A stretch of DNA of 64,000 bases. It comes from an uncultured Pelagibacteraceae bacterium. Lineage in GTDB: Bacteria; Pseudomonadota; Alphaproteobacteria; Pelagibacterales; Pelagibacteraceae. Of this stretch, positions 1 to 64,000 are shown piece after piece. The notes beneath the pieces are model-generated. The model was not told where the DNA came from. It was given only the letters and a program-made list of their open reading frames with translations, and did not search any database. The stretch is from the NCBI GenBank assembly GCA_902569405.1, contig CACFTX010000001.1, positions 62,001 to 126,000 of the forward strand, in the 5' to 3' direction. The position numbers were made by a program, and so were the translations under genes. Numbering within the stretch: position 1 is the first letter of the stretch; every line of letters starts with the position of its first letter.

Positions 1-555
1 GTGCCATGGCCAGCTCAAGGTTTGTATAGCAAGAAAGCAATCAACACACTTGATGATCTAAAAGGTTTAAAATTTAGAGCATATAACTCTGCTACAATTA
101 GAATTGCAGAATTGACTGGAATGGCTCCAACAAAAATTGAAGCTGCTGAAATAAGTCAAGCTTTTTCAACTGGAGCTGTCGAAAGTATGATCACATCTCC
201 AACAACAGGAAAAAATAAAAAAATTTGGGAAAATGGTGTGAAATATTTTTATGATATTGCAGCTTGGTTTCCTAAAAATATGATAATTGCAAACAAAGAC
301 GCTTGGAATAAGCTGGACAAGGCTACACAAGATTTAGTTAGAAAGGAAGCTGCGCTTGCTGAGAGAAAAGGTTGGCAACTTTCGAAACGAGGTAACGTTG
401 CTGATAAAAAAGCTTTAGCTGATGCAGGGATGGTAGTTGGAAAAGTGAATTCAGTTTTACAAAAACATTTTGAAAGTGTTGGTGCAACCATGGCTAAAGA
501 ATGGTCTGCAAAAGCAGGTTCAAGAGGAGCTGCTGTACTATCAGCATATAAATAA
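1..555 (+). CDS. dctP: TRAP transporter substrate-binding protein (DctP family), 5' truncated by window edge
   Basis: C-terminal DctP-like sequence (LKGLKFRAYNSATIRIAELTGMAPTKIEAAEISQAFSTGAVES); followed by dctQ and dctM. Confidence 0.85.
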   Translation: MPWPAQGLYSKKAINTLDDLKGLKFRAYNSATIRIAELTGMAPTKIEAAEISQAFSTGAVESMITSPTTGKNKKIWENGVKYFYDIAAWFPKNMIIANKDAWNKLDKATQDLVRKEAALAERKGWQLSKRGNVADKKALADAGMVVGKVNSVLQKHFESVGATMAKEWSAKAGSRGAAVLSAYK

Positions 556-569
556 AATACTTATCTTTA

Positions 570-597
570 AAAAGGCCACTATTCTTAGTGGCCTTTT
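570..597 (+). terminator. Hairpin (11-bp perfect stem AAAAGGCCACT/AGTGGCCTTTT, 6-nt loop) between dctP and dctQ
   Basis: Read directly: aaaaggccact attctt agtggcctttt. Confidence 0.8.
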
Positions 598-603
598 AAA
601 ATC

Positions 604-1086
604 ATGCTGAAGTACTTAGATAAAAATTTAAATAAAATTTATCAGTTTTCTGGATATATAGCAGCGTTATTTTTAATTTTTGTTGCTATATTTATTCTAA
701 TTGGAATTTCATCAAGAATATTTAATTTTTATATCAGAGGATTAGCAGAGTACTCCGGATACTGTATGGCCGCAGCATCTTTTTTTGCTTTATCTTATAC
801 TTTTATTCACGGTGGGCATATTAGAATAACTTTATTTTTTGAAAAATTAAAAGGAGCAAAAAAAAAAATTATAGAAATTTGGTGTTTAAGTCTTGCATGT
901 ATTTTTTCAGGTTATTTAGCATACTATTTTTTAAAAATGATAATTATTTCTTATAACTTTCAAGAAAGAAGCGAAGGAGCTGATGAGATTCTAATTTGGA
1001 TACCTCAAACCAGTGTATCTTTAGGATCTATTATTTTTTTCATATGTATTTTACACCATTTAATTTTAAAAATATTTAGCAAATAA
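604..1086 (+). CDS. dctQ: TRAP transporter small permease subunit (DctQ)
   Basis: 160 aa, four hydrophobic segments, position between dctP and dctM. Confidence 0.85.
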   Translation: MLKYLDKNLNKIYQFSGYIAALFLIFVAIFILIGISSRIFNFYIRGLAEYSGYCMAAASFFALSYTFIHGGHIRITLFFEKLKGAKKKIIEIWCLSLACIFSGYLAYYFLKMIIISYNFQERSEGADEILIWIPQTSVSLGSIIFFICILHHLILKIFSK

Positions 1087-1089
1087 ATA

Positions 1090-2400
1090 ATGCCCGAATT
1101 ATTTTTAATAATCTTTTTTATAAGTATTTTATTATTTTTCTTAGGAACAGGAGTTTGGGTTGCAATAAGCATGATAGGTGTTTCTGCGATTGGAATGATG
1201 TTGTTTACATCAAGACCTGTTGGAGATGCAATGGCAACTATTATTTGGGGGACTTCTTCATCATGGACGCTTACAGCATTGCCATTATTTGTTTGGATGG
1301 GAGAAATCTTGTTTAGAACTAAACTTTCAAAAAATCTCTTTGAAGGTTTATCACCTTGGATGCAAAAACTTCCAGGAGGGTTAATACATGTTAATGTTGT
1401 AGGTTGTGCTTTATTTGCAGCTATATCTGGTTCGTCAGCAGCTACTGTTGCTACAGTTGGAAAAATGTCGATCCCAGAATTAAGAAAAAGAAAATATCCT
1501 GAAAAAATTTTACTTGGTAGTTTAGCTGGATCAGGAACTTTGGGACTACTAATCCCTCCTTCTATAATTTTGATTATTTATGGAGTAACTGTGCAAGAGT
1601 CTATTGCAAAATTGTTTATAGCTGGAATTTTACCTGGAATAATGATTGCTGTTATTTTTATGCTATATGTAGTTTTTTGGTCATTATTGAACACAAAAAT
1701 CATGCCAAAGTCTTTTGAAAATTTTTCTTTTTTTCAAAAAATAAAAAAATCAAAACAATTACTCCCAGTTATTGTATTAATTTTAGCAGTAATTGGATCA
1801 ATTTACACAGGAATAGCAACAGCAACAGAAGCTGCATCCTTAGGTGTGGTAGGTGCGTTAGTATTATCTTATTTCCAAAAAAGCTTAAATTTAAAAACAT
1901 TTAGAGAATCTTTGCTGGGAGCAACCAAAACCTCATGCATGATTGCTTTCATTCTTGCAGGCTCGTCTTTTTTATCACTTGCAATGGGATTTACAGGTTT
2001 ACCAAGAAATTTAGCAATCTGGATACAGAATATGGATTTATCACCTTACATATTAATTTTTGTTTTAATGATATTTTATATTATTCTTGGAATGTTTCTT
2101 GATGGAATTTCAGCAGTTGTTTTAACAATGGCAATTATAGAACCGATGATAAGACAAGCAGGTTTTGACATGATATGGTTTGGTATATTTTTGGTAGTAG
2201 TTGTGGAAATGGCTCAAATTACTCCACCTGTTGGATTTAATTTGTTTGTTTTACAAGGTATGGCAAATAAAGATATGAGTTATATTGCTAAAAGTGCATT
2301 TCCACTTTTCTTATTAATGATTTTAGCCGTAATTATTATTATTATTTTTCCTGAGATCGCTTTATGGTTGCCACAACAAATGGTACAAAATATCAACTAA
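1090..2400 (+). CDS. dctM: TRAP transporter large permease subunit (DctM)
   Basis: 436 aa polytopic; GSSAATVATVGKMSIPELRKRKYP and PPSIILIIYG DctM motifs. Confidence 0.93.
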   Translation: MPELFLIIFFISILLFFLGTGVWVAISMIGVSAIGMMLFTSRPVGDAMATIIWGTSSSWTLTALPLFVWMGEILFRTKLSKNLFEGLSPWMQKLPGGLIHVNVVGCALFAAISGSSAATVATVGKMSIPELRKRKYPEKILLGSLAGSGTLGLLIPPSIILIIYGVTVQESIAKLFIAGILPGIMIAVIFMLYVVFWSLLNTKIMPKSFENFSFFQKIKKSKQLLPVIVLILAVIGSIYTGIATATEAASLGVVGALVLSYFQKSLNLKTFRESLLGATKTSCMIAFILAGSSFLSLAMGFTGLPRNLAIWIQNMDLSPYILIFVLMIFYIILGMFLDGISAVVLTMAIIEPMIRQAGFDMIWFGIFLVVVVEMAQITPPVGFNLFVLQGMANKDMSYIAKSAFPLFLLMILAVIIIIIFPEIALWLPQQMVQNIN

Positions 2401-3166
2401 ATTTTTTCATTTTATTTAATGGTTTTAAGATAAGTTTATTTTTTATTAAATTTTCTTTGATTGATTTAGCGGTAGCCAAAGAACTTTTATTATCACCATG
2501 TATGCAGACAGAATCTATTTCGCAAGATATTTGTTTGCCTGATAAGCAATTTATAGTTTGATTTTTTACCATTTTTAAAACGTGAGTTTTTGCTTTTTCA
2601 GGATCTGTGATTAAAGCATTTGGTTTAGATCTAGATACAAGATTGCCATCGTCTTCATAGTTTCTGTCTGCAAAAATTTCACATGCAATTTTCATATTTA
2701 ATTTTTTTGCTGCTATTTCCATTTTTGATCCAGTAGGAACTAAGTAAATCATATCTTTACTAATTTCATTTATAGCTTTTGCAATTGTTGTTGCTAGATC
2801 GATATCTTCACAGGCCATATTATTTAAGGCGCCATGAGGTTTTATATGAGTAACATTTTCACTATACTTAGATGCAACTGCTTGCAAGATTTCGTATTGA
2901 TCAAATATCAGTTTTCTTATTTCGTTTGAATTCAAGTTCATTCGTTTACGACCAAAATTATCAGGATCGTTAAACGAAGGGTGAGCTCCAATGCTAACAT
3001 CATTTTTTATTGATATATCTATAACCTTATTCATTGTTGTTTCATCCCCAGCATGATAGCCACATGCTATATTTGCAGAATTTACAATATTTAATAAATC
3101 AGGATCATTTTCTGTAGAATGAAATTTTGATTTTTCACCTAAATCACAATTGATATTAATTTCCAT
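2393..3166 (-). CDS. pxpA: 5-oxoprolinase subunit PxpA (LamB/YcsF family)
   Basis: MEININCDLGEK...NIACGYHAGDETTM...GAHPSFND LamB/YcsF signature; next to pxpBC. Confidence 0.92.
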   Translation of the reverse strand: MEININCDLGEKSKFHSTENDPDLLNIVNSANIACGYHAGDETTMNKVIDISIKNDVSIGAHPSFNDPDNFGRKRMNLNSNEIRKLIFDQYEILQAVASKYSENVTHIKPHGALNNMACEDIDLATTIAKAINEISKDMIYLVPTGSKMEIAAKKLNMKIACEIFADRNYEDDGNLVSRSKPNALITDPEKAKTHVLKMVKNQTINCLSGKQISCEIDSVCIHGDNKSSLATAKSIKENLIKNKLILKPLNKMKKFS

Positions 3167-3193
3167 AACTCAAAGTCTAGAGTATAACATGGC

Positions 3194-3880
3194 ATGATAA
3201 AAAATATATCTAATCTTGGCGATGCAGCAATTTATTGTGATTTTGGCACAGAAGTTAATGAAACAATTAATTCTGAAGTTATTAAATACTTTAATTATTT
3301 GTCTGATGTAACTGAAGAGAGAAAAATAGAAGGAATTACTAACTTAACACCATCATATAATAAATTAATAATTAGTTTTGACTTAGGTATTACAAACTAT
3401 TCAAATATTAAAAAAAAAATAGAAAATTTAAAAATAGAAGATAGTAAAAAGCAATCATCTAAGAAAGTTAAAATTCCTGTATGTTGCGATGATAAATATG
3501 GATTAGATTTTAAAAGACTGTCAGAAAAACTAAGTCTTCCTAAAGAAGAAATACTTAAATTATATTTAGATAAGGAGTACTTCTGTTATATGACGGGGTT
3601 TATCGCTGGCATGCCTTTCTTAGGAGATTTAGATCAGAATATTAGATGTGATAGGCTCGAAACGCCTAGAGTAAAAGTTTCCAAAGGATCAGTAGGAATC
3701 ACTGAACAATTTGCAAATATTTACACTTTTGAAAGTCCTGGTGGATGGAACATTATAGGTAGTACGCCTAAAAAAATATTTAAAAAAGAAAACATCAATG
3801 ATCCAGTTTTGATTAAACCTGGTGATAAAGTAATTTTTTATGAAATTACAAATGAGGAATATTTAAATTGGAATGAGTGA
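3194..3880 (+). CDS. pxpB: 5-oxoprolinase subunit PxpB (KipI-like, allophanate hydrolase subunit 1 family)
   Basis: YFCYMTGFIAGMPFLGDLD...PRVKVSKGSVGI...SPGGWNIIGSTP. Confidence 0.92.
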   Translation: MIKNISNLGDAAIYCDFGTEVNETINSEVIKYFNYLSDVTEERKIEGITNLTPSYNKLIISFDLGITNYSNIKKKIENLKIEDSKKQSSKKVKIPVCCDDKYGLDFKRLSEKLSLPKEEILKLYLDKEYFCYMTGFIAGMPFLGDLDQNIRCDRLETPRVKVSKGSVGITEQFANIYTFESPGGWNIIGSTPKKIFKKENINDPVLIKPGDKVIFYEITNEEYLNWNE

Positions 3881-4826
3881 AGTTTATTTGGAAATATTGC
3901 GTCCTGGTATAAATACTACAGCACAAGACTGCGGAAGAAAGCATTTATATCACATAGGAATAACAGTTAGTGGAGCAATGGATTTAAGAAATCACATGTT
4001 AGCAAATGCGCTAGTTACAAATAAAACTGAAGAGGCATCTATTGAGTTTGCTTATCAGGGGCCACTTTTAAAATTAAAGAATGGAATGATTAATTTTGCC
4101 ATTACAGGAGACGTTGCTTTTAACATTGTTAGAAAAAATTCGATGGTAGAGGAGGGCAAATGTTATCAAAATTATATTTTAGAAAGTGATGACCAGCTAG
4201 ATATCATATCAACAAAAAAATCGGTATATGGATATTTATCAGTTAGCGGTGGTTTTAAGTTTGAAAAAACTTGGAATAGTTTTTCAGTTAACACCAAAGC
4301 AAATGTAGGACCAAATAATGGAAAAAAATACTCTATAGGTGAAAAAATTTTCATAAAAAGCTATGAAAATTTAAAAATAAAAGAAAGAAAAATAAATTAT
4401 ATAAATCCAGTAAATAATTTAATTAGAGTTCTAAAAGGAACAAATTTTAATTATTTTTCAAATGATTCTCAAAATAAATTTTTTAAAGATGAATATTTGA
4501 TAACTAATTTGACTGATAGAATGGGCATGAGACTTAAAGGTTCAATTTTAGAAAACATAAAAAGTACTAACATTAAATCTGAAGGGTTGATAAAAGGAGT
4601 GGTTCAAGTCCCAGCAGACGGTAATCCAATTATTTTATTAAATGATCATGGAACAATAGGAGGTTATCCTAAAATTGGAGTTGTTATTTCAGCTGATTTA
4701 GATCGTGTAGCACAATTACCTCCAGGCACAAGCATAAAATTTAAAGAAGTAACACTTGTAGAAGCTGAAAATTTATTTAAGAACTATTTATCTGAAACAA
4801 ATAAATATTTAAATGCAATTAATTAG
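3873..4826 (+). CDS. pxpC: 5-oxoprolinase subunit PxpC (KipA-like, allophanate hydrolase subunit 2 family)
   Basis: ILRPGINTTAQDCGRKHLYHIGITVSGAMD...DHGTIGGYPKIGVV. Confidence 0.92.
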   Translation: MSEVYLEILRPGINTTAQDCGRKHLYHIGITVSGAMDLRNHMLANALVTNKTEEASIEFAYQGPLLKLKNGMINFAITGDVAFNIVRKNSMVEEGKCYQNYILESDDQLDIISTKKSVYGYLSVSGGFKFEKTWNSFSVNTKANVGPNNGKKYSIGEKIFIKSYENLKIKERKINYINPVNNLIRVLKGTNFNYFSNDSQNKFFKDEYLITNLTDRMGMRLKGSILENIKSTNIKSEGLIKGVVQVPADGNPIILLNDHGTIGGYPKIGVVISADLDRVAQLPPGTSIKFKEVTLVEAENLFKNYLSETNKYLNAIN

Positions 4827-5685
4827 AAATATACCTGGTCCTCTATTAGTTTTTTTAGGTGCTTTCAGTTTGAGCTTTGGAGGCTTAATTATAAAATCTT
4901 TTCATGGCGCAACTCAGTGGCAAATTTTATTTTGGCGTACTGTGTTTTTTTTATTAGTTGTTTCGGTATATTTAATTATTACTTATAAAAAAAATATCTT
5001 TAAATCTTTTTATGTTTCTGGTTTCCCAGGATTTTTTGGCGGTTTAATATTATCTTTTGGTTTTTGTGGTTATGTGTTTGCAATGTATAATACAACAGTT
5101 GCAAATACTAATTTTATCATTCAAACCCAAACAATTTTTCTTGCAATCTTTGGATATTTTTTTCTAAAAGAAAAGATTTCAAAAATTACATTAGTTTCAA
5201 TAATTTTAGCAATATCAGGAATTATTTTAATGGTAGGAAAAACTCTTTCCCCAGGTCAAATGCTTGGAAACATTGTAGCTTTTATAATGCCCATATCCTT
5301 CGCTGTGCTTATTCTTGTTGTGAGAAAATATCCTAATGTAGACATGGTTCCTTCACAGTTTATAGCTGGTGTTTTCGCTTTAATAGTTGGTTATCTAATG
5401 TCTGGAAAAATTAATATATCTTATCATGATATATTTTTAGGTTTTCTTGCAGGTTTTTTTCAACTAGGTTTTGGATTTATTTTTATAACCATTGGAGCTC
5501 AAAGAACTCCTTCTGCAATGGTAGGAATTATAATGTTAACAGAGGCTATTTTTGGACCATTGTGGGCATGGTTATTTGTAAATGAGGAGCCACCAATGAT
5601 TGTTATAGTTGGAGGGATATTTGTAATAATTGCAGTATTGCTACAATTTTTACACCAATACAAATCACCAATACAAATTAAGTAA
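4813..5685 (+). CDS. DMT superfamily (EamA) transporter
   Basis: 290 aa, about 10 hydrophobic helices, two EamA-like halves. Confidence 0.85.
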   Translation: MQLIRNIPGPLLVFLGAFSLSFGGLIIKSFHGATQWQILFWRTVFFLLVVSVYLIITYKKNIFKSFYVSGFPGFFGGLILSFGFCGYVFAMYNTTVANTNFIIQTQTIFLAIFGYFFLKEKISKITLVSIILAISGIILMVGKTLSPGQMLGNIVAFIMPISFAVLILVVRKYPNVDMVPSQFIAGVFALIVGYLMSGKINISYHDIFLGFLAGFFQLGFGFIFITIGAQRTPSAMVGIIMLTEAIFGPLWAWLFVNEEPPMIVIVGGIFVIIAVLLQFLHQYKSPIQIK

Positions 5686-6936
5686 ATGAAAATTGCAATT
5701 ATTGGCTCAGGCATTTCAGGCCTAAGTGCTTCTTATTATTTATCAAAAAAATATTATGTTGATCTATACGAAAAAGAAGATCGATTTGGTGGACATTCAT
5801 ATACAATAAATATTTTATACGACATAGAAAATAAAAAAAAAATAGACGTTGATATTGGCTTCATAGTTTTTAATGAAAAAACATATCCTAATTTAATAAA
5901 TTTCTTTAAGACGTTGGATGTAAAATATGAAAAAAGTGATATGTCTTTTTCCGTGTCGGCGGATAAGACAAATATAGAATATTGTGGAAAAGGGTTAAGT
6001 GGATTTTTTTCAAATAAAAAAAACTTATTTAATATTAAGTTTTTGAAAATGTTTTATGAAATAATTAATTTTTATAAAAAGTGCGAAAAAATAAATATAA
6101 ATAATTATGAAAACTTAACACTTGGTGAATACTTAAAAAAAGAGAATTTATCTAACTATTTTATAAACTACCATATAATACCAATGGTCTCAGCAATTTG
6201 GTCAATGCCACCAAGTGAAGTTAGACAAATGCCTTTAAGATTTTTTGTTATTTTTTTTAAAAATCATGGTTTGTTTAAAATTAAAAATAGGCCACAATGG
6301 TATACAGTTGCTAATAGAAGCAAGGATTATGTTGCAAAAGTAATAAACAAATTAAGCGGCGAACATTTTAAAAACTATAATATAAATAAAATTGTAAGAA
6401 ATAAAAATAACGTAAGCGTATACTATGGTGATGAAAGTGAATTTTTTAGTTATGATAAAGTAATATTGGCTACACATGCAGATCAAGCTTTAAATTTAAT
6501 TAAAAATCCAACAGAAAAAGAAAAAAATGTTTTAAAACATTTCCAGTATAAAAAAAATGTTGCTTTTATACATTCGGATGAAAGTTTTATGCCAAAAAAT
6601 AAAAAAAACTGGTGCTCATGGAATGCAAAAATAAATGAAAATAATTTACAAAAAAGTTCTGTTACTTATTGGTTAAATCTTTTACAAAATTTAAAAATAA
6701 ACAAAAATATTTTTTTAACAATAAATCCATATTATAAAATTTCCGAAGAAAAAATTTATAAAAAAGTTATTTTTACTCACCCGTACTACGATGAAGAAGC
6801 TTTAAAAAATCAAAATGAACTTCAATCTCTACAAAATAAAGATAATGTTTTATTTTGTGGAAGCTATTTTGGTTATGGTTTTCATGAAGATGGGATAAAA
6901 TCATCATTAGAAATGATAAAATTTTTAAATGATTAA
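5686..6936 (+). CDS. FAD-dependent oxidoreductase, amine-oxidase-like
   Basis: N-terminal GSGISGLSASYYLSKKYYVDLYEKEDRFGGHSYT Rossmann motif; followed by DUF1365 and CFA synthase genes. Confidence 0.88.
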   Translation: MKIAIIGSGISGLSASYYLSKKYYVDLYEKEDRFGGHSYTINILYDIENKKKIDVDIGFIVFNEKTYPNLINFFKTLDVKYEKSDMSFSVSADKTNIEYCGKGLSGFFSNKKNLFNIKFLKMFYEIINFYKKCEKININNYENLTLGEYLKKENLSNYFINYHIIPMVSAIWSMPPSEVRQMPLRFFVIFFKNHGLFKIKNRPQWYTVANRSKDYVAKVINKLSGEHFKNYNINKIVRNKNNVSVYYGDESEFFSYDKVILATHADQALNLIKNPTEKEKNVLKHFQYKKNVAFIHSDESFMPKNKKNWCSWNAKINENNLQKSSVTYWLNLLQNLKINKNIFLTINPYYKISEEKIYKKVIFTHPYYDEEALKNQNELQSLQNKDNVLFCGSYFGYGFHEDGIKSSLEMIKFLND

Positions 6937-7696
6937 GGAATCTTGTATTTACTTTGGTAACGTTGTTCATAAAAGATTTAAACCAAAAGAACATTTTTTT
7001 AAATATAGAGTTTTTTCGCTTTTTTTAGATCTGTCAGAAATTAAATTAATTTCAAAAAAAATTTTATTTTTTTCTTACAATAGATTTAATTTAATAAGCT
7101 TTTTTGATAAAGATCATGGTGACAGAAATGGTTCAAACTTAAGTGCCTGGGTAATTAAAAATATTAAACAAAAAGGAATTGAAACAAATAATATTAAAAT
7201 CAAACTTTTATGTTATCCAAGAATTTTAGGATATGTTTTTAATCCGCTAAGTATTTTTTTTATTTATGATAAAAATTCATGTTTAATTGCAATACTTTAT
7301 GAAGTCAAAAATACTTTCGGTGAGCAACATACTTATATATTTAAAATTGAAAACCAATCCAAATTAGTTGAAAATAATTGTCAAAAAAAATTTTTCGTCT
7401 CTCCATTTATGGACCTTGACTCAACTTATTACTTTAAAATTCTTTACCCAGAAGACACATTATCTGTTGTAATAGACCAAAGAGATAAAGAAGGTAAATT
7501 ATTATTTGCCTCTCAAGATGGTAAAAGAATTGATTTATCTCCTAAAAACTTACTTTTTTTGTACTTAAAACATCCTTTAATGACATTTAAAATTATATCA
7601 GCGATACATTTTGAGGCATTAAGATTATGGACAAAAGGGATTAAACTTGTGAAGAAAAAAATCAAACTTAAAAATAATGTTACAATTGAAAGCTAG
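6929..7696 (+). CDS. DUF1365 domain protein
   Basis: GNVVHKRFKPKEHFFKYRVFSLFLDL...GYVFNPLSIFFIYD...KNTFGEQHTY. Confidence 0.87.
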   Translation: MIKESCIYFGNVVHKRFKPKEHFFKYRVFSLFLDLSEIKLISKKILFFSYNRFNLISFFDKDHGDRNGSNLSAWVIKNIKQKGIETNNIKIKLLCYPRILGYVFNPLSIFFIYDKNSCLIAILYEVKNTFGEQHTYIFKIENQSKLVENNCQKKFFVSPFMDLDSTYYFKILYPEDTLSVVIDQRDKEGKLLFASQDGKRIDLSPKNLLFLYLKHPLMTFKIISAIHFEALRLWTKGIKLVKKKIKLKNNVTIES

Positions 7697-7701
7697 AAAA
7701 A

Positions 7702-8874
7702 ATGAATTTTATTTCTGATAAAATAGTTTTTACAACTCTAAAGAATATGAAGTTTGGTTTTATAGAAGTTATAAACCATGATGGTAAAAAAATAATTCTA
7801 GGAGATATAAATTCTTCATTAAAATCTAAATTAATTATAAAAAAACCCGGATTCACTTTAGATATAATTAATAAAGGAAGTGTAGGTCTTGCAGAATCTT
7901 ATATGAGAGGAGATTTTGAAACTGATAACTTGACTAATCTTATAGAAATTACTGCAATAAATATTAAAAAGGTTCATAAAGTGACAGGATTGTTTGATAT
8001 ACCATTAGTTCATTATATTAAAAATATTTTTCATCAGAACACAAAAAAAAGAAGCAAAGAAAATATTTCTAAACATTATGATTTAGGTAACGAATTTTTT
8101 TCATTATGGCTTGATAAAACATTAACTTACTCAAGTGCAATTTTTGAAACTGAAAAAAAAGATTTAGAAGAAGCTCAAATTAATAAGTACAAAAAATTAT
8201 CTAGTTTAGTTAAACCTCAACAGGGTGACAAGATGCTAGAAATAGGATGTGGCTGGGGAGGGTTTGCCGAATATATAGGGAAAAATTATGATGTTAAATT
8301 AGACTGCATAACAATTTCAAAAAAACAATTTGAATATGCTAAAGAAAGAATTTTTAAAAATGGTTTAAACGAAAAAATTAACATTGAAATGCTAGATTAT
8401 AGAGATGTTAAAAAAAAATATAACTCAATAACTTCAATCGAAATGATTGAAGCGGTCGGGAAAAATTATTTAAAAAAATATTTTCAAAAAATAAAAGAAA
8501 ATTTAGTTGACAATGGAAAGGCCGCAATTCAAGCGATTACAATTAATGAAAACTTGTATGATAGATATAAAAAAAAAGAAGATTTTATTCAAAAATATAT
8601 TTTTCCAGGTGGTTTTTTGCCTTCTAAAAAAAAAATTATGAAACTTTCTGAAGAAACAGGCTTAAAATTTGAAAAATGTAATTCTTATGGTCTTCATTAT
8701 TCAAACACGCTTTATATTTGGAGAGATGAATTTATAAAAAAATGGGAAAATATTTCAGAACAAGGATTTGATTTAACTTTTAAAAGAATGTGGAATTTTT
8801 ATTTTTCTTATTGCGAAGCAGGTTTTAAATCAAAAAATATTGATCTGATTCAATTTTCTTTATCTAATAAATAG
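7702..8874 (+). CDS. Cyclopropane-fatty-acyl-phospholipid synthase family methyltransferase
   Basis: NISKHYDLGNEFFSLWLDKTLTYSSAIF...MLEIGCGWGGFAEY...FIQKYIFPGGFLPS. Confidence 0.92.
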   Translation: MNFISDKIVFTTLKNMKFGFIEVINHDGKKIILGDINSSLKSKLIIKKPGFTLDIINKGSVGLAESYMRGDFETDNLTNLIEITAINIKKVHKVTGLFDIPLVHYIKNIFHQNTKKRSKENISKHYDLGNEFFSLWLDKTLTYSSAIFETEKKDLEEAQINKYKKLSSLVKPQQGDKMLEIGCGWGGFAEYIGKNYDVKLDCITISKKQFEYAKERIFKNGLNEKINIEMLDYRDVKKKYNSITSIEMIEAVGKNYLKKYFQKIKENLVDNGKAAIQAITINENLYDRYKKKEDFIQKYIFPGGFLPSKKKIMKLSEETGLKFEKCNSYGLHYSNTLYIWRDEFIKKWENISEQGFDLTFKRMWNFYFSYCEAGFKSKNIDLIQFSLSNK

Positions 8875-8880
8875 ACATTT

Positions 8881-9408
8881 ATGAAAATTGCTTTTAGTAT
8901 CTTTGCTTTATTTATATTAGCTGGATGTTTAGACAATGATATGAAACCAATAGATTTTAAAGACAAAAAACCAAGACTTATTATAGAGAAATATTTGTCA
9001 GGAAATGTAAAAGCTTATGGAATTTTACAAAATAGATCTGGAAAAGTTACTAGAAAATTTATTGCTGATCTTGATGGAAAATGGGATGGCAAACAATTAA
9101 TTCTTGATGAAAAATTTAATTGGCACGATGGCGAAGTACAAACCCGGCAATGGCAAATTAGCAAAATTGATGACCATCATTATGAAGGAATAGCCGATGA
9201 CGTAGTTGGCACAGCCAAAGGTTTTTCTTATGGTCCTGCGTTTAAGTTTGAATATGTTTTACTGGTTCCAGTTAAAGGCAAAACAATTAAAATTACCTTC
9301 GATGATTGGATTTTTATGCAAGATGAAAAAGTAGCTATTAATAGAGCCACTATGACTAAATTTGGTTTTAAGGTAGCAGAGCTTACAGTTACGTTTATTA
9401 AAAATTAA
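8881..9408 (+). CDS. DUF3833-like lipoprotein
   Basis: Lipobox LAGC; position in the CFA/DUF1365 block. Confidence 0.75.
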   Translation: MKIAFSIFALFILAGCLDNDMKPIDFKDKKPRLIIEKYLSGNVKAYGILQNRSGKVTRKFIADLDGKWDGKQLILDEKFNWHDGEVQTRQWQISKIDDHHYEGIADDVVGTAKGFSYGPAFKFEYVLLVPVKGKTIKITFDDWIFMQDEKVAINRATMTKFGFKVAELTVTFIKN

Positions 9409-10163
9409 TCTATAATTTTTTTCATACCTTTTTCGACAATTTTAAAATAAAGCCCATTGGGTATTACTTTTAAAATTTTCATTAAAGATGTAAATGACTT
9501 GGGGAAATGAATTTCAAAACTTTTGCTCTTTGTTAATCCTTTAAACATTTGTTCCGCAGCAAATTCTGGTGATTTAATCATTGGCATAGGAAAGTCATTT
9601 TGATCTGTCATTGGTGTTTTAATAAAACCAGGACTTACTAGCGAAACTCTTACGTTAAATCTTTTAAGATCAAAGTAGAGACTTTCTGCAAAACTACTTA
9701 GAGCTGATTTTGAAGCACAATACGCACCAGCAGCAGGCAAACCTCTATAACCAGCAACTGAAGAAACAATAGAAACTTGTCCTGATTTTTTTTCTTTATA
9801 ATAATCATATACAGCATTTATAGAATTTACAGTTCCGAAAAAATTTACTTCCATAATTTTTCTTACTCTTTCTAAATTTAATTTTTTTTCAGATTTAGGA
9901 TCATGGATTCCTGTACAAAAAATAGAAATGTTAATATCGCCTAATTTTTTTTTTATTTCATTGAAAACCATTTTGCATTTTTCGCTGTCTGTTACATCAA
10001 GTGGAAAATAAACAATATTATTTTGACTTTTTGAAATTTCTTCTAATAATTTTTCTCTTCTAGCAGAAATTGCAACTTTCCAACCTTCTTTTGAAAATTT
10101 AATTGCTAAAGCTTTACCAATTCCACTACTAGCTCCTGTAATCCAAATTGTTTTATTATTCAT
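9405..10163 (-). CDS. Short-chain dehydrogenase/reductase
   Basis: TGASSGIGKALA, YCASKSALSSF SDR motifs. Confidence 0.92.
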   Translation of the reverse strand: MNNKTIWITGASSGIGKALAIKFSKEGWKVAISARREKLLEEISKSQNNIVYFPLDVTDSEKCKMVFNEIKKKLGDINISIFCTGIHDPKSEKKLNLERVRKIMEVNFFGTVNSINAVYDYYKEKKSGQVSIVSSVAGYRGLPAAGAYCASKSALSSFAESLYFDLKRFNVRVSLVSPGFIKTPMTDQNDFPMPMIKSPEFAAEQMFKGLTKSKSFEIHFPKSFTSLMKILKVIPNGLYFKIVEKGMKKIID

Positions 10164-10187
10164 AGTATGTTGATGTATAATACTTTT

Positions 10188-10655
10188 ATGCTTAAAAATA
10201 AATTTGTATCTTTTGTTTTTTTTCTAGCAGTAACATATCTAGCTTCATTTATTGGCAGTGTTTCAACTTTATCATCTAAAGAACCATGGTATTCTACTTT
10301 AAATAAATCTTTTCTTACACCTCCAGATTGGATTTTTGCACCTGTTTGGACCACACTGTATCTTTTTATGTCGATTGCAATTTGGAACGTTTGGCGTAAA
10401 AATAATAGAAATATAAATTTAATTTACATTTATCTAATCCATTTATTTTTTAATACAACTTGGAGTATAGTTTTTTTTGTTTATCACAGCATTTCTGTTG
10501 CACTAATCAATCTAATTATAATTATTCTTTTTATTATTTATTTAATGTTAAAGTTTAAAGATTTAAGTAATTTAAGTTTTTATTTAATGATTCCATATTT
10601 ACTTTGGAGTTGTTATGCCTTAATTCTAAATTTAACTTTACTTGTTTTGAATTAA
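10188..10655 (+). CDS. TspO/MBR family protein
   Basis: PWYSTLNKSFLTPPDWIFAPVWTTLYLFMSIAIW; ORF opens at 10167, ATG at 10188 preferred. Confidence 0.9.
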   Translation: MLKNKFVSFVFFLAVTYLASFIGSVSTLSSKEPWYSTLNKSFLTPPDWIFAPVWTTLYLFMSIAIWNVWRKNNRNINLIYIYLIHLFFNTTWSIVFFVYHSISVALINLIIIILFIIYLMLKFKDLSNLSFYLMIPYLLWSCYALILNLTLLVLN

Positions 10656-10657
10656 TT

Positions 10658-11761
10658 ATGGATGATGTAGTTATAATTGGTGGTGGAATTATTGGTGCTG
10701 CTACTGCATATTTTTTGTCAAAAGAAGGAAGAAAAGTTAAAGTTATAGAAAGAGATCCGACATATAAAAAAGCTTCTTTTCCATTATCCCTTGGTGGATT
10801 TAGAAGGCAATTTTATCAAAAAGAAAATATTTTGTTAGGAAAATTTGCAAAGGAATTTATTTATCAAATTCCAAGTTTATTAAAAACAAAACAAAACCCA
10901 AACCCTACAGCTAGTATGGTGCCGAATGGCTATCTGCTTATGTTTGGCCCAGAACATGCTGAAGAGCAATACAGGGCTTTAGAAAATCATAAAGCTTGTG
11001 ATGCTGGAACGAAAAATATTAAAGGTAGTGATTTAAAAGATATATTCCCATATATAAACAGCGAAGGTATTGAAACAGCAACATATACTGATGATAAAAA
11101 TGAAGGATGGATTGATCCTTTTTTATTTCATAGTGCATTAAAAAGTAAAGCCTCTGAACTTGGCGCTGAATTTATTAAAGGTGATGTAAAAAGTATTACA
11201 GAGATAAAAGCTAAAACTATTATTTCAGCTGCCGGATGTTGGACTAAAGAATTATTAAATGATATTCCAGTTGTTCCTCAAAAACACACCGTATTTAGAG
11301 TAAAATGTCCAACTCATATTCCTGAAATGCCTTTGACAGGTGATCTAACAACAGGAGTTTATTGGCGACCAGAAGGAAAAGAATATTTAGCTGGATCACC
11401 CAATTCTGTTTTTGATGCGGAAGACTTGGAACCAGCATGGAATGATTTTGAAGAATTAGTTTGGCCAGCGTTGGCTAAAAGAATCTCTGTATTTGAAGAG
11501 TTAAAATTAACAGGTGGCTGGGCCGGATATTATGATTGTAACAAATTAGATAATAATGCAGTAGTCGGCAAACACCCAAAATATGAAAATGTATATATTG
11601 CTTCTGGTTTTACCGGAAGAGGTTTAATGCAAGCACCAGGAATTGGACGAGCATTAACTGAATTAATTACCACTGGATCCTATCGATCTATAGATATAAG
11701 TTGTTTTGATGTAGAAAGAGTTTTGCAAAAAAATGCAAGACCAGAACCTTATGTTTTATAA
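10658..11761 (+). CDS. FAD-dependent oxidoreductase (DAO/DadA family)
   Basis: MDDVVIIGGGIIGAATAYFLSKEG at ATG 10658 (the ORF track start at 10604 is too early); C-terminal GFTGRGLMQAPGIGRALTELI. Confidence 0.87.
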   Translation: MDDVVIIGGGIIGAATAYFLSKEGRKVKVIERDPTYKKASFPLSLGGFRRQFYQKENILLGKFAKEFIYQIPSLLKTKQNPNPTASMVPNGYLLMFGPEHAEEQYRALENHKACDAGTKNIKGSDLKDIFPYINSEGIETATYTDDKNEGWIDPFLFHSALKSKASELGAEFIKGDVKSITEIKAKTIISAAGCWTKELLNDIPVVPQKHTVFRVKCPTHIPEMPLTGDLTTGVYWRPEGKEYLAGSPNSVFDAEDLEPAWNDFEELVWPALAKRISVFEELKLTGGWAGYYDCNKLDNNAVVGKHPKYENVYIASGFTGRGLMQAPGIGRALTELITTGSYRSIDISCFDVERVLQKNARPEPYVL

Positions 11762-12463
11762 ATGAGTAATATATATAATTTTTTTTCACTTTCAATTTAT
11801 AGAGATAAAATAAAGCTATCTGAAAAAAATAAAAAAGAAATGGTTGAAGAAATTTTAAAAATGAAAAAAGATTCTGACAAAGGTTTAAAACCTATTCAGA
11901 ATGCCTGGACAGGAGATACACATGGACATGAATACTTATATAAAAATGAAAAGTTCCATTTGTTTTATAAAGAAGTAGAGAAACATATAATAAATTATAT
12001 GAATCATTTTGAATTAGATGTTAATAAATTAGAATTTTATTTTCAAAGATCGTGGGCCACTTTGTCTAATTCTCAGGAACATATTTCAGCACATGATCAC
12101 TCACAATCAAATTTATCATTTGCTTACTACCTAAAAAAGAAAAAAGGTGACGCGCAATTTGTTTTAATAGACAAAACAAAACATAATGAATTTATACCTC
12201 AATTATTCACTTCGGTTTCTGCGGATAGAAATAAAATTTTTAAAAAAAGAACTACATCAAATATTGCAAGGATAAATATTGACCCTGAAGAAGATGATAT
12301 TATTATTTTTCCTTCAAAGACTCTTCACGGAACTCAAAAAAATATAAACAACAGTGAGAGAATATCAATCTCAGCTGATGTATCTATATTAGCAAAAGAA
12401 TCAAAAAATTTAGAACATTTAACTCCTCCATTTAAAGAATGGAAAAAATTTGAAAATGCATGA
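11762..12463 (+). CDS. Putative 2OG-Fe(II) oxygenase-like protein (TIGR02466-type)
   Basis: HISAHDHSQSNLSFAYYLKK ... IIIFPSKTLHGTQKN jelly-roll-like His/Asp/His pattern. Confidence 0.65.
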   Translation: MSNIYNFFSLSIYRDKIKLSEKNKKEMVEEILKMKKDSDKGLKPIQNAWTGDTHGHEYLYKNEKFHLFYKEVEKHIINYMNHFELDVNKLEFYFQRSWATLSNSQEHISAHDHSQSNLSFAYYLKKKKGDAQFVLIDKTKHNEFIPQLFTSVSADRNKIFKKRTTSNIARINIDPEEDDIIIFPSKTLHGTQKNINNSERISISADVSILAKESKNLEHLTPPFKEWKKFENA

Positions 12464-13416
12464 AAGATAAAAAAATTATTCAACCCGTTATGGGAACAAA
12501 AGTTCCAAGGTTTGCAGGACCCAATACATTTGCAAGACTTCCAGAATTGAGAGATGTTGAAAGTTGTGATGTAGCTATTGTAGGAATACCTTTTGATGCA
12601 GGAACAAGTTATCGTCCAGGCGCTAGGTTTGGTCCACAAAGCATTAGACAAGCATCAAGACACTTAAGAACCAACTATCACCCTAATTATGATGCGGAAC
12701 CTTTTAAAACTCAACAAGTTGCTGACGCTGGAGACATAACTTGTAATCCATTTAATATTGATGAAGCAATTAAGCAAATTGAAAAAGGAGCAACAGAATT
12801 ATTAGAAAAAGTAGGAGGAATAATTAGTATGGGGGGAGACCACACAATTGCATTTCCATTACTTAGGTCAATAAACAAAATTAACAAAGGACCAGTAGCG
12901 TTAGTTCATTTTGATGCCCACCTAGATACGTGGGACACATATTTTGGTGCTCCTTATACTCACGGAACGCCATTTAGAAGAGCGAGAGAAGAAAATTTGT
13001 TTTTAGATGATGCTTCAATGCATGTTGGTATAAGAGGACCTCTTTATAGTAGAGATGATTTAAAAAATGACGCAAGTTTCGGTTTTAAAATAATCCATTG
13101 CGATCAATTTCAAACAGAAGGGATTGATAAAATAGTTGAAAGAATTAAAAAAAGAGTAGGTAACAATCCGTTATATTTATCAATAGATATAGACGTTTTA
13201 GATCCTGCACATGCTCCAGGAACAGGTACTCCAGAAATAGCAGGCATGACAACAAGAGAAATGGTAAATGTATTAAGAGGACTTTCAGGAATGAATTTAA
13301 TATCTGCGGATGTAGTTGAAGTTGCACCCGCTTATGATCATGCGGAACTTACATCACTTGCTGCAGCAACTATAATTTATGAATTAACAAATTTGTTTGC
13401 AAATAAAAAACTTTAA
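12460..13416 (+). CDS. Agmatinase/ureohydrolase family protein
   Basis: GGDHTIAFPLL, HFDAHLDTWD, SIDIDVLDPAHAPGTGTPE Mn-binding motifs. Confidence 0.9.
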   Translation: MKDKKIIQPVMGTKVPRFAGPNTFARLPELRDVESCDVAIVGIPFDAGTSYRPGARFGPQSIRQASRHLRTNYHPNYDAEPFKTQQVADAGDITCNPFNIDEAIKQIEKGATELLEKVGGIISMGGDHTIAFPLLRSINKINKGPVALVHFDAHLDTWDTYFGAPYTHGTPFRRAREENLFLDDASMHVGIRGPLYSRDDLKNDASFGFKIIHCDQFQTEGIDKIVERIKKRVGNNPLYLSIDIDVLDPAHAPGTGTPEIAGMTTREMVNVLRGLSGMNLISADVVEVAPAYDHAELTSLAAATIIYELTNLFANKKL

Positions 13417-13430
13417 GCTAAATTTGTCGG

Positions 13431-14864
13431 ATGTTAGATAAAAAAAACTTTTACATTGATGGAAATTGGATTTCTCCAATAGAACCAAGAAACTACAAAG
13501 TAATTGACCCTTCTAATGAAGAACCGTGTGCGGAGATATCTTTAGGAGGGAAAAAGGATGTAGATAAAGCAGTTAGCGCAGCAAAAAAAGCTTTTGAAAC
13601 TTGGGCTTTCTCAAAAAAAGAAGAAAGATTAGAATTATTAGAAAAACTTTACGTTATTTATAAAAAACGTTGGGCAGAAATGGCAAAAATTATTTCTCTT
13701 GAAATGGGAGCTCCGATGAAATTTTCTACTGAAATGCAAGCTGCAACAGGAGCTAGTCATATTAAGTCTTTTAAAAATATATTAAAGGATTTTCAATTTG
13801 AAAAAGATTTAGGAGAAGAAAAGAATAATCAAAAATTATTATATGAGCCAAAAGGAGTTTGTGCTTTGATTACACCTTGGAATTGGCCAATAAATCAGGT
13901 TAATTTAAAAGTAATTCCTGCGTTAGCATCAGGATGTACTGTAGTTTTAAAACCATCCGAGATTGCACCTTTATCATCAATGTTACTTGCAGAAATGATC
14001 GATGAAGTAAAATTTCCTTCTGGAGTTTTTAATTTAGTAAATGGAGATGGTGCTGTCACTGGCGATGCTTTAACTAGTCATCCTGATATAAATATGATTT
14101 CTTTTACAGGCTCCACAAGAGCTGGCGCGTTGATTTCTAAAAATGCTGCTAAAGATTTTAAAAGAATAAGCTTAGAACTAGGTGGAAAAGGTGCAAATAT
14201 AATATTTAAAGACGCAGATTCTGAAGCAGTAGCAAGAGGTGTTTTAAGATGTTTTAGAAATTCAGGACAATCCTGCAATGCTCCTACAAGAATGCTTGTT
14301 GAAAAATCAATTTACAATGAAACTGTAGAAAAAGTAAAAGAATTAGCAAATAATACAAAAGTAGATTCTCCAGAAAAAGACGGTGAGCATATTGGACCAG
14401 TAGTTTCAGAAGTACAATTTAATAAAATTCAAACTTTAATTCAAAAAGGAATAGACGAAGGTGCAAAATTAATTGCAGGTGGAACTGGCAAACCTAAAGG
14501 TTTAGAAAAAGGATATTATGTAAAACCAACTGTTTTTGCAGATGTTAATAACCAAATGGAAATTGCAAGAACTGAAATTTTTGGTCCTGTACTATCTATA
14601 ATACCTTTTGAAAATGAAGATGAAGCTATTTCAATTGCTAATGATACTCCGTATGGTTTGACAAATTATATTCAAACACAAGACAAAGAAAAAGTTAAAA
14701 GAGTTGCAAGAAAACTTAGGTCTGGAATGGTAGATGTAAATGGAGTTGGTATAGCTGTAGCTTCACCTTTCGGTGGATATAAACATTCTGGTATTGGTAG
14801 AGAAGCTGGAACCGAAGGATTAATAGAGTTTTTAGAAGTTAAAACGGTTGGTGGCTGGAATTAA
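13431..14864 (+). CDS. Aldehyde dehydrogenase family protein
   Basis: ELGGKGANIIF, FRNSGQSCNAPTRM, EIFGPVLSI. Confidence 0.93.
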   Translation: MLDKKNFYIDGNWISPIEPRNYKVIDPSNEEPCAEISLGGKKDVDKAVSAAKKAFETWAFSKKEERLELLEKLYVIYKKRWAEMAKIISLEMGAPMKFSTEMQAATGASHIKSFKNILKDFQFEKDLGEEKNNQKLLYEPKGVCALITPWNWPINQVNLKVIPALASGCTVVLKPSEIAPLSSMLLAEMIDEVKFPSGVFNLVNGDGAVTGDALTSHPDINMISFTGSTRAGALISKNAAKDFKRISLELGGKGANIIFKDADSEAVARGVLRCFRNSGQSCNAPTRMLVEKSIYNETVEKVKELANNTKVDSPEKDGEHIGPVVSEVQFNKIQTLIQKGIDEGAKLIAGGTGKPKGLEKGYYVKPTVFADVNNQMEIARTEIFGPVLSIIPFENEDEAISIANDTPYGLTNYIQTQDKEKVKRVARKLRSGMVDVNGVGIAVASPFGGYKHSGIGREAGTEGLIEFLEVKTVGGWN

Positions 14865-16051
14865 TTAATAATAGATTTATTTTTTACCCCTTCTAAAAAA
14901 GATAAACATTTTTTAATTTCACTTAATTTTATAAATTCATCTATTTTATGAGCCTGTTCAATTGAACCTGGTCCACAAACGGCAGTGCTTATTCCTATTT
15001 CTTGAAATAAACCAGCCTCTGTTCCAAATGAAACAACTTCTCTAGAGTTATCACCAGTAATACTAGATACAAATTCACATGCTTCTGAGTTTTCCACTCT
15101 ATCAAAACCGATAATTTCTCCAATTATTTCTTTCTTAATTGATGAGTTTGTAAAAACTTTTTTCATTTCTGGAAGCAATACTTCATTTGCGTATTTGTCT
15201 AGTTCTGTATTTAAAAATACTCCGTCTTCTTTAACCACAGGTCTTGTTTCCCAATTTACAAAACATTTATCAGCAATTACATTGTGTGCTATGCCACCAA
15301 AAATTCCTCCTATTTGAAGAGTAGAATGTGGAGGATCAAAAATTGAATTTTTTGGTGTTCTATCTTTTAGTTTCTCTCGTAATTCTATTAATTTATTTAC
15401 ATACCTCGCTGCATATTCAACAGCACTTACACCTTTGTGGGGTTGAGAACTATGACCAGCCAAACCTTCAAAATAAGTTGTATATTCATAACAACCTTTA
15501 TGAGCGTCAATTATTTTCATATTTGTTGGTTCACCAACAATACATATTCCTTTTTTTATTCCTCTTTTTTTTAACTCTTCAATTAAAATAGGAGCTCCCT
15601 TGCATGCAGTTTCTTCGTCAAAAGTAAACGAAAAATGAATATCTCTATCCAATTTTGATTTTGAAAAAATTGGTGCATAGGCTAGAGCGCATGCAATGAA
15701 ACCTTTCATATCACAAGAGCCTCTTCCATAAAGTTTATCATCTTTTATTTTTACTTTAAATGGATCTGTAGACCATCCTTTGGATACAGGAACAACATCT
15801 GTATGACCAGAAAGTATAATTGGTGCTTTTCCGTTTGGTTTTTTTGATTTTAGAGTTGCAAAAAGATTGACTCTTTTTTTATCTTCATCAAAAGTTTTGA
15901 AAGATGTTGCGCCTAATTTTTTTAATATTTCATCGCAGTAGGCAATTAACTGATTATTATCCTCACCTGAAATAGTTTTGAAGGCTATTAAATCCGATAG
16001 TATTTTAATTGAATTTTCATACAATGTTTCTAAATTATTTTCTGTACTCAT
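14861..16051 (-). CDS. argE: M20 family peptidase, acetylornithine deacetylase-like
   Basis: LSGHTDVVPVSKGWSTDPF, GRGSCDMKGF, FDEETACKGAP; ATG 16051 preferred over 16063. Confidence 0.85.
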   Translation of the reverse strand: MSTENNLETLYENSIKILSDLIAFKTISGEDNNQLIAYCDEILKKLGATSFKTFDEDKKRVNLFATLKSKKPNGKAPIILSGHTDVVPVSKGWSTDPFKVKIKDDKLYGRGSCDMKGFIACALAYAPIFSKSKLDRDIHFSFTFDEETACKGAPILIEELKKRGIKKGICIVGEPTNMKIIDAHKGCYEYTTYFEGLAGHSSQPHKGVSAVEYAARYVNKLIELREKLKDRTPKNSIFDPPHSTLQIGGIFGGIAHNVIADKCFVNWETRPVVKEDGVFLNTELDKYANEVLLPEMKKVFTNSSIKKEIIGEIIGFDRVENSEACEFVSSITGDNSREVVSFGTEAGLFQEIGISTAVCGPGSIEQAHKIDEFIKLSEIKKCLSFLEGVKNKSIIN

Positions 16052-16078
16052 ATTTAATATCAATTATATATTAAATTC

Positions 16079-16420
16079 ATGAAAGAACAAATAACCTACG
16101 ATATATTTGATAAAGTGGATATAAGACTTGGTACTGTAATATCAGTAAAAAAAAATGAAAAAGCAAAGAAACCTTCATTAGTTGTTGAGGTAGACTTTGG
16201 AAAAGTAATTGGAATAAAACAATCATCAGCACAAATAACACATTATTACAATGAAGAAAACTTATTGGGAAAACAAGTCATTGGAGTTTGTAACTTTCCA
16301 GAAAAAAATATTGCTGGTATAAAATCACAAGTTTTAATTTTGGGATCTATAGACAATGAAGGTAGAGTAACTCTAGTTCATCCATCTCAAAAAGCAGAAA
16401 ATGGTTTACCAATAGCTTAA
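16079..16420 (+). CDS. CsaA-like tRNA-binding domain protein
   Basis: FDKVDIRLGTVISVKKNEKAKKPSLVVEVDFG...KQVIGVCNFP. Confidence 0.88.
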   Translation: MKEQITYDIFDKVDIRLGTVISVKKNEKAKKPSLVVEVDFGKVIGIKQSSAQITHYYNEENLLGKQVIGVCNFPEKNIAGIKSQVLILGSIDNEGRVTLVHPSQKAENGLPIA

Positions 16421-16424
16421 TTCT

Positions 16425-17015
16425 ATGCACCCTGAGCTTTTGTCACTATCATTATTTATGCTTGGCACAAGCTGTTCACCCGGTCCTAACAATATAGTAG
16501 CATCTTATTCTGGTTTTAATTTTGGAGTAATAAAAACTTTTCCACACATGTTAGGAGTAATTTTTGGATTTACTTCAGTGGTATGTGTATTAAATTTTGG
16601 TTTAATTAATATTTTTAAACTTTATCCATTAATCCAGGAAATATTGAAAATTTCTGGATCTATTTTTTTAGTTTATTTAGCATATAAAATAGCGTTCTCT
16701 AAAAATATAAAAGAAAATAAAAAAGAAAATCCAGTCAAATTTATAGAAACTTTTTTTTTTCAGTTTCTAAACCCCAAAGGAGTAATTGTAGCAATTATTA
16801 TTGTTTCTACTTATGTTGAAAGTGGAACTAATTTTATCAATTATTCATTTTGGGTTATTCTTGTTTCTTTCCTGTGCGCGCTCATAAGTATCACTTTTTG
16901 GACTTTTGTTGGTAAATTTTTTAGAAGATTTGCGACAAATGAGAAATTTATTAAGGTATTTAATTATATTATGTCATCTTTTTTATTGGCCTGTATTGCA
17001 ACATTTTATCTATAA
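16425..17015 (+). CDS. LysE/RhtB family exporter
   Basis: CSPGPNNIVASYSGFNFG and FLNPKGVIVAI LysE motifs. Confidence 0.85.
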   Translation: MHPELLSLSLFMLGTSCSPGPNNIVASYSGFNFGVIKTFPHMLGVIFGFTSVVCVLNFGLINIFKLYPLIQEILKISGSIFLVYLAYKIAFSKNIKENKKENPVKFIETFFFQFLNPKGVIVAIIIVSTYVESGTNFINYSFWVILVSFLCALISITFWTFVGKFFRRFATNEKFIKVFNYIMSSFLLACIATFYL

Positions 17016-17059
17016 TTTGATTCATAATTTAGACGAAATAATCTATAAGATGTAAAATT

Positions 17060-19729
17060 ATGAAACCTGGAAATAAAAATTCTTACAAATCATTGAAATC
17101 TATAAATATAAACGGAAAAGATTATAAGTATTATTCTTTAGTTGAAGCAGAAAAAAATGGACTTACAAATATTTCAAAATTACCAAAATCTTTAAAAGTT
17201 CTTTTAGAAAATTTACTTAGATATGAGGATGATTTATCAGTTACAAAAGATCAAATAGAGGCAATTAAAAATTGGATTAAAGAGAAAAAATCTTCTACAG
17301 AGATTGCGTATAGACCAGCAAGGGTTTTGTTGCAAGATTATACTGGAATACCTGCTGTTGCAGACTTAGCTGCAATGCGTGAAGCTGTAAAAGAAAAAAA
17401 TAAAGACCCAAATACTATTAATCCTCTGTCTTCAGTGGACTTGGTGATTGATCATTCAGTCCAGGTTGATCAATCAGCAAAATCAGATTCTTTTGAAAAA
17501 AATGTAGATATTGAATTTAAAAGAAATGGTGAAAGATATTCTTTTTTAAAATGGGGCCAACAAGCATTTAATAATTTTAGGATTGTTCCTCCGGGAACAG
17601 GTATTTGCCATCAAGTTAATTTGGAATATTTATCAAAAGTAGTTTGGTCAGAAAAATATCAAGATGACGAATATTTATTTCCAGACACATTAGTTGGAAC
17701 TGATAGCCATACAACTATGGTTAACGGATTGTCAGTTCTTGGCTGGGGAGTTGGTGGAATAGAAGCAGAGGCAGGAATGTTAGGACAACCAATTTCTATG
17801 TTAATTCCTGAAGTAATAGGTTTTGAGCTTAAAAATAAAATGCCTGAAGGAACTACAGCTACAGATTTAGTTTTAACAGTTGTAAAAATTTTAAGAGACA
17901 AAGGTGTTGTTGGAAAATTTGTTGAATTTTATGGAGAGGGATTAAAAAATCTTACTCTTGCTGATAGAGCAACTATTGCAAATATGGCTCCTGAATATGG
18001 TGCCACATGTGGTTTTTTTCCAATAGATGATGAAACTTTAAAATATTTGAGATTCTCAGGAAGAGATGAACATGCTGTTATTGTAGTAGAAAAATATGCA
18101 AAAGAGCAAGGTTTTTGGGCTAGTGATCAAATTGAATTTACTAATACAGTTTCGCTTGATATGTCTTCTATTGTCCCAACTATTTCTGGACCAAAAAGAC
18201 CTCAAGATAAAGTATTATTAAATGAAGCATCAGATGAGTTTAAAAAAGTATTTGAAAATATTACAGAAAGAAAAGAAAAAAACACTTCAAAAGTTAATGG
18301 AACTGATTTTGAAATTAAAGATGGTTCTATATTAATTGCAGCAATTACATCATGCACAAATACATCTAACCCAAATGTTTTAATTGGTGCAGGATTATTG
18401 GCAAAAAAAGCAGTTGAATTAGGATTAGAAACAAAACCTTGGGTCAAGACTTCATTGGCTCCAGGATCGCAAGTTGTGACTGATTATTTAGAAAAAGCTG
18501 GACTAAGCAAATATTTAGATCACCTAGGTTTTAATTTAGTAGGATATGGATGCACAACATGTATAGGAAACTCTGGTCCATTGCCTGAAAATATTATTGA
18601 GGCAATAGAAAAAAAAAATATATACGGAGTATCGGTTTTATCTGGTAATAGAAATTTCGAAGGTCGTATTTCACCAAATATTAAAGCAAACTATCTAGCT
18701 TCACCACCACTTGTTGTTGCTTATGCTTTAGCCGGTCATATGGAGGTAGATTTATATAAAGATCCTTTAGGAAAAGATAAAAATGGCAAAGATGTATATC
18801 TAAAAAATATATGGCCTTCAAATAAAGAAATAGAAGAAACTTTAAGAGAAGCATTAAACCCTGAAATGTTTGTTAAAAGATATTCAAACGTTTCAGAAGG
18901 ACCAATTCAATGGCAAAAAATCAAAACTGAAAAAAGTAGTATTTATAATTGGGATCATGGATCAACTTATGTAAAAAAACCCCCCTTCTTTGATAACCTA
19001 CCGGACGAACCAGAAGGATTTAAAGAAATAAAAGATGCAAGACCACTATTAATTTTAGGAGACATGATTACAACAGATCATATATCTCCAGCTGGGTCGA
19101 TTCAAAAAGAAAGTCCTACAGGCGAATACTTTATGGAACACCAAATTTTGCCAAAAGATTATAATTCTTATGGTTCAAGAAGAGGAAACCATGAAGTTAT
19201 GATGAGAGGGACGTTTGCAAATATAAGAATTAGAAATGAAATGGCTCCAGAAACAGAAGGTGGATTTACAAAAATGTATCCTGAGGGGAAAGTAATGCCT
19301 ATTTATGATGCGGTTGTGGAGTATAAAAAAAGAGGCACAGATTTAATAGTTATAGGTGGCAAAGAATATGGAACTGGCTCATCTAGAGACTGGGCAGCAA
19401 AGGGCACAAAACTGCTTGGTGTTAAAGCGGTAATAGCAGAAAGTTTTGAAAGAATACATAGGTCAAATTTAATAGGAATGGGAATATTGCCACTACAGTT
19501 TATTGAAAACATGGATAGAAAAAAACTTAATTTAAAAGGGTCTGAATTAATAAGTGTTATTAATTTAGAAAAAGGTATTAACCCATCAGAAAAAGTTGAG
19601 TTACATATTAAGTATGTTACTGGAGATATTAAAAAAATTAAAACATTATGCAGAATTGATACAAAAAATGAATTGGAGTATTATAAAAACGGCGGAATAC
19701 TTCAATACGTTTTAAGAAATATGATTTGA
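17060..19729 (+). CDS. acnA: Aconitate hydratase A
   Basis: 889 aa; TSCTNTSNPNVLIGAGLLAKKA, GDMITTDHISPAGSI, GGKEYGTGSSRDWAAKGT. Confidence 0.97.
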   Translation: MKPGNKNSYKSLKSININGKDYKYYSLVEAEKNGLTNISKLPKSLKVLLENLLRYEDDLSVTKDQIEAIKNWIKEKKSSTEIAYRPARVLLQDYTGIPAVADLAAMREAVKEKNKDPNTINPLSSVDLVIDHSVQVDQSAKSDSFEKNVDIEFKRNGERYSFLKWGQQAFNNFRIVPPGTGICHQVNLEYLSKVVWSEKYQDDEYLFPDTLVGTDSHTTMVNGLSVLGWGVGGIEAEAGMLGQPISMLIPEVIGFELKNKMPEGTTATDLVLTVVKILRDKGVVGKFVEFYGEGLKNLTLADRATIANMAPEYGATCGFFPIDDETLKYLRFSGRDEHAVIVVEKYAKEQGFWASDQIEFTNTVSLDMSSIVPTISGPKRPQDKVLLNEASDEFKKVFENITERKEKNTSKVNGTDFEIKDGSILIAAITSCTNTSNPNVLIGAGLLAKKAVELGLETKPWVKTSLAPGSQVVTDYLEKAGLSKYLDHLGFNLVGYGCTTCIGNSGPLPENIIEAIEKKNIYGVSVLSGNRNFEGRISPNIKANYLASPPLVVAYALAGHMEVDLYKDPLGKDKNGKDVYLKNIWPSNKEIEETLREALNPEMFVKRYSNVSEGPIQWQKIKTEKSSIYNWDHGSTYVKKPPFFDNLPDEPEGFKEIKDARPLLILGDMITTDHISPAGSIQKESPTGEYFMEHQILPKDYNSYGSRRGNHEVMMRGTFANIRIRNEMAPETEGGFTKMYPEGKVMPIYDAVVEYKKRGTDLIVIGGKEYGTGSSRDWAAKGTKLLGVKAVIAESFERIHRSNLIGMGILPLQFIENMDRKKLNLKGSELISVINLEKGINPSEKVELHIKYVTGDIKKIKTLCRIDTKNELEYYKNGGILQYVLRNMI

Positions 19730-19731
19730 AC

Positions 19732-20376
19732 ATGGACGAAAATATACCAGCAGCAGAAATAAATAACAGAAATCAAAGAGTTAAAGATTTTTTTATTAAA
19801 CGTAAAAAGCAAATAATTACAATATTTACAATTATTATCTTAATTGTTTTTGGTTATTTTATATATCAAGATTTTCAAAAAAAAAATAAAATTAAAATTG
19901 CGGATGAATATAGTGAAGTAACATTAGATTATTTTTCAGGAAATAAAAAAAATACAAAAGAAAAATTGATAAACATTATAAAAAAGAAGGACAAAACTTA
20001 CTCTCCATTATCCTTATATTTTTTAATAGACCAAGATATTGTTATTGAAAAAAATAAAATTAATGAACTTTTTGATGTAATAATAAATGATACTAATTTA
20101 GAGAAAGAAATTAAAAATTTAGTAATTTATAAAAAAGCTCTTTTTAATTCAGAGTTTGAAACAGAAAACAATCTTATTAAAATTTTGAATCCTATAATAA
20201 GCTCTGAAAGTATATGGAAATCACATGCGCTTTATTTAATGGCAGAATATTTTTATTTTAAAAATGAAAAGCAAAAATCAAAAGAATTTTTTCAGAAAAT
20301 TATAAGTTTAGAAAAAAGTGACCCATCTATTAAAAAAGAATCAGAAAAAAGATTAAATAGAGATTTTAGTGAATAA
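19732..20376 (+). CDS. YfgM-like TPR membrane protein
   Basis: Single N-terminal TM plus helical repeats, upstream of a bamB-like gene. Confidence 0.6.
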   Translation: MDENIPAAEINNRNQRVKDFFIKRKKQIITIFTIIILIVFGYFIYQDFQKKNKIKIADEYSEVTLDYFSGNKKNTKEKLINIIKKKDKTYSPLSLYFLIDQDIVIEKNKINELFDVIINDTNLEKEIKNLVIYKKALFNSEFETENNLIKILNPIISSESIWKSHALYLMAEYFYFKNEKQKSKEFFQKIISLEKSDPSIKKESEKRLNRDFSE

Positions 20377-21673
20377 AATAATAACATTTGTATTTATTTT
20401 GTTTTTTACAACAAGTTGTTCTTTAAATAGCAAATCAAAGTTTTGGACAAAAGAAAAAAAAATACAAGTAGAAGGTAATTCAAAAATAACAGAAGTTTTC
20501 AAAAAAGATAAAGTTTTTGAAAATGAAGTAAATTCAAATTTGAAAATAAAGCTTTCGGGAAAAATAATTAAAAATAGTTTTGTTGATAATTTAAACAATA
20601 ATAACGGAAGGATAGATTATGATGGTGATTTAAAAAAAAGTTCGAGATTTAACTTTTCAAAAATAGACAATTTTAAGTATGCAGAACCAGAAATTGCATT
20701 TGATGATGAGAATTTAATTTTTTTTGATAATAAAGGATCGATATTAAAGTTTAATAATTCTTCTAAACTGATTTGGAAAAAAAATTTCTACAACAAAGCT
20801 GAAAAGAAATTGAAACCCCTTTTATCTTTTGCAAACAATAAAGAAGTTTTGATAGTTGCCGATAATATTGCAAAATTTTATGCAATAAATATAGATACGG
20901 GAGAACTTTTATGGACAAAAAAAAACTCATCTCCATTTAATTCTCAAGTAAAAATTTATAAAGATAGATTTTTTATAATAGACCTTAATAATATTTTAAG
21001 ATGTTATTCAATTAAAGATGGAACCGAAATATGGCAATTTAAAACAGAAAAATCTTTTATAAAATCTGTAAAAAAATTATCTTTATTAATTGTTGATGAC
21101 AAAATATTCTTTAATAACTCAGTTGGAGATATAAGTGCAGTTGATATTAAAAATGGTAATATGCTCTGGCAAACACCAACGCAAACAAATGTGATTTATG
21201 AAGATGCTTTCTCTTTAAAAACATCTGATTTAGTTGCATCTAACAATTCAATTTTGCTTTCCAATAATAAAAATGAATTTTATTCTTTAGATATAACAAA
21301 TGGATCTTTAAATTGGAAACAAAAGATAAATTCTAACTTAAGACCAACTTTAATTGGCAATTTAATCTTTACAATTACTATGGAGGGTTTTTTAGTATTA
21401 ATTAATAAAAAAGATGGAAATGTTATTAGATCTACAGACATTTTTCAAAAATTTAGTATAAAGAAAAGAAAAAAAATTTTACCTGTAGGTTTTATAGTTG
21501 GAATAAACAATATTTATTTAACAACTAACAATGGAAGATTATTAGTAATTGATATTTTAACTGGACGTGTAACTTCTGTTCTTAAAATTGATAATAACAA
21601 AATATCAAGACCATTTGCTCTAAATCAAAACTTATTTATAATTGAAAAAAGTTCTATTATAAAACTTAATTAA
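20369..21673 (+). CDS. bamB: PQQ-like beta-propeller repeat lipoprotein, BamB-like
   Basis: Lipobox TTSC; repeated INIDTGELLWTKK / IKDGTEIWQFK / IKNGNMLWQT / ITNGSLNWKQK blades. Confidence 0.75.
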   Translation: MNKIITFVFILFFTTSCSLNSKSKFWTKEKKIQVEGNSKITEVFKKDKVFENEVNSNLKIKLSGKIIKNSFVDNLNNNNGRIDYDGDLKKSSRFNFSKIDNFKYAEPEIAFDDENLIFFDNKGSILKFNNSSKLIWKKNFYNKAEKKLKPLLSFANNKEVLIVADNIAKFYAINIDTGELLWTKKNSSPFNSQVKIYKDRFFIIDLNNILRCYSIKDGTEIWQFKTEKSFIKSVKKLSLLIVDDKIFFNNSVGDISAVDIKNGNMLWQTPTQTNVIYEDAFSLKTSDLVASNNSILLSNNKNEFYSLDITNGSLNWKQKINSNLRPTLIGNLIFTITMEGFLVLINKKDGNVIRSTDIFQKFSIKKRKKILPVGFIVGINNIYLTTNNGRLLVIDILTGRVTSVLKIDNNKISRPFALNQNLFIIEKSSIIKLN

Positions 21674-21675
21674 AA

Positions 21676-22101
21676 ATGCTTTTAAGTCTTTTAGAAAAAT
21701 TAGGTAGAAAAAAATTGGTTTTAGATAGAGGTCCTTCTCATCCAAATTTTAACGAAGCTAAACCTTGGATGAATAGATATTATCTTTTGTTTAGACATAG
21801 ACCAAAATGGTTTCCTTTTAATATTTTAATACATGAGATGCTTTCAGATGATCATGGTGAAGGAGTCCATAATCATACATTTCCATACATGACCATAATT
21901 TTAAAAGATGGATATTGGGAAACGTTAAAAAGTGGAAAATATTGGAGACCACCAGGTTATATTGGATTTAGATCTGCTAATAATTTACATAGAGTTGATT
22001 TAAAACCTGGAACTAAACCTATAACATTATTTTTTTCAGGACCTTTTGGTCTACGTAAAGGACCCAGATCTGAGTACGGTATTGATTTTAAAACTAAATA
22101 A
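21676..22101 (+). CDS. Small cupin-like protein
   Basis: HEMLSDDHGEGVHNHTFPYMTIILKDGYWE...NLHRVDLKPG. Confidence 0.5.
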   Translation: MLLSLLEKLGRKKLVLDRGPSHPNFNEAKPWMNRYYLLFRHRPKWFPFNILIHEMLSDDHGEGVHNHTFPYMTIILKDGYWETLKSGKYWRPPGYIGFRSANNLHRVDLKPGTKPITLFFSGPFGLRKGPRSEYGIDFKTK

Positions 22102-22555
22102 AAGGATTATAGGACCATTGGAGTATAGCTTGTCTTTGTTTTCTTCTACAACTTATATCTCCTTCTTCACAGTTTTTTTTTATTGCTTTGACGTGTCTAA
22201 TAAAATTTTTCCATCTTTTAATTTGAATTTCGTCGATCTTTGGGGTGCGTCTTCCATTTGAAAATCTACAGTACCACTGAAACCAGCCAAGCGGATCTTG
22301 CTTAAAAATCCAACCTTTATCTTGCCATTCCTTTCTTGATAAACCTGCTTTAATTTTGAATCTATTCAACTTTACATTAAATTTTTTGCTTAATTTGGCA
22401 TTTTTGAACCAGGATTTTGGATATTCTTTTGTATTTGATCCAAAGTATGATCCACCAAATACTCCTAATTCTAACATTTTTTTTGGAGTAAGTTCTGGTT
22501 TGAATATTTTATAAAAATCTATATTTTTTGTTTTTTTTTTATATATTTTTTTCAT
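22094..22555 (-). CDS. Conserved hypothetical protein with DPLGWFQWYCRF motif
   Basis: 153 aa ORF, convergent with the cupin gene; aromatic motif DPLGWFQWYCRFSNGRR. Confidence 0.65.
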   Translation of the reverse strand: MKKIYKKKTKNIDFYKIFKPELTPKKMLELGVFGGSYFGSNTKEYPKSWFKNAKLSKKFNVKLNRFKIKAGLSRKEWQDKGWIFKQDPLGWFQWYCRFSNGRRTPKIDEIQIKRWKNFIRHVKAIKKNCEEGDISCRRKQRQAILQWSYNPFI

Positions 22556-22557
22556 TT

Positions 22558-23697
22558 TTATTCGGTTAATAATTTTTGGTACAACTCTTCATCAGCGTCA
22601 CCTTCACAACCAAATAATAATATATTTGAACTTTCATTAAGATTTATTTTTTTTTTAATTTTTGAATCATTACTCATTCCAATTAAACTTATAATCCCTG
22701 GAGTTGAACATTCTCCTCCAACTATTCCTTTATCACTAAATTCACAATTTGCGAGAGATTTAACTGTTTTGGAAATATAGTTATCAGAAACTGTCACACA
22801 GTGACTTACAGAATTTTTTAATATTTCCCAAGGAACCAAAGATACTTCATCACAAGACATTCCACCCATTAAACTTTCTTTTTTAATAGAAATTTTTTCT
22901 ACCTTGTCAGCTTTAATGCTTTCTAAAACACATGCGGCGTTTTCAGGTTCTACCACAATAATTGTAGGAACATTATCTAAATATCTAGCTATACCAGCTA
23001 TCATTGCAGCTGCCATTCCACCGACACCCGCCTGAAGTATTATATGCGAAATTTTTTCATTATTAATTTGTTCAGAAATTTCTTTCATCATTACAGAATA
23101 TCCTGCCATAGTTAATTTTGGCACCAGCTTATAATCTTCCCATGCAACATCTTGAACAATTTGCCAATTATTTTGTTTTGATTGTTTAATACATTCTTTT
23201 AAAGAATTATCATAATTTCCTTTCACTCTTATTACATTCGCACCAAAGCTTCTCATTACCTTTGCTCTAAATTCACTAACGTACTCACTAATAAAAATTT
23301 TACATTTTAATCCTAATTTTTTTGAACCCCAAGCAACCGACCTTCCATGATTTCCTGCTGTAGCAGTAGAAATAATTATATCTTTATTTCCTTTTGTTAC
23401 TTTTTCTACCGCATAAGCTCCACCCAAAGCTTTAAATGATTTTAAATTAAATCTTTTTGATTCATCTTTGTAAAATATTTTATTAAATTTTAATTTTTTG
23501 TTAAGTTTATTTAAATATATTAATGGTGTTGGAGAATAATTGTCCCACTTTGAAATTATCTTGAAGGCTTCATCCATATCTTTTGCTGGAAGAATATCCA
23601 AAATATTATCTTTGCTAAAATCATATTTTTTATTTTCTAAAAATGAAGAAATTGACCAAGTATTATCTTTATTGATTGTTTTCATTGATGCTAACAA
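22558..23697 (-). CDS. Diaminopropionate ammonia-lyase-like PLP enzyme (alternative start ATG 23685)
   Basis: FYKDESKRFNLKSFKALGGAYA, STATAGNHGRSVAWGSKKLG, QAGVGGMAAAM. Confidence 0.87.
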   Translation of the reverse strand: MLASMKTINKDNTWSISSFLENKKYDFSKDNILDILPAKDMDEAFKIISKWDNYSPTPLIYLNKLNKKLKFNKIFYKDESKRFNLKSFKALGGAYAVEKVTKGNKDIIISTATAGNHGRSVAWGSKKLGLKCKIFISEYVSEFRAKVMRSFGANVIRVKGNYDNSLKECIKQSKQNNWQIVQDVAWEDYKLVPKLTMAGYSVMMKEISEQINNEKISHIILQAGVGGMAAAMIAGIARYLDNVPTIIVVEPENAACVLESIKADKVEKISIKKESLMGGMSCDEVSLVPWEILKNSVSHCVTVSDNYISKTVKSLANCEFSDKGIVGGECSTPGIISLIGMSNDSKIKKKINLNESSNILLFGCEGDADEELYQKLLTE

Positions 23698-25016
23698 TCA
23701 AGTGTATTTTTTCTTTCCCAGTCAGTAATTGGATCTTTTTTATTAAACGACTCTTCTCTATTGAATTCATCTATTTCTTCTTTTTTTAATTTTATATAGC
23801 TATTTATTACATCTTCTCCAAAAGCTTCTTTAAGTTCTTTGCTATCTTCAAGTTCTTTAATTGAATCTTCAATTTCATCAGGTAATTTTTTAAGATGTGA
23901 ATAATTTTTATAATCTGTATACATATTACAATTCAAGGCTTCACCAGGATCAGTTCTAGTGTTAAGACCCTCTAATCCAGCGGCAATTACACCTGCTTGG
24001 AGCAAATATGGATTTGATGATCCATCCATTAATCTTAATTCAAATCTACCCGGATCTGGTATTCTGATCATGTGAGTTCTATTATTTCCAGAATATGAAA
24101 TACTACTTGGGGACCAAGAAGCTCCTGATTTTGTTGGGGGTGCATTTATTCGCCTATAACTATTTACAGTTGGGTTAAAAAATGCTGCAAGAGGCTGTGC
24201 AAGCTTCATAATACCTCCTAAAAAATTGTAGGCAATTTTACTCAAACCCAACTTATCACTAGTTTCTAGAAATTTATTGTTCTTGTCTTTCCATAAAGAA
24301 ATATGGGCATGACAACCGTTACCTGTTAAATTTTCAAAAGGCTTAGGCATAAAAGTAGCTCTTAAACCGTGTTTTTCAGCTAAAGATTTAACCATAAATT
24401 TAAAAAAAGTGTGTCTATCTGCTGTAGTTAAACAATCAGAGTAATCCCAATTCATTTCAAATTGGCCGTTAGCATCTTCATGATCATTTTGATAAGGATT
24501 CCATCCAAGTTCAATCATACTATCACATATTTCTTTTATTAAATCATATCTTCTCATTAACGCTGATTGATCATAACAAGGTTTGGATTGAGTATCTCGC
24601 TCGTCTGCAATTTTTGATCCATCAGATGAAATTAAAAAATACTCACATTCAACGCCTGATTTCATAACTAAGTCTTTTTTTGAAAGTTTTTCTATTTGAT
24701 TTTTTAGCATTACTCTTGGAGATGCTTTCACTGGTTTTCCATCCATCCATAAATCTGATGCCAACCAACCAACTTCTTTATTCCAAGGTAATTGAATTAA
24801 ACTATCAGGATCAGGAATAGCAAACATATCTGTATCTGCTGGTGTCATGTCTAACCATGTAGCAAATCCAGCAAATCCCGCACCATTTTTTTGCATATCA
24901 CTAATTGCTTGAGCGGGTACTAACTTTGACCTTAGTACACCAAACAAATCAACAAAACTAATTAAGAAATATTTAATTTTTTTTGATTTTGCTATAGAGG
25001 ATAAATTTTTTGGCAT
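23691..25016 (-). CDS. Glutamine synthetase-like protein (GlnT family)
   Basis: NDHEDANGQFEMNW, GNGCHAHISLWKD, NRTHMIRIPDPGRFELRLMDGSSNPYL. Confidence 0.87.
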   Translation of the reverse strand: MPKNLSSIAKSKKIKYFLISFVDLFGVLRSKLVPAQAISDMQKNGAGFAGFATWLDMTPADTDMFAIPDPDSLIQLPWNKEVGWLASDLWMDGKPVKASPRVMLKNQIEKLSKKDLVMKSGVECEYFLISSDGSKIADERDTQSKPCYDQSALMRRYDLIKEICDSMIELGWNPYQNDHEDANGQFEMNWDYSDCLTTADRHTFFKFMVKSLAEKHGLRATFMPKPFENLTGNGCHAHISLWKDKNNKFLETSDKLGLSKIAYNFLGGIMKLAQPLAAFFNPTVNSYRRINAPPTKSGASWSPSSISYSGNNRTHMIRIPDPGRFELRLMDGSSNPYLLQAGVIAAGLEGLNTRTDPGEALNCNMYTDYKNYSHLKKLPDEIEDSIKELEDSKELKEAFGEDVINSYIKLKKEEIDEFNREESFNKKDPITDWERKNTLDC

Positions 25017-25035
25017 AAATTAATCTAGCATATTT

Positions 25036-25173
25036 TTATTTAAAAAAAGAAACAATTGTTTCCCAATAAAATATTGTATTTACGGTAATAATTATTATTA
25101 TAGCTAAAATTACTCCGTATTTAGCTTTAGGCCAAGCTAACCTAGCCATTTTACTTGGAGTTTTATTTTCCAT
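25036..25173 (-). CDS. Small ORF, 45-aa single-TM protein (not in the ORF track)
   Basis: Manual reverse-strand translation MENKTPSKMARLAWPKAKYGVILAIIIIITVNTIFYWETIVSFFK*; TATAAT-like box at 25180-25185 (minus). Confidence 0.55.
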   Translation of the reverse strand: MENKTPSKMARLAWPKAKYGVILAIIIIITVNTIFYWETIVSFFK

Positions 25174-25221
25174 GTATAAATTATAGAATGATTTGGTTAT
25201 TTTTTAAATAGCTTTTATATG

Positions 25222-25257
25222 AAAAAATTTTCAAGGGCGCATATAAAAATGCGCCCT
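25222..25257 (-). terminator. Intrinsic terminator downstream of the 74-aa gene and amtB
   Basis: Perfect 9-bp stem AGGGCGCAT (25234-25242) / ATGCGCCCT (25249-25257) with T-run on the minus strand. Confidence 0.85.
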
Positions 25258-25272
25258 CAAATAATTAATTAA

Positions 25273-25497
25273 TTACCACTCGGTAATATTGCTTTTATGA
25301 TCGTTTGCACTATGTCTTTTTCTAGCCAATTTTGATAGTTCTTCGTCTTCAGAGATGGAAGTTATTACATGCCATCCTATCCATAGAACTACTCCAATTA
25401 TAACTAGCAAAGTTTCAGTAGACCCAGCTCCCGGATAAACTGCTCCGGCAACTTCTTTAGCACTTAGATGATCGATCCAGTTTGTTACTGTAGCCAT
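25273..25497 (-). CDS. Small single-TM protein (74 aa) immediately downstream of amtB
   Basis: Strong SD (AAAGGAGATAAATATG on minus); TM segment TLLVIIGVVLWIGWHVIT. Confidence 0.8.
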   Translation of the reverse strand: MATVTNWIDHLSAKEVAGAVYPGAGSTETLLVIIGVVLWIGWHVITSISEDEELSKLARKRHSANDHKSNITEW

Positions 25498-25508
25498 ATT
25501 TATCTCCT

Positions 25509-26909
25509 TTACCTAGTTGATGAGGAAACTGCTTTTTCATCATTTCTAGAAGCTTCCATCATGTTATAGTCTAGACCCGCTATTTCTACTTCTCTTGGAA
25601 TTCTAAGTTTACCCATTCCATGAAGTACTTTGGCGATTATCCAGCCTGGTATCAATCCAAGAACAAAGAACATTATCAGTGCTCCAATAAATTGACCTAG
25701 GGGGTTAATTGATGCGTATGTTGATCCATCCCACATAGCTCCAACACTGTATCCAGATGATGGATAGCCATTTAGAACGAAGCCACAAATCACAAGTCCC
25801 ACAAATCCTGCATAACCATGTACCGCTACCGCTCCAACTGCATCGTCTATTTTGAACGTACGTTCAACCCAGTAATGCATTTTATAAGCTATAGCAACAC
25901 CGATACCACCAATAATCATTGCTTGAATTGGATGATACAAGTCATTTCCTGCAGAAGCACATATGATACCTGCTAGTCCACTTGAGTATGTCCAGAAAGG
26001 ATCACCTTTAGCGATCACATATCCAACTAATAAACCTCCAGATAACGACATCAAGAAGTTCATTGTAATACCACTAAGTGTAGTAGGGGTTACATAAATG
26101 TTTGTTGCTGTCCAGTAAGTTACGCCTTCCATTCCATACTCAGGTCCAAGATCAAATATCGGTATATTACATGCCGCATAGAATCCCCAGAAACCAGTAT
26201 AAATTAAAAATAATCCAACTGTTACTAGCCAAGGATTTCTTGGTCCTATATTTCTTGGTTCACCACTTGATGAAAATTTACCTATTCTTGGTCCTAAAAC
26301 CATAAGAATACCTAAAGCAAATCCTCCTGCAATTGCGTGAATTACTCCAGATGCATAAGCATCGTGATACCCTAATAATTTAAGCATCCATCCATCAAAG
26401 TGCCATCCCCAAGCAGCGTCAATTGTCCAGAATACAGATCCAATTGCTATTGCTAAAATTCCAAAAGCAAAAGTTGTAATTCTTTCAATTACAGCACCAG
26501 AAACGATTGATGCAGCTGTCCATGAGAATAGTAAGAAAGCAGCCCAGAATACTCCAGAGATATGATCTCCTAAATTAACAGCCATAAGGTTGCTATTAGG
26601 TAAATACCACTTAGCACTAAAAGTTGATTCATCTGTTATTAGTGCAGCGCTTTCATTCATGATTGAAGGTGCTAGTCCTGGTCCTGTTGGAAATGCCCAG
26701 TATATCCACCAACCAAAGAAAAACCATGTTATCGTTACTAGCGGTATTAACATTGTATTTTTCATTAATGTATGTTGGTGATGTTTATAACGTGATGCGC
26801 CTACCTCATACATACAGAAACCTACGTGAATTAAAAACATAAGTACCACTGTTATCCAGTAGTAAAATTCTGTAAATATAGTTGTTAGGGCGCTTAATTG
26901 ATCAGTCAT
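25509..26909 (-). CDS. amtB: Ammonium transporter (Amt family)
   Basis: 466 aa polytopic; VHGYAGFVGLVICG, GWHFDGWM, HAIAGGFALGILMVLGPRIGKF. Confidence 0.95.
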   Translation of the reverse strand: MTDQLSALTTIFTEFYYWITVVLMFLIHVGFCMYEVGASRYKHHQHTLMKNTMLIPLVTITWFFFGWWIYWAFPTGPGLAPSIMNESAALITDESTFSAKWYLPNSNLMAVNLGDHISGVFWAAFLLFSWTAASIVSGAVIERITTFAFGILAIAIGSVFWTIDAAWGWHFDGWMLKLLGYHDAYASGVIHAIAGGFALGILMVLGPRIGKFSSSGEPRNIGPRNPWLVTVGLFLIYTGFWGFYAACNIPIFDLGPEYGMEGVTYWTATNIYVTPTTLSGITMNFLMSLSGGLLVGYVIAKGDPFWTYSSGLAGIICASAGNDLYHPIQAMIIGGIGVAIAYKMHYWVERTFKIDDAVGAVAVHGYAGFVGLVICGFVLNGYPSSGYSVGAMWDGSTYASINPLGQFIGALIMFFVLGLIPGWIIAKVLHGMGKLRIPREVEIAGLDYNMMEASRNDEKAVSSSTR

Positions 26910-27064
26910 AATCTTCCTCCCATATTTATTTTAATGGTCTCATGATAGATTTAGCTACAGGGAGAACAACCGTTTTTTTTAGATATATTTATTATAAGTA
27001 CTGCAAAAACAACATAAATTTTAGCTAGATAAATTTATATTCAACTATGAAGTGAATGATTTAA

Positions 27065-27475
27065 TTAAAATTTTAAATAAGCTTTTTTAAGATCAACTAA
27101 CGGATGATTCGGTGACATTTGAAATTTAACAAGTAGTTCTCTTGCGATCATATCTCTATCTTGTTGGTTGTCAGGTAATTTAATTTTTTTAGGAATTGTT
27201 ACCCATCCATTAGCATTTCTGTCAAATACAGCGGGCCTGTCTTCTTCATAACCCATATGAACATCTTCTAGCCAATTAAGATCGTCCCAACCCATATGTT
27301 CAATATATTTTTTTAGAAATGGAGTAAGTTTTTTATAATCAGGCAGTAAGTTAACGTCGTATCTATAACCAATAGTTTGGCCAATCATTTTTTCTCTAGC
27401 TGTTTCTTTCTTCTTGCCTAACTGGCCTTTAACTTCTTTAATGATTTTCTTTTTATTTTTCTTTTTTTTAGCCAT
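27065..27475 (-). CDS. Hypothetical protein between glxD-like gene and amtB
   Basis: 136 aa ORF with Lys-rich N-terminus, in line with the operon. Confidence 0.7.
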   Translation of the reverse strand: MAKKKKNKKKIIKEVKGQLGKKKETAREKMIGQTIGYRYDVNLLPDYKKLTPFLKKYIEHMGWDDLNWLEDVHMGYEEDRPAVFDRNANGWVTIPKKIKLPDNQQDRDMIARELLVKFQMSPNHPLVDLKKAYLKF

Positions 27476-27483
27476 ATGTATTC

Positions 27484-28857
27484 CTAAATTTTATGAAAGT
27501 CGTCAACTCCTACTGTATGATTTGTTCCTGATAATGGAACCTTAGCTAATGCAGAGGCTTCCATAGTTAATGCAGCCATATCTTCTGGCTCTAAAGAATG
27601 TATATTTGTTTTACCACATGCTCTTGCTAATAATTGAGCTTCTAAAGTCATTGTGTGTAAATAATTATAAACTCTTAATGCTGCATCATCAGGGTTTAAT
27701 CTTTTTCTTAGTTTTGGATCTTGAGTTGCAACACCAACTGGGCAACGTCCAGTGTGACAGTGATAACAATGTCCTGCAGGAACTCCCATTTCTTTTTCAA
27801 AATTAGATTCTGGAATTTCTTTATTACAGTTAAGAGCTATCATCGCTCCAGTTCCAATTGCAATTGCATCAGCACCTAAAGCTAAAGCTTTTGCCATATC
27901 AGCGCCATCTCTAACACCACCAGCATAAATAAGTGTAACTTTTCCAGTTTTACCAACGTCATCAATTGCTCTTCTTGCTTCTCTTATTGCAGCTATCCCA
28001 GGTATTCCGGTATTAGCAGCAGCAATGTGTGGTCCTGCACCAGTTGATCCTTCCATTCCATCTAAATAAATTGAATCTGGATCACACTTAGCAGCCATAC
28101 GAACATCATCATAAACTTTTGCTGCACCAAGTTTTAATTGTATTGGCACTTTGTTTTTAGTTAATTCTCTAAGCTCTTGAACTTTTAAAGCTAAATCATC
28201 TGGTCCTAACCAGTCAGGGTGTCTAGCAGGTGACCTTTGGTCAATACCAGCTGGTAGTGATCTCATCTCTGCCACTTGGTCAGTAACTTTTTGTCCCATC
28301 AAGTGGCCACCCATACCAACTTTTTGTCCTTGCCCTATAAACACTTCTATTCCGTCTGCAAGTTGTGCGTGGTGAGGGTTAAATCCATATCTTGATTGAA
28401 TACACTGGTAATACCATTTTTCTGAATATCTTCTTTCGTCAGGTATCATTCCACCTTCTCCAGAACATGTGGCGGACCCTGCCATTGTAGCTCCTCTTGC
28501 TAGAGCTGTCTTTGCTTCATAAGAAAGGGCTCCAAAACTCATACCAGTTATGTAAACAGGAATGTCTAATTCAATAGGATTTTCACATCTTGGTCCTATT
28601 ACTGTTTTTGTTTCACATTTTTCTCTGTAACCTTCAATTACAAATCTTGTCAAAGTTCCTGGTAAAAATACCAAGTCATCAAATGTTGGAATTTTTTTCA
28701 TCAATGCCATGCCACGCATTCTGTATCTTCCTAACTGAGCTTTAATATGAATATCGTCAATTACTTCAGGAGTAAAAATAGAATTGTAGCCTAGTAAGCT
28801 TTTATTTCTTTTAGCAAATTCACTTTTTCCATTAGCTTTTCCATTTTTTTTTGACAT
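27484..28857 (-). CDS. glxD: FMN-binding glutamate synthase-like domain protein (GlxD / MgsC-like)
   Basis: PVYITGMSFGALSYEAKTALARGA, CYHCHTGRCPVGVATQDP. Confidence 0.9.
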   Translation of the reverse strand: MSKKNGKANGKSEFAKRNKSLLGYNSIFTPEVIDDIHIKAQLGRYRMRGMALMKKIPTFDDLVFLPGTLTRFVIEGYREKCETKTVIGPRCENPIELDIPVYITGMSFGALSYEAKTALARGATMAGSATCSGEGGMIPDERRYSEKWYYQCIQSRYGFNPHHAQLADGIEVFIGQGQKVGMGGHLMGQKVTDQVAEMRSLPAGIDQRSPARHPDWLGPDDLALKVQELRELTKNKVPIQLKLGAAKVYDDVRMAAKCDPDSIYLDGMEGSTGAGPHIAAANTGIPGIAAIREARRAIDDVGKTGKVTLIYAGGVRDGADMAKALALGADAIAIGTGAMIALNCNKEIPESNFEKEMGVPAGHCYHCHTGRCPVGVATQDPKLRKRLNPDDAALRVYNYLHTMTLEAQLLARACGKTNIHSLEPEDMAALTMEASALAKVPLSGTNHTVGVDDFHKI

Positions 28858-29711
28858 TATATAGCTCCTTTTTTCTCTGTTGGTTCTAGGGCGTCATAGT
28901 TCCAAAGTTTTTTACCAGCAACAACTTTAGTCATTTTAGATAAATCAACATTATTTCCAATCTCTGCTACTTTAAGTTTTCTAGTCAACCAATCTATATC
29001 ATTTTTTGTCATGGGAGCTTCTACTGCGTCACTACCGAATGAACCAATTTTTCCGCCTACATATATAGTTCCATCATACATAGAGTCTCCAAGGTTAATT
29101 CCTACATCTCCTAAAATAACAATTCTTCCTCTTTGCATCATAAAACCTGTAAATGCACCAGCGTCCCCACCAATAATTATAGAACCACCCTTTTGGTCAA
29201 TTCCAGTTCTTGCTCCTACACTTCCTTTACAAATTAAATCTCCACCTCTTATAGCTGCACCAAAACATGACCCAGCATTTTTTTCTATAACAACTTTTCC
29301 TGCCATCATATTTTCTGCACAAGACCAACCTACACGACCTTTAACTGTAACTATTGGTCCATCTATTGAACCAACACCAAAATAACCTAAACTTCCTTCA
29401 AAAATTAAATTAAGTTTATTTAATATTCCAACGCCTAAACTATGTTTTCCTTGTGGATTCTTGATTACAATTGTTCCGTAACCTTCACTCATAAGTATAT
29501 CAATTTTTTCGTTTGCTTGTTTGCAATCCAAATCTTTAACGTCTAATTCAGTTCTTTTATTAAAATCAACATTATGAGTTCCCCAATAGAAGAAATTTTC
29601 TGCTTCATCAGGATTAAAAAATTTTTGTTGAGTTTTTCCTGTTAAAACTTCAGTGTGCATACCCATTGATTGGGCTTTTGTTTTTTTTTCAGCTGTCTTT
29701 AAATTTGCCAT
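28857..29711 (-). CDS. glxC: Glutamate synthase GltB C-terminal (GXGXG) domain-like protein (GlxC / MgsB-like)
   Basis: Gly-rich beta-helix repeats (GSVGARTGIDQKGGSIIIGGDAGAFTGFMMQRGRIVILGDVG). Confidence 0.9.
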   Translation of the reverse strand: MANLKTAEKKTKAQSMGMHTEVLTGKTQQKFFNPDEAENFFYWGTHNVDFNKRTELDVKDLDCKQANEKIDILMSEGYGTIVIKNPQGKHSLGVGILNKLNLIFEGSLGYFGVGSIDGPIVTVKGRVGWSCAENMMAGKVVIEKNAGSCFGAAIRGGDLICKGSVGARTGIDQKGGSIIIGGDAGAFTGFMMQRGRIVILGDVGINLGDSMYDGTIYVGGKIGSFGSDAVEAPMTKNDIDWLTRKLKVAEIGNNVDLSKMTKVVAGKKLWNYDALEPTEKKGAI

Positions 29712-30640
29712 ACTTTCACCTCTCCATCAAACGGGTCATAAGTATCAATTTCTTGCGGAAGAATAGATCTAATAGCTATTTCTTCAGATCCCATAGCGAC
29801 CAAATCATCTGACTCATAAAGCACTAATGGTTTTGCAGCCATTGTATCTTTTGCCATTCCTAAAGAATCTTTTGTTGCAACAAAATAAGTGAAAACACCA
29901 TCGAGTCCTGTAAGAGACTCTCTCATTCCTTCTTCTAAGGTTGCTCCATTTCTCATTTTTTCAGCAAGAAAAACTGCGATTAATTCAGAATCGCACTCAG
30001 ACATGAAGCGCATACCTTTGTTTTCAAGTACTCTTCTATTGTTCCAATAATTTGTTAATTGTCCGTTGTGAACTACAGAAACATCAGCAAAAGGGTAACC
30101 CCAAAAAGGGTGGGCTGATTTAATATCTACACCTGACTCCGTTGCCATTCTCGCATGTCCTATACCATGTGTTCCTTGTACTTTATTTAAACCATATCTT
30201 TCTGATACAGCTGTTGCATCACCTAAGTCTTTTATGAGTTCAAGAGATTTTCCAATAGAAAGTATCTCAACACTTTCAATACTTTCAATTGCTTCTGAAA
30301 ACCACATTAGATCTTTGCCATATTGAATTTCATATCTATAGGAATAGGGAGTTAATTTTTCTTCCTTCATAATAGTAGCACCTAATTCTGAAAGTTTTTT
30401 ATCAACAAGTTTTTTTCTTTCATCATAAACACTCTCATCTTCATTTACCGATGTACTACCTTCTCCAACATTTTCTCCAACTTTAAATCTTAATATAAAG
30501 TTTTTCCCATCATTATTGGCATATAGTGCATATCCAGTTGAGTCAGGTCCTCTATGCTTTAGAGCTTGTAGCATATTTTGGAGTTCTTCACCTACGTTTG
30601 AAGATTTTCCTCTATGAATTAATCCCGCTATTCCACACAT
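29699..30640 (-). CDS. glxB: Class II glutamine amidotransferase (GlxB / MgsA-like)
   Basis: MCGIAGLIHRGKS with Cys2 nucleophile, ALKHRGPDSTGYALY, GIGHARMATES. Confidence 0.92.
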   Translation of the reverse strand: MCGIAGLIHRGKSSNVGEELQNMLQALKHRGPDSTGYALYANNDGKNFILRFKVGENVGEGSTSVNEDESVYDERKKLVDKKLSELGATIMKEEKLTPYSYRYEIQYGKDLMWFSEAIESIESVEILSIGKSLELIKDLGDATAVSERYGLNKVQGTHGIGHARMATESGVDIKSAHPFWGYPFADVSVVHNGQLTNYWNNRRVLENKGMRFMSECDSELIAVFLAEKMRNGATLEEGMRESLTGLDGVFTYFVATKDSLGMAKDTMAAKPLVLYESDDLVAMGSEEIAIRSILPQEIDTYDPFDGEVKVWQI

Positions 30641-30658
30641 GCATTCCCTTTTTTATTA

Positions 30659-32128
30659 TTATGGCAAACAATCCAAGTACGTATCAAGATCCCACTGAGT
30701 AGTGGCGCCTAAGAATTTTTCCCATTCATCATTTTTATACCAATGAAAAACTTTATACATTTCATCTGGCATCGCTGATTTAATTACTTCATCTTCAGCT
30801 AGTCTATCTAGAGCTTCCCCCAAGCTTAACGGAAGTTTCTTAACGTCTTTACCTTCTTTTTTAGCTTCATACATGCTTCTAGATTCAGGCTTAGATGGAA
30901 CTAGTTTTTTTGAAATACCATGATCACACGCTTTTAATATAGCTGCACCCAAAAGATATGGATTGTGCATAGAGTCAACCGATCTATACTCAAATCTTCC
31001 AGGGGCCGATACTCTCAAACCACAAGTTCTGTTTTGATATCCCCAATCAGCATAAACTGGTGCCCAGAAACCTTGATCCCAAAGTCTTCTGTAAGAATTA
31101 ACTGTTGAAGATCCCAAAGCAGTTAAAGCAGGCAAATGTTCCATTATTCCAGCAATGGACTGTAAACCAATTTTACCTGGTAGTTGCATATCTTTAGTAT
31201 CAGGCATAAAAGTATTTGTTCCTCCTTGCACATAACCAAAAACTTCTTCTACTCCAGGTAATTTTTTATTACCTAATTTGTTTGTTACAACTTTTCCACC
31301 TTTCCATAAAGACATGTTTGTATGGCAACCACTTGCAGATACACCCATAAATGGTTTTGTCATGAAGCATGCTATTAAATTATGTTCTCTAGCAACTTGC
31401 GCACAAATTTGCCTGTAAGTAGAAAGTCTATCAGCGTTTCTTAAAACATTATCATATGTCCAGTTTAACTCTAATTGTCCAGGCGCATCTTCATGATCTC
31501 CTTGGATCATGTCTAAACCCATAGCTGAAGCGTACTCAATTACTTTCATAAACACAGGTCTCAATGACTCAAATTGATCAATGTGATAACAGTATGGTTT
31601 AGAAAAACCTGATCCTGTAGGTGTTCCATCAGGGTTTTTTGTCAACCACATCATTTCAGGTTCAGTTCCAACTCTCAATTCTAATCCATGTTTTTTCTGA
31701 AATTCATCCATAAATATTCTGAGATTTCCTCGACAATCAGAAGTTAAATGTCCTCCTGGATTTTGTCTTTCTTCTCTGTTTCTAAAACATGTAACAAAAA
31801 CTCTTCCAATTCTTTTGTCCCAAGGTAATTGACAAAAAGTTTCAGGGTCAGGTATACCAACAAGTTCCATAGCTTCAGGACCGTAACCGATATAATTTTT
31901 GTGTCTGTCTACAAATAAGTTGGCAGTAGACCCATAAACTAATTGAAAACCTTTTTCTGCAGTTCTTTCCCAATGATCAGCTGGTATTCCTTTTCCTACA
32001 ACACGTCCTGTTACAGATATAAATTGGTAATAAATGTATGTAATTCCTAATTCGTTAATTTTTTCTCTAACCTTTTTTACCAGTTTATCTCTACCTGGTT
32101 GATTTACATGTTTTTCTAGATCAGTCAT
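30659..32128 (-). CDS. glnT: Glutamine synthetase type III / gamma-glutamylmethylamide synthetase-like
   Basis: GDHEDAPGQLELNWTYDN, SGCHTNMSLWKGG, PGRFEYRSVDSMHNPYLLGAA; directly upstream of glxBCD. Confidence 0.85.
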   Translation of the reverse strand: MTDLEKHVNQPGRDKLVKKVREKINELGITYIYYQFISVTGRVVGKGIPADHWERTAEKGFQLVYGSTANLFVDRHKNYIGYGPEAMELVGIPDPETFCQLPWDKRIGRVFVTCFRNREERQNPGGHLTSDCRGNLRIFMDEFQKKHGLELRVGTEPEMMWLTKNPDGTPTGSGFSKPYCYHIDQFESLRPVFMKVIEYASAMGLDMIQGDHEDAPGQLELNWTYDNVLRNADRLSTYRQICAQVAREHNLIACFMTKPFMGVSASGCHTNMSLWKGGKVVTNKLGNKKLPGVEEVFGYVQGGTNTFMPDTKDMQLPGKIGLQSIAGIMEHLPALTALGSSTVNSYRRLWDQGFWAPVYADWGYQNRTCGLRVSAPGRFEYRSVDSMHNPYLLGAAILKACDHGISKKLVPSKPESRSMYEAKKEGKDVKKLPLSLGEALDRLAEDEVIKSAMPDEMYKVFHWYKNDEWEKFLGATTQWDLDTYLDCLP

Positions 32129-32199
32129 TTTCCCCCTTAAAGAAATTTTTTATAAAATAAAAGTTAGCTGATATTTTAATTAGTGTCCACATCGTAAGT

Positions 32200-33528
32200 T
32201 TAACTCCAAGGAAATGGACTGTTCGATGTGGGGTGTAATTCTCCCTTCGCGTATCGGTTGAATCTAAATGGTTTTAACAAATTACTTTCTTGTCCTAAAA
32301 TTTCTTGCGCAACTAAATGACCAACACCTAGCATTTTGTAACCGTGATTTGCATCAGCTATCATATAAACGTTTTCACAAAATCTATCGAAGATAGGAAA
32401 TGAGTCTGGGGTTAAACAGCCTAATCCACCTGAAGGACCTTTTCTGTATAAATTAGATTTTCCTTCAAAACGTTTTTGACAATGAGCTAAAGCAGATGTC
32501 CACATCTCAGAAAATGCATCTGTAGTTTGGTAGTCTGGAGATTCAATTCCATATGGATCCACATTAACTTCATCAAAATGTTTTTGTACAATGTAAGGTG
32601 AAGTACCACCTTGCACACCTAAACCTTCAATATCCGGCTTATAATAAATTCCCCAAAGTTTATCAGTTATTAGTTTTTTATCTTTATCAGAATACAATGG
32701 AGCATCTGTATCAACATGAATGACAGGAGGTTGTTTCCCATCATTAGTTCTTAAATAGTCTGCATCAACTCCTAAAACACCTTCTTGTAAAAACCAATAC
32801 GTCCACATATCAACATTATGTATTTTACCATCTTTACCTTTTACTTCAGTAGATTTTGGTAATTCTAGCATATTCCAAAAATCTCTAACCCATGGACCTG
32901 CACCTATAACAACTTGATCACAATCAATAGTTCCTTTGTCAGTTACCACTCCTGTTATAGCATTACTATTACTTCCTCTTTTAAATCCTGTAACCTTAAC
33001 TCCTTTATGAACATTTACTCCATTTGAGTTTGCTTTATTTTCTAAAGCTTTGATTGAATCTTTATTAAATGCGTATCCACCTTTTTTTTCATGTAGAACA
33101 GATGTTATTCCTTGTGCTTGCCAATCATCAAAAATTCCCTTCATATATTTCATGCAGTCTTTTTCACCTTCAATGAAAACTGATTCATATCCAATTGCTT
33201 TTTGTTGTTCATAAATACTTGCAACATCTTTATGCATTACTTCAGGTGAAATTTGCATGTAACCAACAGGATTATATCTGAATGCTTTTGGATCGCTTTC
33301 CCATACCGAAACTGAGTGAGCCATAAGTTCTCTCATTGCTGGTTGGAAATAATTATTTCTAACAACTCCACATGCTATTCCGCTTGCACCAGCTGCAGTA
33401 TCTTTTTTTTCTAATACAACAATGTCATTTGGGTTTTTGTATGTCTCTGAAAGTTTCCATGCTGTACTTAATCCATGGATACCGCCGCCAATTATCACAA
33501 CTTTTGCTTTTGTAGGCAAATTTGACAT
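32200..33528 (-). CDS. FAD-dependent oxidoreductase, sarcosine oxidase beta-like (DAO family)
   Basis: KVVIIGGGIHGLSTAWKLSETY...VVIGAGPWVRDFW...CFIADANHGYKMLG-like C-terminus; upstream of glnT. Confidence 0.85.
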   Translation of the reverse strand: MSNLPTKAKVVIIGGGIHGLSTAWKLSETYKNPNDIVVLEKKDTAAGASGIACGVVRNNYFQPAMRELMAHSVSVWESDPKAFRYNPVGYMQISPEVMHKDVASIYEQQKAIGYESVFIEGEKDCMKYMKGIFDDWQAQGITSVLHEKKGGYAFNKDSIKALENKANSNGVNVHKGVKVTGFKRGSNSNAITGVVTDKGTIDCDQVVIGAGPWVRDFWNMLELPKSTEVKGKDGKIHNVDMWTYWFLQEGVLGVDADYLRTNDGKQPPVIHVDTDAPLYSDKDKKLITDKLWGIYYKPDIEGLGVQGGTSPYIVQKHFDEVNVDPYGIESPDYQTTDAFSEMWTSALAHCQKRFEGKSNLYRKGPSGGLGCLTPDSFPIFDRFCENVYMIADANHGYKMLGVGHLVAQEILGQESNLLKPFRFNRYAKGELHPTSNSPFPWS

Positions 33529-33656
33529 ATCATTTATGTCACTAACAAAACAAAAAAAATTATTAAAGCCTATTTTTTACTACTAAAAACTATATATAAA
33601 AATAATACCTTAATTATATTATTTTTAAGAAATGTTATAAAAACTATATTAATATC

Positions 33657-34595
33657 ATGAGTCATCAATATTATAAACCTGCAAAGTCTAGGTTGCAAAG
33701 GAGCGAATTAGCTGTACCAGGATCATCACCGAAAATGTTTGAAAAAGCCTTAAATTCTAATGCAGATTATATTTTCTTAGATCTTGAAGATGCTGTTTCT
33801 CCAAATGATAAAATTTCAGCTCGACAAAATGTTATTAAAGCGCTCAAAGAAATTAATTGGAGAGATAAAGGAAAAACTATTTCAGTAAGAATTAATAGTT
33901 TAGATACTCATTATATGTATCGTGATTTAGTAGAAATTACAGAAGAAGCGGGTGATAAAGTAGATACAATATTGTTACCAAAATCAGGAACAGCCAGTGA
34001 TGTTTATATGGTTGATTGTTTGTTAACTCAAATTGAAACTAATAAAAAACTAAAAAACAAAATAGGAATTGAATGTTTAATTGAAACAGCTTTAGGAATG
34101 TCAAATATAAAAGAAATCGCAAAGTCTAGCGATAGATTAGAAGCTCTTCATTTTGGTGTAGCAGATTATGCTGCGAGTTTAAGAGCTAGGACTGTTGTTA
34201 TCGGAGGTTTAAATCCTGATTATCCAGGCGATCAATGGCACCATGGACTATCTCAACTTGTTATGACCTGTAGAGCGTACGGCTTAAGAGCAATTGATGG
34301 ACCATTCGGAGATTTTAATGATCCTGATGCATATATAGCTTCAGCTAAAAGAGCGGCCGCAATTGGAATTGAGGGTAAGTGGGCAATACATCCATCACAA
34401 ATTGATCTAGCTAATAAAGTTTTTTCTCCTCCAGAGGCTGAAGTAAATAAAGCAAAAAAAATTATTTATGAATTAGATAAAGCTGCAAAGGAAGGAAAAG
34501 GAGCGGCACAATTAGATGGAAGAATGATTGATGCGGCATCTGCACGTATGGCAGAAAACATTGTAAATATAGATAAACTTATTAAAAGTAAATAA
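33657..34595 (+). CDS. mcl: Malyl-CoA lyase (HpcH/HpaI family, serine-cycle type)
   Basis: RSELAVPGSSPKMFEKA...DYIFLDLEDAV...FGVADYAASLRART...AIDGPFGDFNDPD...EGKWAIHPSQIDLAN; upstream of mtkAB-like genes. Confidence 0.88.
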   Translation: MSHQYYKPAKSRLQRSELAVPGSSPKMFEKALNSNADYIFLDLEDAVSPNDKISARQNVIKALKEINWRDKGKTISVRINSLDTHYMYRDLVEITEEAGDKVDTILLPKSGTASDVYMVDCLLTQIETNKKLKNKIGIECLIETALGMSNIKEIAKSSDRLEALHFGVADYAASLRARTVVIGGLNPDYPGDQWHHGLSQLVMTCRAYGLRAIDGPFGDFNDPDAYIASAKRAAAIGIEGKWAIHPSQIDLANKVFSPPEAEVNKAKKIIYELDKAAKEGKGAAQLDGRMIDAASARMAENIVNIDKLIKSK

Positions 34596-34596
34596 A

Positions 34597-35760
34597 ATGG
34601 ATATACATGAGTATCAAGCAAAAAAAATACTTTCAGGATTTGGAGTTACAATCCCTAGAGGAGGAATTGCTTACAGTCCAGAGAATGCAGAAAACAAAGC
34701 AAGAGAACTTGGTGGATCTAAATGGGTTGTTAAAGCACAAATTCATTCTGGAGCCAGAGGAAAAGCAGGTGGAATAATTGTTTGTGAAAGTGCTCTAGAA
34801 GTTGCCCAAGCAGCTGATAAACTTCTCGGTAAAAAGTTAGTTACAAATCAAACAGGTCCAGAAGGAAAAATTACAAATAGAGTTTATATAGAAGAAGCAA
34901 CGGAAATTAAAAAAGAATTATATTTAGGATTAGTATTTGATCGTAGTTCAGAAAGTATAATGGTAGTAGCTTCTACCGAAGGAGGAATGAGTGTTGAAGA
35001 AATCTCTAAGAAAAAACCTGAAACTATAATTAGATCTAAAATTGAAGTTGCTGTGGGGATGCAAAAATTTCAAGCAAGAGAAATAGCTTTTGGGTTAAAA
35101 ATTGAACCAAAGTTAATAGCGAGAGCAGCAGATACAATAATTGGATGTTATAGAGCATTTAGTGAATTAGATGCAACCATGGTAGAAGTAAATCCATTAG
35201 TTATTTCAAACCAAGATCAAATATTAGCTTTAGACTGCAAAATGAGTTTTGATAACAATGCACTATTTAGAAGAAATCAAGTTTCGGAATTAAGAGATAA
35301 AACTCAAGAAAATGTTAATGAAGTCTATGCGTCAGATAGAGGACTTAATTATGTAAGTTTAGAGGGAAACATAGGAAATATAATTAATGGAGCAGGCCTA
35401 GCCATGGCATCTATGGACATGATTAAATTGGCCGGAGGTGAACCAGCAAACTTTTTAGATGTTGGTGGAGGTGCAACTCCCGAAAAAATAGTTAAAGCTT
35501 TTAAATTAATATCTATGGATGAAAAAGTTAAAGTTATACTGGTTAACATTTTTGCAGGAATTAACAGGTGTGACTGGGTTGCTGAGGGGATAGTACAAGC
35601 ATTACAAAAGATAGAAATTAAAGTTCCTTTAGTGATTAGGTTAGCAGGAACTAATGTAGAAAAAGGAAACAAAATTTTAAAAGAAAGTAAAATAAACTAT
35701 ATAGAAGCTAATACTTTAGAGGACGCCGCGAACAAAGCAGTTAAAGCTCTAGGAAAATAA
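34597..35760 (+). CDS. mtkA: Malate-CoA ligase beta subunit (SucC homolog)
   Basis: MDIHEYQAKKIL, KAQIHSGARGKAGG, GGEPANFLDVGGGATPEKI, NIFAGINRCDWVAEGI; mcl-mtkB-ppc context. Confidence 0.85.
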   Translation: MDIHEYQAKKILSGFGVTIPRGGIAYSPENAENKARELGGSKWVVKAQIHSGARGKAGGIIVCESALEVAQAADKLLGKKLVTNQTGPEGKITNRVYIEEATEIKKELYLGLVFDRSSESIMVVASTEGGMSVEEISKKKPETIIRSKIEVAVGMQKFQAREIAFGLKIEPKLIARAADTIIGCYRAFSELDATMVEVNPLVISNQDQILALDCKMSFDNNALFRRNQVSELRDKTQENVNEVYASDRGLNYVSLEGNIGNIINGAGLAMASMDMIKLAGGEPANFLDVGGGATPEKIVKAFKLISMDEKVKVILVNIFAGINRCDWVAEGIVQALQKIEIKVPLVIRLAGTNVEKGNKILKESKINYIEANTLEDAANKAVKALGK

Positions 35761-35762
35761 AT

Positions 35763-36653
35763 ATGTCAGTTTTAATAGACAAGAAAACAAAAATTATCAT
35801 TCAAGGTTTTACAGGGAAAATGGGATCCTTTCATGCTGAAGAAATGATAAAATATGGATCAAATATAGTAGGAGGAGTTACCCCTGGAAAAGGTGGAATG
35901 AAACATCTTAACCTTCCAGTGTTTAACACAGTTAAAGAAGCTGTAAGTAACACTGGAGCTACAGCATCAATATTATTTGTTCCACCAGCTTTTGCTGCGG
36001 ACTCAGCTATGGAATCTGCTGATGCTGGCATTAAGACGTGTGTAGCAATAGTTGATGGAATACCTTCGCACGATATGATTAAAATTAAACGTTATATGAG
36101 AAGATATTCTAGAAAAGAAAAAATGACTCTAGTTGGTCCAAATTGTGCTGGGGTTATTAGTCCTGGAAAAGCAATGTTAGGCATAATGCCAGGTCACATA
36201 TATAAAGAAGGTAAAGTAGGAATTATAGGAAGGTCAGGTACACTTGGATATGAAGCTGCTCAACAATTAAAAAATTTGAACATTGGTGTTTCCACAAGCG
36301 TAGGAATTGGAGGTGATCCCATTAATGGAAGTTCTTTTAAAGATATTTTAGAAAAATTTGAAGAGGACAATGAAACCGAAGCAGTTTTGATGATTGGTGA
36401 AATAGGTGGACCACAAGAAGTGGCGGCAGGAAAATTTGCAAAAGAAAACATGAAAAAACCAGTTATAGCTTATATAGCAGGATTGACAGCTCCAAAAGGA
36501 AGGGTAATGGGCCATGCTGGGGCAATAGTGTCTGCTTATGGAGAAAGCGCAGTCGAAAAAGTTGAACTCCTGAAGGAATGTGGAGTTACTATTTCAAAAA
36601 ACCCATCAGTTATGGGGGAAACTGTAAAATCAGCTTTAAATAGTAGAACTTAA
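35763..36653 (+). CDS. mtkB: Malate-CoA ligase alpha subunit (SucD homolog)
   Basis: IIQGFTGKMGSFHAEEMIKYGSNIVGGVTPGKGG, GIIGRSGTLGYEAA, GHAGAIVSA. Confidence 0.87.
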   Translation: MSVLIDKKTKIIIQGFTGKMGSFHAEEMIKYGSNIVGGVTPGKGGMKHLNLPVFNTVKEAVSNTGATASILFVPPAFAADSAMESADAGIKTCVAIVDGIPSHDMIKIKRYMRRYSRKEKMTLVGPNCAGVISPGKAMLGIMPGHIYKEGKVGIIGRSGTLGYEAAQQLKNLNIGVSTSVGIGGDPINGSSFKDILEKFEEDNETEAVLMIGEIGGPQEVAAGKFAKENMKKPVIAYIAGLTAPKGRVMGHAGAIVSAYGESAVEKVELLKECGVTISKNPSVMGETVKSALNSRT

Positions 36654-36679
36654 AATATAAAGCAAATAGTTTATACCAA

Positions 36680-39370
36680 ATGCTAAAAAGAGATCTCTAT
36701 TACGAAAGTATACCTACAAAATCTTTGAGGGACGATGTTAGATATTTGGGAAATATTTTAGGGAGAGTAATAAAAAAACAGGAGGGAGAAAGTTTTTTTA
36801 ATTTAGTAGAGAGAATAAGATTACTGTCAAAAGCAAATATTAAAAATAAAAATAATAAAAATAGATTTAATAAAATTACTTCAGAAATTCAAAGACTTAA
36901 ACCAATTAAAATATTTAAACTAGCAAGAGCATTTACTCATTTTATGAATTTTATTAATCTTACCGAATCCATAGATGCCTCTAGAAAATTAGATGAATTT
37001 GAAAATTCTGACTTAAAAGATAAACATAAGAATATTTTTATTGAGGAAATTTTTGAAAGTCTTTTTAAAAACAAAAAAATTAAACCGCAAAAAATTTATA
37101 ATATTGCAAAAAATCTTCATATTGGAATAGTTCTTACAGCTCATCCAACTGAAGTTAAAAGAAGAACTTTGATACAAAAATACCATAAAATAACCGAGAT
37201 AATGGATCAAAGAAATCTTTTGAAGGACAAACCATCACGGTTAAAAATCTTAGATAAAAAACTTTATGATGAGTTTACAATTATTTGGAATACTGATGAT
37301 TTAAAAAGATTTAAACCGACTCCTACTGAAGAAGCAAGATGGGGACTAGCAGTAATCGAAGACAGTCTTTGGGAAACAATTCCAAAAGTTTATAGAAGAT
37401 TAAACGCTATTTTCGTAAAACATATGGGAAGGGGTTTGCCTAAAAATTTTAATCCAATTCAATTTGGATCTTGGATGGGAGGAGATAGAGATGGCAATCC
37501 AAATGTAACAGCAGCCATCACTAAAGAAGTAATACTTTTATCAAGATGGGAAGCAGCAAAACTTTACGAAAAAGAATTAACTAAATTAATTAGAAGTCTT
37601 TCAATGGAAAAATGTTCAAAAAGAATTCTCAAAATGACTGGAAAAACTTTTGAACCTTATAGAGTTTATTTAAGACCATTAAGAGATGAAATGAGAAAAA
37701 CACATAGATTGATTGAAAGACATTTGGTAGCAAAAAAACCATTAGACCAAAAAAAACTTTTGTCTTCTAAAGAGACAATTCTAAAACCTTTAAGAGTTGT
37801 ACGAGAGTCCTTAGAACAAAACCAAAGTGAAAATATTGCAAGTGGTGATTTGCTCGATTTAATGAGACGAGCTAAATGTTTTGGTATAAATCTAGCAAAA
37901 TTAGACATAAGACAAGAGTCATCAAGACATTCACAGCTATTAGCAGAATATATAAAGAAAAAAAACAATTCTAATTATTTAAATTGGAATGAAAATAAAA
38001 AAATTAAATATTTGATAAATGAAATGAAGAAAAATAGAAAAAATTTCAAAAATTTTAATTTTAAAAATAAAGAAAATAATGAAGTTTGGTCAACTTTTAA
38101 AATTTTAGCTGATGAACCATCAGAATGTTTAGGTGCTTATGTAATATCAATGACTTCAACAGCTTCAGATATTTTAGCAGTTTATTTAATGCAAATGCAG
38201 GCAAATATTAAGAATAAATTAAGAGTAGTTCCACTTTTTGAAACTTTGCAAGATTTAAAAAATGCAAAATCCATTATGGAAAAACTTTTTTCATTAAGTT
38301 GGTACAGAAAATTAATCAAAAACAAACAAGAAATTATGATTGGTTATTCAGATTCTAGCAAAGATGCTGGAAAATTATCTGCTAGCTGGCATCAATATAA
38401 ACTTCAAGAAGAAGTTTTAATTATCGCAAAAAAATATAAAATTGACCTTACTTTTTTCCATGGCAGAGGTGGCTCAGCCGGAAGGGGTGGTGGGCCAATT
38501 CAAGCAACGATGAAATCCCAACCTCCAAATTCGGTATATGGTCGTATTAGAATTACTGACCAAGGAGAAATGATTCAACAAAAATATGGTTATGAACCTT
38601 TAGCGAAATATAATTTATGTAGTTACATAGGATCTGTAATGCAGGCTACTCTAAATCCACCTCCACATCCTAAAGATAGTTGGAGAAAATTAATAGAAGA
38701 AATGACAAAAGTTTCTACTTTAGCTTATAGAAAAAATATAAACGGGAACTCAGATTTTATAAGATATTTTAAAACTGTTACGCCCCACTTAGCTCTTGGA
38801 AAATTATCAATAGGATCACGACCTTCTAAAAGAAAAAATGTAGATAATATTCAAAGCTTAAGAGCAATACCTTGGGTATTTGCGTGGACACAAATAAGAT
38901 TGATGCTGCCTGCTTGGTTGGGAACTGGCGATGCCTTAAAATATTCATCAGTTAAAAATCACAAGAATATTCTTATAGATATGGAAAAAAATTGGCCATT
39001 TTTTAATTCTACAATGGATATTTTAGATATGGTTATTTCAAAAGTTGATCCAGAGATATCAGAAGTTTATGAAAATAGTCTTGCAGATAAAAAATTAAAA
39101 GAAGTAGGTGATAAACTTAGATCTGAGTTCGCTATAATTAAGCAATTAAATAGATACATAACTCCACGAGAAATAATTAATCAAAGAAAAAAATTTAGAA
39201 CAACGGTTCTAGTTAGAAATATTTATTCTGAGGTTTTAAATATACTACAAGCCGTGGTTATGAATAAAATATCAAAGAAAAAAATCAAATCTAATGATAA
39301 GAAATATCTTAATGATGCAATGATGACATCTATAGCAGGTATATCTGCAGCCATGAAGAATACTGGTTAA
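36680..39370 (+). CDS. ppc: Phosphoenolpyruvate carboxylase
   Basis: 896 aa; VLTAHPTEVKRRTLIQKY, MGGDRDGNPNVTAAIT, FFHGRGGSAGRGGGPIQATM. Confidence 0.96.
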   Translation: MLKRDLYYESIPTKSLRDDVRYLGNILGRVIKKQEGESFFNLVERIRLLSKANIKNKNNKNRFNKITSEIQRLKPIKIFKLARAFTHFMNFINLTESIDASRKLDEFENSDLKDKHKNIFIEEIFESLFKNKKIKPQKIYNIAKNLHIGIVLTAHPTEVKRRTLIQKYHKITEIMDQRNLLKDKPSRLKILDKKLYDEFTIIWNTDDLKRFKPTPTEEARWGLAVIEDSLWETIPKVYRRLNAIFVKHMGRGLPKNFNPIQFGSWMGGDRDGNPNVTAAITKEVILLSRWEAAKLYEKELTKLIRSLSMEKCSKRILKMTGKTFEPYRVYLRPLRDEMRKTHRLIERHLVAKKPLDQKKLLSSKETILKPLRVVRESLEQNQSENIASGDLLDLMRRAKCFGINLAKLDIRQESSRHSQLLAEYIKKKNNSNYLNWNENKKIKYLINEMKKNRKNFKNFNFKNKENNEVWSTFKILADEPSECLGAYVISMTSTASDILAVYLMQMQANIKNKLRVVPLFETLQDLKNAKSIMEKLFSLSWYRKLIKNKQEIMIGYSDSSKDAGKLSASWHQYKLQEEVLIIAKKYKIDLTFFHGRGGSAGRGGGPIQATMKSQPPNSVYGRIRITDQGEMIQQKYGYEPLAKYNLCSYIGSVMQATLNPPPHPKDSWRKLIEEMTKVSTLAYRKNINGNSDFIRYFKTVTPHLALGKLSIGSRPSKRKNVDNIQSLRAIPWVFAWTQIRLMLPAWLGTGDALKYSSVKNHKNILIDMEKNWPFFNSTMDILDMVISKVDPEISEVYENSLADKKLKEVGDKLRSEFAIIKQLNRYITPREIINQRKKFRTTVLVRNIYSEVLNILQAVVMNKISKKKIKSNDKKYLNDAMMTSIAGISAAMKNTG

Positions 39371-39714
39371 AGAGATATTTCTCTTAATTTTTTAAGATAA
39401 TCTTCAAATTCTGCTACAAAGTTTTCTGTTGGCTTAATATTTTTTTTTCTTTGGTCTTCCTGAGTTTTTTGTAAATAAAAAAAACCTTTTTCACATGCTT
39501 CATTGATTATCAAGGCAGATTTTGGTCTTGAAGTTTTAAAAAGTTTTGTTTTTAGTTCTTCTACAGTTATAGGTATATTTTGTTTATAATATGCCATGAT
39601 TATAAGCATCATGTGATAGTGAGAAGGTGATTTTCTAAAAAAAAAATTACTTGAAGTATGGGCCTGTTTCATCTGTGTTTCCCAAAACTCTAGTAAAGCT
39701 TTTGTACTTTTCAT
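39367..39714 (-). CDS. Small MarR-like winged-helix protein (putative regulator)
   Basis: 115 aa; ITVEELKTKLFKTSRPKSALIINEACEKGFFYLQKTQEDQRKKNIKPTENFVAEFEDYL; start abuts the tdm stop. Confidence 0.6.
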   Translation of the reverse strand: MKSTKALLEFWETQMKQAHTSSNFFFRKSPSHYHMMLIIMAYYKQNIPITVEELKTKLFKTSRPKSALIINEACEKGFFYLQKTQEDQRKKNIKPTENFVAEFEDYLKKLREISL

Positions 39715-42042
39715 TTAAGTTCTTACTTTTAATTTTTGCGGATCATAATGAGGAAATGGAACTATTTTTGCTGGAATTCTTTTCTGGTGACCGTCCATTT
39801 TTCCTACTTCAACTTCATTTCCTATTTCAGCATGTTTTGCATCTATTCTACAAAGTGCAATATTTTTATTTAAAGTTTTAGATAGCATACCGCTTGTTAT
39901 TACACCTACTTGACCTCTACCAATATGAACTGTATTGCCAGTTACTGCTGGTTCGTGACCAACTAGTTCAAGTCCTACAAGTTTTTTTTGTGGATTATTT
40001 TTTCTTTTAATTAATTCTTCTTTGCCAATGAAATCATCTTCTTTAGTTTTAAGAGGAACTGTGAATCCTATGCCTGCTTCAAAAGGATCTGTTTTATCAT
40101 CAAACTCATAACCATAAAATATTAATCCAGCTTCTATACGGACCATGTCTAAAGCTTCTAAACCTAAAGGAGATATATTAAATTCCTTACCAGCTTCAAA
40201 AACTTTATCCCAAACTGCTCCTGCATCTTTTGGATGACACCAAATTTCAAATCCTAATTCACCAGTGTAACCAGTTCTTGATACCATAATTGGTGTTCCA
40301 GTTACGGAGTCTATTCTTGCAATAGTTAATCTAAACCATTGTAAATCTTTAATTGATGGTTGTGTATCAGGCGTCCAAGCGAATTTTTCTAAAATTTTTC
40401 TGCTATTTGGCCCTTGAACTGCAATGTTATGAATTTGATCTGTTGATGATTTTACCCAAACTTTAAAATTTTTCTTTTTTGCTTGCTCCTTTAACCATTC
40501 ACCACCATATTCTTGACCACCAATCCATCTAAAATTATCTTGTCCAAATTTCATTAACGTACCGTCATCAATCATGCAGCCATTTTCGTAACACATTGCA
40601 GAGTAAACAACTTGACCCACAGATAATTTTTTTACATTACGTGTAAGAGTATATTGCATTAAATTTTCAGCATCTGGTCCTAAAATTTCAAATTTTCTAA
40701 GTGGAGATAAATCTGTAACAATCGCACTTTCTCTGCATGAAGTGTATTCTTTGATTGCACCATAATTTGTATAATTATTTGCAAGCCAATATCCATTATA
40801 GTTAATAAAATTTTTAGTTAACTTGGATGTCTTTCCATGAAAACCAGTTTCTTGAGTAAGTTTTGGTTCTGAATCTGTGTTCACTCTAAACGCTACCCCT
40901 TTCGAAATTTTTTTGTTTTTAGAATAAGTTCTAACAAATATATCAGTAGGATTCCATCCATTTGCTGGATCAACATCACAAGGACATGCTGAAGAAGCAC
41001 ATGTTAAATCTTTTAAAGCTCTAAATAATACATAATCTCCAGGTCTAGACCAAGGTTCATCAAAAGATGCAACATTATTTGCATCAATAGCTGTATTAAA
41101 AAAAAGATTAATAGCTATCCAACCTTTTCTTGGTTTTACATCAAATTTTTTTAAAGCACCGTTAAAGTTAGTAGAACAATTTATATGACCAAAGTATCCC
41201 ATGTCCTCATAATATTTTGCAGTGCATGCATAGTTGAAAGTGTCGTGTCTTCCAACTGTATCTCTTACCACTTCAATTACAGGATCATGGTTTGCATCAA
41301 AGAATTTTGAGAATAAACCAGGCATAGGGTATGCTGCACCCATAAATGTTCTAGTTGCAGTAGGATCAATTATACTTTCTATACCTTTATCAAGTTTTTT
41401 TTTATCAAAAGCTAAAAAATCTGAACACTGTCTCCCACTTGTATCAATAATTTGAATATAATCTCCTTCCTTTACATCATAAGTTTCAGCAGTCATTCTT
41501 TTAACAAATTTTTCTGAAATTGGATCATAAAGAGGTTCGGGCAAAACATATTGTTCTTCTTTTATTTCAAATTTAGCTCTATACAAAAAAACAGTTAAAC
41601 TTGTTGGTGGGTTTTGATTATGAACTTTCATTTCTGCTCCTGGAGAAGAAACCATAACAGTACATTTATCTTTTGATTTTAGAGTTATTTTTTCATCCAT
41701 TGGGCAATCTTCACTAAAAATAATTGAAGATTTTGATTTATTTAATTCAAGATTTTTTTTTTTGAATAATTTTAAAATTTTTTCATCTTGATTAATGGCT
41801 TTTTTTAAATAATCACCATTTGAATTTTCTTTTAAATTAAGGATTGATAGATCTCCTTTTCCTTTTGAATTAAATGCGATAATTTCACAAACTTGTTTTC
41901 CTTCATTATTAATAATTTCTATTTTGTCATCTGGAAAAACTTCAAGAACATTAATTCCTCCACCTTGAACTTGATATCTTTCAACTCCTGGTGGTAAAGT
42001 TCTTAAGCCAGGATTTTTTATAGCATTACTAGTAAGCGTCAT
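39715..42042 (-). CDS. tdm: Trimethylamine-N-oxide demethylase-like (DUF1989 + GcvT/aminomethyltransferase fusion)
   Basis: N-terminal DUF1989-like region with Cys-rich CASSACPCDVDPANGWNPTDI, C-terminal GcvT-like domain (MVSRTGYTGELGFEIWC); ATG 42042 preferred (MTLTSNAIKNPGLRTLPPG). Confidence 0.88.
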   Translation of the reverse strand: MTLTSNAIKNPGLRTLPPGVERYQVQGGGINVLEVFPDDKIEIINNEGKQVCEIIAFNSKGKGDLSILNLKENSNGDYLKKAINQDEKILKLFKKKNLELNKSKSSIIFSEDCPMDEKITLKSKDKCTVMVSSPGAEMKVHNQNPPTSLTVFLYRAKFEIKEEQYVLPEPLYDPISEKFVKRMTAETYDVKEGDYIQIIDTSGRQCSDFLAFDKKKLDKGIESIIDPTATRTFMGAAYPMPGLFSKFFDANHDPVIEVVRDTVGRHDTFNYACTAKYYEDMGYFGHINCSTNFNGALKKFDVKPRKGWIAINLFFNTAIDANNVASFDEPWSRPGDYVLFRALKDLTCASSACPCDVDPANGWNPTDIFVRTYSKNKKISKGVAFRVNTDSEPKLTQETGFHGKTSKLTKNFINYNGYWLANNYTNYGAIKEYTSCRESAIVTDLSPLRKFEILGPDAENLMQYTLTRNVKKLSVGQVVYSAMCYENGCMIDDGTLMKFGQDNFRWIGGQEYGGEWLKEQAKKKNFKVWVKSSTDQIHNIAVQGPNSRKILEKFAWTPDTQPSIKDLQWFRLTIARIDSVTGTPIMVSRTGYTGELGFEIWCHPKDAGAVWDKVFEAGKEFNISPLGLEALDMVRIEAGLIFYGYEFDDKTDPFEAGIGFTVPLKTKEDDFIGKEELIKRKNNPQKKLVGLELVGHEPAVTGNTVHIGRGQVGVITSGMLSKTLNKNIALCRIDAKHAEIGNEVEVGKMDGHQKRIPAKIVPFPHYDPQKLKVRT

Positions 42043-42088
42043 AAACAGTGCTCTTTTTTTATGTCTATAATATATATATATGTTCTTA

Positions 42089-42117
42089 TTGACTATAAAT
42101 TTCCTTAAGACCATAAT
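42089..42117 (+). promoter_or_regulatory. Candidate sigma70 promoter for tmoX: TTGACT-N17-CATAAT
   Basis: Read directly: ttgact at 42089-42094, cataat at 42112-42117, 17-nt spacer. Confidence 0.6.
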
Positions 42118-42140
42118 TGAGCAACTTAATATTAAGGAAA
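42100..42140. promoter_or_regulatory. 9-bp perfect inverted repeat TTTCCTTAA-N23-TTAAGGAAA, candidate operator or 5' leader hairpin
   Basis: Arms 42100-42108 and 42132-42140. Confidence 0.6.
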
Positions 42141-42150
42141 GGGGAAGAAT

Positions 42151-43119
42151 ATGAAGAATAAGAATATGCCAATGATAATTGGTCTTATTGTTCTTGTCGT
42201 TATTGGTTTAGTTTTCTTTATGCAAAGTACAGATAAATCTGCAAAGAAAGCTGGTGATAGCGCTGAACCGATTGTAATACCAACTCATAACTGGTCTAGC
42301 CAAGTAGTTATGGCCTACGTTATAGGGGGTATTTTTGAAGCTAACGGTAATAATGTTAAATATGTTCCGGCTGACTCACAAGCTGTATATGAATCAATTC
42401 GTATAGGTGATGTAACAATATCACACGAAGTTTGGGAATCTGCTTTTGGTAAATCATTTACTACTGCTCTTGATAAGGGCGGTATACTTGACTGGGGAGA
42501 TCACGAAGCAAGAACTCTTGAGGATATGGGATATCCAGATTGGGTTGCTGCTAAGTGTCCAGGTTTACCAGATTGGACAGCTTTAAAAAATCCTGACTGT
42601 GCTAAAAACTTTGTAACTCCTGACTCAGGTGGAAAAGGCCGAATGTTAGAAGGGCCTCAAACTTGGCATGGAGATTTAATACCGCAAAGGATTGACGCTT
42701 TAGGTTTAGGAGATCTTTGGGTAGTTAAATTTGCTGGAAGTGCAGACGCACTTTGGGCAGAATTAGCTGCAGCTAAAAAAGAAGATAGAGGTACGATAAT
42801 TTTTAACTGGACACCAAACTTTACAGATGGTGCTGGTTTTACATTTATAAAGTTCCCTCCGTATACAGCTGGTTGTAGACCAGAAGATGGTGGTGATGGT
42901 AAATGTGGTTCTCCAGATGGTTATTTGAAAAAGGCTGTTAATGCAGACTTTCCAAAAACTCATCCGGGAGCAGCAGACATTTTCAAGAAAATGTCGTTCT
43001 CTACAGGTCAAATTGGTGCAATGGCAGCTTTAGTTGACCTTGACAAAATGACTCATGAAGATGCAGCTAAAAAATGGTTAGCTGACAACGAGTCAGTTTG
43101 GAAAGCTTGGATGAACTAA
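42151..43119 (+). CDS. tmoX: ABC transporter substrate-binding protein, glycine betaine/TMAO type
   Basis: IVIPTHNWSSQVVMAYVIGGIFEANGNNVKYV OpuAC-like start; divergent from tdm, with transporter genes tmoV and tmoW downstream. Confidence 0.85.
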   Translation: MKNKNMPMIIGLIVLVVIGLVFFMQSTDKSAKKAGDSAEPIVIPTHNWSSQVVMAYVIGGIFEANGNNVKYVPADSQAVYESIRIGDVTISHEVWESAFGKSFTTALDKGGILDWGDHEARTLEDMGYPDWVAAKCPGLPDWTALKNPDCAKNFVTPDSGGKGRMLEGPQTWHGDLIPQRIDALGLGDLWVVKFAGSADALWAELAAAKKEDRGTIIFNWTPNFTDGAGFTFIKFPPYTAGCRPEDGGDGKCGSPDGYLKKAVNADFPKTHPGAADIFKKMSFSTGQIGAMAALVDLDKMTHEDAAKKWLADNESVWKAWMN

Positions 43120-43150
43120 TTATAGTGAATCAAGGCTAACAAATTTTAAT

Positions 43151-43187
43151 CTCCCCCAACTGTGTATGTTGGGGGGGATTTTTTTTT
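43151..43187 (+). terminator. Intrinsic terminator after tmoX
   Basis: CCCCCAAC tgtgtat GTTGGGGG stem followed by 9 T. Confidence 0.9.
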
Positions 43188-43212
43188 ATAAAATTTTGTG
43201 TAAAATGTAACA

Positions 43213-43590
43213 ATGAAAAAATATCTTTTTATCATATTTTTAAGTTTTTTAATTTCATCTTCAGCCTCAGCTCGTAAAGTAGGATGTAAAGAAGGAAATT
43301 GTGAGAATGGTTTTGGATTGTGGGTTTCTACAGATGGTACAACTTACGAAGGAGAGTGGGCTGGAACAAAAAAAAATGGTCAAGGAATTGAAACTTGGCC
43401 TAATGGATATATTTACAAAGGTGGATTTAAAAATAGTGAGTGGAGTGGGCAAGGCACTTTAATTTTTCCAAACGGTGCAACTTATGAAGGGGAATGGGCC
43501 AAAGGTTTCATGAATGGTAAAGGAACATTTACTTGGTCAGATGGTAAGCAAAAAACAGGAATTTGGAAAAATGGAAAATTGCAAGAGTAA
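43213..43590 (+). CDS. MORN-repeat protein with signal peptide
   Basis: Signal peptide MKKYLFIIFLSFLISSSASA; repeats TTYEGEWAGTKKNGQGIETWPNG, ATYEGEWAKGFMNGKGTFTWSDG. Confidence 0.85.
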   Translation: MKKYLFIIFLSFLISSSASARKVGCKEGNCENGFGLWVSTDGTTYEGEWAGTKKNGQGIETWPNGYIYKGGFKNSEWSGQGTLIFPNGATYEGEWAKGFMNGKGTFTWSDGKQKTGIWKNGKLQE

Positions 43591-43598
43591 TTATAACA

Positions 43599-44150
43599 AT
43601 GTTAGAAAAAAAATATTTTAATAAATTAAAAGAATTATCTGAACCCACAAGAGAATTGTTTGGTCTAGTTTCAATAACAGTTTTTGTAATTCTATCTTTT
43701 GCTATTTTAAATATTTATTGGGGTGGGGGTGACGAATTAATTAGAAAAATGAAAATAGAAGAAAAGAGAATTGCAGAAGAAAAAAAACTAAATGAAGTTA
43801 TATCGAGTCTTCCATCAGGTATTGTTGTATTCTATGATGGATCTAAACATTATAAACTTTCCAAAGAACAATACGAGGCAGTTTGTAAAATAACTAAACT
43901 TATTCCACAACGTGCTATTATGGCTGCCCATTTTTTAAATCACAAAGCTTACGAATTATATACTATCAATGGTAATAAAATTGATGATACTTTTGTCAAA
44001 TGGGACAAAGATAAAAATAAATGTTTTGCTGGTTACACCGTAAGTGGAAGTAATGTTGGAGTGAATGAAACAGCAAATGTTTATGGAGAAGTTTTAAGTT
44101 TTTTAAGTACGGGTATAGATACTAGAGTTTATTTTATTAAAAATTTTTAG
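43599..44150 (+). CDS. Hypothetical single-TM protein
   Basis: ATG 43599 (MLEKKYFNKLKELSEPTRELFGLVSITVFVILSFAILNIYWGGG); the ORF track start at 43563 is upstream of it. Confidence 0.7.
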   Translation: MLEKKYFNKLKELSEPTRELFGLVSITVFVILSFAILNIYWGGGDELIRKMKIEEKRIAEEKKLNEVISSLPSGIVVFYDGSKHYKLSKEQYEAVCKITKLIPQRAIMAAHFLNHKAYELYTINGNKIDDTFVKWDKDKNKCFAGYTVSGSNVGVNETANVYGEVLSFLSTGIDTRVYFIKNF

Positions 44151-44214
44151 GGAGGGAAAACAACAATTATATAGATTTTATTTTTACTGAATATCGTATA
44201 ACTTGTTAAACGAA

Positions 44215-45246
44215 ATGAGCGATGCTGTAATTAAGTGTGAATCTGTCTACAAAATATTTGGTGCGAATGCCAAAAAAATGCTCCAAGAAGCAAATGGAAA
44301 TGTAGATGCTAAAACATTCCAAGAAAATGGATGCATTGTAGGTGTGAACAATGCTTCTTTTGAAGTTTCAAAAGGAGAAATGTTGGTTGTAATGGGATTG
44401 TCTGGTTCAGGAAAATCTACATTATTAAGATGTATTTCTAGACTAACAGATGCAACTGGCGGGAAAATTTATATAGAGGGTCAAGATTTACTCTCATTAA
44501 AAGATAAAGAGTTAATTGAACTTAGAAGAAATAAAATGGGAATGGTTTTTCAGAGTTTTGCTTTGCTTCCACATAAAACAGTTTTGGAAAATATTGCTTT
44601 TCCACTTCAAATCAAAGGAATAGAGACAGAGAAGAGTATTAATAAAGCTATGGATATGGTTAAACTTGTTGGTCTTGATGGAAGAGAAAATTATTTTCCA
44701 AGAGAACTTTCAGGTGGACAACAACAAAGAGTAGGTATCGCTCGATCATTAGCTGTGGAACCTGATATTTGGTTTTTAGATGAACCTTTTTCTGCACTAG
44801 ATCCCTTAATTAGAAAAGAAATGCAAGATGAATTTTTAAGACTTCAAGAAAAATTAAAAAAAACAATCATGTTTATTACTCATGATTTTGATGAAGCATT
44901 AAAACTTGCTGATCGTATAGCAATTATGAAAGATGGAATAATTGAACAGTTAGACACTCCAGCAAAAATTGTTTTAAATCCAGCAACTGAATATGTAAAA
45001 AAATTTACTGAAGAAGTGCCAAGAGAAAAAGTTTTAATAATAGAAGATGTAATGGATGCGCCAACCTCAGAAAATTTAAGCGATCTAAAAGTTTCAAAAG
45101 ACGAAATAATAGAAAATGTAGCTGAAAAGATTTTATCACAAGAAAAGTCTGTAGGTGTAACTGACGAAAATAATAAAATTGTTGGTACAGTTCATCCTTC
45201 TAAAATAATTCATACTGTTTTTGGAGGAAGAAAAGAAAGCAGTTAA
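44215..45246 (+). CDS. tmoV: ABC transporter ATP-binding protein, betaine/proline/TMAO type
   Basis: GLSGSGKSTLLRCISRL, LSGGQQQRVGIARSLA, C-terminal CBS-like region; ATG 44215 preferred over TTG 44203. Confidence 0.87.
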   Translation: MSDAVIKCESVYKIFGANAKKMLQEANGNVDAKTFQENGCIVGVNNASFEVSKGEMLVVMGLSGSGKSTLLRCISRLTDATGGKIYIEGQDLLSLKDKELIELRRNKMGMVFQSFALLPHKTVLENIAFPLQIKGIETEKSINKAMDMVKLVGLDGRENYFPRELSGGQQQRVGIARSLAVEPDIWFLDEPFSALDPLIRKEMQDEFLRLQEKLKKTIMFITHDFDEALKLADRIAIMKDGIIEQLDTPAKIVLNPATEYVKKFTEEVPREKVLIIEDVMDAPTSENLSDLKVSKDEIIENVAEKILSQEKSVGVTDENNKIVGTVHPSKIIHTVFGGRKESS

Positions 45247-45249
45247 ATT

Positions 45250-47403
45250 ATGGAATTATTAAAAAAATATCCAAAATTATTTCAATGGTTATTTTTGTTA
45301 ATTGTATTTTTTGCCTTATGTTTTGCAATTGATGTTCCTGAAACCTATAAATTTATAAGAGGTCAAGCTGAATTTATTAAAGACCCTAACCAAAGTACTT
45401 ACATACTTTTTGGTAAAGAAGTAAGATATTACGCATTTGACAATTTCTGGAGGTTACCTCCTTTACTTGGATGGTTGCCTATTTGGATAAATGATGGTCT
45501 ATTTTTCCTATTGAATGAATGGATGCCAATGGAATTTTGGGATTCTGCTACACAAGAATATAAAACTCGACCTTTAGTATTGCAAATATCAAGAAACATA
45601 ACCGCGTTTATGACATTTCTTATTGAATTAATTAGAGAAATTTTATTAGGTGGCGTTGAAACAATTGTTGCATTTACAAGTTGGAATTTTGTAAGTGCAT
45701 ATCCTTGGGCAAAATTACCAGGCTTACCTTGGACAATTGTTGCCGCGGGTGCAGCGATCTTAGCTTACAAATTGAGTGGTAAGGGCTTAGCTATATTTGC
45801 TGCTTTAGTAATGATTTATATTTCAGTGTTTGGTCAATGGAAACCTTCAATGCAAACACTTTCTTTTATTTTGGTAGCAGCACCACTTTCTTTTATTTTT
45901 GGATTAAGTTTAGGTGTTATGGCTTATAAGAGCAAACGAGTTGAGAAAGCATTATATCCAATACTTTTAGTTATGCAGACTATGCCTCAATATGCTGTTC
46001 TAGTCCCAGCAATGGTTCTGTTTGGCATTGGTGATCATGCTGCAGTTATAATAACAATGGTTGTTGCTATTCCACCAATGATTCTATTAACTTTGATAGG
46101 TCTTAGGGGAGTATCTCCAGAAGTTATTGAAGCTGGTAAAATGAGTGGATGTAGTAATTGGCAACTTTTAACTGAGGTATTAATTCCAACTGCCAGAAGA
46201 GATATTTTGATTGGTGTTAACCAAGTCATTATGGTTTGCTTTTCTATGGCGGTTATTTCAGCTTTTATAGGTGCCAAGGGTTTAGGATGGAATTTATTGT
46301 TGGCTTTAAATCAATTAAATATTGGTTTGGCATTAGAAGCAGGCTTATGTATTAGTTTGATTGCAATACTTCTAGACAAAATGTCTTTAGCTTGGGCTAA
46401 TAAGCAAACTGATTATTTTGGTAATCTGACATTTTATCAGCGTTATAAAAATACAATATTTTTTGGTGGAGCTGTGTTGATTGGTGCGATACTTGCTATT
46501 TTTGGATCTTTTTTCTTTAAAGAAGGCTTTAATTATTTATATGAGGTTCCTCACAATAAAGGAATATCAACCGCAGATTTCTGGAACAAAGGTGTTGATT
46601 GGATCTTTGATACGTTCTTCGTGTACATAAAAGCATTTAATACATGGTTAATTACAGAAGTTCTTCAGCCAATGAGAGCGTTGTATCTAAGAATGCCGGC
46701 AGTTGCTACTTTAGTATTAGTTGTTGGTGCAGGCTATATAATTGGTGGAATTCGTTCAGCTTTTACAGTGGGTGGATTAACATTATTTATAGCTCTAAGT
46801 CCTTGGTGGGATAGAGCATTAGTAACAACTTATATGGCAACTTTTGGAGTCATTATATCTTGTACAATTGGATTTATAGTGGGAACTTTATGTCAACAAA
46901 ATAAATATACTACAAATTTTATGTTAGGAGTTTGTGATATTTTTCAAACATTTCCATCGTTTGTATACCTAATTCCAGTAATGATGTTATTTGGAGTTAC
47001 AGACACTTCAGTATTAATTGCCGTAATTGTTTATGCAACTATACCTGCAACAAGATATACTATTGAGGGGTTAAGAAGTGTTCCGGCTGCTTTGCATGAT
47101 GCAGCTACAATGTCGGGTGTAACGAAATTACAAAGATTATTCAAAATAGAATTTCCTTTAGCATTTCCACATATGATGCTTGGATTAAATCAAACAATAG
47201 TATTTGCTTTATTTATGGTAATTATAGGAGCATTTATAGGAACCGAAGATCTAGGACAATATATTTTAAAAGCTTTATCTGATAAGGCAGGTGGTGGCAA
47301 AGGATTGGTGCTTGGAATTTGTGTTGCTTTTATAGGCCTTATATTTGATAATTTAATTCGTACTTGGGTAGAAAAAAGAAAAAAACATCTTGGTATAGAC
47401 TAA
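45250..47403 (+). CDS. tmoW: ABC transporter permease with two fused membrane domains
   Basis: 717 aa; two EAA-like loops (EAGKMSGCSNWQLLTEVLIPTARRDILIG and HDAATMSGVTKLQRLFKIEFPLAFPHMMLG). Confidence 0.85.
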   Translation: MELLKKYPKLFQWLFLLIVFFALCFAIDVPETYKFIRGQAEFIKDPNQSTYILFGKEVRYYAFDNFWRLPPLLGWLPIWINDGLFFLLNEWMPMEFWDSATQEYKTRPLVLQISRNITAFMTFLIELIREILLGGVETIVAFTSWNFVSAYPWAKLPGLPWTIVAAGAAILAYKLSGKGLAIFAALVMIYISVFGQWKPSMQTLSFILVAAPLSFIFGLSLGVMAYKSKRVEKALYPILLVMQTMPQYAVLVPAMVLFGIGDHAAVIITMVVAIPPMILLTLIGLRGVSPEVIEAGKMSGCSNWQLLTEVLIPTARRDILIGVNQVIMVCFSMAVISAFIGAKGLGWNLLLALNQLNIGLALEAGLCISLIAILLDKMSLAWANKQTDYFGNLTFYQRYKNTIFFGGAVLIGAILAIFGSFFFKEGFNYLYEVPHNKGISTADFWNKGVDWIFDTFFVYIKAFNTWLITEVLQPMRALYLRMPAVATLVLVVGAGYIIGGIRSAFTVGGLTLFIALSPWWDRALVTTYMATFGVIISCTIGFIVGTLCQQNKYTTNFMLGVCDIFQTFPSFVYLIPVMMLFGVTDTSVLIAVIVYATIPATRYTIEGLRSVPAALHDAATMSGVTKLQRLFKIEFPLAFPHMMLGLNQTIVFALFMVIIGAFIGTEDLGQYILKALSDKAGGGKGLVLGICVAFIGLIFDNLIRTWVEKRKKHLGID

Positions 47404-47433
47404 AATTATTATTTAATTTTAAGTTAATTAGAA

Positions 47434-47598
47434 ATGAATACTAAAGTTATAAATATTATTGGTTGGGTTTTGTTTTTGATTTCTTCAATTGGTTTTATTA
47501 TGTCTAGTTTTGGAAATTTCTGGGCTATGTTTGGAAGTATTTTCTTTTTATTCGGTTGTTTGGTTTTTTTAATTCCTTATTTCAAGAAAAAAGATTAA
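47434..47598 (+). CDS. Small ORF, 54-aa two-TM protein (not in the ORF track)
   Basis: Manual translation MNTKVINIIGWVLFLISSIGFIMSSFGNFWAMFGSIFFLFGCLVFLIPYFKKKD*. Confidence 0.5.
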   Translation: MNTKVINIIGWVLFLISSIGFIMSSFGNFWAMFGSIFFLFGCLVFLIPYFKKKD

Positions 47599-47617
47599 TT
47601 TATTTTTTATAGTATTA

Positions 47618-48958
47618 TTATTTTTTTGATTGATTTAAAAAAACTTTTGAAGAGTCATCCATTGCTGTTGCCCATGGCGTATGATGAATAGGAGCAATAG
47701 ATCCTGTAACAGGTGAAGAGAAAGATTTATTTCTATAAGTCATAATATCTTCTACTTTGTGATGTTCCCATTCTTTAAAATGTTTTCTAATCAACTCAAA
47801 GTCAATTTTTGGATAATCTGATAACTCATGAAGTTCTTTTGTATACTCTGTTTGAAAATCTATCATTTGATCAGGATTTTCTAACTTTTCTTCTAATGCA
47901 ACCCATTTATTTATATCTTTTTCTATTTTTGATTTATTTGGAATCTTAATTTTACCCATAATAACATCTCTTGCATACCAAGCTTGACAATCAAACATAT
48001 TAAAAGTGTGAAATTGATCTTGCATACCTAAATAAATTAATTTGTGATTATCTTGCCATACAACTCCTTTATAGAGTTTTGGTGGATATAGTCTGTTTCT
48101 AGTTTTTAGTTTAAGGTCTTCAGTTAAAAAAGGGAAATGATGGAGATAGCCAGAGCACAAAATTATTGCATCAGCTTCTTGCTTGTGACCATCTTTGAAA
48201 ATTGCTTTATTTCCATCTAGTTTATCTAAATAATGTACTTCCTTAACTCCGTTAGGCCATTTAAATCCCATTGGATTATTTCTGTAGCCTATAGTTACGC
48301 TTTTAGCACCATATTTGTGACACTGGAGAGCAACATCTTCAGCCGAATAACTGCTTCCTAAAACAATAACATTTTTTCCTCTAAACTCTTCTGCATCTCT
48401 AAAATCATGTGAATGTAAGATTCTACCTGGAAAGGATTTCATTCCTGGGTATTCTGGGATAAAAGGAACAGAAAAATGACCAGTAGATACTACCACATAA
48501 TCAAAAACATCTTTTGAAAATTTATCATTTTTTTTGTCGTGAGAAGTAATTTCAAAATTATTTCCATTAAAAACAACAGCAGAAACACTGGTGTTAAATC
48601 TTACTTTATTTTTTAAATTACCTTTTTTTACTCTACCAGTTATATAATCATATAAAACTTCTCTCGGTGGGAATGATGGAATTTGCTTTCCAAAATGTTC
48701 ATCAAATGAATAGTCGGCAAATTCTAAACACTCTTTAGGACCATTTGACCATAGATATCTATACATACTATTAGGAACTGGATCACCATATTGATCAGAA
48801 CCTGTTCTCCAACTATAATTCCACAAACCTCCCCAATCTTCTTGTTTATCGAAGCATGTTATTTGAGGGATTTTTTCACCTTTTTTTTCAGCTTGTTCAA
48901 AAGATCTCAACATAGACAAACCACATGGTCCCGCACCTATAATTGCTACTTTTGTCAT
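47618..48958 (-). CDS. tmm: Trimethylamine monooxygenase (flavin-containing monooxygenase family)
   Basis: GAGPCGLSMLRSFEQA, VVSTGHFSVPFIPEYPG (FMO-type FxGxxxHxxx region), second Rossmann VLGSSYSAEDVALQC, C-terminal HHTPWATAMDDS. Confidence 0.9.
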   Translation of the reverse strand: MTKVAIIGAGPCGLSMLRSFEQAEKKGEKIPQITCFDKQEDWGGLWNYSWRTGSDQYGDPVPNSMYRYLWSNGPKECLEFADYSFDEHFGKQIPSFPPREVLYDYITGRVKKGNLKNKVRFNTSVSAVVFNGNNFEITSHDKKNDKFSKDVFDYVVVSTGHFSVPFIPEYPGMKSFPGRILHSHDFRDAEEFRGKNVIVLGSSYSAEDVALQCHKYGAKSVTIGYRNNPMGFKWPNGVKEVHYLDKLDGNKAIFKDGHKQEADAIILCSGYLHHFPFLTEDLKLKTRNRLYPPKLYKGVVWQDNHKLIYLGMQDQFHTFNMFDCQAWYARDVIMGKIKIPNKSKIEKDINKWVALEEKLENPDQMIDFQTEYTKELHELSDYPKIDFELIRKHFKEWEHHKVEDIMTYRNKSFSSPVTGSIAPIHHTPWATAMDDSSKVFLNQSKK

Positions 48959-49086
48959 AAAATTTTTTACTTAGATTAAATTTATAAATGTATTTTACTA
49001 ACAAAATACTAATAATTGAAATAATATTTTATTATGAAAATTAACTTATTATCTCACTTTTCTATGGCCAGAAAAGCATTAAAATA

Positions 49087-50556
49087 ATGAATGCTATATT
49101 AGCTATAGATCAAGGTACAACATCAACAAGAGCAATCGCCTTTTCAATTGATGGTAAAAAATTATTTTCATCACAACTAGAATTTAAGCAATATTTTCCA
49201 AAAAACGGATGGGTTGAACATAATCCAAATGAAATTTGGTTAAAAACTTTAAAAGTAATAAAAAACGTAAGAAATAAATGTAAAAAAAATAAAATAAAAA
49301 TTATTACAATTGGAATTACAAACCAACGTGAAACAACAGTGTTATGGGATAAAACAAATGGCAAACCAGCTTATAACGCAATTGTGTGGCAAGATAGAAG
49401 GACCGAAGATTATTGTAAAAAAATTAAAAATAAAGAAAATTTAATTAAAAAAAAAACAGGTTTATTTATTGATCCTTATTTTTCAGCAACTAAAATTAAA
49501 TGGGCATTAGATAATGTTGCAAAAGTTAAGCAACTTTCAAAAAAAAACCTTTTGTTATTTGGAACAATTGATAGTTTTTTAATTTGGAAATTGACAGGAG
49601 GACAATTACATGCAACGGATGCAACCAACGCTTCTAGAACGATGCTTTTTAATATAAACAAAAATAAGTGGGATGATGATATTTTAAAAATTTTCAAAAT
49701 AAAAAAAAATATTTTACCAGCTGTTAAAAATTCTGCAGATGACTTTGGTTTCACAAGTAAAAAAATCCTCGGTGAAAAAATATCGATTTCAGCTGTACTT
49801 GGAGATCAACAAGCTGCAGCAGTTGGTCAAGCTTGTTTTGAAAAAGGATCAGTTAAAAGTACATATGGTACTGGTGCGTTTGTTATAATGAATACAGGTA
49901 ACAAAAAATTAATTTCGAAAAATAAGTTACTTAGCACAATTTGTTACCGCATAAATAATAAAACAACTTATGCCTTAGAAGGATCAATTTTTATAGCTGG
50001 TGCTGGAGTTCAATGGTTAAGAGATAAAATTAAATTAATTAATAACGCTTATGAAACTGAAAAGATTGTAAGATCAAAAAAAAATAACCAGGGCATTTAT
50101 CTTGTACCAGCCTTTACCGGTTTAGGTGCACCTTATTGGAGTTCAAATTCGCGTGGATTAATAACAGGCCTTACAAGAAATAGTGACTGGAAAGATTTGG
50201 TAAGAGCCGTAATTGAGTCAGTAGCTTACCAAAGTTTTGATTTATTTGATTCAATGAAAAAAGATGGATTAAGACCAAAAATTGTAAAAGTTGACGGAGG
50301 AATGGTTGCAAATAATTGGTTTTCGCAATTTTTATCAGACGTATTAAATATAAAAGTAACAAGACCTAAAGTAGACGAAACAACTGCATTGGGAGTTGCA
50401 TATATGGCAGGATATCAAGTCGGCGTGTATAAATCTCTTGGCCACATAAAATTAAAATGGAAAAAAAGAAGAGATTTTACACCAAAATTGAATAAAAGTT
50501 ACCGAAATAAGTTATTGCAAGGATGGAGACAAGCAATTAGAAAAACTTTAGCATAA
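49087..50556 (+). CDS. glpK: Glycerol kinase
   Basis: AIDQGTTSTRAIAFS, GWVEHNPNEIW, GITNQRETTVLWDK, DGGMVANNWFSQFLSD. Confidence 0.96.
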   Translation: MNAILAIDQGTTSTRAIAFSIDGKKLFSSQLEFKQYFPKNGWVEHNPNEIWLKTLKVIKNVRNKCKKNKIKIITIGITNQRETTVLWDKTNGKPAYNAIVWQDRRTEDYCKKIKNKENLIKKKTGLFIDPYFSATKIKWALDNVAKVKQLSKKNLLLFGTIDSFLIWKLTGGQLHATDATNASRTMLFNINKNKWDDDILKIFKIKKNILPAVKNSADDFGFTSKKILGEKISISAVLGDQQAAAVGQACFEKGSVKSTYGTGAFVIMNTGNKKLISKNKLLSTICYRINNKTTYALEGSIFIAGAGVQWLRDKIKLINNAYETEKIVRSKKNNQGIYLVPAFTGLGAPYWSSNSRGLITGLTRNSDWKDLVRAVIESVAYQSFDLFDSMKKDGLRPKIVKVDGGMVANNWFSQFLSDVLNIKVTRPKVDETTALGVAYMAGYQVGVYKSLGHIKLKWKKRRDFTPKLNKSYRNKLLQGWRQAIRKTLA

Positions 50557-50563
50557 TTTTGTT

Positions 50564-51523
50564 ATGACAAAAATTTTAATTATAGGTGGTGGAGCTATGG
50601 GGTCAGCATTTACAGTTCCATGCCTTGAAAATAAAAATAAAGTTACAATTACAGAGCCCTATAGCAAGATATTTATAAAAAACCTTTCATCAAAAAATAA
50701 ATTTCATTCGGCTTTAAAGATTAAACTTTCAAAAAAATTAAGATTTAAAAAATTTTCAAAAGAGTTACTACAGGAAAAGTTTGATTTAATAGTTATTGCT
50801 TTGAGTCTTTCAGGAATAGACTTTATAGGTAAAGAATTAAAAAGTCTTAAAATTAAAACACCTATTTTAGTTTTAACAAAAGGTTTAAAATATGAAAAAA
50901 AAATACATAAAATATTTACGATTTCAGAGTTACTTAAAAAAAAATATAATGGAATTAATGTTTCTGCTTTAAAAGGACCTTGTCTAGCAAAAGAACTGGC
51001 AAGAAAAAATCAAACAAGTGTGATTATAGCTAATAAAAATATAAATATTGCAAAATGGATTGGAAAGCAAATTTCTACTAAGTATTATTTAATAGAATAT
51101 TCTAAAGATATAATCGGTGTAGAAATATGCTCGGCAATCAAAAATATATATTCTATGATTATAGGTGCTGGGCAAAGTTTAAATACATCATCAAGTTTAT
51201 TTCAAAAATCATTAGTTGAAATGAAATATTTAACTAAATATTTTAAGGGTAAAGAAACAACAACACAAGGCCTGGCTGGTGTGGGCGATTTATATGTAAG
51301 TGCTGCCGGTGGTAGAAATAGTAAAATGGGGAGTTATTTAGGTAAAGGGTTTACTTACAAAACAGCAAAAAAAAAATTTATGGAAAGAGACACTGTTGAA
51401 GGCGAGCAACTAGTTAGAGAAATTGCACCATTTGTAATGAAAAAAATTGATAAAAAAAAAATTCCTTTAATGGCTAATTTATTTAAAGCAATTTTAAGAA
51501 ACAAAAAATTAAAAATCAATTAA
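50564..51523 (+). CDS. gpsA: NAD(P)-dependent glycerol-3-phosphate dehydrogenase
   Basis: KILIIGGGAMGSAF, GPCLAKELARK, EICSAIKNIYSMIIGAG, TTQGLAGVGDLYVSAAGGRNSKMG. Confidence 0.9.
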   Translation: MTKILIIGGGAMGSAFTVPCLENKNKVTITEPYSKIFIKNLSSKNKFHSALKIKLSKKLRFKKFSKELLQEKFDLIVIALSLSGIDFIGKELKSLKIKTPILVLTKGLKYEKKIHKIFTISELLKKKYNGINVSALKGPCLAKELARKNQTSVIIANKNINIAKWIGKQISTKYYLIEYSKDIIGVEICSAIKNIYSMIIGAGQSLNTSSSLFQKSLVEMKYLTKYFKGKETTTQGLAGVGDLYVSAAGGRNSKMGSYLGKGFTYKTAKKKFMERDTVEGEQLVREIAPFVMKKIDKKKIPLMANLFKAILRNKKLKIN

Positions 51524-51532
51524 TATAAATAT

Positions 51533-52690
51533 ATGAAATTTAATTGGAATTATCCAACAACTGTTTGGGTAGGAAAAAATAGAGTTGATGATTTGTCAAA
51601 TGCTTGTGAAAGTCTAAAAATTGATAGCCCGTTATTCGTGACTGATAAAGATTTAATAGAATTACCATTTATTAAAAAAATTATATCTAATTTGAAAAAA
51701 AAATTTAGCAAGTTTGGTATTTTCTCAAATTTTTCAGGCAATCCCCTAGGTGATAATGTTGAAGAGGGTGTAGAAGTATTTAAAAAAAACAATAGTGACG
51801 GTGTGATTGCAATAGGAGGAGGGAGCGCTCTTGATGTTGGAAAGGCAGTTGCGTTCATGTCTGGACAAACTAGACCAATTTGGGACTTTGAAGATATTGG
51901 AAATTATTGGAAAAGAGCTGATGAGAAAAATATTGCACCAATAATTGCAGTTCCAACAACAGCTGGAACTGGATCTGAAACAGGTAGAGCTTCAGCTATA
52001 ATAAACAAATCTACTGGAGTTAAAAAAATTATTTTTCATCCAAAATTTTTACCATCTATAGTTATTTTAGATCCAGTTTTAACCGTTGATTTATCTCCAA
52101 GATTAACAGCTGCAACAGGAATGGATGCACTTGCACATAACTTAGAAGCTTTTTGTGCTCCAGGTTTTCATCCAATGGCAGATGGAATTGCAATTGAAGG
52201 AATGAAGTTAATTAAATCATCACTTTTAAAAGCAGTAAAAAATGGAAAGGATTTAAATGCTAGAGCAGATTTATTGGCTGCAGCAAGCATGGGCTCTACT
52301 GCTTTTCAGAAAGGTCTTGGCGCAATTCATTCTTTAAGCCACCCAGTTAATGCTCAGTTTAATGTTCATCATGGCTTATCTAATGCAATTTTTATGCCAT
52401 ATGTTTTAACTTTTAATAAAAATTTGATAAAAGATAGAATTATTTCAATTTGTGACTATCTTAACTTAGATAAAAATTTTGAAAGTTTTTTAAAATGGAT
52501 TTTAGATTTAAGGAAAGAATTGAATATACCTCACAAACTTTCAGAAGTTGTAGAAGAAAAAAAAATAAATTTAGATCAATTATCAAAAATGGCTTTAGAA
52601 GATCCATCAACTTCAACAAACCCTAAGAAAATGACAATTGAAGATATGCAAATTTTATATAAACATAGTTTATCCGGAGAATTATTTTAA
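51533..52690 (+). CDS. Iron-containing alcohol dehydrogenase
   Basis: AIGGGSALDVGKAVA, AVPTTAGTGSETGRASAI, GLGAIHSLSHPVNAQFNVHHGLSNAIFMP. Confidence 0.92.
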   Translation: MKFNWNYPTTVWVGKNRVDDLSNACESLKIDSPLFVTDKDLIELPFIKKIISNLKKKFSKFGIFSNFSGNPLGDNVEEGVEVFKKNNSDGVIAIGGGSALDVGKAVAFMSGQTRPIWDFEDIGNYWKRADEKNIAPIIAVPTTAGTGSETGRASAIINKSTGVKKIIFHPKFLPSIVILDPVLTVDLSPRLTAATGMDALAHNLEAFCAPGFHPMADGIAIEGMKLIKSSLLKAVKNGKDLNARADLLAAASMGSTAFQKGLGAIHSLSHPVNAQFNVHHGLSNAIFMPYVLTFNKNLIKDRIISICDYLNLDKNFESFLKWILDLRKELNIPHKLSEVVEEKKINLDQLSKMALEDPSTSTNPKKMTIEDMQILYKHSLSGELF

Positions 52691-53490
52691 TGAAAAACTT
52701 AAACCTATTAATCGTTGAAGGAAATTTAAAAGATGAAAATGAAAAATTTAAAAACTCAGGAATACAAACTCACGCTGAGAGTTTAAAAGAGAGTCTTTCT
52801 TATTTTACAAACGATTTAAATATTCAGGTGTTTAACCCATGCTCGGAAAAAAGTTTTGATAAAGTGTTATTAAATATTAAAAAATATGATGGTTTAATAT
52901 GGGGAGGTAGTAGTTTAAATATCTATAATGATTGCATTGAAATTCGTAGACAGATTTCTTTTATGAAAGAATGCTTTAAAAATATTAAAAAGATTTTAGC
53001 GATATGTTGGGGAATGCAGGTTGCTGTTACCGCTGCTGGAGGAGAGGTGAAAAAATCATCTAGGGGTGCCCATATTGGAATTGCAAATGACATTGAAATT
53101 AATGAAAATGGTTTAAATCATCCATTATATATATCAAAAAATAAAAAATTTAATTCTCCAGCTTTTAACTTTGATGAAGTCACTACATTGCCCATAGGAG
53201 CTATTAATCTTGCATCAAACAATATTAACAAAGTTCAAAGTCTTCATTTTAAATCGGGAATAAGCGATATATGGGGTTTGCAATATCATCCTGAAATTAC
53301 ATATCATAAAATGATAAGTTTAATTAAATTTAGAAAAGAAAAATTAATTAATGTTAGAAAATGTTTTAAAGATGAAGAAGAAGTTAAGAAGCATATTGAT
53401 TTTATAGAAAAAGAAATAAAATTATCAGTAAAAGAATCTAGAATGTTAGAATTAAAAAATTGGTTAAGTTATTTAAAAACTGCTGCCTAA
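52690..53490 (+). CDS. Type 1 glutamine amidotransferase domain protein
   Basis: ILAICWGMQVAVTAAGG nucleophile region; LQYHPEITYHKM His/Glu region. Confidence 0.82.
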   Translation: MKNLNLLIVEGNLKDENEKFKNSGIQTHAESLKESLSYFTNDLNIQVFNPCSEKSFDKVLLNIKKYDGLIWGGSSLNIYNDCIEIRRQISFMKECFKNIKKILAICWGMQVAVTAAGGEVKKSSRGAHIGIANDIEINENGLNHPLYISKNKKFNSPAFNFDEVTTLPIGAINLASNNINKVQSLHFKSGISDIWGLQYHPEITYHKMISLIKFRKEKLINVRKCFKDEEEVKKHIDFIEKEIKLSVKESRMLELKNWLSYLKTAA

Positions 53491-55176
53491 TTAAAATAAA
53501 CCCTCTACTTCGCCTTTGCTATTTATCTTAATAGAGTCTGCCGCTGGAACTCTTGGCAATCCTGGCATAGTCATTATCTCACCGCATATAACAACAATGA
53601 ACTCTGCCCCAGAAGAAAGTCTTGTTTCTCTAACAGGAAGAACGTGACCAGATGGAGCCCCTTTTAAGCTAGGATCTGTAGAAAAACTATATTGAGTTTT
53701 AGCTACACAAATTGGAAGGTTTCCATACCCTTTAGCTTCAAAATCTTTTAGCTGATTTCTAATTTTTGTATCTGCAACTACTTCACTTGCATGATAAATT
53801 TCTTTAGCAATTGTTTCAATTTTTTTAAATAATGGAATTTTATCTTCATATAAAAATTTAAATTTGCTTTCATTTTTATCACATATCTCAGCAACAGTTT
53901 TTGCAAGATCTTTTATTCCTTCGCCACCATTAGACCAGTGTGTACATAAAGATACTTTTACACCAAGTTTTTTGCAAAAATCAATTAAAGTATTTACTTC
54001 TTTATCTGTATCGGTAATAAAATGGTTTACAGCAACAGCAACTGGTAATCCAAATTTTTTAACATTATTAATATGTCTTTCTAAGTTTACTAAACCTTTT
54101 TTTAAAGATTCAACGCTTTCTTTTTTAAGATCATCTTTTTGAACTCCTCCATGCATCTTTAAAGCTCTTATAGTTGCAACAATTACAACGCAATCAGGTT
54201 TTAACCCTGACTTTCTACACTTAATATCTAAAAATTTTTCAGCACCGAGATCAGCTCCAAAACCAGCTTCTGTTACAACGTAATCAGATAATTTAAGTCC
54301 AGTTTTTGTTGCTATAACAGAGTTACAACCATGTGCTATATTAGCGAACGGGCCACCATGTATAATTGCAGGGTTATTTTCTAAAGTTTGAGTTACATTT
54401 GGTCTAATTGCATCTTTTAAAAGTACTGTCATTGGACCATGTGCATTCAAATCTTTTGCATATATTGGTTTTTTATCTCTAGTATAACCGATGGTAATAT
54501 TTCCAATTCTTTTTTCTAAATCTTTTAAATCATTTGATAAACAGAAAATAGCCATGATTTCTGAAGCTACTGTAATATCAAAGCCATCTTGTCTAGGGTA
54601 ACCGTTTGCAATACCTCCAAGGTCTACAACAATTGATCTTAATGAACGGTCATTCATGTCCATAACTCGTTTCCAAACAATTCTCCTCACATCAATATTT
54701 AATTTATTTCCCCAATAAATGTGGTTATCAATTAAAGCAGACAATAAATTATGTGCTGAAGTGATTGCATGAAAATCTCCAGTAAAATGTAAATTAATTT
54801 GTTCCATTGGAACTACTTGAGCATATCCACCACCAGCTGCCCCACCTTTCATTCCAAAAGAAGGACCTAAGCTCGGTTCTCTTAGACAAACAATTGATTT
54901 TTTTCCTATTTTATTTAAACCATCACAAAGACCAACTGAAGTTGTTGTTTTTCCTTCTCCAGCTGGAGTTGGAGTAATTGCTGTAACTAAAATTAATTTT
55001 CCATTTTTTTTATCTTTTAAGGTTTCTAAATATTCAGGTTTAATTTTTGCCATGTATCTACTGATTGGGCTATATGCCTCCGCCTTATCTGGTACATTTA
55101 TTCCATCAAGAATTTCTTGTATGGGCTTCATTTTAGCGGCTCTTGCTATTTCAATATCTGATTTAAGTTTGTTCAT
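53491..55176 (-). CDS. fhs: Formate-tetrahydrofolate ligase
   Basis: [61 protein letters not shown]. Confidence 0.97.
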
Positions 55177-55313
55177 AATAACTAGCTATTTATACACGGC
55201 TAAATTCATTCGAAGCTGGATTAATATCTCTTTTTATAGATTTTTGAAAGTTCTAAAAAATATATATAAAAAAAATAAAGAACTATTTATATTTATTACT
55301 ATAAAATTTGCCT

Positions 55314-56570
55314 ATGCAAAAATACTCCGTATTTAATCTGATAAAAAATGCTTTTAAAGGTCATAAAGACTGGGAAATTGCATGGAAAGATCCTACTCCG
55401 AAATCAGAATATGATGTTGTTATAATAGGTGGCGGAGGTCATGGTTTAGCTACAGCATATTATCTTGCTAAAGAACATAATATTACAAAAGTTGCTATTA
55501 TTGAAAAAGGTTGGATAGGAGGAGGTAACGTTGGAAGAAACACTACTATAATTAGATCAAATTATATGCATGATGAAAATGGTTTGTTCAGTGAATTCGG
55601 CATGGATTTATGGAGAAATATGAGTCAGGATTTAAATTTTAACGTAATGTTTTCTCCTAGAGGAATAATTAATCTTGCACATTCCGACGCACAAATGAAT
55701 GCTTATTCTAGAAGAGGAAATTCAATGCGTTTAAACGGAATTGATGCAGTTCTATTAAACAGAGAAGAAGTCAGAAAAATTATTCCGATGGCAGATTTTT
55801 CTGAAAATGTGAGATTCCCAATATTTGGTGGACTAATGCAACCAAGCGCAGGAACAGCTAGACATGATGCAGTTGCTTGGGGGTATGCACGTCAAGCGGA
55901 TTCAATGGGAGTAGATATAATTCAAAATTGTGAAGTTATAGGGTTTGATGTTTCTAACGGTAAAATTTTAGGAATAAGAACTTCGAAAGGAGATATTAAA
56001 GCAAAAAAAATTGGTCTTTGTGTTGCCGGAAGTACAAATATTTTAGCAGAGAAATTAAATATGACATTACCTATAGAAACACATCTTTTGCAAGCATGTG
56101 TGTCAGAACCTATTAAACCAATATTAGATAATGTAGTAACGTTTGGTGCTGGACATTTTTATTGTAGTCAATCTGACAAAGGTGAAATGGTTATGGGTGG
56201 CGATCTTGATGGATATAACAGTTATGCTCAAAGAGGAAATCTTCCAACATTGCAACATGTATTAACCGAAGGAATAGCAATGTTTCCTTTTTTAAGTAAA
56301 TTAAAAATGCTTAGAACATGGGGCGGAATTATGGATATGTCTATGGATGGATCACCTATTATTGATAAAACACATATTGAAGGTTTATATTTAAATTGTG
56401 GATGGTGCTATGGAGGATTTAAAGCAACTCCTGCATCCGGTTGGACTTTTGCCCATACAATTGCTCAAGACAGACCACATAAATTAAATGAGGGCTATAG
56501 TCTAAATAGATTCAGCACTGGACATTTAATTGACGAAAAAGGTCTTGGAACAAAAACTTGGATTTCTTAA
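55314..56570 (+). CDS. soxB: Sarcosine oxidase subunit beta (SoxB / MgdA-like)
   Basis: MQKYSVFNLIKNAFKGHKDWEIAWKDPTPKSEYDVVIIGGGGHGLATAYYLAKEH; followed by D, A and G subunits. Confidence 0.93.
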   Translation: MQKYSVFNLIKNAFKGHKDWEIAWKDPTPKSEYDVVIIGGGGHGLATAYYLAKEHNITKVAIIEKGWIGGGNVGRNTTIIRSNYMHDENGLFSEFGMDLWRNMSQDLNFNVMFSPRGIINLAHSDAQMNAYSRRGNSMRLNGIDAVLLNREEVRKIIPMADFSENVRFPIFGGLMQPSAGTARHDAVAWGYARQADSMGVDIIQNCEVIGFDVSNGKILGIRTSKGDIKAKKIGLCVAGSTNILAEKLNMTLPIETHLLQACVSEPIKPILDNVVTFGAGHFYCSQSDKGEMVMGGDLDGYNSYAQRGNLPTLQHVLTEGIAMFPFLSKLKMLRTWGGIMDMSMDGSPIIDKTHIEGLYLNCGWCYGGFKATPASGWTFAHTIAQDRPHKLNEGYSLNRFSTGHLIDEKGLGTKTWIS

Positions 56571-56837
56571 ATGTTACATATTAAATGCCCTCACTGTGGA
56601 TTAAGATCTCAAAATGAATTTTCATATGGTGGTGATGCAACAGTTAAAAGACCAGAGTTAAACAAAGAAGTTTCAGATCAGGATTGGGATAATTTTGTTT
56701 ATTTAAGAAAAAGTCCAAGAGGAAAACATCTCGAGTTATGGCAACATATTTCAGGATGTAGACAATGGATTAAAGTTGAAAGAGACACATTAACCCACGA
56801 AATATTTACAACACTAAAAGCAAACGAAGAAATATAA
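56571..56837 (+). CDS. soxD: Sarcosine oxidase subunit delta
   Basis: MLHIKCPHCGLRSQNEFSYGGDA...WQHISGCRQWIKVERDT. Confidence 0.95.
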   Translation: MLHIKCPHCGLRSQNEFSYGGDATVKRPELNKEVSDQDWDNFVYLRKSPRGKHLELWQHISGCRQWIKVERDTLTHEIFTTLKANEEI

Positions 56838-56839
56838 AA

Positions 56840-59836
56840 ATGTCGGAGAATTTTAGATTAGATAGAGGTGGATTAATAAATAGAAATAAAAAAATTTCAT
56901 TTACATTTAATGGAAAACAATATTTTGGCTATGAAGGCGATACATTAGCTTCTGCTCTGCTTGCTAATGGAGTTCATTTAATTGGTAGGAGTTTTAAATA
57001 TCATAGACCTAGAGGATTTTTTGGAGCGGGTGTTGATGAACCATATGCGATAGTTCAAATGAATAGAAATAATGAAGTTGATCCTAATGTAAGAGCAACT
57101 GAACAAGAGTTATTCGAGGGTTTAGAGGCAAAAAGTGTAAATTGTTGGCCAAATGTAAATTTTGATATTGGTGCAATAAACAATTTTTTAGGTAAATTTT
57201 TTCCTGCAGGTTTTTACTATAAAACTTTTATGTGGCCTAAAAGTTTTTGGTATAAGGTATACGAGCCAATTATTAGAAAAGCAGCAGGTTTTGGAACAGC
57301 TTCAATAAAACATGATAAAGAAAGATATGAACATAAATACGAATATTGTGATCTACTAATTACAGGATCTGGTCCCTCAGGCTTAGCAAGCGCTTATGCT
57401 GCAGCTCAAAATGGAGCAAAAGTAATTTTAGCTGAAGACAAATCAAGATTTGGTGGAAGTCTTCTAACCAGCGAAGTTACAATTGGAAATCAAAGCGGAC
57501 AAGAATGGGCAGAAAAAATAATATCTGAACTTAAATCAATGCCGAATGTAGTTGTTAAAAATAGATCTCAAGTTTTTGGTTATTACGATCATAACATGCT
57601 TGTTATGTCTGAGAGAATTAGCGATCATTTACCTAAAACAGAAAAATATAGTCCTAAACAGAGACTTTGGTACATCCGTGCAAAAGAAGTTATTATTTCG
57701 TCTGGATCAATAGAAAGACCTTTAGTTTTTGGAAATAATGACACTCCAGGTGTTATGCTTTCGTCAGCAGCTAAAGAGTACTTAAAAATTTATGGAGTAT
57801 TAGTTGGAAAAAAACCATTAGTATTTACAAATAATGATAGTGGGTATGAAACTGCTATAGAATTCAAAAAAAATGGAATAGATCCAATTGTATTAGATAC
57901 AAGAAAAAATTCTAATTCTGAAATTATAAAAGAAGCCAAAGACTTAAATATAAATATAAAATCTTCATATGTTGTTGTAGCAGCCAAAGGATATAAAAAA
58001 GTTAATTCCGCAGATATTGCCAAAATATCTGATGATAAAAAAAATATAAGCAACATTGAAAATATTAAATGTGATTGTATTTGTGTCTCGGGATTTTGGA
58101 CACCTACAATTCATTTAGCCTCACAATCAGGTAATAAAACTAAATTCAATAAAGAAATAGATGCATTTATTCCAAGTCAATCAAAACAAAAAGAAACAAC
58201 TCTTGGATCAGCTAATGGGATTTTTACACTAGAAGAAACATTAAAAACATCGTTTGAAAAAGGAAATGAATTATCGAAACAAATAACAAATAAAGAGAAC
58301 AAAGTTTCTGTTCCTTCTGTTGTAGAAAAAAAATCTTCTAATCATGATAAATTTTGGTGTGTACCATTACCAGAAGGTAAAAATTATAAAAGATTCCTAG
58401 ATTTTCAAAATGATGTTGCAGTCTCTGATATACAGCTCGCATTAAGAGAAGGTTATAGATCAATCGAACATGTTAAAAGATACACAACATTAGGAATGGC
58501 CACAGACCAAGGCAAGACAAGCAATCTTAATGGATTACAATTAGTTTCAGATATAGAAAATAAAGTTGTACCTCAAGTTGGTCATACTACTTTTAGACCA
58601 CCTTATTCACCCGTTTCAATAGGAGCTATTGTTGGAAGAGAAATTGGCAAACATTCAAAACCAACAAGAAAATCACCAATGCATTATTGGCACGAAAAAA
58701 ATAATGCTGTATTTGTTGATGCAGGCGTTTGGTTGCGTCCAAGATATTATAAACAAGGAAATGAAAACTTATTTGAAGCTTCAAAAAGAGAAGCAAAAAA
58801 TGTTAGACAAAACGTAGGTGTTTGTGATGTAACAACTTTAGGTAAAATTGATATCAAAGGACCTGATGCTGCTGAATTATTAAACAGAGTTTATACTAAT
58901 GCTTGGCTTAAATTACCAGTTGGTAAAGCAAGATATGGAGTAATGTTAAGAGAAGATGGAATTGTAATGGATGATGGAACAACTACAAGAATCTCAGAAA
59001 ACCATTATCATATGACAACTACTACTGCTCAAGCTGCAAACGTTTTATCTCATCTAGAATATTATTTGCAATTAGTATGGCCCGAGTTAAATGTAAATGT
59101 AGTTTCAAGTACTGAACAGTGGGCAGGTGCAGCAATAGCTGGACCAAAGTCCAGAGATGTATTGCAAAAATTATTTCCAGATTTAAATGTTTCAAATGAA
59201 GGTTTACCATTCATGGGATATATGGAGGGCAATTTATTTGGTGTTAATGCAAGAATTTTCAGAATTTCATTTTCAGGTGAACTTGCTTACGAGGTAAATG
59301 TTGAGTCTGGTAATGGTAATTTTATGTGGGAAAAAATAATTGAATTGGGTAAAGAATTTGCAATTCAACCATATGGAACCGAAGCTTTATCTACATTGAG
59401 AATAGAAATGGGACATGTTGCAGGATCAGAGTTAGATGGAAGAACAATTCCTTATGATAATGGTTTAGATGGATTAATTAGTAAAAAGAAAGATTTTATT
59501 GGAAAAAGATCTTTATATAAAAAAGCATTTATAGCAAAAGACAGACAAAGAGTGGTAGGAGTTGTTCCAATCGATAAAAAAACGAGCATCCCAGAAGGAT
59601 CTTATCTGGTTAGAGATGCAAATTTAAAATTACCAAATCCAAAACTAGGTCATATTTCAGCCTCATGTTGGAGTGTTGAATATAATAATCCTTTTTCTTT
59701 AGCTATTCTTAAAGATGGAAAAAATATGATAGGTAAAAAGTTATTTGCTTTATCTCCTTTAAAAAATAAATCGATACCTGTAGAAATTGTTTCATCACAT
59801 TATGTGGATCCAAAAGGCGAAAGGGTAAGATCATGA
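56840..59836 (+). CDS. soxA: Sarcosine oxidase subunit alpha
   Basis: 998 aa; N-terminal GEDTLASALLANG-like region, Rossmann fold GSGPSGLASAYAAAQNGAKVILAE, C-terminal GcvT-like domain. Confidence 0.95.
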   Translation: MSENFRLDRGGLINRNKKISFTFNGKQYFGYEGDTLASALLANGVHLIGRSFKYHRPRGFFGAGVDEPYAIVQMNRNNEVDPNVRATEQELFEGLEAKSVNCWPNVNFDIGAINNFLGKFFPAGFYYKTFMWPKSFWYKVYEPIIRKAAGFGTASIKHDKERYEHKYEYCDLLITGSGPSGLASAYAAAQNGAKVILAEDKSRFGGSLLTSEVTIGNQSGQEWAEKIISELKSMPNVVVKNRSQVFGYYDHNMLVMSERISDHLPKTEKYSPKQRLWYIRAKEVIISSGSIERPLVFGNNDTPGVMLSSAAKEYLKIYGVLVGKKPLVFTNNDSGYETAIEFKKNGIDPIVLDTRKNSNSEIIKEAKDLNINIKSSYVVVAAKGYKKVNSADIAKISDDKKNISNIENIKCDCICVSGFWTPTIHLASQSGNKTKFNKEIDAFIPSQSKQKETTLGSANGIFTLEETLKTSFEKGNELSKQITNKENKVSVPSVVEKKSSNHDKFWCVPLPEGKNYKRFLDFQNDVAVSDIQLALREGYRSIEHVKRYTTLGMATDQGKTSNLNGLQLVSDIENKVVPQVGHTTFRPPYSPVSIGAIVGREIGKHSKPTRKSPMHYWHEKNNAVFVDAGVWLRPRYYKQGNENLFEASKREAKNVRQNVGVCDVTTLGKIDIKGPDAAELLNRVYTNAWLKLPVGKARYGVMLREDGIVMDDGTTTRISENHYHMTTTTAQAANVLSHLEYYLQLVWPELNVNVVSSTEQWAGAAIAGPKSRDVLQKLFPDLNVSNEGLPFMGYMEGNLFGVNARIFRISFSGELAYEVNVESGNGNFMWEKIIELGKEFAIQPYGTEALSTLRIEMGHVAGSELDGRTIPYDNGLDGLISKKKDFIGKRSLYKKAFIAKDRQRVVGVVPIDKKTSIPEGSYLVRDANLKLPNPKLGHISASCWSVEYNNPFSLAILKDGKNMIGKKLFALSPLKNKSIPVEIVSSHYVDPKGERVRS

Positions 59837-60420
59837 CATTAGTATCACCACTGCAACATGTTCACAAAAAAGGCATTTTTGGAGATTGCGAAGATAATAA
59901 CGCTAAAAATTTAATTAAAATTTCCGAAGTAAAAAATTTATTAATTTTTCAGATAGTGCAATATAAAAAATCAAATATTTCTTTAAAAGATATAAAGATT
60001 GATGAGCTTAATTTAAACAACGAAGCGCCTAAAGTGACTTTTAACAATGAAACAAGAATTTTATGGATTAGCCCCAATAATTGGTTGCTAACTTCTAAAA
60101 AACAAGAATTGCGAGCAAATATAAATCAGATATTTAATGAAACTGATTTTGCAATAACTGACCTATCACACTCACGAGCGGTAATTGAATTAGAGGGAGA
60201 AAACACAAAAGAAGTGCTAAAAAAAGGTTGTCCATTTAATTTTAATGAATTAAATAAAAATACTTGCATTAACTCTGTATTTAATGGAATTACAATTACA
60301 ATTGATATGATGGATGATTCTCCAAATAAAGTAAGATTGTATGTACTTAGAAGTTTTGGAGAGTCTTTGTATCACTCCATTACTGATGCTTGCTTAGAAT
60401 TTGGTTATAAAAATATTTAA
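59833..60420 (+). CDS. soxG: Sarcosine oxidase subunit gamma
   Basis: Position after soxA with 4-bp overlap; WISPNNWLLTSKKQE...AITDLSHSRAVIELEGENTKEVLKKGCPFNF. Confidence 0.88.
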   Translation: MTLVSPLQHVHKKGIFGDCEDNNAKNLIKISEVKNLLIFQIVQYKKSNISLKDIKIDELNLNNEAPKVTFNNETRILWISPNNWLLTSKKQELRANINQIFNETDFAITDLSHSRAVIELEGENTKEVLKKGCPFNFNELNKNTCINSVFNGITITIDMMDDSPNKVRLYVLRSFGESLYHSITDACLEFGYKNI

Positions 60421-60517
60421 TTCTACTACAAGTTTAATTTTCAAAACTGTTAGCAAATTCAAAAACATTATTGTCTTAAATTTTAATTCTCTATAATAAA
60501 AACCAGGAGGCGAATCG

Positions 60518-60886
60518 TTGAAAATAAAAAAAATAATTTTGTTTTTATTTAGTTTTATAGCTTTAAATGGCTGCGTTGAAACGACTGCGTTTTTGGGCCC
60601 CGCTATAACCATTGGTAACTCAGGTAATGTTTATCAAGCTAGTATATCTTATGCATCTAATAATATTCTTTATAAAACTACAGGTAAATCGGCAATTGAA
60701 CACGTTACTTCATTTTTAGACCCTGATAACGAGTTTGAAGGTAATTTAAACCTTATTTTAAAAGATAATGTGGAGGATGTTAAAGAAGTTTTAAAAAAGC
60801 CTAATAAAAAAATACTTCTCAAAGCTGAAAAAAAAATTGAACCTGTTTCAGAACCAATCTTAGAAGATCAATTTATACTTTTTTAA
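60518..60886 (+). CDS. Small putative lipoprotein (TTG start)
   Basis: Signal peptide/lipobox LFLFSFIALNGC; strong SD aggagg at 60504-60509. Confidence 0.65.
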   Translation: MKIKKIILFLFSFIALNGCVETTAFLGPAITIGNSGNVYQASISYASNNILYKTTGKSAIEHVTSFLDPDNEFEGNLNLILKDNVEDVKEVLKKPNKKILLKAEKKIEPVSEPILEDQFILF

Positions 60887-60899
60887 TAATTTAATAGAA

Positions 60900-61361
60900 T
60901 CAATTATTAACAAATAAACTCATGTATACAGAATTAATATCTTTTTTATAGTGTGCAAAGGGTTCACATGTTTTAAATCCACACAGATTAAATAAATCCC
61001 TAGCTGGTTTAAAAAAATTACCAGCACCTGTTTCTAAACTTATTTTTTTTATATTTAGTTTTTTGGCCTCCTCTATAAGATGTTTAATAATTTTTATACC
61101 ATTTCCTTTTTTTCTAAATTTATCAGCAATTCTTATAGATTTAAATTCACCATGATCCTTATCTAAAAATTTTAGAGCGCCACATCCTATAAGCTCATTT
61201 TTTTCCCATAAGCTCCAAAATTTTATCGAGGGATCTTTTAAACCTTCTATGTTTAAAACGTGTGTACTTCCTTCAGGTGAGACTGATCTTAATTCGATAA
61301 AATGTTTATTTAATAGTTTGTCTACTTCCTTGTTATCAAAATTTCCTTCTATAGATTTCAT
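60900..61361 (-). CDS. GNAT family N-acetyltransferase
   Basis: GCGALKFLDKDHGEFKSIRIADKFRKKGNGIKIIKHLIEEAKK. Confidence 0.9.
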   Translation of the reverse strand: MKSIEGNFDNKEVDKLLNKHFIELRSVSPEGSTHVLNIEGLKDPSIKFWSLWEKNELIGCGALKFLDKDHGEFKSIRIADKFRKKGNGIKIIKHLIEEAKKLNIKKISLETGAGNFFKPARDLFNLCGFKTCEPFAHYKKDINSVYMSLFVNN

Positions 61362-62413
61362 TTTAAAATATCTTCAAGTTTTTCTATCTGTCCAATTTTA
61401 AAAATAATTGCATCATCTGGATGGTAACCGTACTGATTAGAGGAATTTTTAAATCTTTTTCCAGGTTCCATAATTGGTTCTAAAGATAAAACAACCGTTC
61501 CCCAATGCATTCCTAATACTTTTTTGCTTTTTAAATCTTGTCCTATATTAAGAGCTTCTTCAGGATTAGTGTGATAAATTGATTTATCTTTTTTAGGAGC
61601 CATAGGGTAAAAATTATATGCACCAATATTTATAAATGTTAAATCTATCGGGCCATATTTTTCGCCAAGTTCTTTATAAATACTTCCATAACCAGTATCA
61701 CATGCAAAGAAAAATTTTTTATTTTTGTACTCAATTAAGAAACTCCCCCATAAGGTTTTGTTAGTATCCCAAAGACTTCTTTTTGACCAGTGCACTGCAG
61801 GTACAAATGTTATTTTTACATCATTAACTTTTATTTTATCATACCAGTCTAGTTCTTTAACATCATTAAAGCCATTTCTTGTAAAGTATTTTCCAAGTTT
61901 TAAAGCAGTAGCAACTTTAGCTTTTTTATATGGAAATCTTTGTATTGTTCTTGTGCTAAGATGATCATAATGATTGTGTGTCAAAAGAAACAAATCAATA
62001 TTAGGCAACTCATTTAAATTTATAGCTGGATCAACAAATCTTTTAGGACCAAATACCAATGGTCCCATATTCTTCTCAAAGACTGGGTCAGTAATGATAG
62101 TTGTATTTCCTAATTTTATCAAAAATGTTGCATGACCAATCCATAGTATATAATCATTGTTTTTATTTTCTTGCAGAGATTTTATTACTTCATTTTTTTC
62201 AATCACATGATCTTGGGGAATAGTCATGTCTAGTTTCTTTTTCTCTTTGTTAAATATTTTGTAACTCCAATTAAATTTCATATCTCTTACTGGAGATCCT
62301 TCTGGATTTCTGAATGTGCCATCTTTTAAATGATGATAAGGTTTATTTTCCATAGAATTTATAATTGTACTGTAATTTGTTAGTATAAATATTATTATTA
62401 TAATTTTTGGCAC
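61358..62413 (-). CDS. MBL-fold metallohydrolase (NAPE-PLD/UlaG-like)
   Basis: IGHATFLIKLGNTTIITDPVF, LLTHNHYDHLS, VHWSKRSLWDTNKTLWGSF. Confidence 0.9.
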   Translation of the reverse strand: MPKIIIIIFILTNYSTIINSMENKPYHHLKDGTFRNPEGSPVRDMKFNWSYKIFNKEKKKLDMTIPQDHVIEKNEVIKSLQENKNNDYILWIGHATFLIKLGNTTIITDPVFEKNMGPLVFGPKRFVDPAINLNELPNIDLFLLTHNHYDHLSTRTIQRFPYKKAKVATALKLGKYFTRNGFNDVKELDWYDKIKVNDVKITFVPAVHWSKRSLWDTNKTLWGSFLIEYKNKKFFFACDTGYGSIYKELGEKYGPIDLTFINIGAYNFYPMAPKKDKSIYHTNPEEALNIGQDLKSKKVLGMHWGTVVLSLEPIMEPGKRFKNSSNQYGYHPDDAIIFKIGQIEKLEDILK

Positions 62414-62443
62414 ATGACTAATTACAAAATCTAGGATTGTATT

Positions 62444-63493
62444 TCAACATTTTTTCGTGACCGTGATGTGTCCCATTTTTCTTTTTTTTTTAATTTCATT
62501 TTTTAAATAATCGAAAAAAAATTCATTATCTTTAAATTTTTTTTTTCTATAAGAGTTGATATCATCACCTATTAAATTTTGCATTCTTGCATCATAAATT
62601 TTTTTAATTTTAATTTGTTCTAATCCACAAATTGCTCGTATATGATTTTCAAATTGACTTATGTTATGTGAATTAATTGTTAAGTGACCTGAATTGTGAA
62701 CCCTTGGGGCTATTTCATTAACATACAGGTTGTCATTTTTATCAATAAAATATTCAACACATAAAGTTCCTATGTAATCTAATTCTTCTGCAATTTTTAC
62801 AGCCCAGTCTTTTGATTTTTTTGAAATATTATTATTTATATCAGAAGGTATTTTTGAAAACTTTAAAATTTGATCTTCATGAATATTTTCTATTGGTTCA
62901 TAAATTTCATATCGTTCTTTACCAAATCTTGTGATAATTATAGAAATTTCCTTTTTTAAAATTATTAGTTTTTCTAAAATAAATTCATTTTTAAAATCTG
63001 GTCTTAGAGAGTCTAATTCTTTGCTTGAATTAATTTTATATTGTCCTTTTCCATCATAGCCTAATGTGCAAGTTTTCAATATTGCAGGCAATAAGTCAAT
63101 ATTTGATTTTAAGTCTTTATCATTTTTTACTGATACATATTTTGTAGTGTTGATATTAATTTTGTTTAAAAAATCTTTTTCACTTAATCTATTTTGCACT
63201 ATCCGGTTAATTTCTGGTTTTGGTAAAACTTTTTTACTTTCATTAATTTTTTTTAGAGTTTGATACGGAATGTTTTCAAATTCAAATGTTACTACATCTA
63301 CCTCATTTATGAATTCATTTATTTTTTTAGCATCGTCATAACTTCCAAATATAAATTCATCAGCAAAATTTTTTGCAGGTGAATTTATATCGTCAGAAAA
63401 TATAATTGTTTTAATATTTATTTTTTTTGCAGCAGCTGCCAACATGCTACCTAATTGCCCTCCACCAATTATTCCGACGACAGGATTAACCAT
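62444..63493 (-). CDS. purK: 5-(carboxyamino)imidazole ribonucleotide synthase
   Basis: VGIIGGGQLGSMLAAAAKKI, DVVTFEFENIP, TLGYDGKGQY, NEIAPRVHNSGHLTI. Confidence 0.95.
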   Translation of the reverse strand: MVNPVVGIIGGGQLGSMLAAAAKKINIKTIIFSDDINSPAKNFADEFIFGSYDDAKKINEFINEVDVVTFEFENIPYQTLKKINESKKVLPKPEINRIVQNRLSEKDFLNKININTTKYVSVKNDKDLKSNIDLLPAILKTCTLGYDGKGQYKINSSKELDSLRPDFKNEFILEKLIILKKEISIIITRFGKERYEIYEPIENIHEDQILKFSKIPSDINNNISKKSKDWAVKIAEELDYIGTLCVEYFIDKNDNLYVNEIAPRVHNSGHLTINSHNISQFENHIRAICGLEQIKIKKIYDARMQNLIGDDINSYRKKKFKDNEFFFDYLKNEIKKKRKMGHITVTKKC

Positions 63494-63494
63494 T

Positions 63495-63989
63495 TTAATT
63501 AGGTTTTTTTTTTACAGATTTTGTTTGTTTATTTCTCCAGAAATTTAAATTTTTTCTAGTAATTTTATCGCTGATTGAAATTATGGATGCAGCAAGCAAA
63601 CCCGCATTAATAGCTCCGTCTTTACCGATAGCAACTGTACCAACAGGAATTCCTTTGGGCATCTGGGCGATTGACAATAAACTATCAAGACCTTTTAGTT
63701 TTTTACTTTCTATTGGCACTCCAATAACAGGGATTCTGGTTAAAGCAGCTATCATTCCTGGCAGATGTGCCGAACCACCTGCACCAGCTATAATTACAGA
63801 AATATCATTTTTTTCTGCTGTTTTTGCAAATTTATACATTCTGTCCGGTGTTCTATGTGCAGATATTATTTTTGTTTCACATTTTATTCTAAGTCCTTTT
63901 AGGACTTTTTGACAAAGCCTCATTGTTAAATAATCAGACTGACTACCCATAACAATGGCTACTTTTGGTCTTTTTTTTTTATATGGCAT
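63495..63989 (-). CDS. purE: 5-(carboxyamino)imidazole ribonucleotide mutase
   Basis: [44 protein letters not shown]. Confidence 0.96.
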
Positions 63990-64000
63990 TTGTATCTTTT

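Follow-up and report, generated by a model that had tools for sequence, protein, structure and literature searches.

The tdm-tmoX region of the window, a 64,000 bp stretch of a SAR11 (Pelagibacteraceae) genome of 1.21 Mb (G000, contig C1:62001-126000), is a divergon for trimethylamine N-oxide (TMAO) uptake and demethylation that has two separate candidate control features, a small MarR-fold protein encoded directly downstream of tdm and a palindrome at the predicted 5′-end of the tmoX mRNA (Table 1). In the explanation that we favor, to which we assign a probability of about 0.5, the tdm operon ends in the gene for this protein, which is probably expressed from the same message. The protein would most likely regulate this pathway locally and specifically, probably by repressing the tdm/tmoX region or linked methylamine genes, with the repression probably relieved by a methylated amine or its product. 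Separately, a palindrome adjoining the Shine-Dalgarno region would form the start of the tmoX mRNA and would most likely act as a 5′-terminal leader hairpin, setting how stable this very abundant transporter mRNA is or how well it is translated.

Table 1. Features of the TMAO locus, with positions in the window
Feature	Position	Strand	Basis or detail
115-aa MarR-fold winged-helix protein (sm)	39367..39714	-	directly downstream of tdm; AlphaFold, Foldseek, gene order
tdm, trimethylamine N-oxide demethylase	39715..42042	-	NCBIfam NF053776, 1140 bits vs cut-off 1100
tmoX promoter	42089..42117	+	TTGACT (42089-42094), N17, CATAAT (42112-42117); conserved across genus
9-bp inverted repeat, judged fortuitous	42100..42140	.	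arms TTTCCTTAA (42100-42108) and TTAAGGAAA (42132-42140)
Predicted tmoX transcription start	42123..42124	+	by homology with HTCC7211 start
Leader palindrome CTTAATATTAAG	42125..42136	.	predicted mRNA 5′-end, next to Shine-Dalgarno
tmoX Shine-Dalgarno AGGGG	42140..42144	+	sequence; conserved in leaders
tmoX, TMAO-binding protein of ABC importer	42151..43119	+	Pfam OpuAC 2.2e-39; opposite tdm
tmoV, rest of TMAO importer	44203..45246	+	with tmoW within 44203..47403
tmoW, rest of TMAO importer	45250..47403	+	after tmoV
tmm, trimethylamine monooxygenase	47618..48958	-	NCBIfam NF058570, 746 bits vs cut-off 675

SAR11 are the most abundant bacteria in the ocean, and TMAO import is among their most expressed functions and feeds the marine methylamine flux. 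In the genome collection, the window genome has uncultured Pelagibacteraceae as its closest relatives, and comparison with relatives locates the conserved tdm start at ATG 42042, so the tdm-tmoX spacer is 108 bp (42043-42150); the 799-aa tdm frame begins too far upstream. The 5′-end of tdm faces tmoX, in the divergent arrangement, in 104 of 105 loci. The tmoV/tmoW region matches Pfam ABC_tran and BPD_transp_1 and NCBIfam models of choline/betaine-type transporters. Directly after tmoX and before tmoV and tmoW there is a strong terminator-like hairpin (CCCCCAAC ... GTTGGGGGG followed by a T run; 43150-43190, + strand), as would be predicted for a binding protein that is overproduced. In five loci (L013, L062, L065, L068 and L072) the tmoX facing tdm is only 42% identical; the transporter has been replaced there, and a similar promoter and leader precede the replacement. 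The interval separating tdm from the methylamine genes (33657-39370, + strand) contains a citE/malyl-CoA-lyase-like gene, genes for a malate-CoA ligase beta-type and a succinate-CoA ligase alpha-type subunit, and PEP carboxylase, a set that resembles part of the serine cycle.

The region was initially annotated as a candidate TMAO-responsive switch, and the responsiveness of tmoX and tdm has in fact been measured in a SAR11 strain: in HTCC1062, RT-qPCR documented that TMAO induces tmoX, tdm and gmaS and that tmoX is not induced by choline (PMC8918994). Among the open-licence literature we found no paper on the SAR11 115-aa protein or on a named regulator of SAR11 TMAO induction. The analysis provides a specific candidate protein for regulation of the TMAO genes in SAR11, and the leader element may explain high transporter-gene expression in genomes that have few regulators.

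The tmoX promoter and leader palindrome

The comparison covered 141 homologous promoter regions, which were reduced to 45 distinct sequences. The proposed tmoX promoter holds up, with conservation far beyond chance. Conserved among the 45 distinct regions are TTGACTAT and the -10 element, with almost no information in the 7 nt that follow the -10. A transcription start was positioned with the help of mdRNA-Seq coordinates published for HTCC7211 genes (PMC5069720, Table 2). One genome in the collection (G235) was identified as HTCC7211 by the match of its tmoX coordinates to those of opuAC/tmoX PB7211_687 in that table. Of the genes listed, all 8 that have no mapped start are a multiple of three in length and 17 of the 28 that have one are not, a pattern from which we take the tabulated 5′ boundary to be the mapped start. 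Read in this way, the table coordinates, rather than any statement in the paper, would place the +1 of HTCC7211 tmoX 6 nt after CATACT and one nt before ATTAATATATTAAT, and the leader stem would thus begin near the 5′-end of the transcript.

The 12-mer CTTAATATTAAG is present as a single copy in the 1.21-Mb genome, which rules out a genome-wide regulon for this sequence. Its symmetry is widely kept. Of 121 distinct tmoX leaders, 98 have a perfect palindrome 12 bp or more in length, versus 2.3% of shuffles, and 104 have one of at least 10 bp, versus 8.0%. The variants, in which both sides change together, include CTTAATATTAAG, CTTAATATATTAAG, ATTAATATTAAT, CTAGTACTAG and CTATATATATAG, with AATAATATTAATATTATT, TAATGTTAACATTA and others in sister genera, and both sequence and length (10 to 24 bp) vary between clades. 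The palindrome is also kept in genomes that lack the MarR-type protein (G463, G201, G202 and G267), including one, G463, in which neither this protein nor tdm was found. A single leader is common to G267 and to G300, which has the protein, and in the sister genera the leaders are similar whether or not the protein is present. The palindrome was therefore rejected as the private operator of the MarR-type protein; the two are independent features. As the symmetry is maintained both through sequence change and without the protein, the leader comparison argues that the palindrome is under constraint and is not that protein's own site.

The leading reading for the palindrome is a leader hairpin, with a DNA operator for another factor as the alternative. 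They remain rivals because the folding energies give no support to an RNA stem that is stable in general: across the 121 leaders the energy is on average not below that of shuffles (mean z -0.1), and RNA stability was rejected as a general explanation of the palindrome. The hairpin predicted for the main genus is weak and the stems of the sister genera are stable. G.U pairs and A.C mismatches in the leaders, compared with each other, are too few to decide, and no Rfam family, riboswitch or other, scored above its gathering threshold in the window.

A dimeric regulator, which in the main genus might be the MarR-type protein or else a different factor of SAR11, could instead bind the palindrome (about +1 to +14) as DNA, with the changing sequence then reflecting co-evolution of site and regulator. 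We consider this a possible reading, although clearly one with less than an even chance. Most of the palindromes have no non-pairing loop, and their two-fold symmetry extends through the centre, which fits an operator better than a hairpin; the position at the transcription start would suit repression, and the poor folding energies point the same way. On the other hand, sequence and length change freely between clades, the same palindromes occur in sister genera with and without the MarR-type protein, and five leaders (L010, L017, L092, L209 and L078) keep pairing only through G.U or with non-palindromic loops.

The MarR-fold protein downstream of tdm

The 115-aa ORF proved to be as first described, its ATG immediately following the tdm stop codon, and it is conserved far beyond chance. 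The protein has no significant match to any Pfam or NCBIfam model, and its profile reached SarX only at E 0.4. With the curated MarR sequence models unmatched, the protein is filed here by its fold and not as a member of a sequence family. An AlphaFold model, based on an alignment of 48 sequences from loci in the genome collection (pLDDT 82.9, pTM 0.73), has helices at residues 4-17, 30-44, 51-57, 63-75 and 97-113 and strands at 79-83 and 91-95. This is a winged-helix topology with N- and C-terminal flanking helices in the MarR order, in which residues 63-75 are counted as the third helix and 79-95 as the wing of a MarR-type fold. Foldseek returned 31 matches in the PDB at E<=0.001, the best at 5.7e-05, and the matches listed are MarR-type regulators, among them PefR, AbfR, ST1710, MepR, MhqR and HpaR, in agreement with the winged-helix fold that had been expected. 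Many SAR11 genomes also encode a paralog of 137-138 aa with about 29% identity to the protein, for example at locus L142, and at L141 (3128-3541, - strand) it overlaps a different catabolic gene set.

All 103 loci of the genus in which tdm was found with enough surrounding sequence have the gene for the 115-aa protein immediately after tdm and in the same orientation. In most, the tdm stop and the start codon of the small gene overlap (TAATG) or are only a few bases apart, which suggests that the two genes are translationally coupled. Eighteen genomes of the genus that are at least 90% complete have no 115-aa protein; 17 of these also have no tdm, and in the remaining one (G112) tdm is present but is cut by the contig end. 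In several sister-genus genomes, tdm and tmoX are present without the protein. It adjoins a soxB-like (sarcosine-oxidase-like) FAD oxidoreductase gene in a complete genome that has no tdm (G217), follows a soxB-like gene in G271, and follows tdm and then soxB in G206. Given these placements beside soxB-like genes, the protein appears to travel with methylamine genes.

The 115-aa protein is plausibly a new regulator of a known type and a credible candidate for control of this pathway, and control of the divergon with an amine as ligand, as originally proposed, is likewise plausible. The analysis identified no operator for the protein, and because the sister-genus leaders are alike with and without it, the protein may act elsewhere, for example on the soxB/mgd genes. 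In a stronger form of this argument, the main targets of the protein would be the downstream methylamine genes (soxB/mgd, gmaS), and the tdm operon would merely carry its gene. The placements in G217, G271 and G206 are consistent with such a target, as is the location of the Roseobacter regulator TmaR, which is also often encoded beside mgd (PMC13390433). The strict pairing with tdm in 103 of 103 loci argues against a passenger, and we regard this as an unlikely, but by no means negligible, account of the protein. Local regulation that may include the tdm/tmoX region itself is the interpretation retained here.

Palindromes at other transporter genes and the 9-bp repeat

Binding-protein genes other than tmoX also have palindromes near their starts. 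A leader control taken from genes around the tdm loci is too small once tmoX is removed, and 817 kb of the window genome consequently supplied the genes for comparison. A palindrome of at least 12 bp is located near the start of 8 of 14 binding-protein genes, including tmoX, versus 14 of the roughly 290 other genes (P 4e-7 by Fisher test, an optimistic value since the 14-gene set was chosen after the pattern was seen). The families with a palindrome before the start are TRAP, AapJ, NMT1-like, SBP_bac_3, Peripla_BP_6 and ProX, and the fourth DctP gene, which was inspected once the pattern had become apparent, lacks one. The behaviour of the palindromes differs between families. The sequence of the aapJ palindrome is unchanged in 30 genomes; in the nmt1-like genes the palindrome sequence changes and about half of the genes have none, and proX is weak. 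In the aapJ leaders themselves (L348-L377), TTATTTGTTAACAAATAA is almost invariant in the 30 genomes, and a second repeat further upstream, TTCAAA...TTTGAA, has a loop that varies. The znuA leader (L340; G000 C1:405717, - strand) has TGTTATATTATAACA before a ZnuA-like gene, a sequence that resembles a Zur box.

The pattern across binding-protein genes is mixed and is a lead rather than a result. It is conceivable, if speculative, that SAR11 binding-protein mRNAs have in common a leader whose 5′-end carries a short perfect palindrome, fixed in symmetry and free in sequence, that sets very high output without a dedicated regulator. The tmoX palindrome could, at the other extreme, be a functionless by-product of AT-rich sequence and quasi-palindrome repair. 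The genome is AT-rich and palindromes of such length are not rare genome-wide, but their frequency in the distinct tmoX leaders far exceeds that in the shuffles, and the palindrome persists while the 7 nt separating it from the -10 are free to vary, which together make this origin improbable.

The initial annotation suggested control of the divergon through a perfect 9-bp inverted repeat, either as an operator for the MarR-type protein or as an mRNA leader hairpin. The repeat exists, with arms that match at 100% and lie 23 nt apart, its coordinates are correct and it overlaps the promoter, and the MarR-type fold of the 115-aa protein would fit such a role. An equally long repeat is, however, present in 5.4% of dinucleotide shuffles of the 108-bp spacer. 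Despite the conservation of the protein, full complementarity of the arms is limited to 3 of the 141 homologous promoter regions, those of the window genome and of two near relatives, and 8 or 9 of the 9 positions are complementary in 7. The start derived from the HTCC7211 coordinates falls downstream of the left arm, which would then not be transcribed, so the repeat could not form a hairpin in the mRNA. Binding of the protein to these arms, with repression of tmoX and tdm, is largely refuted, and the repeat is in all likelihood a coincidence that has no part in control; a false operator is thus removed from consideration.

Comparison with known systems

The 115-aa protein has the winged-helix fold common to MarR-family regulators such as MepR, AbfR and PefR. 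It is, however, shorter than these, has only about 15-20% identity to them, and is unmatched by Pfam and NCBIfam models. Regulators of methylamine metabolism have been described in Ruegeria pomeroyi, where TmaR (AraC type) and TmoR (GntR type) control tdm and tmm, and TmaR homologs are reported mainly in Rhodobacterales, Hyphomicrobiales and Gammaproteobacteria (PMC13390433). The SAR11 protein is similarly encoded within a methylamine gene cluster, but TmaR and TmoR belong to protein families different from that of a MarR-fold protein. Of the two features, the less usual one is the leader palindrome. Bacterial mRNAs are known to be stabilised by 5′-terminal stem-loops, as in ompA and papA (cited in PMC3997798), and, like these, the tmoX leader has an inverted repeat at its predicted extreme 5′-end, before the Shine-Dalgarno sequence, although the stem predicted for the main genus is much weaker than those of ompA and papA.
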